A DNA stretch of 41,276 nucleotides, taken from Bacteroidales bacterium (GTDB lineage Bacteria; Bacteroidota; Bacteroidia; Bacteroidales; VadinHA17). The translations under genes were made by a program, and so were the position numbers. The DNA lies in contig JANYJP010000039.1 of assembly GCA_025358455.1 (NCBI GenBank), forward strand, positions 1 to 41,276, read 5' to 3'. The notes under the pieces are model-generated. The model ran no database searches. It saw only the letters and a list, made by a program, of their open reading frames with translations, and was not told where the DNA came from. Shown in pieces: positions 1 to 41,276 of this stretch (positions are counted from its first letter, which is position 1; each line of letters opens with the position of its first letter).

Positions 1-184
1 GCGGAGGTCCTCCCGGCATACGCATACCAGTACCAACAACCAGAGACACTTTTTCTTCTAATGTCATTGCTGCAATAACCTTTTTTACGGGGTCTTTACC
101 CAATTTTGGAACAACTGAGTTTTGTGCGATTCCTGATAATATTATGGAAATACAGAGGACTGATGAAACAAGAATTCTTTTCAT
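1..184 (-). CDS. GH3 family beta-glucosidase, N-terminal fragment (runs off the left edge)
   Basis: Only the first 61 codons are in the window. The reading frame begins at the CAT at 182-184 and gives MKRILVSSVLCISIILSG followed by AQ, a clear Sec signal peptide. After it comes a segment containing VIAAMTLEEKVSLVVGTGM, which matches the conserved start of glycoside hydrolase family 3 enzymes (MTLEEKvxql). GH3 enzymes usually remove terminal beta-linked sugars by a retaining mechanism; the catalytic residues lie outside the window. A signal peptide implies periplasmic or outer-membrane location. It lies on the same strand as the glycosidase and esterase genes to its right and has its own candidate promoter at 245-252. 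The family call rests on this short N-terminus, so the exact specificity is open. Confidence 0.75.
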   Translation of the reverse strand, partial: MKRILVSSVLCISIILSGIAQNSVVPKLGKDPVKKVIAAMTLEEKVSLVVGTGMRMPGGPP

Positions 185-244
185 AAATACTATTTTATCG
201 TTTAATAATAATATTCCTAAACTTTATCGTGATTTTCAAACCAA

Positions 245-252
245 CAAAGGTA
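245..252 (-). promoter_or_regulatory. Candidate -7 element (TACCTTTG) for the GH3 gene
   Basis: The minus strand reads TACCTTTG, a full match to the Bacteroidota -7 consensus TAnnTTTG. It would place transcription start near 238 and leave a leader of about 55 nt before the GH3 start at 184. I see no well-spaced TTTG -33 box, so this is tentative. Confidence 0.4.
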
Positions 253-337
253 CATTAAACAAATATTACGATATATTAAATTTTGTTAAAGCCCTTTTGC
301 TTAACATACCTGTAATTTTAGAACCTGAGAAAACTGG

Positions 338-2344
338 CTAAAGATCTATTTCCAGTTTATAACCATTTTCTACTATACTATTTCTTACCCTGGTTCCATC
401 GACAATGATATTAATCTCAATCTTGCTACCCTTCCTTGAAATTAAAAGATCTATTTTTCTGCCTCCAAAAGCAATTATATTCGTTAAAGTCATCCCTTTC
501 CATGTTTCCGGTAACTGAGGAGTTATTGAGAACGAACTTAAACCAGTCGGCCGGAATCCGAACACACCTTCTGTTATAACCCTGCAATATAATGCGCTTT
601 CAGCTGAAAGATGTCGCTGGTTGCCTTCAGGCCATGCCTCAACAGCATACGGAACATGATCGCCCAGAAGGCGACTATTTGAATAAAAAGTAAGATATTT
701 CAGCCCTTTTTCTACTGCTCCGGCAGCAATTACTCCACGCAGACCATATAGCGTTGAGCGATCCCAGAATGTTTCGGATCCTTCCTGTGTAAGCAATCCC
801 TGATCAGTCCAGAGTTTTTGGGAAAACAGAGCATCAACAGTTCCTTTTGCCCTGTCAAATAACCCAACTGTGAGCGGGATGCAAATCCATGAACGCAGAA
901 CATTATTTCCATCATAATACCGATAAGTATCAAATCCATCCACTTTAGCACCAAAATACTTCTCAATACTTGATTTAAGCTCTTTTGCCATTGCATTATA
1001 CTGTGCAATAAGTTTTGGAGATTTACCAAGGTCCCTGCCCAGGTAAGCTGCAGAATTCAGGGCATCGTAAAATAACGATGAGGTACAAAGGTTGGCTGTT
1101 CCTGAAGGGAAACGCCCTTCAAGCTCGTCGCTGTCAGAAGTTACTACTCCATCCTTGTTTATTTTGCGTTTACAATATTCAATGCACCACTCAATTAAGG
1201 GCCATAACTCCTCTGCTGCCTTATGGTCACCCAATGCCAGTGCAAACCTTGAAGCACCATAGGCAATCATAGCCTGGTCTCCCCTGTCGCCTGCGCCGTT
1301 CCAGAATCCGGTACCTTCTGCAATTATTGAACTTGGAATAGGTTTGAAACCGGGATTCATGTATTTTGAAAACCAGCTCCACGACACCATACCTGCTTCA
1401 ATAGCAGTAGAATACCCGGTATAAGCAAAAAAAGGATTTGCATATTCTGCCTGATCGTTAGCCCATATTGCCGCATAATAAGCTCCTCCTCCGGGACTAT
1501 GGACCAGTCCACCTTTAGTTTCATAAATACTTTCCATACCCCTGATCTTCGCAAAAGCAAACATCCTGTTCAGAACAGGATCAGGCGAAGTGAATATCAG
1601 ACTATTAAACATTTTTACCACAAAATCCTGACGCTGTGAGAGCTCTTTTTCTATGACAGGATGCAGTGGTTTATCAGAAATTTTATAACCGGTAAAGATT
1701 ACTGCAAATGTAAGACTTTCTTTTGGGTGTAAGGTAAATATACCTGCTCCTGATGTCTTTGCACTGATCTCATAAACATCATAGACACTTTTCTCCCTGT
1801 GACTACGGGATGTTTTTTCGAAATCTTCTATATCGATTGTTATATCAAGCTCTGAGGAGTTAGCTATCGTAAATTTCTCAATAGCCATCGGTTTATCAGT
1901 TGATGGAAAGAATTCACGTTTACAATTAATGTTGCCGTTTATTTCACTTTCAGTTTTCAGTATCCCCCGAAGAGAGAAACGGGTGATCTTTTCTATGACA
2001 GGTCTGTTGTTTATTTTAATGACAGGTTCTGCTTCAGCTCCAAAAACATACGTGAGACTTGCATGCGTGTCATTAGGAATTGTACGCAGCATCGGAAATA
2101 CAAGTTGTTTGGTACCCTGCAACTTGCCCTTTTCATCAACTCCATAAGTAGCAATTACTGAGATAAACCTGCCGCTCATTTCAATATTATCGGAATGGAG
2201 CTCTCCTGGTTTCACATTCCATATTATACTACCATCAGGGTCAATAACCCAACGGTTCTGACCCTGTAGATTTATAACTGAAAATAATAAAATCAGCAGA
2301 AAAGTAATTTTTGCCTTCAGTTTCAGGACTCTCTGGTTTTCCAT
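338..2344 (-). CDS. Exported six-hairpin glycosidase-like protein
   Basis: The 668-residue protein has a signal peptide (hydrophobic stretch ITFLLILLFSVINLQ, then GQN). Residues of about 30-230 look like a beta-rich N-terminal domain. From about 260 to the end it resembles the (alpha/alpha)6 six-hairpin barrel of GH63/GH78/GH15-like enzymes, with segments such as WANDQAEYANPF, GDRGDQAMIAYGASRFALALGD, FPSGTANLCTSSLFYDAL and EAWPEGNQRHLSAESALYCR. The Asp/Glu-rich turns are typical of inverting glycosidases of this fold. I cannot name a CAZy family or substrate. It ends 153 nt before the GH3 start and begins 4 nt after the stop of the SGNH hydrolase gene, so the latter pair is almost certainly co-transcribed. 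Export implies action on oligosaccharides outside the cytoplasm. Confidence 0.7.
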   Translation of the reverse strand: MENQRVLKLKAKITFLLILLFSVINLQGQNRWVIDPDGSIIWNVKPGELHSDNIEMSGRFISVIATYGVDEKGKLQGTKQLVFPMLRTIPNDTHASLTYVFGAEAEPVIKINNRPVIEKITRFSLRGILKTESEINGNINCKREFFPSTDKPMAIEKFTIANSSELDITIDIEDFEKTSRSHREKSVYDVYEISAKTSGAGIFTLHPKESLTFAVIFTGYKISDKPLHPVIEKELSQRQDFVVKMFNSLIFTSPDPVLNRMFAFAKIRGMESIYETKGGLVHSPGGGAYYAAIWANDQAEYANPFFAYTGYSTAIEAGMVSWSWFSKYMNPGFKPIPSSIIAEGTGFWNGAGDRGDQAMIAYGASRFALALGDHKAAEELWPLIEWCIEYCKRKINKDGVVTSDSDELEGRFPSGTANLCTSSLFYDALNSAAYLGRDLGKSPKLIAQYNAMAKELKSSIEKYFGAKVDGFDTYRYYDGNNVLRSWICIPLTVGLFDRAKGTVDALFSQKLWTDQGLLTQEGSETFWDRSTLYGLRGVIAAGAVEKGLKYLTFYSNSRLLGDHVPYAVEAWPEGNQRHLSAESALYCRVITEGVFGFRPTGLSSFSITPQLPETWKGMTLTNIIAFGGRKIDLLISRKGSKIEINIIVDGTRVRNSIVENGYKLEIDL

Positions 2345-2348
2345 AGAG

Positions 2349-3110
2349 TTACTTTACGGCATTAAGCCATGCAGCAGCCATCAGTTGTGCGCCGGCCAGC
2401 GTAGGATGAACACCATCTGGGGTCCAATAGGCGCCGGGTGCTTGTTTTTGAGCTTCATCATAAATTTTCTGATACGGTATAAATGTAGCGCCGAACTGTG
2501 TTGCTATATCTTTCGCAGCTTTCTGATAATCATAGAATTCCGGATACCATTTACTATCTACTGCCTTTACGCCAGGCACCGCAAATGGTTCACAGATAAT
2601 AAGTTTTACATTTGGAAGAGCTTTTTTGGTTCTTTCAAGCAGTGCAATAAAGTCTTTTCTGTAGATATCAACTGTACCGTTATAATTTCCTTCAAGTTTA
2701 TGCCAGATATCGTTTACACCTATCAGAATACTTAAAATATCAGGTTTTATATCAAGGCAATCTTTATCCCATCGTTCAGCCAGCTGAAAAACCTTATTAC
2801 CTGATATACCTTTATTATATACTTTCAGATTCAGAGCTGCATATTTTTCCAGAAGTGCAGCACCTGCAAACAACGGATATCCGGAACCCAGGGTTCTGGC
2901 ATTATTGAAAGAGTTATCTTCTTTGTTTCTTCCGGCATCGGTGATAGAGTCACCCTGGAAAAGAATTACATTATTCTTAATAAGAGTGTTTTTCTTCATT
3001 GCAGCAGGAACCATCGCTGCAGACAATATTTCAGGAATACTGACAGCCATTAATCCGCCCAAAGTGACTTTCCTGATAAAGCTACGCCTGTTGTTGTTTT
3101 GATTTTCCAT
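2349..3110 (-). CDS. SGNH/GDSL-family hydrolase (probable carbohydrate esterase), Tat-type signal
   Basis: This 253-residue protein carries the SGNH hallmarks: block I FQGDSITDAG (Ser55 as nucleophile), block III IGVNDIWHKL, and block V DGVHPTLAG (Asp232 and His235 completing the triad). The N-terminus NNNRRSFIRKVTLGGLMAVS is a twin-arginine signal, so it is probably exported folded. Proteins of this subgroup often deacylate plant glycans such as acetylated xylan or rhamnogalacturonan; that is family knowledge, and the substrate here is unknown. It is 4 nt from the downstream glycosidase gene. The 172 nt upstream hold a C-rich intergenic repeat. Confidence 0.85.
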   Translation of the reverse strand: MENQNNNRRSFIRKVTLGGLMAVSIPEILSAAMVPAAMKKNTLIKNNVILFQGDSITDAGRNKEDNSFNNARTLGSGYPLFAGAALLEKYAALNLKVYNKGISGNKVFQLAERWDKDCLDIKPDILSILIGVNDIWHKLEGNYNGTVDIYRKDFIALLERTKKALPNVKLIICEPFAVPGVKAVDSKWYPEFYDYQKAAKDIATQFGATFIPYQKIYDEAQKQAPGAYWTPDGVHPTLAGAQLMAAAWLNAVK

Positions 3111-3150
3111 GATTTATTATGTTTTTTATGAGTGTCTAAATTATATTTTT

Positions 3151-3227
3151 ACCCCTTATTTCTAACCCCAACCCCCTTACCTTCTTCGCCGTAGCGGCTT
3201 CGCGAAGGCGAAAAAGGGGGCAGGAGG
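3151..3227. repeat. C-rich intergenic repeat with hairpin, member of the CCCCCT family
   Basis: The sequence contains blocks of C5 and G5 bracketing an inner hairpin (TTCGCC ... GGCGAA around 3185-3213, with a GCG/CGC core). It sits between the DUF6807 and SGNH genes. It shares the tract with alternating C-runs and a closing G-run seen at 27041-27105 and 30300-30374, with a short version at 23529-23553. It could also slow or stop transcription between the two genes, but there is no clean U-tract. Confidence 0.5.
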
Positions 3228-3282
3228 CAAAAAAACCTTTGCTTCCATATGGCTATCGGGATTTGCGGTTAATTTATTTCTC

Positions 3283-4347
3283 TTATTTATTCTTATTATA
3301 CTTTTTATTGAAATCATCTGAATAAGCATTTATCTCAAGATCAGTTAAACGAGCTCCGGAAGTGATTATTACCCTGTATCTGAATTTTGCCGATTTCTTA
3401 GCCGGAATGGTAAAATTAAAAGACTCTTTACCTTTTGTGAAATCTGCCCGGCCAAAAGGATTGGCAGCGAATAATCCGTATCCCCTTGCATGCCAGAAGG
3501 TGGGATAGCCCGGATTTTTTTGATGATCACAAATCACAATGGAAATGTTCTCATCTGCAATAATTCCTGACAATTCCATCCAGCGTGCACGGGTTGCCCA
3601 AACAGCTTCTCCGGTGATTCCTTCACTGCTCCTGTAATTACCGGTTACTCCTGAGTTCAATGAGTCTTTCACTGCAGAAGGATTCCCATTGGCATCAAGC
3701 AGGTTAAGGGCATCTTTTGAAGGTAGTTCCATCTGTCGTGATACACGCATACCAAAGAGTCCTTCTTTGGTATCTTTGAATAATACAGCTGTGTCGCCAG
3801 CAGTCAGAGTTGTAACTCTGTCAATAATACGCGTGGACCCGTGGCCCATAAAGTGATATTCTGTCTCTTCGGTAATAAGTATCCTACCTGAGGGGCCTAT
3901 CCAATTCTCAGCTGACACGAATGATCCTTCCCCGTTTCTGATGCCTGCCCTTTCAATACCAACATGTTTTATTTCTCCACCTTTTGGTTCCCTGATCCCT
4001 CTGGAACCATTTCCCCAGAAATCGATCCCGTTCACATTTCCATAATTGAACCAGATGCCAACCTGGTGAATATGATCATTCCGTTCACCTTCCCGTGGTT
4101 TTAATGGAAATCCACGGGTAATTTCTGTTCCCCCTGATGTAAAGACAGGGTAAAGTATTGGTTTATAAACATTGTCGGGCCAGCAGAAAGAAGTGAAAAG
4201 CTTTCCGTCAATTAATACATCAATCTTTTTTTCAGCTTCACGGCTAAGAATCTTAATGTCCGATTCATTGCCATTTCCTTTGGGGTTACTGCATGATACA
4301 GATAAGATAAGACTTAATACCCAGATTAATCTTAATTGCAAATTCAT
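3283..4347 (-). CDS. DUF6807 (PmoA-like) family lipoprotein
   Basis: I place the start at 4347, giving MNLQLRLIWVLSLILSVSC, a lipoprotein signal peptide with lipobox SVSC, and a 354-residue product; an in-frame ATG at 4452 would add 35 residues that do not look like a signal. The mature part has the DUF6807/PmoA pattern: YPVFTSGGTEITRGFPL, an HIHQVGIWFNYGNVNGIDFW segment, and near the C-terminus FWHARGYGLFAANPFGR. Members are often found beside sugar oxidoreductases and glycosidases, but I know of no secure biochemical role, and the methane-oxygenase name used in databases is misleading. It starts 118 nt after the Gfo/Idh/MocA gene on the same strand, suggesting co-expression. Confidence 0.75.
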   Translation of the reverse strand: MNLQLRLIWVLSLILSVSCSNPKGNGNESDIKILSREAEKKIDVLIDGKLFTSFCWPDNVYKPILYPVFTSGGTEITRGFPLKPREGERNDHIHQVGIWFNYGNVNGIDFWGNGSRGIREPKGGEIKHVGIERAGIRNGEGSFVSAENWIGPSGRILITEETEYHFMGHGSTRIIDRVTTLTAGDTAVLFKDTKEGLFGMRVSRQMELPSKDALNLLDANGNPSAVKDSLNSGVTGNYRSSEGITGEAVWATRARWMELSGIIADENISIVICDHQKNPGYPTFWHARGYGLFAANPFGRADFTKGKESFNFTIPAKKSAKFRYRVIITSGARLTDLEINAYSDDFNKKYNKNK

Positions 4348-4464
4348 ATATGGATTTTTAGGTGTTTGATAATGAAAACTTGTTACCGGGTTGAGGTGCG
4401 CGATGCTGGTTTCCAATAAACCATTTATAATGCAGCCCGGCAACGGTAACATTCTATTTATGAG

Positions 4465-5835
4465 TTAGATTACATCATTAATAACATATGGGTTCCGATA
4501 TTCCCTTGTCAGCATCTTATCCGCTTCAGTATCATTTACAAATTTTTCTTTTGCCCCATCAAACCTTAACTCACGTCCAAGCCTGTAAGCAATGTTTGCC
4601 ATAATAGGCAGTGACGATGAGTAGAATCCTTCGCTGATATCACAATGAAGTACATCATTACTGCCAGCCCTGATAGCATCAATAAAATTAGCATAATGAT
4701 CTGCACCCCCGGGAGCTGCCAGGTAGGTAGTGTCAGCTGGTTTCTTTTCGAGCGCAGCAGAACCTGTAAAAGGCTCTTTTTCCCTCTGGCGGAATGCTTT
4801 CCAGGTTCCTTCATTCAGCTCAAGATAACCTTCAGTACCATAAAAAATGTTACCGATTCTAATTCCAAGACTGGATTCATCATTTGTGAACCGTCCCCTG
4901 GTTTCAAACTCAAGGATCTTTCCATCACTATATTTAAACAGAGATGTCTGGGTATTTGGAGTTTCCTGGGCACATTCCTTTGGGTCAATACCAAAACGCC
5001 CTCCATTGGAATATACCGATACCGGATGATCCTTTTTATTTAGGCCCCAGCGTGCAATATCGAATTGGTGAGGACCCTGATTACCAGTGTCACCATTACC
5101 TGTATCCCAGAACCAGTGCCAGTTATAATGCACCCTTTTTTCATTATACGGACGATAAGGAGACGGCCCTAACCAGCGTTCATAATGCAGGGATCCAGGA
5201 GGTGTGCTGTCTTTTGCAATGCCAAACGAATCACGTGGTTTATAGCAAAGTCCTTTCGCCATAAAGACATCACCAATACCACCATCATGGAGGAACTTTA
5301 TAGCCTCCATAACGTTCACTATTGAGCGGTTCTGAAGTCCGGTCTGTACCCTCACATTGTATTTACGGGAGGCTTCTATCATTTTCCTGCCTTCAAAAAT
5401 ATTATGACTTGCCGGTTTTTCCACATAAACGTGTTTACCTGCCTGACATGCCCATATCGTGCCAAGTGCATGCCAATGGTTTGGAACAGCAAAGGAAACA
5501 GCGTGTATATCCTTGTCATCAAATACCTTGCGCATATCCCATTCCGTAGCCGGATTAGTGCCTGTTTTATCAAACACGATCCTGGATTTTTCAGCAAAAT
5601 ACTGTTCATCAGCATCGCATAGCGTTTTTAATCTGACATTCCTGTTTTCGGCAAGGGCACACCAGCTGTTTATGTGGGTACCCCCCTGTCCGCGAATACC
5701 TATAACGGCAATATTGATCCTTTCATTGGAACCAATAATTGAAGCATACGATCTGGCGCTGAAGCCCTTTCCGCCAATAGCTAATCCTGCGGCCCCCAGT
5801 AAACTTGTTTTGATAAAATCCCTTCTTTTTGTCAT
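4465..5835 (-). CDS. Gfo/Idh/MocA family oxidoreductase, Tat-exported
   Basis: The 456-residue protein opens with MTKRRDFIKTSLLGAAGLAI, a twin-arginine signal. A Rossmann dinucleotide-binding segment follows (NIAVIGIRGQGGTH, about residues 41-54), and the family EKP motif occurs in HVYVEKPASHN. The C-terminal domain includes HYNWHWFWDTGNGDTGNQGPHQFDIARWGL, abridged here to its key GNQGPHQFDIARW. Family members oxidise or reduce sugars and polyols with NAD(P), and the exported Bacteroidota types usually carry a tightly bound cofactor. It leads a same-strand run with DUF6807, SGNH hydrolase and glycosidase genes, fitting a role in glycoside processing. The substrate cannot be read from sequence. 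The remnant at 10875-11237 is from the same family. Confidence 0.88.
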   Translation of the reverse strand: MTKRRDFIKTSLLGAAGLAIGGKGFSARSYASIIGSNERINIAVIGIRGQGGTHINSWCALAENRNVRLKTLCDADEQYFAEKSRIVFDKTGTNPATEWDMRKVFDDKDIHAVSFAVPNHWHALGTIWACQAGKHVYVEKPASHNIFEGRKMIEASRKYNVRVQTGLQNRSIVNVMEAIKFLHDGGIGDVFMAKGLCYKPRDSFGIAKDSTPPGSLHYERWLGPSPYRPYNEKRVHYNWHWFWDTGNGDTGNQGPHQFDIARWGLNKKDHPVSVYSNGGRFGIDPKECAQETPNTQTSLFKYSDGKILEFETRGRFTNDESSLGIRIGNIFYGTEGYLELNEGTWKAFRQREKEPFTGSAALEKKPADTTYLAAPGGADHYANFIDAIRAGSNDVLHCDISEGFYSSSLPIMANIAYRLGRELRFDGAKEKFVNDTEADKMLTREYRNPYVINDVI

Positions 5836-6009
5836 TTTATGTTAGTTTTTATATATAAGTTTCTGTTCTTTAGCATCTTCCTGTTTATCCGGTATTGGTA
5901 TTATTACATTTAAACATCATAAATTTAATATTTTTTAGAATATAATATTCACATTAACTTTACGTTAATAATGATGAGTGTTTTTTTCTTACCTAAACCC
6001 TTGAGAGAA

Positions 6010-6615
6010 ATGTATCAGTCACGTTGCAGATTACTATTGATAATTTCGATGCTGCTTATTGCATTTACGAATGCACATAGTCAGACGGAGATGCCTGAGG
6101 TACTGAAGAACAGTCCGTTGAAAGAACAATTGAAATATATTGAAGAGAAAACCAGGATCTATGAAAACTACAGGGCAATAAGAGAAGATATGTTTCAGAA
6201 ATTAAAGGTGAACATTTCAGACACTCTTTCATCTTCATTCAATAAAATTGGAGCATTAAAAAATAACACTACTGCACTAAAGCACACTATTGATTCTCTG
6301 AACACAACCCTGGCAACAACAAAGACAAACCTTAACGACATCACTTCATCAAAAAACAGCATCAAAGTTCTGGGTAAAGAAGTCAACAAGACTTCATATA
6401 ACTCAATCATGTGGACAATTGTTGGCATTTTGTTAGCGGTACTTGCAATAGGATTCGTTATTTTTAAACGAAACCTTTCAGTTATAATCGGTACAAATAA
6501 AGAATTGCATGATTTGAAAGATGAGTTTGAAGCCTACCGCAAAACCAACCGCGAAACCCGCGAAAAAATGTCAATGGCCCATTTCAATGAATTAAAAAAA
6601 CTCAGGGGTGAATAA
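6010..6615 (+). CDS. Exported coiled-coil protein with one membrane segment, function unknown
   Basis: I prefer the ATG at 6010, because it begins a normal signal peptide (MYQSRCRLLLIISMLLIAF, cleaved after about HSQ); the ATG at 5971 adds 13 residues and would sit almost on the transcript start if the weak TAACTTTA box at 5955-5962 is the promoter. After the signal comes a helical, heptad-like stretch (about residues 30-130), a transmembrane segment (SIMWTIVGILLAVLAIGFVIF) and a charged helical tail rich in Lys/Glu. I recognise no enzymatic motif. Similar Bacteroidota proteins have carried a misleading tRNA-methyltransferase name, which nothing here supports. It stands alone on the plus strand between two minus-strand carbohydrate groups. 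Confidence 0.7.
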   Translation: MYQSRCRLLLIISMLLIAFTNAHSQTEMPEVLKNSPLKEQLKYIEEKTRIYENYRAIREDMFQKLKVNISDTLSSSFNKIGALKNNTTALKHTIDSLNTTLATTKTNLNDITSSKNSIKVLGKEVNKTSYNSIMWTIVGILLAVLAIGFVIFKRNLSVIIGTNKELHDLKDEFEAYRKTNRETREKMSMAHFNELKKLRGE

Positions 6616-6684
6616 ATCCTATGGCTTAATTCTTATTTTCCAAAAGTTTGACTGAAACTGGAGATAGAGAATAAAAACAGGCAT

Positions 6685-6725
6685 AAAAAAGGAGGATCAC
6701 AAAATATTATTCCTGCGATCCTCCT
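6685..6725 (-). terminator. Intrinsic terminator of the sugar isomerase/epimerase gene
   Basis: On the minus strand a perfect 9-bp stem (AGGAGGATC at 6717-6725 with GATCCTCCT at 6690-6698) is followed directly by a run of U (the A-run at 6685-6690 on the plus strand). It lies 36 nt past the stop at 6761. Confidence 0.85.
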
Positions 6726-6760
6726 CAACCAGTCTATAACTGAAATATTATCTTTAATAT

Positions 6761-7633
6761 TTATTTTGGCATTACAACATAAGGAGCAGCATTCAGAAAA
6801 TCGATACTCTTCTTGCAGCTTGTAAACTCATCAAAATCATATCTTTCAACTTCAACTATGCCGTACTTCATTCCTGAATTGGCAGATCCTTCCCAAATAG
6901 CTTTAAAATCCATAATTGAACTTGCACCAATCTCTTTTTCATCTTTAATGTGCCAGAGTTCAAAACGGCCGGGGAATTTATTGAAATAACTTACAGGATT
7001 AGCCTTACCAATAACAGCCCAATAAAGGTCCATTTCAAACATTACTTTTTTAGGATCGGTATTTGTAAGCATAAAGTCATAAATTGTTTGTCCTTCCAAT
7101 TGTGTTGAAAATTCTTTATCATGATTATGATAGCCAAAACGTAAACCTTTTGCATTGCATTTTTCACCGATGGCATTGAAATACTCGCAATAACGTTTAA
7201 GTGTGTCCAGACTGCGATAAGCTCCGCCACCCATGAAAGGTTGAACCAGATATTTGTCACCTGCAGCAACATGTGCATCAATACATGCATCCCACCAAGC
7301 CATAACAGAGCTCATCTTTGCTGAATCAGGAAGCGCCTGTCCGGTATGTGAACTAATCATAGTCAGTTTGTTAGCTGCGAGAAGAGTTTTAAACGCAGCT
7401 GGTTCCAGACCATAAAATTTCCCATTATCATAACCTGCAGGCTCAACAAATCTATAACCCATTTTGCTTACCTTATCTATTGAAGCAGGAACGTTATTCA
7501 TAATGGAGTCGCGAATGGAATACAACTGCAACCCTAAGTTTTTACCGGCAGGTTTGCAGGAATAAAACGAAGTAAAAATAAGGCCGGTTACAGCCATCAA
7601 CAATACAATCGAAATAAGACTTCCTTTTTTCAT
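6761..7633 (-). CDS. Sugar phosphate isomerase/epimerase-family (xylose isomerase-like TIM barrel) lipoprotein
   Basis: The 290-residue protein starts with a lipoprotein signal (MKKGSLISIVLLMAVTGLIF, lipobox SFYSC), so it is probably membrane-anchored in the envelope. The mature part is an AP-endonuclease-2/xylose-isomerase-like barrel: GLQLYSIRDSI at strand 1, GYRFVEPAGYDNG, SSHTGQALPDS, RFGYHNHDKEFS, MFEMDLYWAVIGKANPV and ELWHIKDEKEIG. The Glu, Asp and His residues at strand ends match the metal-binding layout of the fold. Envelope members are often found with Gfo/Idh/MocA oxidoreductases and are thought to isomerise or cleave keto-sugars; the reaction here is not known. A strong terminator follows it, so it is the last gene of its transcript. 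Confidence 0.82.
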   Translation of the reverse strand: MKKGSLISIVLLMAVTGLIFTSFYSCKPAGKNLGLQLYSIRDSIMNNVPASIDKVSKMGYRFVEPAGYDNGKFYGLEPAAFKTLLAANKLTMISSHTGQALPDSAKMSSVMAWWDACIDAHVAAGDKYLVQPFMGGGAYRSLDTLKRYCEYFNAIGEKCNAKGLRFGYHNHDKEFSTQLEGQTIYDFMLTNTDPKKVMFEMDLYWAVIGKANPVSYFNKFPGRFELWHIKDEKEIGASSIMDFKAIWEGSANSGMKYGIVEVERYDFDEFTSCKKSIDFLNAAPYVVMPK

Positions 7634-7831
7634 TTGAATCAGGTTTAAAATTTTTCTGAAAGATATATAAATATTTCAAAAGTTAAAGGACACTTCATGA
7701 GAATGGGAGATCTGAATAATTGAACCGGAAAAGAGTGAATACCTGTCTGAGTTTATAATCGAATTAAGTACTTCCGCTAAGTAGATTAGCCGTAAGAAAC
7801 ATAAAGTATAACCGGGGTTCTTAATCTTGTA

Positions 7832-10729
7832 TTATTCAGAGATAAATTTCAATAGCGGTATTAAAACAGGTTTCCCTTTTTCAGCTTTATATAAGGCTTT
7901 GATAATTTTAGATGTATTCCCTTCCCTGTTTTGTTCGATTACCGGGGTAACGTGAATATACGGGTTCATTTTGCTTATAAATTCCAGATCTCTTTCCTTA
8001 GTTTCAATACTGAAATTAACAAACCCCGGATAAACAATAGCGATAAGGTCGGCAAGTTCACTTTTGGTTGTAACAACAGTTCCTTTAACAGGTTTAGTAT
8101 TTCCGTTTTCATCTGATATTACGACTGTACCTCCGGAAGGGATCCAGTTAAGCCAATTCATCTCCTCTCCCGCGTTTTTTTCATTTCCCTCCATGATAAT
8201 AGAATTTGAATAGAATTTCTTTAAACCCTCCTTGAAAAGTGGAGGAAGCTTAGTACTGTTTACATAACCTGATATCAAACGGTAGTTATTATAATGATCA
8301 ATATTGAAATTATAATCATCGGCTGTCAGAGAACCATTATTATTGAAAAGATGTGCTGAGAACAGGTCAATCAGCGACCTGAATTCCACAGTTGAAGAAT
8401 CGGTTGAAGGATTATTTTTCTGAATAAATTCCCTGATTATTCTTGCATATTCTGGTTTATCTGAAGAACTGAGTTTAAAATCCCCGGAGGTCAATTTTAT
8501 CTCCCGGGGTGCCTCCTCGAGCCTCGTAACTTTCAGCACTAATCTGGAAACAGGTTTACGACCTTCATCATCGAGTCTGGGCTCTGAAATAACAGAATTG
8601 TCGGGCTTAATTTCTTCAGTCTCGATATCAACCCATCCTGAGGCGAGTCCACTTGCGGATGCTGCAACATGAATTTTTCCTGTATTTCCTGTCGATCTGA
8701 TTAAGTTAGCCACCGGCATATCCATATACCAGACTCCATCCATCTCATGATGTTTATTTATTTCAGATTCATATCCCGAAGGTATAATAAAATCAGCAGG
8801 TCCGGTTATAGTCCATTTGATAGTATTATTGGCTCCATAAACATGATTGCCTTTTGAATCTACTATGTCAGCTGTAATAATTGCAACTGAACCCCGATCA
8901 GCTGATATCTTATTATGCGAAGAAGTCAGAATTATCTTTGCCGGATCGCCCGCCATTACTACCTGTGTTGTAACCGCTTTGTCATTTTTGCCGGATGAAG
9001 CTGTTATTATTCCCTTCTCAATCAAAACGTCTTTAAATGTAACGCTATGGAAATTGGTTTCATCAGGCGTCAGTATTCCTTTACTTACTCCATTTACTTT
9101 TAGCTCAACTTTGTCGCAATTTGAATTCACCACAATATCCTTCTTTTGTCCCAGGTACTGCGACCTCCATAAATTTGGCTGGATAAACATCATTGGTTTT
9201 TTGGCATAAGTGGCCTGCCAGAAATAATATCCATACTTAGGAAGCCTGTACATATCAACAAACCCATCAGTACTGATATTCCTTAGTTTTGAATTAAGAT
9301 ATTCGGGCGCCGGATCATCCGCGGCCCGGAAAGATGTAGTTATCCTGGTAGTATCCTGTGCCATTACAAACTTCAGATCAAAGTCATTATTTGTTTTGTT
9401 ACCCATGCTCCAGAATATGATACCGGGATGGTTACGATCGCGCCGGATCATTTCTTTTATCAGTTGTTCCTGTACCTCAGGCGAAGAATCCTGGTCCCCC
9501 ATACCTGGATAATCATAATTGATAATAATTCCATACCTGTCGGCCAGATCATACATATTTTTGTCATTAGGATAATGTCCCGTGGCCATGAAATTATAAT
9601 TCAGGTTTTCAGCAATATCGGTTATATCTAAAGCTGTAATCCAGTCAGGGATTGCATCCCCAAGCCATGGGTATTCCTGAAGGTAGTTTCCTCCATGCAT
9701 CTCCACCTTCTTTCCGTTAACATACAGAAAGTTTCCCTTATGATCCCATCGGAGCCAGCGGAATCCGAAAGTACTGGTATAAGTATCAACAGTTTCTTTC
9801 CCGTCAATAACCTGGGAGTAAATATTATAAAGACAGGGATCATCATTCGACCATAAGTGAAGGTTTTTTATAGGTTTTGAGGTCTGATCGAATTTATAAA
9901 GCTCCTGGGGATTAATTACCGCATTTGTTTTAATGACCTGGACCAGTTTTTTGGAGGCATCGTAAATGGAAGTTTGAAGAATACAATTGTTCTTCCGGGA
10001 ATTTTCGTTTTTCACCCAGGTCTGAACTCTGATCTTTCCCTCTTTTTCAGTTATACCAGGGGTTGTAATAAATGTACCTCCTTCATGGCTTGCGGAACCC
10101 TGCATAGGGATATAAAGATTATTTTTCAGAACAATAGTAACATCTCTGTAAATGCCACCGTAAAAATTAAATTTACCGGCAGCTATTGCAGGAATATTAT
10201 ACGGATCATTCTGACTGTTGCTTACTGCAATTGCAATAACATTTTCACCTTCTGGTTTTATAAATTTTGTAATATCAAAGTCGAATGAACCATATCCTCC
10301 TTTATGATCTCCAATGTATTTTCCGTTAACCCATACTTTACAATATTTCTGTACCCCTTCAAACTCAACAAAAACCTTTTTCCCTGAATAATTACTGTTT
10401 ATTGAAAAATGTTTGCGATACCACCCCCAACCTATCCACCAGTAAGGGTTATCACTTTCCGACGCATTTCTGGTAAAAGGATGAACCTCGCCTGTTGTTT
10501 CATATGTGTTCCATGTATGAGGAATACTGACCACGCTCCATCTGGAATCATCGAATCCTGGCGATTCATAGCCTTTGTCGGCTGCCTCTACAGGAAAATA
10601 ATTAAAAGTCCACTGGGAATTTATGAGTTTTTCAACCCTTTGACTTTTATAAATCTCTTCAGGTTTCTTTTGGCCACTTGAAACATAAATACTAAAAAGC
10701 AAAGAAAGCAGAAGAGTTATAATTTTCAT
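7832..10729 (-). CDS. GH2-like beta-galactosidase-family protein, probably catalytically inactive
   Basis: The 965-residue protein has a signal peptide (ITLLLSLLFSIYVSS, then GQ). The N-terminal sugar-binding domain is typical of GH2 (WSVVSIPHTWN, YWWIGWGWYRKHF, VWVNGKYIGDHKGGYGSF, NFYGGIYRDV), followed by the immunoglobulin-like domain and the barrel start (GFRWLRWDHKGNFLYVNGKK). At the acid/base site, where active GH2 enzymes have GNE, this protein reads WSMGNKTNND with Lys at residue 445 (codon 9395-9397). The segment that should carry the nucleophile strand is missing: only about 60 residues separate this site from DGFVDMYRLPKYGYYFWQA. Later regions add Ig-like domains and a C-terminal part I do not recognise. 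It may be a binding or scaffold protein, or a diverged enzyme. Confidence is high for the family and moderate for inactivity. Confidence 0.85.
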   Translation of the reverse strand: MKIITLLLSLLFSIYVSSGQKKPEEIYKSQRVEKLINSQWTFNYFPVEAADKGYESPGFDDSRWSVVSIPHTWNTYETTGEVHPFTRNASESDNPYWWIGWGWYRKHFSINSNYSGKKVFVEFEGVQKYCKVWVNGKYIGDHKGGYGSFDFDITKFIKPEGENVIAIAVSNSQNDPYNIPAIAAGKFNFYGGIYRDVTIVLKNNLYIPMQGSASHEGGTFITTPGITEKEGKIRVQTWVKNENSRKNNCILQTSIYDASKKLVQVIKTNAVINPQELYKFDQTSKPIKNLHLWSNDDPCLYNIYSQVIDGKETVDTYTSTFGFRWLRWDHKGNFLYVNGKKVEMHGGNYLQEYPWLGDAIPDWITALDITDIAENLNYNFMATGHYPNDKNMYDLADRYGIIINYDYPGMGDQDSSPEVQEQLIKEMIRRDRNHPGIIFWSMGNKTNNDFDLKFVMAQDTTRITTSFRAADDPAPEYLNSKLRNISTDGFVDMYRLPKYGYYFWQATYAKKPMMFIQPNLWRSQYLGQKKDIVVNSNCDKVELKVNGVSKGILTPDETNFHSVTFKDVLIEKGIITASSGKNDKAVTTQVVMAGDPAKIILTSSHNKISADRGSVAIITADIVDSKGNHVYGANNTIKWTITGPADFIIPSGYESEINKHHEMDGVWYMDMPVANLIRSTGNTGKIHVAASASGLASGWVDIETEEIKPDNSVISEPRLDDEGRKPVSRLVLKVTRLEEAPREIKLTSGDFKLSSSDKPEYARIIREFIQKNNPSTDSSTVEFRSLIDLFSAHLFNNNGSLTADDYNFNIDHYNNYRLISGYVNSTKLPPLFKEGLKKFYSNSIIMEGNEKNAGEEMNWLNWIPSGGTVVISDENGNTKPVKGTVVTTKSELADLIAIVYPGFVNFSIETKERDLEFISKMNPYIHVTPVIEQNREGNTSKIIKALYKAEKGKPVLIPLLKFISE

Positions 10730-10798
10730 AGACAGGATGTTATAAAAATTAATTTAGTATGTACAAGATAATAAATATTTAGGAGATGGAATAGCATA

Positions 10799-10834
10799 AT
10801 AAAAAAGAACACTGCCTCCTGTCAGAAGGCAGTG
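10799..10834 (-). terminator. Intrinsic terminator downstream of the truncated oxidoreductase gene
   Basis: On the minus strand an 8-bp stem CACTGCCT/AGGCAGTG (10827-10834 with 10810-10817, 9-nt loop) is followed shortly by a U-rich stretch (A-run at about 10799-10806 on the plus strand). It follows the stop at 10875 and remains although the gene upstream is broken. Confidence 0.75.
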
Positions 10835-10874
10835 CCAAACTATGCAAAAATGACTTCTTAGGTGTTATACCCAT

Positions 10875-11237
10875 TTACACTGTAGGCTCCCATCCTTTCT
10901 CATAATCGCGACTCCAGAGTTTCTGGGCTTCTTTATCATCGATTATATGGCCATTTTTGGGATCGATTTTCAGGTCACGACCCATGCGCCATGCAATATT
11001 CCCCAGTTGTGCCGCGACTGTACTCTTAAAACCGTGCTCAACATCACAGTTTGGACGACGATTATTCCTGATAGCATCAAGAAAGTCAGCTATATGCTGT
11101 TCATCCATTCCCGGACTTGGATTTGCTGCATCCCGTCCCTTAATGGTACCTTCTGTATGTCCGCCCACCTCTTTAATCAACTTACCGGCGAGATCATAAA
11201 CTTTATATTCGTCCCGGCCGGTATCAAGACTACCTAT
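10875..11237 (-). pseudogene. 3' remnant of a Gfo/Idh/MocA family oxidoreductase
   Basis: The open frame encodes about 120 residues that match only the C-terminus of Gfo/Idh/MocA proteins: GSLDTGRDEYKVYDLAGKL, a family segment DEQHIADFLDAIRNNRRPNC and HGFKSTVAAQLGNIAWRMGR, which parallels FYSSSLPIMANIAYRLGREL in the intact protein at 4465-5835. There is no Rossmann motif, signal or EKP motif. The frame opens directly after a stop (TTA at 11238-11240 on the plus strand), the first plausible start codon is a TTG at 11180, and the DNA beyond is AT-rich with no coding character. A deletion has probably removed roughly 300 codons. The normal terminator is still present. It is most likely non-functional. 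Confidence 0.8.
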
Positions 11238-11240
11238 TTA

Positions 11241-11650
11241 TCAAAACAATTAATACTTTTCTGAGTTATTATCGTGTAGGTTAACGGAACTTTACATTTT
11301 AAATTACAATCTTGCTCATCGTCCTTTCAAAAAATGTTTGTGGAATGAATGAATATACTTTAATAATAATGGGAGTTATTATTGATCCAAATATAATCGA
11401 GTAATTTATATAAACAAAATTTCAGTCAACCTAATTAAAAATATTTTATCCGGGTGCAGATTACCTCCGGTCTCGCATAAATATAAGGTATGCAAATAAA
11501 TTGAGCTACAAATAAAATTGCATTTATTGATCAATATAAAAAGATATAATCAGGTTATAATATATTGACAATCAATGTCAGAATTAGTGAAAGAATAATG
11601 CTTTTATCTTTTTCTGAAATATCTAATTTGAAGAAATATTGCACTTTTTA
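11241..11650. other. AT-rich intergenic region without recognisable genes
   Basis: About 410 nt between the truncated oxidoreductase and the ilv promoter. I found no credible ORF or RNA gene. The only notable items are a 12-bp palindrome TATTGATCAATA at 11525-11536 and a short inverted repeat TGACA-TGTCA near 11576-11590; either could be an operator but nothing else supports that. The missing 5' part of the oxidoreductase gene is not recognisable here. Confidence 0.5.
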
Positions 11651-11680
11651 TTTGATATATTAAATATTTAAGTACATTTG
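11651..11680 (+). promoter_or_regulatory. Promoter of the ilv-leu operon (TTTG / TACATTTG)
   Basis: TTTG at 11651-11654 and TACATTTG at 11673-11680 match the Bacteroidota -33 and -7 elements, with an 18-nt spacer. Transcription should start near 11687, about 16 nt before the leader peptide ORF. The his and aromatic leaders have the same type of -7 box at nearly the same distance. Confidence 0.75.
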
Positions 11681-11702
11681 TCCATCATTTTATAATAAAA
11701 AA

Positions 11703-11762
11703 GTGAAAATATCTATAATCCATATTATCGTCCTCATCCTCATTCTTGCCGCGAGCACATGA
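11703..11762 (+). CDS. ilvL: ilv-leu operon leader peptide (Ile/Val/Leu-rich, 19 residues)
   Basis: A GTG-initiated ORF encodes MKISIIHIIVLILILAAST, with seven Ile, three Leu and one Val among 19 residues, ending in TGA at 11760-11762. It lies between a good promoter and an intrinsic terminator placed just before ilvD. Such a composition is the signature of leader-peptide attenuators, in which the ribosome senses charged tRNA supply. One nucleotide after the stop codon lies CCGGGAA (11764-11770), identical to part of the terminator's right arm, so ribosome release or stalling decides which hairpin forms. The peptide itself probably has no function. The GTG start is the only start codon that fits. 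Confidence 0.88.
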   Translation: MKISIIHIIVLILILAAST

Positions 11763-11763
11763 T

Positions 11764-11827
11764 CCGGGAATAATATGTATTTATATAAACATACAGAGCT
11801 TTCCGGGAGACCGGGAAGCTTTTTTTT
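11764..11827 (+). promoter_or_regulatory. ilv-leu attenuator: competing antiterminator and terminator
   Basis: The terminator is AGCTTTCCGG (11797-11806), loop GAGA, CCGGGAAGCT (11811-11820) and seven further T (11821-11827); one T-G wobble. The antiterminator pairs CCGGGAA (11764-11770) with TTTCCGG (11800-11806), using the same left-arm bases. A weaker inner pairing TGTAT/ATACA extends that alternative hairpin. A ribosome that reaches the leader stop covers 11764-11770 and leaves the terminator free; one stalled on Ile/Val/Leu codons does not. The predicted result is read-through during branched-chain amino acid shortage. Confidence 0.85.
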
Positions 11828-11841
11828 AATATGCTTTTAAT

Positions 11842-13668
11842 ATGAAGAACGAACTAAGGAGCTCAAAGACAACATCCGGAAGAAATATGGCAGGTGCACG
11901 AAGCCTGTGGCGAGCTAACGGGATGAAGGAAGAACAAATGGGAAAACCTATTATTGCTATCGTAAACTCCTTTTCGCAGTTTGTTCCCGGACATGCTCAT
12001 CTTCATGAAATCGGTCAGTTTGTTAAAAATGAAATTGAAAAAAAGGGTCTTTTTGCAGCTGAATTCAATACAATAGCAATTGATGACGGTATTGCCATGG
12101 GGCATTCAGGAATGCTCTACTCACTTCCTTCAAGAGAACTTATAGCTGACAGCGTCGAATATGTGTGTAATGCACATCTGGCAGACGCTATGATCTGTAT
12201 AAGTAACTGTGATAAGATTACTCCGGGTATGCTGATGGCTGCCATGAGAATAAATATCCCTGTTGTTTTCGTGTCCGGAGGGCCAATGGAGGCCGGTCGT
12301 TTTAAAAATAAATACCTCGATCTGGTTGATGCAATGGTTGCCGCGGCCGATGATACCGTCAGTGATAATGATCTGTATGAGATCGAGAGATCCGCCTGTC
12401 CTACCTGTGGGTCATGTTCAGGAATGTTTACTGCAAATTCAATGAATTGCCTTACTGAAGCATTGGGATTATCACTTCCCGGCAACGGGACCATTGTTGC
12501 TACCCATAAAAACAGGATTAAGTTATTTGAAAAAGCTGCCGCACTGATAGTTGATATGGCTAACAGATATTACAATGATGGCGACGACTCTGTTCTTCCC
12601 CGTTCTATTGCAACAAAAGAGGCATTCATGAATTCAATGTCACTCGATATAGCTATGGGAGGCTCCACTAATACTGTACTTCATCTTCTTGCTGTGGCTC
12701 AGGAAGCCGGTGTTGATTTCACAATGAAGGATATTGATCAGCTTTCACGACGTATTCCAAATATCTGTAAAGTGTCTCCAAGTTCACAATATCACGTTCA
12801 GGATGTTAACCGTGCGGGTGGAATATTAGGCATAATGGGTGAACTGGGACGTGTCGACCTGATAAACACATCAGTGAAACGGGTGGATTACAAAACCCTT
12901 GGAGAAGCAATTGCTGACTGGGATATCCGTGGAGGAAAAGCAAAACCTGCTGCATTCAATACCTTCAAAAGCGCTCCGGCAATGGAGAAAAATCTCAAAA
13001 TGGGTTCACAGGATATGTCATATGAAGAACCCGATACCGACCGGGAAAAAGGCTGTATAAGATCTGTGGAACATGCTTATAGTAAAGACGGCGGACTGGC
13101 CGTACTCTATGGTAATATTGCCCGGAAAGGGTGTATCGTAAAAACAGCCGGTATTGATCCTTTACTTTTTACATTCACCGGGAATGCTGTGATATATGAA
13201 TCGCAGGAAGAATCAGTAGACGGGATCCTGAATGGAGATGTGAAGAAAGGTGATGTAGTCATTATAAGGTATGAAGGTCCGAAAGGTGGTCCGGGTATGC
13301 AGGAAATGCTCTACCCTACTTCATATCTGAAATCGAAGGGGTTAGGTAATGAATGTGCACTAATTACTGATGGAAGGTTTTCAGGCGGCACTTCAGGATT
13401 GTCAATTGGACATGTTTCACCTGAAGCTGCTGCAGGGGGAGAACTGGCTTTACTAAAATCTGGTGATCGTATAGAAATAGATATCCCAAACAGAACAATA
13501 AATGCTCTTATATCGGATAATGAGCTTAATAACCGGAAGAAATCAGAAGAACTGAAAGGCGACAAGGCTTATAAGCCTGAAAACCGTAACCGGGAAATTT
13601 CTTCTGCTTTAAGAGCATATGCCGCCATCGTAAGTTCAGCTGACCTGGGAGCTGTAAGGATGATATAA
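11842..13668 (+). CDS. ilvD: Dihydroxy-acid dehydratase
   Basis: IlvD dehydrates 2,3-dihydroxy-3-methylbutanoate and -pentanoate to the 2-oxo acids that precede valine/leucine and isoleucine. The 608 residues match the usual length. Iron-sulfur ligands are visible in [12 protein letters not shown] (Cys123) and [19 protein letters not shown] (Cys189/Cys192 region); other family blocks are [36 protein letters not shown] and [21 protein letters not shown]. It is the first structural gene of the operon and starts 14 nt after the attenuator U-tract, so the attenuator controls it directly. The gap to ilvB is 64 nt. Confidence 0.97.
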
Positions 13669-13732
13669 CGGAGAAAGACAAAAGGCAAAAGGTTGATATA
13701 TAATACAATATTACATTTAGATAAGATAGTAT

Positions 13733-15472
13733 ATGAAGATTGAAAAAGAAACAGAACATGCTATTGTACATGTTAACGGACAGGAACAGATAACCGGAGC
13801 TGAAGCTCTTTTGCAATGTTTATTAGAAGAGGGAGTGGATACTATTTTTGGTTATCCCGGAGGAGCAATTATGCCGGTTTATGACAAACTTCTCGATTTT
13901 ACAGGCAGACTAAATCATTATCTTACCCGACATGAACAAGGTGCAGCACATGCTGCCCAGGCCTATTCGATGGTTACAGGTAAACCAGGAATCTGTTTTG
14001 CCACATCAGGCCCCGGAGCTACAAATCTTGTTACCGGGATCGCCAACGCGTTTCTTGATTCGGTACCGGTGGTATTTATAACAGCCCAGGTTACATCCGG
14101 ACTGATTGGTACTGATGCTTTTCAGGAGACTGATATTATTGGGGTCTCGATGCCTGTAACGAAATGGAACTGCCAGGTTAAAAAACCACAGGATATACCT
14201 GATACAATAGCTAAAGCTTTTTATATAGCCAAAACAGGCCGTCCGGGACCTGTTTTGATAGATATAACAAAAGATGCGCAGCTGGAGAAACTTTGTTTCA
14301 AATATAAAAAATGTGACTATATCAGAAGTTACAATCCTCTTATACCGCTGCATATAAAGGCAATAGAATCAGCTGCTATTATGATCAACCATGCTGAAAA
14401 ACCTCTGATTCTCGCCGGTCATGGAGTTTTGCTGTCAAGAGCAGAAAAGGAATTGAAAGCATTTGCTGAAAAAACCGGTATACCTGTCGCCTCAACTCTG
14501 ATGGGCCTTTCGGCATTTCCGTCTGACCACCGGTTGTTTACAGGGATGTTGGGCATGCATGGAAACTATGGTCCAAATCTGCTGACAAATGAAGCTGACC
14601 TTATTATTGCAATCGGTATGCGTTTCGATGACCGCGTAACAGGTAATCTTAAAAAATATGCAAAAAAAGCAACGATAATTCATATCGAGATTGATGAAGC
14701 GGAGATAAATAAAAATGTGCTGGTTGATGTTGAAATAAACAATGATGCAAAAGAGGTCCTGAAATACCTTATTCCACTTGTTAAGGAGAACTCATTTGAA
14801 AAATGGATCAGAGAATTCAGAATATGCGATAAGACTGAATATGAGAAAGTTATAAAAGAGGAAACGAAGCCTGAAGAAGGTGATATAAAAATGGGTGAGG
14901 TTGTAAAACTGGTATCAGACCTCACAAAAGGTGAAGCAATAATTGTTACAGACGTCGGACAAAATCAGATGTATGCAGCCCGGTATTACAAATTCAGTAA
15001 TCCAAACAGCCTGGTTACCTCCGGTGGTATGGGAACAATGGGATTTGGTCTTCCGGCAGGAATAGGAGCAAAAGTCGGGAGACCTGACAAACCTGTTATT
15101 GCGTTTCTTGGAGATGGAGGTTTCCAGATGACCATACAGGAGCTGGGAACAATTCTGCAATATAAAGTACCTCTCAAAATTATCATTCTTAATAATAATT
15201 ACCTGGGAATGGTGCGTCAGTGGCAGGATATGTTTTTCGATAAAAGATATGCCTCAACTGAACTGGTGAATCCTGATTTTGTAATGATAGCAAAAGCATT
15301 TGGTATCCCGGGGAAAAAGGTAGTCATGAGGAAAGAACTTAAAACTGCACTTGATGAAATGATGGCTGCCAAAGGGCCATATCTTCTTGATGTTATCGTG
15401 GAAAAGGAAGGAAATGTCTTCCCGATGGTAGAACCGGGTTCATCAGTCTCCGAAGTAAGATTAACTTATTAA
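13733..15472 (+). CDS. ilvB: Acetolactate synthase, large (catalytic) subunit
   Basis: This ThDP enzyme condenses two pyruvates to acetolactate, or pyruvate with 2-oxobutyrate to acetohydroxybutyrate, the committed step of valine and isoleucine synthesis. In 579 residues it shows GYPGGAIMPVYDKL, the activating Glu in RHEQGAAHAAQAYS, GIGMRFDDRVTG in the central FAD-type domain, and the ThDP/metal motif GDGGFQMT ... LNNNYLGMVRQWQ. About 25 residues precede the first conserved block. The regulatory subunit gene ilvN follows after a 114-nt gap filled by a dispersed repeat. Confidence 0.96.
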   Translation: MKIEKETEHAIVHVNGQEQITGAEALLQCLLEEGVDTIFGYPGGAIMPVYDKLLDFTGRLNHYLTRHEQGAAHAAQAYSMVTGKPGICFATSGPGATNLVTGIANAFLDSVPVVFITAQVTSGLIGTDAFQETDIIGVSMPVTKWNCQVKKPQDIPDTIAKAFYIAKTGRPGPVLIDITKDAQLEKLCFKYKKCDYIRSYNPLIPLHIKAIESAAIMINHAEKPLILAGHGVLLSRAEKELKAFAEKTGIPVASTLMGLSAFPSDHRLFTGMLGMHGNYGPNLLTNEADLIIAIGMRFDDRVTGNLKKYAKKATIIHIEIDEAEINKNVLVDVEINNDAKEVLKYLIPLVKENSFEKWIREFRICDKTEYEKVIKEETKPEEGDIKMGEVVKLVSDLTKGEAIIVTDVGQNQMYAARYYKFSNPNSLVTSGGMGTMGFGLPAGIGAKVGRPDKPVIAFLGDGGFQMTIQELGTILQYKVPLKIIILNNNYLGMVRQWQDMFFDKRYASTELVNPDFVMIAKAFGIPGKKVVMRKELKTALDEMMAAKGPYLLDVIVEKEGNVFPMVEPGSSVSEVRLTY

Positions 15473-15493
15473 TTGTAAAAACATGATAAATAG

Positions 15494-15580
15494 CTCAGTG
15501 TAACTCTGTGAAAGTTCTTCCTTTTTGTTACACAGAGAAAAACAGAGAAGACACAGAGAGCCACAGAGAATAACAAAGAA
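15494..15580 (+). repeat. CTCTGTG/CACAGAG intergenic repeat, copy A
   Basis: CTCTGTG (15504-15510) and CACAGAG (15531-15537) form a hairpin around GTTCTTCCTTTTTG, followed by iterated CACAGAG-type units. It is in the same orientation as the copy at 38058-38158 and opposite to that at 18755-18870. It lies within the ilv transcript between ilvB and ilvN. Confidence 0.75.
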
Positions 15581-15586
15581 AATATT

Positions 15587-16147
15587 ATGAAACAGGAATT
15601 TACAATATCGCTTTTCACTGAGGATCACATAGGGATCCTTAACCAGATAACAATAATATTAACGCGAAGGCAGATAAATGTGGAGAGCATCACCGCCTCT
15701 GAATCGGCAGTAAAAGGAGTTCAGTTACTGACAATAGTAGTAAGAACGACCAGTGAAATGATTCAGAAAGTGGCAAGACAGATGGAAAAGCTGGTCGATG
15801 TATTAAAAGTCTTTGTGCATACCTCCGACCAGATTATATATCAGGAAATTGCGCTATTTAAAGTTACAACAAAAGGGTTAATGTCAGGTAATATAATTGA
15901 TAACATTGTCCGCAACCATCATGCGCGGATTCTTGAAGTATCTCCCGAGTATGTTGTTCTTGAAAAAACAGGTCATAAAACAGAAATAACTGATTTGCTT
16001 TCCCAGCTTGAGCCATACGGGGTATTACAGTTCGCGCGATCAGGAAGGGTTGCTATAACCAAACAGGTTAAAGAGTTGAATGTATACCTTAAAGAAATGG
16101 ATGAAGCTAACAGGGTTAGATCGGAAACAATTGAAATAACTTATTAA
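15587..16147 (+). CDS. ilvN: Acetolactate synthase, small (regulatory) subunit
   Basis: The 186-residue protein starts with an ACT domain (FTISLFTEDHIGILNQITII, RRQINVESITASES) and continues with the ALS small-subunit C-terminal domain (VLKVFVHTSDQIIYQEIALFKV, FARSGRVAITK). In this family the small subunit activates the large one and confers feedback inhibition by valine or other branched-chain amino acids. Its place directly between ilvB and ilvC is the standard order. The start is separated from ilvB by a transcribed repeat, which might affect relative translation. Confidence 0.93.
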   Translation: MKQEFTISLFTEDHIGILNQITIILTRRQINVESITASESAVKGVQLLTIVVRTTSEMIQKVARQMEKLVDVLKVFVHTSDQIIYQEIALFKVTTKGLMSGNIIDNIVRNHHARILEVSPEYVVLEKTGHKTEITDLLSQLEPYGVLQFARSGRVAITKQVKELNVYLKEMDEANRVRSETIEITY

Positions 16148-16173
16148 TAATCAAATATTTAAAAAGCAAGATT

Positions 16174-17220
16174 ATGGCAAAAATTGATTTTGGCGGTGTC
16201 GTAGAAAATGTAGTTACAAGAGAAGAATTTCCACTTTCCAAAGCCCGAGAAGTTCTTAAAAATGAAGTAGTAGCGGTTATTGGCTATGGTGTTCAGGGAC
16301 CTGCTCAGGCAATGAACATGAAAGATAACGGAATAAATGTTATTATTGGTCAGGCTCCGGAGTTTAAAGCTGACTGGGACAAAGCCCTTGCAGATGGATT
16401 CGTTCCGGGTAAAACGTTATTTCCGATTGAAGAAGCTGTAAAAAAAGGTACAATAATTCAATACCTGGTATCTGATGCAGCACAGAGAATAATCTGGCCA
16501 AAGCTAAAGGCATGCCTGAAGGAAGGCGATGCACTTTATTTTTCTCATGGTTTTTCAATTACATATAAAGAACATACAGGAGTAATCCCTCCGGCCAATG
16601 TCGATGTTATACTGGTTGCACCAAAGGGTTCCGGAACAAGCGTAAGACGCAATTTTCTTGCCGGGACAGGTATTAATTCAAGCTTTTCGGTATTTCAGGA
16701 TTTTACAGGAAAAGCAGAAGAACGCACTATTGCTGTTGGTATAGCGATTGGATCAGGTTATCTTTTCCCAACAACATTTGAACAGGAGGTTTACAGTGAC
16801 CTTACCGGTGAGAGGGGAGTATTGATGGGAGCTCTTGCAGGAATCATGGATGCACAATATCAGGTGCTACGCGAGAATGGTCATAGCCCATCAGAAGCAT
16901 TTAATGAAACAGTTGAAGAATTAACGCAGAGTTTAATCCGTCTGGTTGACGAAAAAGGAATGGACTGGATGTATGCAAACTGCAGTGCAACGGCTCAAAG
17001 AGGAGCGCTCGACTGGCGTCCAAAATTTAAGGCAGCAACACTTCCGGTATTCACTGACCTTTATAAGAAAGTTAAATCAGGCGAAGAATGTGTCAGGGTT
17101 CTTAATTCTACCGGTGCGCCAAATTATAAGGAAGTACTTGATGGTGAACTTAAAGAACTTGGTAATTCCGAAATCTGGAGAGCAGGTGCTGCAGTGAGAA
17201 AACTGAGGCCAGTTAAATAA
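16174..17220 (+). CDS. ilvC: Ketol-acid reductoisomerase
   Basis: IlvC isomerises and reduces acetolactate or acetohydroxybutyrate to the dihydroxy acid used by IlvD. The 348-residue class I-length protein has the nucleotide-binding motif VIGYGVQGPAQAMNMKDNG (residues 36-53), VAPKGSGTSVRR, the metal-site segment EVYSDLTGERGVLMGALAG, and NETVEELTQSLIRLV. The GYGVQGP form and the N-terminal FGGVVENVVTREEFPLSKA segment are what I recall from Bacteroidota enzymes. The loop after strand 2 (IIGQAPEFKADWDK) lacks the obvious Arg and Ser residues that hold the NADPH phosphate in the E. coli enzyme, so cofactor preference is open. It is 26 nt after ilvN and 27 nt before leuA. Confidence 0.96.
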   Translation: MAKIDFGGVVENVVTREEFPLSKAREVLKNEVVAVIGYGVQGPAQAMNMKDNGINVIIGQAPEFKADWDKALADGFVPGKTLFPIEEAVKKGTIIQYLVSDAAQRIIWPKLKACLKEGDALYFSHGFSITYKEHTGVIPPANVDVILVAPKGSGTSVRRNFLAGTGINSSFSVFQDFTGKAEERTIAVGIAIGSGYLFPTTFEQEVYSDLTGERGVLMGALAGIMDAQYQVLRENGHSPSEAFNETVEELTQSLIRLVDEKGMDWMYANCSATAQRGALDWRPKFKAATLPVFTDLYKKVKSGEECVRVLNSTGAPNYKEVLDGELKELGNSEIWRAGAAVRKLRPVK

Positions 17221-17247
17221 TATTTTTTTTACAAATAATAAACCAAG

Positions 17248-18741
17248 ATGGACGATAAGGTCATTATTTTCGACACTACCCTCAGGGATGGCGAACAGGT
17301 ACCCGGCTGCCAGTTAAATACAATTGAAAAGATTGAAGTCGCCCAGGCTCTCGAAGCCCTGGGAGTCGATGTTATTGAAGCCGGATTCCCGATTTCCAGT
17401 CCGGGTGATTTCAAATCAGTAGTCGAAATATCAAAGGCTGTTTCAAGCCCTGTTATATGCGCATTGACACGTGCAGTCAAAAAAGATATCGAGGTGGCAG
17501 CTGAAGCTCTTCAATATGCTAAAAGGAAAAGGATCCATACCGGTATAGGTACCTCCTCCTTCCACATTAAATATAAAATCAAAACAACTCCGGAAGAGAT
17601 TATTAAACGAGCCTCAGATGCCGTTAAATATGCAAGAAAGTTTGTTGATGATGTTGAATTTTATGCAGAAGATGCGGGAAGAAGCGAGAATGAATACCTT
17701 GCCAGGGTAATTGAAGCTGTAATAAAAGCTGGCGCTACCGTTGTAAATATACCGGATACAACCGGGTATTGTCTTCCTGAAGAATATGGGCAGAAGATCA
17801 AATACCTCAGGGACCACGTTCCGAATATCGATAAAGCAATAATCTCCACTCATTGCCATAACGATCTGGGAATGGCCACAGCTAATACCATGATGGGTAT
17901 TATAAATGGGGCCAGACAGGTTGAAGTCACTATTAATGGCATCGGTGAAAGAGCCGGCAATACGTCACTTGAAGAGATTGCGATGATTATTAAAAGTCAT
18001 CATGACCTTAAATTAAAAACTGATATTAATACAAAGCTCATCTTCAGTACCAGCCGTCTTGTTTCCACACTCATGAGTATGCCTGTTCAGGCTAATAAGG
18101 CAATTGTGGGAAGAAACGCTTTTTCACACTCATCAGGCATTCACCAGGATGGCGTACTTAAGAACAGGGAAAACTACGAGATCATTGACCCTGTAGAAGT
18201 TGGAATCAGGGAATCTTCAATAATACTTACAGCCCGCAGTGGAAGGGCTGCTCTCAATCATCGTCTTGAGTTGCTCGGATTTAATTTCGGGAAAGATGAA
18301 ATTGATGATATTTACCATCGTTTTCTCCTGCTGGCAGATAAAAAGAAAGAGATAAACGACGAAGATATCAGGATACTCGCCGGAGTAGTTTTCCAGGGTG
18401 AAAAGGCACTAAAGCTTGATCTGCTCCAGGTATCTTGCGGAAAATCCTTAATACCGGTTGCAACCGTTGGTTTGAAAATTAACGGCGAAGTTCACTTCTC
18501 CACTGCATCGGGAAACGGGCCCATTGATGCTGCTTTTACGGCTGTTAAACAGCTGATCAGCAAAACAGTGCATCTTGAAGAGTTTCTTATTCAAGCCATA
18601 ACAAAAGGCAGCGATGATCTGGGTAAAGTACACATACAGGTTGAACATAAGGGTATGATGTATTACGGGTTCTCAGCAAATACTGATATTATAACAGCTT
18701 CAGTTGAAGCATTTATTGACGCTCTTGCTAAGATAAACTAA
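17248..18741 (+). CDS. leuA: 2-isopropylmalate synthase
   Basis: LeuA condenses acetyl-CoA with 2-oxoisovalerate, the first leucine-specific step. The 497-residue protein has [17 protein letters not shown] at the N-terminus, the metal-binding [46 protein letters not shown], and a C-terminal LeuA regulatory domain (about residues 370-497, containing [18 protein letters not shown]) that binds leucine in characterised homologues. It is clearly distinct from the related cimA product further down, which has a different active-site region. It follows ilvC by 27 nt in the same operon. Confidence 0.94.
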
Positions 18742-18754
18742 TATATTAAATACC

Positions 18755-18870
18755 ACTGTGCTTCTCAATGTCACCTCTGTTTAACTAAAAAGAACTTACA
18801 CAGAGATAACAGAGATGGCACAGTGAAGAACAAAAAGACAAAGAGAAGATGAAAGAGGCAGAGAGAAAAA
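18755..18870 (-). repeat. CTCTGTG/CACAGAG intergenic repeat, copy B (inverted)
   Basis: This 143-nt leuA-leuC gap holds CTCTGTTTAACTAAAAAGAA followed by CTTACACAGAG, the reverse complement of the core in the copy at 38058-38158, plus degenerate CAGAGA units. It is transcribed within the leu operon. Confidence 0.7.
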
Positions 18871-18884
18871 CAAATATTTTATAA

Positions 18885-20300
18885 ATGAAACCAAAAACAC
18901 TTTTTGACAAAATATGGGACAGTCATGTGGTGCGTTCCATAGCTGATGGACCAGATGTTCTTTACATCGACAGGCATTACATACATGAAGTCACAAGTCC
19001 TCAGGCATTTAATGGTCTGAAAGAAAGGGGCATTCCCGTGTTCCGTCCTGCTAAAACCCTTGCAACAGCCGACCATAATATCCCCACGAAAGATCAGCAT
19101 CTTCAGATCCGCGATGAATTATCACGCAATCAGGTTGAGAAACTTAATGAGAATTGTCTCAAATATGGAATTGAACTGTTTGGTCTGAATCATTCTAAAA
19201 ACGGTATTGTTCATGTTATAGGACCTGAACTGGGCTACACATTACCCGGAATGACAATCGTTTGCGGCGACAGTCATACGTCAACACATGGTGCTTTCGG
19301 TACAATTGCTTTCGGTGTCGGCACAACTGAAGTTGAGATGGTTCTGGCTACCCAGTGCATTCTCCAGCCGAAACCAAAAAAAATGAAAATTACAGTGAAT
19401 GGCAATCTTCATAAAGGAGTGACTTCAAAAGATATAATAATGCATATTATTTCAGAGATCTCGGCGAGTGGAGCGACAGGCTATTTTGTTGAGTATTGCG
19501 GCTCTGCTATAAAAAGTCTGAGTATGGAAGCCCGAATGACTATATGCAATATGAGTATAGAGATGGGAGCGCGCGGAGGACTGATAGCCCCTGATGAAAT
19601 AACTTTTGAATATCTGAGAGAGCTTCCATCGATACCTGGTATAGACAATATAAACGTTTCTATCAGTGATTGGAAAAAACTCGGCAGTGATCCTGAAGCA
19701 ATCTTTGACCGTGAACTTGAGTTTAAGGCAGATTCAATTAAACCTATGATCACTTATGGAACAAACCCCGGAATGGGAATGGCAATCGATGGGTCAATAC
19801 CGTTATCGGATGTAAAAAACGGTAAAGCCTCGGTTTCCTTCATAAAATCGCTTGATTATATGGGTTTTAAACCCGGCATGAAACTACTTGGACATCAGGT
19901 GGATTATGTTTTTATCGGTAGTTGCACAAATGGACGGATAGAGGATTTCAGGGCATTTGCACAAATAATAAAGGGAAGAAAGAAAGCTGCAAATGTTACA
20001 GCTCTAATCGTTCCGGGATCCAAAAAAGTTGAAGAACAACTAGCTTCCGAAGGACTTCTTGAGACATTTAAAAATGCCGGATTTGAAGTGAGACAACCGG
20101 GTTGCTCTTCCTGCCTCGCGATGAATGACGATAAAATTCCTGCCGGAAAATATGCAGTATCAACTTCTAACAGGAATTTCGAGGGAAGACAGGGACCCGG
20201 AGCAAGAACATTACTTGCCAGTCCGCTGACAGCTGCAGCTGCTGCAATAACAGGAGTGATAACAGATCCAAGGAATTATATATCTGAAAAAATATCTTAA
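18885..20300 (+). CDS. leuC: 3-isopropylmalate dehydratase, large subunit
   Basis: LeuC is the aconitase-like subunit that, with LeuD, isomerises 2- to 3-isopropylmalate. The 471 residues include [18 protein letters not shown], the first cluster ligand in [14 protein letters not shown], and the last two in [11 protein letters not shown], which together hold the [4Fe-4S] cluster; [20 protein letters not shown] is the conserved C-terminal block. The usual length and the adjacent leuD (11 nt downstream) support the call. With CimA encoded nearby, the same enzyme is expected to isomerise citramalate. Confidence 0.96.
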
Positions 20301-20311
20301 AATAACCTGCC

Positions 20312-20914
20312 ATGGCAAAAGTAAAATATGATATTCTCGAATCAACATGTGTACCATTACCTCTGGAAAATGTTGATACCGATCAGATTATTCCGGCAAG
20401 GTTTCTGAGCGCTACTTCAAGAGAGGGGTTCGGGGATAACCTTTTCCGCGACTGGAGATATAAGAAGACCGGTGAGAAAAACAATGAGTTTATTCTGAAT
20501 AATTCAAAGTACGGTGGGAAAGTGCTTGTTGCCGGTAAAAACTTCGGAAGCGGATCAAGCCGTGAGCACGCGGTCTGGGCAATTTTTGATTATGGATTCA
20601 GAGCGGTTATATCGAGTTTCTTTGCCGATATCTTTATGAATAATGCACTCAACAACGGCCTTCTCCCAATAGTTATCAATGATGATCATCTGCAAAAGCT
20701 TCAGGATCTTGTCCTTAAGGACCCGTCAACTAAAGTTAAAATAGATCTTGAGAAACAGACACTTAAGATTATACCTACCGGCGATTCAGTCAGATTCGAA
20801 ATCAATCCGTATAAGAAAGAATGCCTGTTAAAGGGGCTTGATGATATAGATTATCTTCTGAGTATGAAGAGTTTAATAACCAGTTTTGAGAAAACTAAAA
20901 GCCTTGAAATATGA
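20312..20914 (+). CDS. leuD: 3-isopropylmalate dehydratase, small subunit
   Basis: The 200-residue protein is the swivel-domain partner of LeuC. It shows NVDTDQIIPARFL and the substrate-binding GKNFGSGSSREHAVWAI, both typical of LeuD. It starts 11 nt after leuC and overlaps the start of cimA by 4 nt, so the three are translated as a unit. The overlap links the isomerase physically to both the leucine and citramalate routes. Confidence 0.96.
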   Translation: MAKVKYDILESTCVPLPLENVDTDQIIPARFLSATSREGFGDNLFRDWRYKKTGEKNNEFILNNSKYGGKVLVAGKNFGSGSSREHAVWAIFDYGFRAVISSFFADIFMNNALNNGLLPIVINDDHLQKLQDLVLKDPSTKVKIDLEKQTLKIIPTGDSVRFEINPYKKECLLKGLDDIDYLLSMKSLITSFEKTKSLEI

Positions 20915-22476
20915 GAGTTGAAATAATGGATACTACCCTGAGGGATGGAGAACAGACGCAGGGCGTATCATATTCACCACTCGAAAAGCTCCATATAGCC
21001 AAACTTCTCCTGAAGGATCTGAAAGTTGACCGCATTGAAGTGGCATCTGCAAGAGTTTCAAGCGGGGAATTTGAGGCTATCAGGCAGATTATGGACTGGG
21101 CCCGTCATAACAACCTGCAACAAAGCGTTGAGGTTCTTGGATTTGTTGACGGAGATATCTCAATCAACTGGATAAATGATGCAGGCGGTAAGGTTATAAA
21201 CCTGCTTTGCAAGGGATCGCTCCGACACCTTGAGAAACAGTTGAGGAAAACCCCTGAAAAGCATGTGTCCGAAATCAGAGAAATAATCAGTAAGGCTGAA
21301 GCGAGAGATATGCAGGTTAACATCTATCTTGAGGATTGGTCGAACGGTATGATCCATTCAGAAGATTATGTTTTATATATGCTTGATTCACTGAAGGATG
21401 ATAATATAGAAAGATTTATGCTTCCGGATACGCTGGGCATTCTCAACCCTGAACAGACATATAATTTCTGTAAAAAAATTGTAGACAGATATCCTTCACT
21501 TCACTTTGATTTTCATGCACATAATGATTATGACCTCGCTGTTGCCAATGTATTTTCAGCAGTTAAGGCGGGCATCAAAGGGCTTCATACTACAATTAAC
21601 GGACTTGGAGAAAGAGCAGGAAATGCGCCTCTTTCAAGTGTTATAGGAGTGCTGCGCGATCTTCTTAAAACAGAAACAGGTATAAATGAATACGAAATAA
21701 CCAAGGCAAGTAAGATAGTTGAGACATTCAGTGGAATACGCATTCCCGTAAATAAACCTCTTATCGGCGAGAATGTTTTTACGCAGACGTCAGGCGTACA
21801 TGCAGATGGTGATAGCAAAGACAATCTGTACTTTAATAATCTGCTTCCGGAACGTTTCGGAAGAAAAAGGAAATATGCACTCGGCAAACAATCTGGTAAA
21901 GCAACAATAAGAAAGAACCTGGAAGAGTTCGGACTGTTCCTTACTCCGGAATCTCTTACAAAAGTTACACAGCGAGTAATTGAACTTGGCGATAAGAAGG
22001 AAAATGTTACAACTGAGGATCTCCCGTTCATTATTGCCGATGTACTGGGAAGCGAACAAATAAATTATAAGATCTTTATCAAAAATTATTCATTGTCCCT
22101 ATCCTATGGCTTGAAACCTTCTGCTAACATCCAGGTAGAAATTGACGGAAATTTATACCAGGAAACGTCTTCAGGCGATGGACAGTATGATGCATTTATG
22201 AAAGCATTACGAATAATTTATGACAAGCTGGGATTCAAGCTACCCGTACTTACTGATTATCAGGTTTCAATTCCTCCGGGCGGAAGGACTGATGCTTTCG
22301 TAGAAACAGTTATTACATGGAATTTTGATGGCAAGGAGTTTAAGACCAGAGGATTGGATGCCGATCAGACTGAATCGGCCATAAAAGCAACAGAAAGAAT
22401 GTTGAACATTATTGAGAATATTGATCATAAAACAGGACATACTAAAACTCTAACAGACGTAGCACATGGATTTTAA
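20911..22476 (+). CDS. cimA: Citramalate synthase (CimA/LeuA2-type)
   Basis: The 521-residue protein belongs to the LeuA/CimA family ([62 protein letters not shown]-terminal regulatory domain from about residue 385 with [14 protein letters not shown]). By memory comparison it follows the Leptospira interrogans citramalate synthase closely, including [40 protein letters not shown] and the pocket segment [10 protein letters not shown]. That enzyme condenses pyruvate with acetyl-CoA to citramalate, which LeuCD and LeuB convert to 2-oxobutyrate for isoleucine. It overlaps leuD by 4 nt and leuB by 11 nt, the very enzymes it needs. Bacteroidota homologues are often labelled 2-isopropylmalate synthase; a second leucine role remains possible. 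Confidence 0.85.
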
Positions 22477-23545
22477 AATAGCGGTCCTTCCCGGCGACGG
22501 TATTGGACCAGAGATAATTGATCAGGCGATAAAAGTAATAACCGCTGTCGGGAATAAGTTCAACCATTCATTTAATTTCAGGAAAGGATTAGTTGGAGCT
22601 ATTGCAATCGATAAAACAGGTAACCCATTACCGGTTGAGACACTTGAATTGTGCAAATCATCCGATGCAGTTCTTTTTGGCGCTATCGGCGACCCCAAGT
22701 ATGACAATAATCCGGCTGCAAAAGTACGTCCTGAACAGGGTCTTCTTGCAATGAGAAAAGAACTCGGATTATATGCGAATGTACGGCCTGTTTCAACTTT
22801 TCCATCACTTATTGATAAATCACCATTAAAAAAAGAGCTTGTTCAGGGTGTCGATATAATGATGATACGTGAACTTACGGGAGGAATATATTTTGGCAAA
22901 CCTCAGGGCAGGTCTGAAGATGGGAATACTGCTTATGACACATGTGTTTACAGTCGCTACGAAATAGAACGGGTTGTCAGGCTTGCATGTGAATATGCAA
23001 TGAAACGCTCCAAAAAACTTACTGTAGTCGATAAAGCCAATGTACTTGCAACTTCAAGGCTCTGGCGGGAAACTGCTGTAGCAATTGGCAGGGAATATAA
23101 AGACGTTACGTTGGACTTTATGTTTGTAGATAATGCTGCAATGCAGCTTATCCAATATCCTTCCAGGTTTGATGTAATTGTAACGGAAAATATGTTTGGC
23201 GATATTCTCTCCGACGAAGCAAGTGTTATTACGGGTTCGCTGGGTCTGCTTCCATCAGCTTCAATTGGATTATCAACGTCGGTATTTGAACCTATTCATG
23301 GTTCATACCCACAGGCAGCAGGGAAAAATATAGCTAATCCCGTTGGTACAATCTTATCCGCTGCAATGATGTTTGAGCTGGCTTTCAAACTGAAAAAGGA
23401 GGCTGAAATAATAAGATATGCTGTAGAGAAATCTATTGATGCAGATTGTGTTACTGAAGACCTTAACAGGGCAAATCCAAAATCAACCTCACAGGTAGGT
23501 GACTGGATTTCAAATTATATTCATGAAGGCCCCCTGTCCCGCTGA
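22466..23545 (+). CDS. leuB: 3-isopropylmalate dehydrogenase
   Basis: LeuB oxidatively decarboxylates 3-isopropylmalate to 2-oxoisocaproate and, in the citramalate route, 3-methylmalate to 2-oxobutyrate. In 359 residues it has [11 protein letters not shown], the substrate-loop [47 protein letters not shown], and [18 protein letters not shown], which carries the NAD-binding residues. It overlaps cimA by 11 nt and is the last gene of the operon. Its final codons (GPLSR and TGA) fall inside a copy of a C-rich dispersed repeat (23529-23553), so the natural end may have been altered by repeat insertion. Confidence 0.95.
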
Positions 23546-23553
23546 AGTGGGGC
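23529..23553 (+). repeat. Short C-rich repeat overlapping the leuB stop codon
   Basis: GCCCCCTGTCCCGCTGAAGT followed by GGGGC matches the complement of the repeat core at 30344-30370 (CCCCCTGTCCCttctgaagGGG). GCCCC and GGGGC can pair. The leuB stop at 23543-23545 is inside it. There is no U-tract, so I do not call it a terminator. Confidence 0.55.
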
Positions 23554-23590
23554 GCAGAAAACAATCTAATTCATTCTTTTTCACCGATAA

Positions 23591-23623
23591 TTTGTGTTAT
23601 TTATTAAATAATTATTACCTTTG
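23591..23623 (+). promoter_or_regulatory. Promoter of the his operon (TTTG / TACCTTTG)
   Basis: TTTG at 23591-23594 and TACCTTTG at 23616-23623 fit the Bacteroidota -33/-7 pattern with a 21-nt spacer. The leader ORF starts 18 nt after the -7 box, as in the other two attenuated operons. Confidence 0.75.
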
Positions 23624-23641
23624 TGTTTAGAATTTAAAGAA

Positions 23642-23695
23642 ATGTACAACATAATATCACATCATCATAATCATACTTGCTCTCAGGCGAGGTGA
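23642..23695 (+). CDS. hisL: his operon leader peptide (His-rich, 17 residues)
   Basis: The ORF encodes MYNIISHHHNHTCSQAR with four His in five positions (residues 7-11), ending in TGA at 23693-23695. It lies between a promoter and a terminator hairpin upstream of hisG. Consecutive His codons are the hallmark of his attenuators in enteric bacteria, where the leader has seven. The codons near the end of the ORF contain TCAGGCG (23683-23689), a copy of the terminator's right arm, so a ribosome that finishes the leader would mask the antiterminator strand. Confidence 0.9.
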   Translation: MYNIISHHHNHTCSQAR

Positions 23696-23760
23696 TTTTG
23701 ATATGTTGATTAATAAAAATATCATAAACCCGTCTGAGCAGATCAGGCGGGTTTATTGCT
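23683..23760 (+). promoter_or_regulatory. his attenuator: competing antiterminator and terminator
   Basis: The terminator stem is AAACCCGTCTGA (23726-23737) with TCAGGCGGGTTT (23743-23754), 12 bp with one wobble and a 5-nt loop; the following U-tract is interrupted (ATTGCTT). The antiterminator pairs TCAGGCG (23683-23689) with CGTCTGA (23731-23737), extended inside by GG/CC, TTT/AAA and TGATAT/ATATCA (up to 23724). Stalling at the His codons leaves 23683-23689 free and should allow read-through into hisG. Confidence 0.82.
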
Positions 23761-23798
23761 TCCTGCATGTTTGCTCAGACACAATTTGTAACTAAAAA

Positions 23799-24656
23799 AT
23801 GAGTGAACTCAAAATTGCGATTCAAAAGAACGGACGGCTTAGTGAAAATTCCAAAAAACTCCTTGAAGAGTGCGGAATTAAATTTTCAAACGGAATAAGT
23901 GTCCTCAAAACCACTGCCAGAAACTTTCCTGTTGAACTATTATTTCTACGGGATGATGATATTCCTCAATATGTTGAACAGCAGGTAGCTGATATTGGTA
24001 TCCTGGGTGAGAATATGGTCTTTGAGAAAAATAAGGATGTCACAATCATAGAGCAACTGGGCTTTGCCCAATGCCGCCTCAGCTTAGCTATACCGAAAGA
24101 AGATAAATATCCTGGTCTGAACTATTTTATGAATAAAAAGGTAGCTACAAGCTATCCGGGTATTCTTGCCGGCTTCTTTAAGAACAACAGGATAACCGCT
24201 GAGATTGAGGAGATAAGCGGAAGTGTTGAGATAGCCCCCGGGATAGGTCTGGCTGATGCAGTCTGTGATATTGTAAGCTCAGGCAGCACTCTGCTTACCA
24301 ATGGATTACATGAGGTAGAAACAATTTTGAAGAGTCAGGCTGTCATTATTGGGAACAAGAACCTCAGTACAGAAAAACTGGCCATTTTAGACAAGCTTCT
24401 GTTCAGGATAAGAGCTGTGAAGAATGCCAATGAGAATAAATACATATTGCTCAATGCTCCTGAATCGGCAATACCAAAAATTTGCAGCATTCTTCCGGGG
24501 ATGAAAAGTCCGACAATCCTGCCCCTGGTTGAAAAAGGCTGGTGTAGTCTTCATTCGGTTGTAAAAGAAGATGAATTCTGGGAAAGAATTGATCAGCTTA
24601 AAGCTTCAGGGGCTGAAGGTATTTTAGTAATTCCAATTGAAAAAATGATACTATAA
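23799..24656 (+). CDS. hisG: ATP phosphoribosyltransferase (long form)
   Basis: HisG joins PRPP and ATP, the committed histidine step. At 285 residues it is the long, homohexameric type that needs no HisZ; the last ~75 residues form the ACT-like regulatory domain that binds histidine in homologues. Visible segments are KIAIQKNGRLSENSKKLL, DIGILGENMVFE, KVATSYPGILAGFFKN, EIAPGIGLADAVCDIVSSG and the C-terminal LPLVEKGWCSLHSVV. The start codon follows the attenuator by 38 nt, and the stop overlaps the hisD start by one base (TAATG). Confidence 0.95.
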   Translation: MSELKIAIQKNGRLSENSKKLLEECGIKFSNGISVLKTTARNFPVELLFLRDDDIPQYVEQQVADIGILGENMVFEKNKDVTIIEQLGFAQCRLSLAIPKEDKYPGLNYFMNKKVATSYPGILAGFFKNNRITAEIEEISGSVEIAPGIGLADAVCDIVSSGSTLLTNGLHEVETILKSQAVIIGNKNLSTEKLAILDKLLFRIRAVKNANENKYILLNAPESAIPKICSILPGMKSPTILPLVEKGWCSLHSVVKEDEFWERIDQLKASGAEGILVIPIEKMIL

Positions 24657-25945
24657 TGAAAATACTTCTTTATCCGGTAAGAGAGAGCTGGGATGTTCTT
24701 TGCCTGCGTCCGGGAATAGACAAAAGTGACCTCGAAAATATTGTCACAACAATCATTGACAAGGTCAAAACCGAAAAAGATAAGGCAGTAAATTATTTCT
24801 CTGCGAAATATGATGGTTTTACTCCTGTTAATTTAAAAGTAGAAGAAGCAGAATTGCTGGAAACATCAGTAAAAATTTCGAATAAACTAAAGAATGCAAT
24901 AAACACTGCAAAAACAAATATCGAAACTTTTCATTCTGCCCAGCTTATAAATGAACCGGTTATTGAAACCACAAAAGGGGTTAAATGCTGGAGAAAAAAT
25001 GTCGCTATTGAAAAAGTTGGCCTCTATATACCCGGAGGAAGTGCCCCGCTCTTTTCAACACTTCTTATGCTCGGGATCCCGGCAAAACTGGCAGGGTGTA
25101 ATGAAATAGTTATCTGTACTCCTGCCGGGAAAGACGGAAAAATAAGTCCGCTTATTCTTTATACTGCACAACTAATCGGCCTGACAGAAATATTTAAAAT
25201 TGGCGGTGCCCAGGCTATTGCTGCAATGGCGTATGGCACTCAAACCATCCCAAAAGTTTATAAGATATTCGGTCCCGGTAATCAGTATGTTACAAAAGCC
25301 AAAGAACTTGTGCAAAAGGATGGAATAGCTATCGACATGCCAGCGGGCCCAAGCGAGGTTCTGGTTATTGCGGATATGCATGCAAATCCGGAATTTGTTG
25401 CTTCTGATTTGCTTTCACAAGCTGAACACGGACCTGACAGTCAGGTAATTATGTTAACAAACAATAAAGACCTGATTGGAAAAGTGAAATTTCAGGTTGA
25501 AAAACAATCAGAGTCATTACCCAGAAAAGAAATAGCTTTAAAAGCTTTGGAAAACAGCACGCTGATCCTTTTACCGACATTGAATGACTGTATCGATTTT
25601 AGCAATAGATATGCTCCGGAACATCTTATAATAAATACTTCTGACACAAAAGCAATTGCAGATAAGATAATAAACGCCGGCTCAGTTTTTCTTGGAAACT
25701 ACAGCTGTGAGAGTGCCGGTGATTATGCATCCGGAACAAACCATACCCTTCCAACAAATGGAAATGCACGGAATTACAGTGGGGTGTCAACAGAAAGTTT
25801 CCTCAAAAAAATATCCTTTCAGGAAATAAGCGCTGAAGGAATCAGGAATCTGGGACCCTCAATTGAACTTATGGCCGAAGCAGAATGTTTAATAGGACAT
25901 AAAACATCAGTAAGCCTCAGACTTAAGAGTTTACTATATGATTGA
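24656..25945 (+). CDS. hisD: Histidinol dehydrogenase
   Basis: HisD performs the last two oxidations from histidinol to histidine. The 429 residues include VGLYIPGGSAPLFSTLLMLG, IFGPGNQYVTKAKELVQ, IDMPAGPSEVLVIAD, LSQAEHGPDSQ with the zinc-site Gln/His, and YASGTNHTLPTNG. Length and motifs are standard. It shares one base with hisG and eight with hisC, indicating tight translational coupling. Confidence 0.96.
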   Translation: MKILLYPVRESWDVLCLRPGIDKSDLENIVTTIIDKVKTEKDKAVNYFSAKYDGFTPVNLKVEEAELLETSVKISNKLKNAINTAKTNIETFHSAQLINEPVIETTKGVKCWRKNVAIEKVGLYIPGGSAPLFSTLLMLGIPAKLAGCNEIVICTPAGKDGKISPLILYTAQLIGLTEIFKIGGAQAIAAMAYGTQTIPKVYKIFGPGNQYVTKAKELVQKDGIAIDMPAGPSEVLVIADMHANPEFVASDLLSQAEHGPDSQVIMLTNNKDLIGKVKFQVEKQSESLPRKEIALKALENSTLILLPTLNDCIDFSNRYAPEHLIINTSDTKAIADKIINAGSVFLGNYSCESAGDYASGTNHTLPTNGNARNYSGVSTESFLKKISFQEISAEGIRNLGPSIELMAEAECLIGHKTSVSLRLKSLLYD

Positions 25946-26972
25946 TATAAATAAACTTGTGCGTAAAAATGTTCTCAAACTCACTCCATATTCAAGTGCC
26001 AGGGACGAGTTTTTGGGTAAAACAGGAATATTCATGGATGCCAATGAAAATCCATATGGCACCCTTAACCGGTATCCTGATCCCTATCAGAAAGAACTGA
26101 AAAAGGCTATATCAGGATTTAAAGGAATCTCTGAAGAAAATATTTTCCTTGGAAACGGTAGTGATGAGATTATTGATCTCTGTTTCAGGGTATTTTGTAA
26201 CCCGGGAAAAGATAAAGTTCTCACTTTTCCACCTACTTATGGAATGTATGAGGTATCCGCTTCTGTAAATGATATTGAGGTCTTAAAAGTTCCTCTTACT
26301 GATAGTTTCCAGATTAATCTCCTGAAAGTAAAACCCCTTTTAGAAGATAAAGCTCTGAAACTAATCTTTATATGTTCGCCTAATAATCCAACAGGAAACG
26401 CAATGAATCAAAAAGACGTTGAATATATTCTGAAAAGTTTCAATGGTATTATTGTAATTGATGAAGCATATAATGATTTTAATGATAAACCTTCATTTCT
26501 GAATCATGTTGATAAATATCCAAACCTGATACTGATGCAAACCTTCAGTAAGGCGTTAGGTCTCGCGGCAGTCAGAGTGGGAATGGCTTTCACAAATCCG
26601 GTTATTGTTCAATATTTCAACAAGATGAAACCTCCATATAATATCAGCGCTATCAATCAGAAAGCTGCCCTGCGAAAACTCAATAAAGGTGAAGTTTTAA
26701 AAGTACAGGTCGTTAAAATCAAAAAGGAAAGAGAAAGGCTCTCATCTGAGCTCCGGAAAGTGAGAATTACCGAAATAGTTTATCCTTCCGATGCGAATTT
26801 CCTGCTGATAAAGGTTAATAATGCCAATGATTTATATAACAAATTGGTTAACAAGAATATAATTGTCAGAAATCGTAGCAATGCAATAGAGAATTGCTTA
26901 AGGATAACAGTAGGCAAGAAGTCGGAAAATGACAAACTGATTAAAGCTTTGAATGATATTAACAATGATTAA
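25938..26972 (+). CDS. hisC: Histidinol-phosphate aminotransferase
   Basis: HisC is a PLP fold-type I enzyme that transaminates imidazole acetol phosphate. In 344 residues it shows FMDANENPYGTLNRYPDP, FLGNGSDEIIDLC, FICSPNNPTGNAM, VIDEAYNDF, the PLP lysine in TFSKALGLAAVRVGMAF, and a C-terminal NCLRITVG. It overlaps hisD by 8 nt. A 177-nt gap with a dispersed repeat separates it from hisB, the longest break inside the operon. Confidence 0.94.
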   Translation: MIDINKLVRKNVLKLTPYSSARDEFLGKTGIFMDANENPYGTLNRYPDPYQKELKKAISGFKGISEENIFLGNGSDEIIDLCFRVFCNPGKDKVLTFPPTYGMYEVSASVNDIEVLKVPLTDSFQINLLKVKPLLEDKALKLIFICSPNNPTGNAMNQKDVEYILKSFNGIIVIDEAYNDFNDKPSFLNHVDKYPNLILMQTFSKALGLAAVRVGMAFTNPVIVQYFNKMKPPYNISAINQKAALRKLNKGEVLKVQVVKIKKERERLSSELRKVRITEIVYPSDANFLLIKVNNANDLYNKLVNKNIIVRNRSNAIENCLRITVGKKSENDKLIKALNDINND

Positions 26973-27040
26973 CTTTAATGGAAAAACCTATATAAAATTA
27001 TTTGTTTAATATTTTCCCGGTTATTATTGATTTCATTTTA

Positions 27041-27105
27041 TACCCCCTTTTCTGTCCCGAATGGGCGGGATGATTCAAATCAGCCCGGTACCTTCGGGGG
27101 ACTCT
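27041..27105. repeat. C-rich intergenic repeat between hisC and hisB
   Basis: TACCCCCTTTTCTGTCCCGA begins a unit with internal C-run/G-run pairs and ends in TTCGGGGGA. It shares its start (TACCCCCT..CTGTCCC) with the complement of the unit at 30300-30374 and resembles that at 3151-3227. Confidence 0.6.
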
Positions 27106-27149
27106 AAAGTAATATTAATCTATACATAAAAAAATACAACAATTTCGTT

Positions 27150-28238
27150 ATGAAGAAGGTACTTTTTATTGACAGGGATGGCACTATTATCATTGAACCG
27201 GAAAATGAACAGGTAGACAGTTTCGAGAGACTGACTTTCCTTCCGGGTGCTATATCGTGCTTGTCAAAGATAGCAAAGGAGACTGATTATGAACTTGTTA
27301 TGGTTACTAATCAGGATGGTCTTGGTACAAAATCATACCCTGAAGATACCTTTTGGCCAGTTCAGAATAAAATGCTGGAAATTCTAAAAGGAGAGGGCGT
27401 TTCCTTCGCGGAAATATTCATTGATAAAACTTTACCATCACAAAAGGCTCCCACCCGTAAGCCGGGAACTGCCATGCTGTTAAAATACCTTGCACAGGGG
27501 ATCGAGCTGGAATCTTCATATGTAATAGGAGACAGAAAAACAGATATTGAGCTTGCTGCTAATCTGGGATGCAAAGCTATATATATTAATAGTGTGAATT
27601 CTCCCGAAGCTGAATTATCGACAACTGACTGGAACGAAATTTATAAATATCTTAAAAGCAGACCACGCATTGCAAAGGTTGAAAGGAGAACATCTGAAAC
27701 AAACATTAATGTTGAACTTAACCTTGACGGATCAGGAAAGAATGAAATAGATACGGGAATAGGTTTCTTAAACCATATGCTGGAACAGATTGCGCGTCAC
27801 GCAAACATTGACCTGATAATAAAAGTGAAAGGTGATCTTCATATTGATGAACATCACACCATTGAAGATGTGGCAATTACATTTGGCCAGGCTGTCAACA
27901 AAGCTCTTGGAGGCAAAAAAGGGATCGAGCGATATAGTTTTGTTTTGCCAATGGATGATTGTCTGGCTCAGGTTGCTCTTGATTTTGGCGGCAGGCCATG
28001 GCTAATCTGGCATGTAAAGTTACTAAGAGAGAAGGTTGGAGAAATGCCATCTGAGATGTTCGTTCATTTCTTCAAATCATTCACTGACAATGCAAAATGC
28101 AATCTGAATATAAAAGCTGAAGGCTTGAATGAACATCACAAAATTGAAGCTATTTTCAAAGCATTTGCTAAAACCCTTGGCCAGGCCATAAAACAAACTG
28201 ATAACTTTATCTTACCATCAACCAAGGGAGTAATATGA
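27150..28238 (+). CDS. hisB: Bifunctional histidinol-phosphatase / imidazoleglycerol-phosphate dehydratase
   Basis: The 362-residue protein is a fusion. Residues 1-165 form a HAD-type histidinol phosphatase (FIDRDGTIIIEPE with nucleophile Asp8 and Asp10, VTNQDGLGT, RKPGTAML, YVIGDRKTDIELA). Residues from about 172 are the dehydratase (GSGKNEIDTGIGFLNHMLEQ, the metal-binding DEHHTIEDVAI, and GLNEHHKIEAIFKAF). It carries out two non-consecutive steps of histidine synthesis, as in E. coli HisB. It overlaps hisH by 4 nt. Confidence 0.96.
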   Translation: MKKVLFIDRDGTIIIEPENEQVDSFERLTFLPGAISCLSKIAKETDYELVMVTNQDGLGTKSYPEDTFWPVQNKMLEILKGEGVSFAEIFIDKTLPSQKAPTRKPGTAMLLKYLAQGIELESSYVIGDRKTDIELAANLGCKAIYINSVNSPEAELSTTDWNEIYKYLKSRPRIAKVERRTSETNINVELNLDGSGKNEIDTGIGFLNHMLEQIARHANIDLIIKVKGDLHIDEHHTIEDVAITFGQAVNKALGGKKGIERYSFVLPMDDCLAQVALDFGGRPWLIWHVKLLREKVGEMPSEMFVHFFKSFTDNAKCNLNIKAEGLNEHHKIEAIFKAFAKTLGQAIKQTDNFILPSTKGVI

Positions 28239-28813
28239 TAGCGATTCTGAAATATAATGCCGGAAATATTACATCCGTTAAAAACGCATTGAACCGTTTG
28301 GGTTTTGCCAGCATTATTACTGATGATCCTGACGAGTTGGGCAGTGCTGATAAAGTAATTATTCCAGGTGTCGGAGAAGCCAGTTCCGCTATGAAGTATC
28401 TAAGGGAAAGAGGATTGGATAATACTATACTCGCTCTGACACAACCTGTTCTTGGTATATGCCTGGGTTTACAGCTTATGTGCCGCTATTCAGAAGAAGG
28501 CGACACAAAATGTCTGGGAATATTTGAAACAGATGTGAGATTATTTCCTCCGGTAGATAAAATTCCTCATATGGGATGGAATAATTTTCTAACTTTAAAA
28601 GGAGATCTCCTCAAAGGAGTTTCGCTTGAAGATGATGTATATTATGTGCACAGCTATTATTCTGAAATTTGCCAGAGCACAACAGCAACGTGCGATTATA
28701 TTCTGCCCTTTTGTGCAGCCCTGGAAACCAAGAACTTCTATGCGGTACAGTTTCATCCGGAGAAATCAGCCGGTATCGGAGAAAAAATCCTTCAAAACTT
28801 TCTGAACCTATGA
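28235..28813 (+). CDS. hisH: Imidazole glycerol phosphate synthase, glutamine amidotransferase subunit
   Basis: HisH releases ammonia from glutamine for HisF. The 192-residue class I amidotransferase has VIIPGVGEASSAMKYL, the nucleophile Cys in LGICLGLQLMC, and the His-Glu pair in YAVQFHPEKSAG. It overlaps hisB and hisA by 4 nt each (ATGA junctions). Its partner gene hisF is one gene away, the common H-A-F order. Confidence 0.95.
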   Translation: MIAILKYNAGNITSVKNALNRLGFASIITDDPDELGSADKVIIPGVGEASSAMKYLRERGLDNTILALTQPVLGICLGLQLMCRYSEEGDTKCLGIFETDVRLFPPVDKIPHMGWNNFLTLKGDLLKGVSLEDDVYYVHSYYSEICQSTTATCDYILPFCAALETKNFYAVQFHPEKSAGIGEKILQNFLNL

Positions 28814-29523
28814 GAATTATTATGGCTCTTGATATTATGGGTGGAAAATGTGTCCGTCTTACCCGGGGTGATTTTAGTAAAAGTAAAGTATACAAAGAAG
28901 ATCCTGTAGAGTTTGCCAGGAAGATTGAAGACAATGGTTTACAGTATCTCCATCTGGTTGACCTTGATGGTGCTAGGAATAAAAAGATTGAGAATTTAAA
29001 TATTCTCGAAAAAATTGCACAGAAAACCAACCTGAAAATTGATTTTGGGGGAGGGTTGAGATCATATGATGATGTGATCTCTGTTTTTAATGCAGGTGCA
29101 AAACAAGTCACTCTTGGAAGCATTGCCGCTAATGACCCGGAGTTATTTATGGTATGGCTCAGGAAACTGGGACAGCAAAAGCTGATACTTGGCGCTGATT
29201 TTATCGATAGAAAAATCTCAGCAGGCGGATGGCTTGAAAAAACCGATCAGGATATAATAAGTTTTATTTCTGATTACAAGTCACGAGGTGTGAAATATAC
29301 AATATGTACCGATATTAAAAAAGACGGTATGCTAAAGGGGCCTGCAACTGATCTGTATAAAGAGATTTTGGGTAAAGTAAAAATAAATCTCATAGCAAGT
29401 GGAGGAATCTCATCTGTAGCTGATATAGAGGGATTAAGAGATGCCGGTTGTGAAGGTGCAATTATCGGTAAGGCCGTTTATGAGGGAAAATTAACTTTTA
29501 AGGATCTGAGAAACCAATGTTAA
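28810..29523 (+). CDS. hisA: ProFAR isomerase (phosphoribosyl-formimino-AICAR-P isomerase)
   Basis: HisA opens the ribose ring of ProFAR by an Amadori rearrangement. I set the start at the ATG at 28810, which overlaps the hisH stop (ATGA) and gives 237 residues beginning [20 protein letters not shown]; a longer in-frame extension to 28669 runs through hisH and is not credible. Catalytic Asp8 is present in ALDIMGG, the second Asp in [13 protein letters not shown], and the phosphate-binding loops in DFGGGLRS and [11 protein letters not shown]. It overlaps hisF by 7 nt. Confidence 0.94.
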
Positions 29524-30272
29524 AAAGACGAATTATTCCCTGTCTCGATATTAAAGAGGGACGCACTGTAAAAGGCGTTAATTTTAAAAACCTCAGAGAT
29601 GCCGGCGACCCTGTTGAGCTTGCAAAACTATATGTGAAACAAGGCGCCGATGAATTAGTATTCCTTGATATAACTGCAACTATTGAAAACAGAAAAGCTC
29701 TTGCCGGGCTGGTTGAAAGAATAGCAGGTGAAATTAATATTCCATTTACTGTAGGGGGAGGAATTGAATCTGTCAATGATGTTTCAGCTCTGTTAAAAGC
29801 AGGAGCCGATAAAGTAACTATAAACTCATCGGCAGTAAGAAAGCCTGAACTTATCTCTGAAATTGCCAGTCAGTTCGGAAGTCAGTGCATTGTGGTAGCA
29901 ATTGATACTAAACTTATTAATGATGAATGGATGGTAGTAGTTAATGGAGGGCGCACTCCTACCACCTTATATGCTGTGAGCTGGGCACTTAATGTTGAAG
30001 ATCTTGGGGCCGGAGAAATATTGCTGACATCAATGAATAATGATGGAACAAAGTCGGGATTCTCAATTGACATCACAGGTGAAGTAAGCCGGAGCGTTAA
30101 TATTCCGGTTATTGCTTCAGGAGGAGCCGGTTTGATGAAACATTTCAGTGAGGTCTTTTTCAATACCGGCTGCAGCGCCGCTCTGGCCGCGAGTATTTTT
30201 CACTTTAGAGAGATAGATATCAGAGATTTGAAAAGGTATTTGCTAAATGAGAATATAAGCGTACGATGTTGA
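29517..30272 (+). CDS. hisF: Imidazole glycerol phosphate synthase, cyclase subunit
   Basis: HisF closes the imidazole ring with ammonia from HisH. The 251-residue barrel has [18 protein letters not shown] with catalytic Asp11, [24 protein letters not shown] with the second catalytic Asp, [12 protein letters not shown] and VIASGGAG. It begins inside the end of hisA and is followed by a 133-nt gap that holds a repeat before hisIE. Confidence 0.96.
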
Positions 30273-30299
30273 ATATGTACACATTATCTCTGTTTTTTG

Positions 30300-30374
30300 C
30301 CCTTTACCACCTAACGGGGGTCTAAAAACAAGATGGATTTATAACTCCCCTTCAGAAGGGACAGGGGGTAGAAA
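30300..30374. repeat. C-rich intergenic repeat between hisF and hisIE
   Basis: CCTTTACCACCTAACGGGGG and the right-hand CTCCCCTTCAGAAGGGACAG followed by GGGG form an imperfect palindromic unit. Its complement begins TACCCCCTGTCCCTTCTGAA, as in the other members of this family. Confidence 0.65.
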
Positions 30375-30405
30375 ACAGTGAGATATTATAAGTAAAATTA
30401 ACATT

Positions 30406-30999
30406 ATGAATATTGATTTCAAAAAAGGAAATGGTCTGGTACCAGTTGTAATTCAGGATAATAACACACTACAGGTCCTCATGGTTGGTTATATGAATGA
30501 GGAGGCCTTTGAAAAAACAAATAACGAAAGAAAAGTAACTTTTTTCAGTCGCGGTAAGAACCGGCTCTGGACAAAAGGGGAGACATCAGGCAACTTTTTA
30601 TATGTTGAAGAGATTTTGTCCGACTGCGATAACGATTCTATTCTGATCAAAGTTAACCCGGTGGGACCCGTATGCCATACAGGCAATATTTCCTGTTTTG
30701 GTGACGAAACTGCAAAAGGATTTGTTTATCAGCTGGAAAAGGTTATAAACCAGCGAATTGACAATGACACAATTAATTCCTATACAAATAATCTTTACAA
30801 AAAAGGGATAAATAAAGTTGCCCAGAAAGTAGGAGAAGAAGCAGTGGAGCTGATTATTGAAGCCAAGGATGATAATATTGAATTATTCAGAAATGAAGCT
30901 GCTGATTTGCTTTATCACTTCCTCATTTTATTAAAAGTAAAAGGAATAAATATAGAGAGTATAGAGAAAATACTGAAAACCCGCCACGGAAGCAGCTAG
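30406..30999 (+). CDS. hisI: Bifunctional phosphoribosyl-AMP cyclohydrolase / phosphoribosyl-ATP pyrophosphatase
   Basis: The 197-residue fusion (HisIE) performs steps two and three. Residues 1-110 are the zinc cyclohydrolase (TFFSRGKNRLWTKGETSGN, SDCDNDSILIKV, PVCHTGNISCF with zinc-ligand cysteines). Residues from about 112 are the pyrophosphohydrolase (KVAQKVGEEAVELIIEAKDD, AADLLYHFLILL). It is the last his gene; no clear terminator follows, only a partial repeat. Confidence 0.95.
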   Translation: MNIDFKKGNGLVPVVIQDNNTLQVLMVGYMNEEAFEKTNNERKVTFFSRGKNRLWTKGETSGNFLYVEEILSDCDNDSILIKVNPVGPVCHTGNISCFGDETAKGFVYQLEKVINQRIDNDTINSYTNNLYKKGINKVAQKVGEEAVELIIEAKDDNIELFRNEAADLLYHFLILLKVKGINIESIEKILKTRHGSS

Positions 31000-31029
31000 A
31001 TCACAATTATTAAATTCCAACACCAAACT

Positions 31030-31062
31030 ATGTGTCCCTCTGTGTCTTCTCTGTGATTTCTC
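31030..31062 (-). repeat. CTCTGTG repeat fragment, copy C
   Basis: TGTGTCCCTCTGTGTCTTCT continuing CTGTGATTTCTC matches the flanking part of the repeat at 38058-38158 in the opposite direction; the hairpin core is absent. It lies between hisIE and the aromatic promoter. Confidence 0.5.
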
Positions 31063-31099
31063 AATATTTAACAGAATCTGTAGTTTTTATATATTTTTA

Positions 31100-31129
31100 C
31101 TTGTTTTTTTAAAAATTCCATTACTTTTG
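31100..31129 (+). promoter_or_regulatory. Promoter of the aromatic operon (CTTG / TACTTTTG)
   Basis: TACTTTTG at 31122-31129 matches the -7 consensus TAnnTTTG; CTTG at 31100-31103 is a near-match to -33, with an 18-nt spacer. The leader ATG follows 20 nt after the -7 box. Confidence 0.65.
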
Positions 31130-31149
31130 TAAGCTAATAACACTACCAA

Positions 31150-31215
31150 ATGAATATTGTATACAAAAATTTTATCTCCTACTATTACTTCTATTTTTAT
31201 TTTAAGAACAGATAG
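31150..31215 (+). CDS. Aromatic operon leader peptide (Tyr/Phe-rich, 21 residues)
   Basis: The ORF begins MNIVYKNFIS, continues with eight consecutive aromatic codons YYYFYFYF (31180-31203), and ends KNR and TAG at 31213-31215. Six Tyr and four Phe in 21 residues match the products of the genes that follow (prephenate dehydratase, prephenate dehydrogenase). It sits between a promoter and a U-tailed terminator, so it is very likely a sensor of charged tRNA-Tyr and tRNA-Phe. It has no Trp codon, which argues that tryptophan is not sensed. Enteric pheA leaders sense Phe; a mixed Tyr/Phe sensor is less usual. Confidence 0.9.
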   Translation: MNIVYKNFISYYYFYFYFKNR

Positions 31216-31280
31216 GGGATTTTTGTATACAGATAATTTTAAATTATATGAAAGCAAGGGTCCCTGAACGGGGCTCTTTT
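31159..31280 (+). promoter_or_regulatory. Aromatic attenuator: 1:2 hairpin, antiterminator and terminator
   Basis: A perfect 12-bp inverted repeat, GTATACAAAAAT (31159-31170, in leader codons 4-7) and ATTTTTGTATAC (31219-31230, after the stop), encloses the Tyr/Phe codons and can form the protecting 1:2 hairpin. The terminator is AGGGTCCC (31257-31264), loop, GGGGCTCT (about 31270-31277) with two wobbles, then a run of about nine U. AGGGG (31214-31218, overlapping the leader stop) can pair with TCCCT (31261-31265) as a short antiterminator. Stalling at the aromatic codons disrupts 1:2 and frees AGGGG. Confidence 0.75.
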
Positions 31281-31301
31281 TTTTTAAGTAATATTTTGAT
31301 T

Positions 31302-32132
31302 ATGAAAATTGCAATACAGGGAGAAGCAGGATGTTTTCATGAAGTTGCTGCAAGGCAATACTTCAAATACGATGATGTCGTAATAGTACCATGTTCAACA
31401 TTCGATCTGACTCTCAATACCCTTATTGGAGGCTATGCCGACTTTGCGGTTATGGCAATCGAAAATGCAAGGTCGGGAAGCATACTGTATAATTATACAC
31501 TTATCAGGGAATCAGGAATGAAAATACTTGGTGAACATAACCTGCGTATTAAACAGAACCTTATGGCACTTTATGGCCAGTCAATAACCGATATTAAAGA
31601 GATCAGGACTCATCCGATTGCATTTGCTCAGTGTATGACCTTCCTTAACAAGTATCCGGAAATGACTCTGATAGAAAGTGATGATACTGCAGGAAGTGCA
31701 AGGATCATAAGTGAAAAAAAACTTAAAGGTGTCGCTGCTATTGCTTCATCAAATGCTGCTGAGATTTATGGCCTTGACATAATAGCGCCGGGAATTGAAA
31801 CTTATAAACAAAACTATACCCGGTTTCTGGTTATCGGAAGCGAAGATAAGGGAAACACAAGAGGAAATAAGGTTTCAATATGCTTTTCAACGGGTCATAA
31901 GCCAGGCTCACTCGCGGCTGTACTCGTCAAACTCGCTGAATTACAAATCAACCTTTCAAAAATTCAATCTGTTCCCAGGTTAAATGGTGAGTGGGAATAT
32001 CTGTTTTATCTTGATCTTGAGTTAAGCAAAAATGTTAATTCTGACATAATCAGAAGGGTTCTGGATAAATATACCAGCAATCTTGAGATACTTGGAGTTT
32101 ATTTAAAAGGAGACATGCTATATGAAAGTTAA
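31302..32132 (+). CDS. pheA: Prephenate dehydratase
   Basis: The enzyme converts prephenate to phenylpyruvate for phenylalanine. I choose the ATG at 31302 (MKIAIQGEAGCFHEVAARQY, 276 residues); the in-frame ATG at 31248 would translate through the attenuator terminator. The catalytic domain shows VMAIENARSGSI, HPIAFAQCMTFL, DTAGSARIIS and the TRF motif in NYTRFLVIG. A C-terminal ACT domain (GHKPGSLAAVLVKLAELQIN) follows; the usual ESRP Phe-binding motif reads QSVP here. It has no chorismate mutase domain; that activity is fused to DAHP synthase downstream. It overlaps the next gene by 11 nt. Confidence 0.93.
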   Translation: MKIAIQGEAGCFHEVAARQYFKYDDVVIVPCSTFDLTLNTLIGGYADFAVMAIENARSGSILYNYTLIRESGMKILGEHNLRIKQNLMALYGQSITDIKEIRTHPIAFAQCMTFLNKYPEMTLIESDDTAGSARIISEKKLKGVAAIASSNAAEIYGLDIIAPGIETYKQNYTRFLVIGSEDKGNTRGNKVSICFSTGHKPGSLAAVLVKLAELQINLSKIQSVPRLNGEWEYLFYLDLELSKNVNSDIIRRVLDKYTSNLEILGVYLKGDMLYES

Positions 32133-33306
32133 ACCTGCAGACCGTACACTAACCGTTCAGGAATACTATTTTTCGCAAAAACTTGCCCAGATAGACAGGA
32201 TGCGAAGTGAAGGTTTTGATGTCATTAATCTTGGTATCGGAAGCCCCGACCAGCCGCCTTCAGCCAATACTGTTTCGGCTCTGATCGAAGAAGCAAAAAA
32301 ACCGACCTCGCATGGTTATCAAAATTATTCAGGGATACCGTCTTTGAGAAAAGCCTTCTCAGACTGGTATAAAAAGTACTTTCACGTTGATCTGAATCCT
32401 GACAACGAGATCCTCCTTCTGATGGGAAGCAAAGAAGGAATAATGCATATTAGTATGGCATTTGTCAATCCCGGGGATGAAGTACTTGTTCCGGATCCGG
32501 GTTATCCGACATATTCCTCAGTAACAAACCTGGTTGGAGGTATCGTCAGAAAATATGACCTGGTAAAAGAGAAGGAATGGTTCCCCGATATTGATTCATT
32601 GGAGCGGAGTGATCTCAGCAAGGTAAAACTTATGTGGGTTAACTATCCGAATATGCCAACCGGAACATCATGTTCGGTATCTCAATTTGAAAAGCTTGTT
32701 GCATTTTCCCGGAAACACGGGATACTGCTTTGCAACGACAACCCATACAGCTTCATTCTGAATAAAGATTACCACAGTATTCTGGAGGTGAAGGGAGCAA
32801 AAGAAACAGTTTTGGAACTTAATTCATTAAGTAAGTCGCACAATATGGCTGGCTGGCGTATTGGTATGGTTGCTGGTCACAGTGAATATATAAAGAATGT
32901 GCTAAAGGTAAAAAGCAATATGGATTCAGGTATGTTTCTCGCGATGCAGATGGCTGCAGTAGAAGCACTAAAAAATCCTGAATCGTGGTATGATTCGGTT
33001 AACGCGGTTTATTTAAGGAGGCGGAAAATAGTTGAGGAAATTATGGAAATACTGAAGTGTAAATATGATAAATCACAGGTGGGTTTGTTCGTATGGGGAA
33101 GAATCCCTGAAGAGATTCCGGCCTGTGAAGCTTATGTTGAAGAATTATTGATTAAGACAAATGTATTCATTACGCCCGGATTCATTTTTGGAAAAAATGG
33201 AGAACGTTATATCCGCATATCGCTATGTGCTTCTGAAGCGAGACTGAGTGAAGCCAAAAACAGAATCACAGGTTTCCTTTCACTTAATATCTTAATAACA
33301 AAATAA
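32122..33306 (+). CDS. PLP-dependent aminotransferase class I/II, probably for aromatic oxo acids
   Basis: The 394-residue fold-type I protein has NLGIGSPDQPPS, DPGYPTYSSVTNL, WVNYPNMPTG, CNDNPYSFI, the PLP lysine in SLSKSHNMAGWRIGM, and the carboxylate-binding Arg in YIRISLCA. The sequence resembles the LL-diaminopimelate/aspartate aminotransferase group. Its 11-nt overlap with pheA and position before tyrA suggest it transaminates phenylpyruvate, 4-hydroxyphenylpyruvate or prephenate. That role is inferred from context; diaminopimelate synthesis cannot be excluded. Confidence 0.85.
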   Translation: MKVKPADRTLTVQEYYFSQKLAQIDRMRSEGFDVINLGIGSPDQPPSANTVSALIEEAKKPTSHGYQNYSGIPSLRKAFSDWYKKYFHVDLNPDNEILLLMGSKEGIMHISMAFVNPGDEVLVPDPGYPTYSSVTNLVGGIVRKYDLVKEKEWFPDIDSLERSDLSKVKLMWVNYPNMPTGTSCSVSQFEKLVAFSRKHGILLCNDNPYSFILNKDYHSILEVKGAKETVLELNSLSKSHNMAGWRIGMVAGHSEYIKNVLKVKSNMDSGMFLAMQMAAVEALKNPESWYDSVNAVYLRRRKIVEEIMEILKCKYDKSQVGLFVWGRIPEEIPACEAYVEELLIKTNVFITPGFIFGKNGERYIRISLCASEARLSEAKNRITGFLSLNILITK

Positions 33307-33324
33307 CTTAATAATAAGAACAGA

Positions 33325-34170
33325 ATGACAGTTGCAGTTGTAGGAATCGGCCTTATTGGAGGCTCATTGATGGTTGATCTCCGTAAACGGGGATTTGCTG
33401 ATAAAATAATCGGAGTTGATACCAATATGCATCATCAGAATATTGCTCTGCTTTGTGGGTTGGTTGATGAAAATGACACTCTTGACAATGCTATTGAAAA
33501 GAGTGATCTTATAATTCTTACAACTCCCGTAAATACTAATTGCAGGATGTTACCGGGTATACTCGACAAAATACAAGGCACTACAAAAGTTGTTACCGAT
33601 ATGGGTTCCACAAAAGCCAGTATTGCAGAAGTATCAAAAAACCATCCAGCAAGGGGAAGGTATGTTGCAGTTCATCCAATGGCAGGAACCGAGTATTCAG
33701 GTCCACTTGCTGCTATCGGAAAACTCTTCGACTATAAAACAGCAATTATCTGCGATAAGGAACTCAGCGATAACGATGCCCTCATCAAAATTGAACAAAT
33801 GCTGGATCTGTTGAATATGCACAAGGTATACATGAATTCAGGCGATCATGATGTGCATGTAGCTTATGTTTCACATATTTCACATATTACCTCATTCACT
33901 CTGGCACTATGTGTTCTTGAAAAGGAGCATGAAGAACAAAATATCCTGACACTGGCAGGTGGCGGATTTGAAAGCACTGTACGACTTGCTAAGAGTAATG
34001 CTGAAACATGGGCACCAATATTCCTGGAGAATTCCAAGTGCATTCTTGAAGTTATGGATACATATATTGAAAAAATGAATTCTTTCAGAAAAAAAATATC
34101 AGAAAAAGATATTAACGGATTAAAAGCCCTGATGGAAGAAGCCAATAAGATCAGGAAAATATTAAATTAA
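33325..34170 (+). CDS. tyrA: Prephenate dehydrogenase
   Basis: TyrA oxidatively decarboxylates prephenate to 4-hydroxyphenylpyruvate. The 281-residue monofunctional protein starts with the NAD-binding motif VAVVGIGLIGGSL and has ILTTPVNTN, DMGSTKASI, HPMAGTEYSGP and the catalytic-region His in HDVHVAYVSHISHITSF. There is no fused chorismate mutase or ACT domain. It follows the aminotransferase by 18 nt. The gap to the next gene is 79 nt without a clear signal. Confidence 0.93.
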   Translation: MTVAVVGIGLIGGSLMVDLRKRGFADKIIGVDTNMHHQNIALLCGLVDENDTLDNAIEKSDLIILTTPVNTNCRMLPGILDKIQGTTKVVTDMGSTKASIAEVSKNHPARGRYVAVHPMAGTEYSGPLAAIGKLFDYKTAIICDKELSDNDALIKIEQMLDLLNMHKVYMNSGDHDVHVAYVSHISHITSFTLALCVLEKEHEEQNILTLAGGGFESTVRLAKSNAETWAPIFLENSKCILEVMDTYIEKMNSFRKKISEKDINGLKALMEEANKIRKILN

Positions 34171-34249
34171 GTATGAATTGAGCTAAAGGTTGGAGTGCCT
34201 GGGCACTTTAGGCGCTTATTTATGATGTAACAAATAAATATATAGGATA

Positions 34250-35365
34250 ATGGTAATAAATCTTGGGAATTCCCTTATTAAAGACTGGAATGGCTATAAA
34301 GGCAGACCTTTTCTTATCTCTGGTCCATGCAGTGCTGAGACTGAAGAGCAAGTTATGGAAACTGCCAGGCAACTTGCAAAGCTAAATGAAGTAAGTGTCT
34401 ATCGTGCAGGTATCTGGAAACCAAGAACACGACCGAATTCATTTGAAGGAGTTGGTTCCGAAGGGTTGAAATGGCTCAGAAGGGTCAAACAGGAAACAGG
34501 CCTTTTGGTTGGTACGGAAGTTGCCAATGAAAAACATGTTTACGAGGCATTAAAATATGGCGTCGATATGTTATGGATCGGGGCGCGTACTTCGGTTAAT
34601 CCGTTCACAGTTCAGGAGATATCTGACGCCCTTAATGGAGTTGATGTTATGGTGCTTGTAAAGAATCCGATAAATCCCGACCTGGAACTATGGATAGGCG
34701 CCATAGAACGAATTGCCAGGGCAGGAATAACCAGGATCGGAGCTATTCATCGTGGCTTCTCTTCATACGAAAAGACATTATATCGTAATCAGCCCAACTG
34801 GCAATTGCCAATAGAATTGAGAAGACGGATTCCGGATTTACCAATTATATGTGATCCAAGTCATATTTCCGGATCGAGGCAGTATCTGCATGAAATTTCC
34901 CAAAAGGCAATGGACCTGAACTTTGATGGATTAATGATTGAATCGCATATTGATCCTGCAAATGCGTTAAGTGATGCCGCTCAACAGCTAACGCCAAACG
35001 ATCTAAAGGAGCTTTTAAGCAGGCTGATATACAGGAATGCAAGCACATCTGATCCTAAATTGCTTGATGTACTTGGCGAACTCAGACAGCAGATCGATGT
35101 TTATGATGATCATCTTCTTGACCTGATGGAACAAAGAATGAAAATAGCAGAAACCATAGGGCAGTATAAAAAGGAAAATAATATCACTATCTTGCAGAGT
35201 ACCAGATGGGATGAAATTATAAATAAAGTGATGGCCAGGGGAAAGGCAAAAGGGCTTAGTGCAGACCTGATTGATACAATTTTCAAGGCAATTCACCAGG
35301 AGTCTATTAACCATCAGATGAAGGTCATGAATAATGATGCAAAAGATCATGACGATAAAAAATAA
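34250..35365 (+). CDS. DAHP synthase fused to chorismate mutase
   Basis: Residues 1-265 are a type I beta (KDO8PS-like) DAHP synthase: ISGPCSAETEEQV, YRAGIWKPRTRPNSFEGVG, GTEVANEKHVYEAL, WIGARTSVNP, GAIHRGFSSYEK, CDPSHISGSR and MIESHIDP with metal ligands. Residues from about 280 are an AroQ-type chorismate mutase (LRQQIDVYDDHLLDLMEQRM, AETIGQYKKENNI). The first half makes the first shikimate intermediate from PEP and erythrose 4-phosphate, the second makes prephenate from chorismate. In characterised fusions the mutase domain mediates feedback by prephenate or chorismate. The arrangement links the entry step to the Phe/Tyr branch, matching the Tyr/Phe leader. Confidence 0.94.
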   Translation: MVINLGNSLIKDWNGYKGRPFLISGPCSAETEEQVMETARQLAKLNEVSVYRAGIWKPRTRPNSFEGVGSEGLKWLRRVKQETGLLVGTEVANEKHVYEALKYGVDMLWIGARTSVNPFTVQEISDALNGVDVMVLVKNPINPDLELWIGAIERIARAGITRIGAIHRGFSSYEKTLYRNQPNWQLPIELRRRIPDLPIICDPSHISGSRQYLHEISQKAMDLNFDGLMIESHIDPANALSDAAQQLTPNDLKELLSRLIYRNASTSDPKLLDVLGELRQQIDVYDDHLLDLMEQRMKIAETIGQYKKENNITILQSTRWDEIINKVMARGKAKGLSADLIDTIFKAIHQESINHQMKVMNNDAKDHDDKK

Positions 35366-35379
35366 AATATAAGTAACCT

Positions 35380-36630
35380 ATGGAAAGATTAATTGATCCG
35401 TCCGCAATTAAAGGCAATATCAAAGCTCCGGCTTCAAAAAGTATGACTCAGCGGGCTGTTGCTGCCGCATTACTGGCTGACGGACAAAGCATAATCCAAA
35501 ATCCATCTTATTGCGATGATTCATTAGCTGCAATGAGTATTGCTGTTGGTTTGGGAGCACGGGTGGAACCACAGGTTCATGAACTGAAAATCACTGGATC
35601 TGCAATTCTGAAAGAGCCGAAACTTAATTGCGGCGAATCGGGACTGGCTATCCGTATGTTTGCTCCTATCGCAGCATTATATCCTGTTGAGATAACAATG
35701 GTTGGGGCAAATTCGCTTAAGAAAAGACCTATGTTTATGATTGAAGAAGCCCTGAACCAGCTTGGGGTGAAGTGTTCAAGCTCAAATGGGTTTCTTCCGC
35801 TTACCATTCAGGGACCAATCAAAGGAGGCCGTTGTGAAATTGACGGATCTGTAAGTAGTCAGCTTTTAACAGGGTTGCTGATGGCACTTCCTCTTGCCGC
35901 TAAAGACTCAGAAATAAAAGTAAATAACCTGAAGAGTAAACCATACATTGATATGACTATTCAGTTACTTAAATCATTCGGTATTACAATTCAAAACACA
36001 GGTTATAACCTGTTTCAGATACATGGCAATCAAAAGTATATACCTCACAACTACACAGTTGAAGGAGACTGGAGTGGTGGGGCATTTCTTCTTGTGGCCG
36101 GCGCAATAAACGGACAGATTAAAATAGAGGGTCTGCGGAGCGACAGTATGCAAAGCGATATGGCTATCATCAAGGCTCTTAAGGCTGCCGGTGCAAAAAT
36201 GAATATAAATGAAAACCATATTGAAATTTCAAAATCCGAACTTAAATCATTTGATTTTGATGCTACTGAATCGCCTGACCTTTTCCCTCCTCTTGTTGCC
36301 CTGGCAGCTTATTGCGATGGCAAATCCAATATCAAAGGAGTTTCACGGTTAATATTTAAGGAGAGCAACAGAGCTTCAACACTCAAAGAAGAGTTCGGAA
36401 AGATGAACATTAGTGTTGATATTAAAGATGATGTTATGACTGTTACAGGCGGTCAGACAAAAGGGGCGCGTGTTGAATCGCATGATGATCACAGGATTGC
36501 TATGGCAGTTGCCGTTGCATCTCTTGGTGCTGAAGGAAAAGTTCACATCAGGGATTCTCAATGTGTTGCAAAATCATATCCGGGCTTTTTTGACGATCTC
36601 CGGAATCTTGGAGCAGTTATTCATGAATGA
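35380..36630 (+). CDS. aroA: 3-phosphoshikimate 1-carboxyvinyltransferase (EPSP synthase)
   Basis: AroA adds enolpyruvate from PEP to shikimate 3-phosphate. In 416 residues it has KSMTQRAVAAALLADG, CGESGLAIRMFAPIAAL, SSQLLTGLLMALPLA, ESPDLFPPLVALAAYCDG, KESNRASTLKEEFGKM and SHDDHRIAMAVAVASLG. The first substrate-binding loop reads NCGESGLAIR where many enzymes have NAGTAMR or NSGTT.R, a class variant. It starts 14 nt after the fused DAHP synthase gene. No other shikimate gene (aroB, aroC, aroE) is in the window. Confidence 0.94.
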   Translation: MERLIDPSAIKGNIKAPASKSMTQRAVAAALLADGQSIIQNPSYCDDSLAAMSIAVGLGARVEPQVHELKITGSAILKEPKLNCGESGLAIRMFAPIAALYPVEITMVGANSLKKRPMFMIEEALNQLGVKCSSSNGFLPLTIQGPIKGGRCEIDGSVSSQLLTGLLMALPLAAKDSEIKVNNLKSKPYIDMTIQLLKSFGITIQNTGYNLFQIHGNQKYIPHNYTVEGDWSGGAFLLVAGAINGQIKIEGLRSDSMQSDMAIIKALKAAGAKMNINENHIEISKSELKSFDFDATESPDLFPPLVALAAYCDGKSNIKGVSRLIFKESNRASTLKEEFGKMNISVDIKDDVMTVTGGQTKGARVESHDDHRIAMAVAVASLGAEGKVHIRDSQCVAKSYPGFFDDLRNLGAVIHE

Positions 36631-36669
36631 TATATTTATAGGCCTCTAACCTGTAATTATGATATTAAT

Positions 36670-38043
36670 ATGATAAAAACTATGGAAACGATCAGAAAAA
36701 TTATTTTAACAGAAAAAGAAATGCCAAGGCAATGGTATAATATCATTCCTGACATGCCAAACAAACCAATGCCTCCACTTCATCCTGTAACCCGGATGCC
36801 TGTGGGCCCTGAGGATCTGGCTGCTGTTTTTCCCATGGAGTTAATAAAGCAGGAGGTCTCGGCAGAAAGATATATTGATATACCGGAAGAGGTTCTTGAC
36901 CTTTACAGGACCTTTCGTCCCTCTCCTCTGTTCAGGGCTGTTAATCTTGAAAAAGCACTTGGAACAAAAAGCAAAATTTACTATAAATATGAAGGTGGTA
37001 ATTATTCAGGCTCTCATAAAGCTAACACTGCTATTCCCCAGGCTTATTACAATAAAAAAGAGGGAGTCAGGAGGATCACTACAGAGACAGGAGCCGGACA
37101 ATGGGGTAGCGCTATGAGTTTCGCGTGTCAGTACTTCGGCCTTGAGCTTCTGGTGTTCATGGTTAAAGTCAGTTACGATCAAAAACCAGGACGGAAACTT
37201 TTGATGAATACTTATAATGCCAAGGTGATAGCTTCGCCAAGCACTATGACAGTTTACGGCAGGAAAGTCCTTGAGCTGGATCCTGACTCACCCGGATCTC
37301 TCGGTATAGCAATTTCTGAAGCAATGGAGGTTGCTGTACAGGATCCATATACTAAATATTCCCTTGGCAGTGTTCTCAATCATGTAATTCTTCACCAGAC
37401 AATTATAGGCGAAGAAGCTCTGATTCAAATGGGAAAGACCGGCGATTACCCCGACGTAGTAATTGGTTGTTTTGGGGGCGGATCAAACTTCTCAGGAATT
37501 GCATTTCCATTCCTTCGTGAAAAACTTCATAGCAAAAAGAAAACCAGATTTGTAGCTGTTGAACCTGCATCATGTCCCAAACTTACCAAAGGGAAATTCA
37601 TGTATGACTTTGGCGATTCGGCCGGGATGACACCTCTCCTTCCGATGTACACTCTCGGACATAATTATATACCTGAGAAGATCCACGCGGGAGGTTTACG
37701 TTACCACGGTGCAGGAGTAATTGTGAGCCAGCTCCTGAAAGACGGACTCATAGAAGCAAAGGCAAAGATGCAAAGGGAATGTTTTGAGGCAGGTGTGCTT
37801 TTTGCAAGAACAGAAGGCATTCTTCCTGCTCCTGAATCAACTTATGCAATCGCAGGAGCACTTGATGAAGCAAGAAAAGCCGATCTTGAGGGAGTATCAA
37901 AAACAATACTTTTTAACCTTAGCGGTCATGGTCATTTCGATATTTCTGCCTATGAGAAGTATTTTGAGAATAATCTGCCGGATCATGAACTGACCACCGC
38001 GGAGATCGAAGATGCTATTTCTAAAATAAATCTACCATCCTGA
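36670..38043 (+). CDS. trpB2: TrpB2-type tryptophan synthase beta-like enzyme
   Basis: The 457-residue PLP fold-type II protein has the long N-terminal extension (MPRQWYNIIPDMPNKPMPPL, a TrpB2 feature), RPSPLFRAVNLEKALG, the PLP lysine in YSGSHKANTAIPQAYY, ETGAGQWGSAMSFACQYFG, and the phosphate loop CFGGGSNFSGIAFPF. TrpB2 enzymes make tryptophan from indole and serine and do not form the usual tight complex with TrpA. No trpA or other trp gene is near. An alternative start at 36682 removes four residues. It is the last plus-strand gene before a convergent junction. Confidence 0.92.
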   Translation: MIKTMETIRKIILTEKEMPRQWYNIIPDMPNKPMPPLHPVTRMPVGPEDLAAVFPMELIKQEVSAERYIDIPEEVLDLYRTFRPSPLFRAVNLEKALGTKSKIYYKYEGGNYSGSHKANTAIPQAYYNKKEGVRRITTETGAGQWGSAMSFACQYFGLELLVFMVKVSYDQKPGRKLLMNTYNAKVIASPSTMTVYGRKVLELDPDSPGSLGIAISEAMEVAVQDPYTKYSLGSVLNHVILHQTIIGEEALIQMGKTGDYPDVVIGCFGGGSNFSGIAFPFLREKLHSKKKTRFVAVEPASCPKLTKGKFMYDFGDSAGMTPLLPMYTLGHNYIPEKIHAGGLRYHGAGVIVSQLLKDGLIEAKAKMQRECFEAGVLFARTEGILPAPESTYAIAGALDEARKADLEGVSKTILFNLSGHGHFDISAYEKYFENNLPDHELTTAEIEDAISKINLPS

Positions 38044-38057
38044 AAACCATAGGATTC

Positions 38058-38158
38058 TAACTCTGTGCAACTCTGTGCCCCTCTGTGTTCCTCTGTGTAA
38101 GTTCTTTAAAACCGTTACACAAAGAGCCACAGAGAAGACACAGAAAGCCACAGAGATT
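38058..38158 (+). repeat. CTCTGTG/CACAGAG intergenic repeat, copy D, at a convergent junction
   Basis: Four CTCTGTG-type units, a hairpin core (CTCTGTGTAAGTTC ... GTTACACAAAGAG) and inverted CACAGAG units fill the gap between trpB2 and the opposing NIPSNAP gene. It is the most complete copy and could act as a two-way terminator, though no U-tract is present. Confidence 0.8.
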
Positions 38159-38166
38159 TATTTATA

Positions 38167-38970
38167 TCAAAAATCTGAATACGAAGTTGGGTGCATCAGA
38201 TACGGGTTGGCCTTTGATACGGTATTTTTATACTCATCCATCCCTGACAATTTCTTCCACCCGTCGGAGCCCCCAAATGCTTTCCAATGATCATCATGCG
38301 ATTTCATATCTGAATATGTAGTCATATACATTAACCTGGGCATTCTGCTTCCAATTAATACCTGTCCGTAAAATACTGCATTGGAACCGACACTTTCAAA
38401 TATTTTCATCTCACCACCTTCATTAAACATTTGAATTTTCTTTGTTGCTTTAGCTTCAGTGGCACTTTCATAACTGCGCAGTTCATATATTCTTTCTGCT
38501 GCAGGTGTGGTATATGACGGAATTTTAAACTCCGGCATAAGTGAAAAAGCCTTCAAAAGAATACTTTCATATCTTACAAATGGCGCATTGTCATAAGGGG
38601 CATCAAGAAAGTCCTTCCCGGCCTGAGTATAAACCTGATCTTTGGCCAGTTTATCTGATAATTGCAAAAACTGATCAATAGTTTTGAAAGGGATGAATAC
38701 ATAGACTATTTTCCCAAAAGCTGTATCTGACTCTATTGGTTTGAAAACACCTACAGTGGGAATGCCGGCGCGATGAAGAGCTGGCAGATATGCATCCTTC
38801 AGGTAGGCATCAATGCCTGCTTCATGAGCTTTATCAGCAACACGATAAATTTTTATTTCGAAATACTGTTGCTTGCCTGCTGGTGCTCCATAATTATTGG
38901 CCGTAAACGACATGAAAAACAGTACCAGTATGACTGGTGCAATAAAGGTAAAAAAAGTTGATCTTTTCAT
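38167..38970 (-). CDS. Exported NIPSNAP-family protein
   Basis: The 267-residue protein has a signal peptide (FFTFIAPVILVLFFMSFTA, then NNYG). Two NIPSNAP-like ferredoxin-fold repeats follow: one from about residue 35 (YFEIKIYRVADKAHEAGIDA ... VGVFKPIESD) and one from about 160 (RIYELRSYESATEAKA ... DDHWKAFGGSDGWKKL). NIPSNAP proteins have no firm enzymatic function; bacterial exported members occur near sugar- or organic-acid-degrading genes. It lies 114 nt downstream of the phosphotriesterase-like gene on the same strand, so a shared transcript is likely. Confidence 0.85.
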   Translation of the reverse strand: MKRSTFFTFIAPVILVLFFMSFTANNYGAPAGKQQYFEIKIYRVADKAHEAGIDAYLKDAYLPALHRAGIPTVGVFKPIESDTAFGKIVYVFIPFKTIDQFLQLSDKLAKDQVYTQAGKDFLDAPYDNAPFVRYESILLKAFSLMPEFKIPSYTTPAAERIYELRSYESATEAKATKKIQMFNEGGEMKIFESVGSNAVFYGQVLIGSRMPRLMYMTTYSDMKSHDDHWKAFGGSDGWKKLSGMDEYKNTVSKANPYLMHPTSYSDF

Positions 38971-39084
38971 AATTAAATTATTGGTTATCAGTTATAAATA
39001 AATTATTACTATGCTTTTTCGGCTATTATTCCAATATTCCGTTTAAAGTTCTTAAACAAAATCATATCAGATACAAGCACTAAA

Positions 39085-40095
39085 TTATATCTTGCGAACT
39101 CCAATGGTAAACGCTTTAGCCGGATTAATAACCAGCAGCTGATGAATATCCTTCTCAGAAAATCCCTCTCTTCTGAGAAGTGGAACCAGTTTCTCAAACA
39201 ATATTGTATAGCCATGGAAGTCTCCTCCATTAACCTCTCCGGGATGATACCAACCCGAATCATGTGATAAGAGCACTCTGTTAAGTAAGCTATTGTCTTT
39301 CAGTTTTTTAATCATTCGAACATAATCCTGAAGGTTATCGTTGCTTATACCATCAAGTCCGATCCATGCTCCCATTCCTGCAGCTTTAACATGGTTGTTC
39401 AGATCTTTTTCATTCTGAGCATGTACCCATATAAAAGCATCAGGTTCTACCCCTTCCTCCTTTAATATTTCCAGTTGTTCAAAAGCAGGAATTGCAGGTC
39501 CGGTATGTGAAGCAATTGTCATACCGGTTTGAAGATGTGTTCTTGCTGCTGCAACTACCAGTTTTTTATGCAAATCTGACAAATTTCCGCCGGTTACACC
39601 AATTTTTATAAATCCTGGCTTTACCCTGGTCCCTCCAATGCCATTGTTCCATTCATTAATCCATCGGGCAGCAAGTTGATCGGCTGTTTCATCGAAAGCA
39701 TATTTTGGGATATATTTATTATTAGTTCCTGCACCATACAAACCTGTATTTGTTATAATATTTAAACCGGTAGAATCTGAAAGGACACTCAGCAGTCGCG
39801 GGTCTCTTCCAAGATATGCAGGTGTGCAATCAACAAATGTCTGGCAGCCAAGTTCTTTTATTTGTTTGAGAAATGGCAAAGCTCTTTCAATTACTTTGGA
39901 TTTATCCCATCTCTGCTCTGTAATTGAATCGGCTCCGATAAAGTCGACAAGAATATGCTCATGTATTAGCGAAACACCCATCTTACTGGCCGCGACAGGT
40001 CCATTAACTGTCATGATTATACTGTCTTTTTCTGAAGAGCAACGAATCATCAGAATAATGAACCATATTACACAGATAACCTTTCTCATTTTCAT
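39085..40095 (-). CDS. Phosphotriesterase-like amidohydrolase, exported
   Basis: The 336-residue protein has a hydrophobic N-terminus (VICVIWFIILMIRCSS) that could be a lipoprotein signal, with an imperfect lipobox MIRC. The amidohydrolase metal ligands are visible: HEHILVD (HxH), the carboxylated-lysine segment PGFIKIGVTGG, ASHTGP, WVHAQNE and LSHDSGW (catalytic Asp). Phosphotriesterase-like proteins are usually lactonases, with organophosphate hydrolysis a side activity. The substrate is unknown. A start two residues later (40089) is equally possible. Confidence 0.85.
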   Translation of the reverse strand: MKMRKVICVIWFIILMIRCSSEKDSIIMTVNGPVAASKMGVSLIHEHILVDFIGADSITEQRWDKSKVIERALPFLKQIKELGCQTFVDCTPAYLGRDPRLLSVLSDSTGLNIITNTGLYGAGTNNKYIPKYAFDETADQLAARWINEWNNGIGGTRVKPGFIKIGVTGGNLSDLHKKLVVAAARTHLQTGMTIASHTGPAIPAFEQLEILKEEGVEPDAFIWVHAQNEKDLNNHVKAAGMGAWIGLDGISNDNLQDYVRMIKKLKDNSLLNRVLLSHDSGWYHPGEVNGGDFHGYTILFEKLVPLLRREGFSEKDIHQLLVINPAKAFTIGVRKI

Positions 40096-40233
40096 AATAT
40101 TTCAATACCAATTCAAATATCACAATTCTATTTCAATTTCCCTGCTTCATGATTGTGAATTTTTAATATGATAAGAATACGAAATCATAAATCCTTCATT
40201 ACTTAAGTAAAATATCTATATTTAAATCATAGA

Positions 40234-40761
40234 ATGGGAATGATGAAGAGAATACTTGTTGACATGGACGGGGTTCTGGCAGATGTCTATCACCGGTTTT
40301 TTGAACTTCACGAAAGCGAAACAGGGTCGGTATTGACATTCGACGATATTATAGGTTTAAAGGAGGGAGAAGCATTTCCGGGGCTTGCCAGATGGGTGGA
40401 TACTCCGGGATTCTTCAGAACTATTCCCGTAATGGCGGGAAGCCAGAGAGTTCTTAAATTACTAAATGAGAAATTCGATATTGTAGTAGTTTCCATGGCA
40501 ACGGAATTTCCCGCAAGCCTTACTGACAAACAATTATGGCTTAATGATAACTTCCCCTTTATTACCTGGAGACAGATAGTCTTTTGTGGAAATAAGAACA
40601 TAATCCAGGCTGATATCATGATAGATGATCACCTGAAGAACCTTGATAATTTCAAAGGAGAAACCATAATGTTCATTCAACCTCATAACATGAATCTGAA
40701 GAATACCCCTCACAGACGAGCTGATTCATGGGAAGAAATAGAGAAACTTCTTTTATCATAA
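40234..40761 (+). CDS. 5'(3')-deoxyribonucleotidase (NT5C-type HAD phosphatase)
   Basis: The 175-residue HAD-superfamily protein has the nucleophile motif VDMDGVLADVYHRFFE, a second motif VVVSMATEFP, and the metal-binding DIMIDDHLKNL near the C-terminus. Length and the DMDGVLAD form fit the small deoxyribonucleotidase family that dephosphorylates dNMPs. It is cytoplasmic, with no signal. ATG codons at 40240 and 40243 are alternative starts. Its neighbours do not suggest a pathway. Confidence 0.85.
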   Translation: MGMMKRILVDMDGVLADVYHRFFELHESETGSVLTFDDIIGLKEGEAFPGLARWVDTPGFFRTIPVMAGSQRVLKLLNEKFDIVVVSMATEFPASLTDKQLWLNDNFPFITWRQIVFCGNKNIIQADIMIDDHLKNLDNFKGETIMFIQPHNMNLKNTPHRRADSWEEIEKLLLS

Positions 40762-40901
40762 CGGATGCTCCTTCTTTAAGCGCAGATGGGAACCAGGAAC
40801 GTTAAAATTCATTAAGATCCATGAACCCGGATAATATTAGATAAAAAATAATCATATTTATAGAATCTAACTAAACTCTAAACTGACTTAAATAACAACC
40901 A

Positions 40902-41276
40902 ATGGAAAATGAAATCAAACCGGCTATAAAGCGGTTAAACTCACTTGATGCTTTACGCGGATTCGACATGTTCTGGATAATGGGTGGAGAAGGCATATTC
41001 GTAGGACTGGCATCACTTACAGGTTTGCCAATCTTTAAATGGTGGGTAGAACAATGTGAGCATGTTCCATGGCATGGGTTCCATTTTTATGACATGATTT
41101 TCCCGCTTTTCCTTTTTATTGCCGGAATCTCGTTCCCATTCTCTCTTTCAAAACGATTAGCCAATAATGATAGCCGCAGTTCTATATATAAACATGTAAT
41201 AAGTCGTGGACTAATACTGGTTCTTCTTGGAATAATATATAATAATGGTATAAATTTCGATTTCGCCCATCTGCGT
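40902..41276 (+). CDS. HGSNAT/DUF5009-family membrane acyltransferase, N-terminal fragment (runs off the right edge)
   Basis: The first 125 codons are present and open to the end of the window. The sequence has RLNSLDALRGFDMFWIMGG, the family's RxxSLDxLRGfdm start at the first transmembrane helix, then HGFHFYDMIFPLFLFIAGIS, a second helix with the conserved D.IFP.FLF.AG pattern, and a third helix (GLILVLLGIIY). Eukaryotic HGSNAT acetylates terminal glucosamine of heparan sulfate across the lysosomal membrane; bacterial relatives are presumed to acylate envelope sugars. The substrate here is unknown. Confidence 0.85.
   Translation, partial: MENEIKPAIKRLNSLDALRGFDMFWIMGGEGIFVGLASLTGLPIFKWWVEQCEHVPWHGFHFYDMIFPLFLFIAGISFPFSLSKRLANNDSRSSIYKHVISRGLILVLLGIIYNNGINFDFAHLR

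Follow-up and report, generated by a model that had tools for sequence, protein, structure and literature searches.

The aromatic amino acid operon of the DNA analysed here is very probably controlled by a ribosome-mediated transcription attenuator, in which the Phe and Tyr codons of a single leader peptide would act as an OR gate. The anatomy of this leader, its conservation among relatives, the covariation of its stems and the match between its codons and the gene content of the operons carry the finding. At the level of sequence, they support the joint Phe/Tyr attenuator with a protecting stem put forward in the original prediction, as the 1:2 stem covaries, a terminator and an antiterminator are present, the Phe/Tyr block is conserved and the Tyr codons appear to follow operon content. 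The leader ORF is found in the window, i.e. the whole stretch of 41,276 nucleotides from a Bacteroidales bacterium, where it is flanked by a Bacteroidetes-type promoter box upstream and an intrinsic terminator downstream and precedes a six-gene aromatic operon. Its features are the following.

31101..31129, + strand: putative Bacteroidetes sigma promoter, with TTG at 31101-31103 and the -7 box TACTTTTG at 31122-31129
31150-31215, + strand: leader ORF MNIVYKNFISYYYFYFYFKNR of 21 codons, with ATG at 31150 and TAG stop at 31213-31215
31158..31170, + strand: segment 1, 5' arm of the protecting hairpin, inside leader codons 3-7
31180-31203, + strand: control codons YYYFYFYF, leader codons 11-18
31216..31231, + strand: segment 2 GGGATTTTTGTATACA, immediately 3' of the leader stop, with segment 1 or segment 3 as partner
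31254..31264, + strand: segment 3 GCAAGGGTCCC, shared by the antiterminator (as 3' arm) and the terminator (as 5' arm)
31256..31285, + strand: intrinsic terminator, with stem 31256-31264/31270-31278 and T-run 31277-31285

The eight successive Tyr and Phe codons announced earlier are borne out, codons 11-18 reading YYYFYFYF. The TTG of the putative promoter stands 18 nt upstream of the -7 box, the Bacteroidetes promoter consensus being given in the available text of PMC9723704. A TAnnTTTG motif is located 17-21 nt upstream of the leader ATG in 46/46 sequences of the close group (window included), versus 166/4600 mononucleotide shuffles. A further ATG, in the antiterminator loop, opens a 294-aa ORF (31248-32132) in frame with pheA through the terminator; this start at 31248 is probably unused because leader lengths differ between relatives.

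The operon itself, downstream of the terminator, comprises six genes.

31302..32132, + strand: pheA, prephenate dehydratase, first operon gene (PRK11898, E 1.3e-57, 195.1 bits, below the cut-off of 219)
32122..33306, + strand: PLP aminotransferase (best model 405 bits, under the cut-off of 507)
33325..34170, + strand: tyrA, prephenate dehydrogenase (PRK08507, 311.6 bits, above the cut-off of 295)
34250..35365, + strand: aroF-type DAHP synthase-chorismate mutase fusion (both kinds of model matched, under their cut-offs)
35380..36630, + strand: aroA, EPSP synthase (TIGR01356, 385.9 bits, above the cut-off of 287.25)
36670..38043, + strand: trpB2-type TrpB-like enzyme (PRK12391, 707.8 bits, above the cut-off of 366)

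Gene names are those of the NCBIfam best hits, and the curated cut-off of the top model is passed by tyrA, aroA and the TrpB-like enzyme only; the pheA product exceeds the Pfam cut-off for PF00800. The gap between aroA and trpB2, 39 nt in the window, reaches about 220-270 nt (between alignment ends) in three related loci, L163, L164 and L165, where trpB2 may have its own control.

The window displays the hallmarks of a classic attenuator: an apparent leader ORF between promoter and first gene, a codon run cognate to the operon products, a terminator (3:4), an antiterminator (2:3) mutually exclusive with it, and a protecting hairpin (1:2). The latter is a perfect 13-bp inverted repeat (31158-31170 with 31219-31231) whose arms are 48 nt apart and enclose the eight aromatic codons. 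A perfect repeat with the control codons in its loop had been predicted and stands, whereas the 12 bp originally assigned to it (31159-31170/31219-31230) fall one pair short. Pairing energies in the window amount to -9.5 for 1:2, -11.5 for 2:3 (-14.1 with an inner helix) and -13.0 for 3:4.

Shuffling of the window sequence seldom reproduces these features. A run of at least eight Tyr or Phe in the best short ORF arose in 1/5000 dinucleotide shuffles of the 300 nt upstream, and a perfect inverted repeat of at least 13 in 0/300 shuffles of 31137-31285; the leader RNA folds with z = -4.37, none of 200 shuffles being equally stable. A chance AT-rich stretch lying before an ordinary terminator is the explanation to which we give next to no probability. 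What speaks for it is that the 3.4-Mb genome contains the pattern of eight TWY codons a second time, out of frame inside a gene that looks, from its translation, like a transporter permease, and that the reversed pattern occurs four times. The bare codon run is thus not unique in the genome, and the case therefore rests on context and on conservation in relatives. The same pattern search revealed no second aromatic leader in this genome, its sole other match being the out-of-frame one. Comparative data already refute the chance explanation: at least eight Phe, Tyr or Trp within 10 codons of a short ORF were found in 47/69 upstream regions of a second sample versus 0/2070 shuffles. This sample includes 70 loci, mostly of the same order and with six close relatives among them, giving 69 usable upstream regions; L215, a duplicate of L159, and L190, with only 21 nt upstream, were dropped.

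Conservation was assessed from pheA searches, which gave 82 loci, 79 of them with a recognisable start (L023, L053 and L077 were dropped as no pheA start was found), and 55 unique upstream regions, window included, after duplicates with identical first 300 nt of pheA had been collapsed. A Tyr/Phe-rich leader ORF precedes pheA in 53/55 of these regions, including all 46 of the closer group, and is absent in L080 and L082. The leader picker selects on aromatic content, scoring Phe, Tyr and Trp alike except in this 55-region survey (Phe plus Tyr), so that counts of leaders present are partly circular; a shuffle control was run for the second sample. It never chooses between Tyr and Phe. In the alignment of the window with 45 close relatives, the eight-codon block comprises 354/368 Phe (208) or Tyr (146) codons, with 14 others. 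Block positions alternate between both residues across the 46 sequences, all four Phe/Tyr codons being in use, and positions -10 and -6 are mainly Tyr (38/46 and 39/46).

The original prediction had suggested looking for the 1:2 stem in relatives. It is present and covaries among the 46 sequences, though it is usually shorter or interrupted: the median uninterrupted helix is 10, as compared with the 13 bp of the window, and an uninterrupted helix of at least 8 (G-U allowed) is found in 39/46. Since one of the 13 pairs forms in only 6/45 sequences, the perfect 13 bp is a trait of the window and a few others. Taken together, stems 1:2 and 3:4 contain 45 cells in which both sides have changed, versus 13.6 +/- 2.9 in shuffles (0/500 as high), and in stem 1:2, compensatory double changes affect 6/13 pairs although segment 1 is also coding. 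When the partner is slid by 1-3 columns, every measure weakens, the paired cells falling from 86.5% to at most 59.4%, the double changes from 45 to at most 30 and the covariation score from 0.219 to at most 0.103. Among 27 non-redundant sequences, 1:2 duplexes with the own partner average -14.14 kcal/mol versus -10.58 for swapped ones, with 0/5000 permutations as strong. Segments 2 and 3 pair in 91.7% of cells of the 46-sequence alignment, without covariation because the core of segment 2, GGGATTnTTGT, is invariant in the 46 sequences except for its variable base n. This invariant core fits a strand that would serve two partners, a consistency that falls short of proof.

The arms of the protecting hairpin could also be read as DNA elements. 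A direct repeat, whose two copies stand 66 nt apart, contains the self-complementary TGTATACA in each copy, as would befit two operators of a TyrR-like repressor with the short ORF being incidental. We regard such operators as very improbable. In a self-palindromy test, by which this operator pair was rejected, both arms carry a self-palindromic 8-mer in only 18/46 sequences, whereas complementarity between the two arms is retained, with compensatory changes; moreover, the repeats lie downstream of the promoter box, inside the presumed transcript. Slightly less probable still is an ORF that encodes a functional aromatic-rich small protein, for instance a membrane peptide, with RNA pairing secondary. 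The leader peptide is conserved among close relatives, as a functional protein would be, but across families it is mainly the richness in Phe and Tyr (or Trp) that survives while length and flanking residues vary freely, and segment 1 is under base-pairing constraint.

In the attenuator that we favour, from whose elements we infer the start site, the stalling, the timing and the response to each amino acid, RNA polymerase would start near 31136 and a ribosome would begin the leader at 31150. With plentiful charged tRNA-Phe and tRNA-Tyr, the ribosome would reach the stop at 31213-31215 and cover the start of segment 2; segment 3 would then be available for pairing with segment 4 into the terminator, which would end transcription before pheA. 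If Phe or Tyr were short, the ribosome would stall in the YYYFYFYF block and hold segment 1 apart, leaving segment 2 free to pair with the emerging segment 3, so that the terminator would fail and the operon would be transcribed. Without translation, the 1:2 hairpin would protect the terminator. The codon set would thereby work as an OR gate over those products for which the genes of this transcript are needed.

This scheme was modelled by masking a ribosome footprint, in two sizes, at each codon. The RNA was folded truncated just after segment 3, since 2:3 must form before segment 4 exists, a choice made after the full-length equilibrium result was known. With the A site on any block codon, the mean antiterminator probability over the 46 sequences is 0.97-0.98 if no pairs may bridge the ribosome and 0.80-0.98 if such bridging is allowed. 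Within the few codons that follow the block, this value drops steeply, and it is 0.00-0.16 once the ribosome has reached the stop (45 sequences). Any ribosome position upstream of the block also gives 0.97-0.98, and the fold therefore sets a switch-off point just past the block and does not single the block out. For the window, the truncated fold without bridging keeps the antiterminator at 0.99 or more throughout the block; with bridging, it stays at 0.84 or more over the block under the larger footprint and falls to 0.56, 0.08 and 0.07 at the final three control codons under the smaller one. If the truncated RNA carries no ribosome, stem 1:2 clearly prevails in the window (antiterminator 0.03), as opposed to a mean of 0.73 over the 46 sequences.

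At full-length equilibrium without bridging, the window antiterminator reaches 0.89-0.96 at Y10-Y14 (numbered from 0) and 0.48-0.49 at F15-F17; with bridging, only S9 (0.53) and Y10 (0.22) give a sizeable share. Over the 46 sequences, the mean at full-length equilibrium is at most 0.25. The predicted choice between 2:3 and 3:4 by ribosome position thus agrees with the truncated fold and, in part, with the full-length equilibrium. As the latter seldom favours the antiterminator, the attenuator model would need co-transcriptional timing, as in the trp attenuator, whose mechanism and timing role are treated in the available text of PMC1183508.

Whether Tyr codons matter as such is best judged from operons of different content. 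Among the 62 leaders called in the second sample, 55 precede aroF-chorismate mutase operons, 5 precede pheA alone and 2 precede pheA with an aminotransferase only. All 55 of the first kind have Tyr in the core, 54 of them at least twice, with a mean Tyr share of 0.42. Conversely, the pheA-alone cores L155, L214 and L195 are devoid of Tyr, two Tyr being found in the tail of L195, whereas L172 has a single one, at position 2. The latter, in which Phe alternates and aromatic runs do not exceed two, is the weakest of the four pheA-alone calls, 4.3% of shuffles reaching its score. A fifth call holding Tyr, L180, was judged false, as it lacks a terminator and never has more than two aromatic residues in succession; it was kept in the test of core Tyr against operon content (Fisher p = 0.0003) and left out of the pooled core counts. 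Both leaders before pheA and aminotransferase only contain Tyr; they are L218 and L185, the latter on a contig that stops shortly downstream. Family f19 shows both situations: in L155, pheA stands alone behind a Phe-only leader, and in L182, the full operon follows a mixed one.

The four genomes with pheA alone have aroF and/or tyrA elsewhere, with leaders of their own; by eye, a terminator-like hairpin and a T-run could be recognised after each of these.

G053: leader MNNTFGYYAFYYYFFYNN, before tyrA-aroF
G358: leader MIKNISVFAYFYYYFYFSKK, before aat-aroF-tyrA
G368: leader MAPVHTYYAWSFFFFYFQNKRGHAV, about 300 nt before tyrA
G428: tandem leaders MTTYTFSYFYYWFRTP and MVNFEFYYGFYYYLD, before aat-tyrA-aroF-aroA

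In G368, aroF is at the contig end with no leader in view, and the second aroF copy of G428 has no convincing leader. The tandem leaders of G428, located at about 60-310 of the reversed locus L228 (reverse strand), each have their own terminator-like hairpin, one containing Tyr, Phe and Trp and the other Tyr and Phe. Pooled over the four genomes, the pheA-alone cores hold 28 Phe and 1 Tyr, whereas the leaders of separate tyrA/aroF operons hold 19 Phe and 23 Tyr, codons in these counts being no independent events and four genomes making a small sample.

This contrast is the best evidence that Tyr codons are selected, and it bears on a Phe-only attenuator, in which stalling at Phe codons would do the work and Tyr would be tolerated, TAY and TTY being one base apart and both keeping the loop unstructured. 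The Corynebacterium glutamicum AroR leader peptide (Phe-Tyr-Phe) provides a precedent, as it reportedly responds to limitation of Phe and not of Tyr (Neshat 2014, as summarised in the available text of the review PMC11802643), and Phe also exceeds Tyr in the conserved block. Because of this precedent, Tyr sensing by the window leader is something that we infer. A Phe-only attenuator nevertheless seems unlikely to us, for it leaves unaccounted the Tyr share of the 55 operon leaders set against 1/29 in the four pheA-alone cores, the Tyr-rich leaders of separate tyrA/aroF operons and the two block positions that are mainly Tyr. Comparison of sequences thus argues strongly for joint Phe/Tyr control, the key contrast coming from four genomes. 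The joint leader had been proposed as fitting an operon with both pheA and tyrA; Tyr codons do follow gene content, but they track aroF-chorismate mutase and not tyrA alone, since operons without detected tyrA keep Tyr. A diverged tyrA may have been overlooked in some of these.

Aromatic leaders extend beyond close relatives. In a first sample, every other family of the order whose upstream sequence could be read has one (11/11; L122, lacking such sequence, was excluded). Elsewhere in the class, 4/9 loci do (one each in f27 and f28, two in f30), and the remaining five, three of f29 and two of f34, do not; in the phylum's other classes, the count is 0/11. At a threshold of at least five, which 16% of shuffles reach, 62/70 loci of the second sample were called and 8 were not. 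A third sample of 20 class loci yielded 14 leaders with terminator, each with both Tyr and Phe, L237 and L243 being called only at the threshold of 5; six loci remained uncalled. One class-level relative, L135, carries a Flavo-1 RNA (RF01705, 78.6 bits) at 488-565 (+), upstream of the pheA leader and antisense to the direction of pheA.

The window leader contains no Trp codon, as was stated in the original prediction, but this absence is not general, 17/55 leaders ahead of aroF-chorismate mutase operons having Trp in the core. Within the closer group, a single Trp is found at codon 7, upstream of the block, in 4/46 sequences (L024, L026, L060 and L070). Leaders with Phe, Tyr and Trp in or beside the control run include L113, L114, L115, L132, L201 and others. 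That leader Trp simply accompanies trpB2 was considered and rejected, as trpB2 occurs with and without it: L163, L164, L165 and the window all carry trpB2, but only the first two have a leader Trp.

These distributions lead us to think it probable that the aromatic leader is a rewritable codon register across the order and much of the class, of which the window would represent a Tyr-responsive Phe/Tyr OR gate. Such a register would combine Phe and Tyr where the operon is joint, be confined to Phe for a lone pheA and turn Tyr-rich before separate tyrA/aroF operons; it would also cover the tandem leaders of one genome and the Trp codons of about one third of the operon leaders.

Besides the aromatic leader, two other candidates were read by eye in the window.

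23642-23695, + strand: His leader MYNIISHHHNHTCSQAR, behind a TACCTTTG box and ahead of his genes
11703-11762, + strand: branched-chain leader VKISIIHIIVLILILAAST, with GTG start, behind a TACATTTG box

The first is followed by a terminator-like stem at about 23726-23755, to whose 5' arm a segment after the His codons is complementary, and by hisA, hisF and hisIE (NCBIfam hits). The second is followed by a terminator at about 11798-11828 and by an ORF at 11842, presumed to start an ilv operon. The window thus probably holds three amino-acid attenuators (aromatic, His and branched-chain).

The aromatic leader suggests that a single RNA switch integrates signals from two amino acids on behalf of an entire aromatic operon, in a phylum, Bacteroidetes, for which we found little work on amino-acid attenuators. 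Genomes with a separate pheA serve as evolutionary controls and suggest that codon sets follow gene content. This match predicts which amino acid derepresses which operon, and the same genomes bear on why the known Phe-Tyr-Phe leader reportedly ignores Tyr.

The window leader is real and, judged by its build, of the trp type, i.e. a known mechanism of which we found no joint Phe/Tyr variant described. Indeed, no Tyr-responsive leader and no Phe/Tyr leader of Bacteroidetes was found in a literature whose coverage was incomplete. No Rfam family, T-box included, matches the window at its gathering threshold, and nothing credible appears up to E 10; Phe_leader (RF01859) reaches 19 bits, its gathering score being 55. 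Bacteroid-trp (RF01692), to judge from its name probably a trp leader, has no match at the gathering threshold in the window or 20 related loci. In the available text of PMC2864571, it is listed as a putative cis-regulatory RNA of Bacteroidetes. Leader-peptide-like sORFs in Bacteroides are mentioned in the accessible part of PMC7366714, while general leader-gene statistics are provided by that of PMC4833913, where a comparative analysis of attenuation (Lopatovskaya 2010) is cited. In Acholeplasma, the uORFC-13-1 motif upstream of aroF has been predicted to be a uORF attenuator, with one Phe codon or more and 24 representatives (PMC8632094); it belongs to another phylum and is described with Phe only.

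Closer to the window in both phylum and gene, with no Rfam hit either, are the structured 5' elements of Flavobacterium psychrophilum and other Flavobacteriaceae described upstream of pheA and hisG, for which the available text of PMC9723704 proposes leader-peptide attenuation of amino-acid operons generally. Codon content, alternative pairing and a role of Tyr are absent from that text.

The Escherichia coli pheL-pheA attenuator works through alternative hairpins and a terminator. As in the window, a leader peptide precedes pheA, and in E. coli it reportedly responds to Phe-charged tRNA (PMC11802643 and PMC1183508); the difference is that the window leader serves a six-gene operon and contains codons for both Phe and Tyr. 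Another likeness in codon content is C. glutamicum aroR, a ribosome-mediated attenuator of a DAHP-synthase operon with mixed Phe/Tyr codons, as described in the available text of PMC11802643. The window leader differs from it in its phylum, in its eight codons in a row and in Tyr codons that follow gene content.
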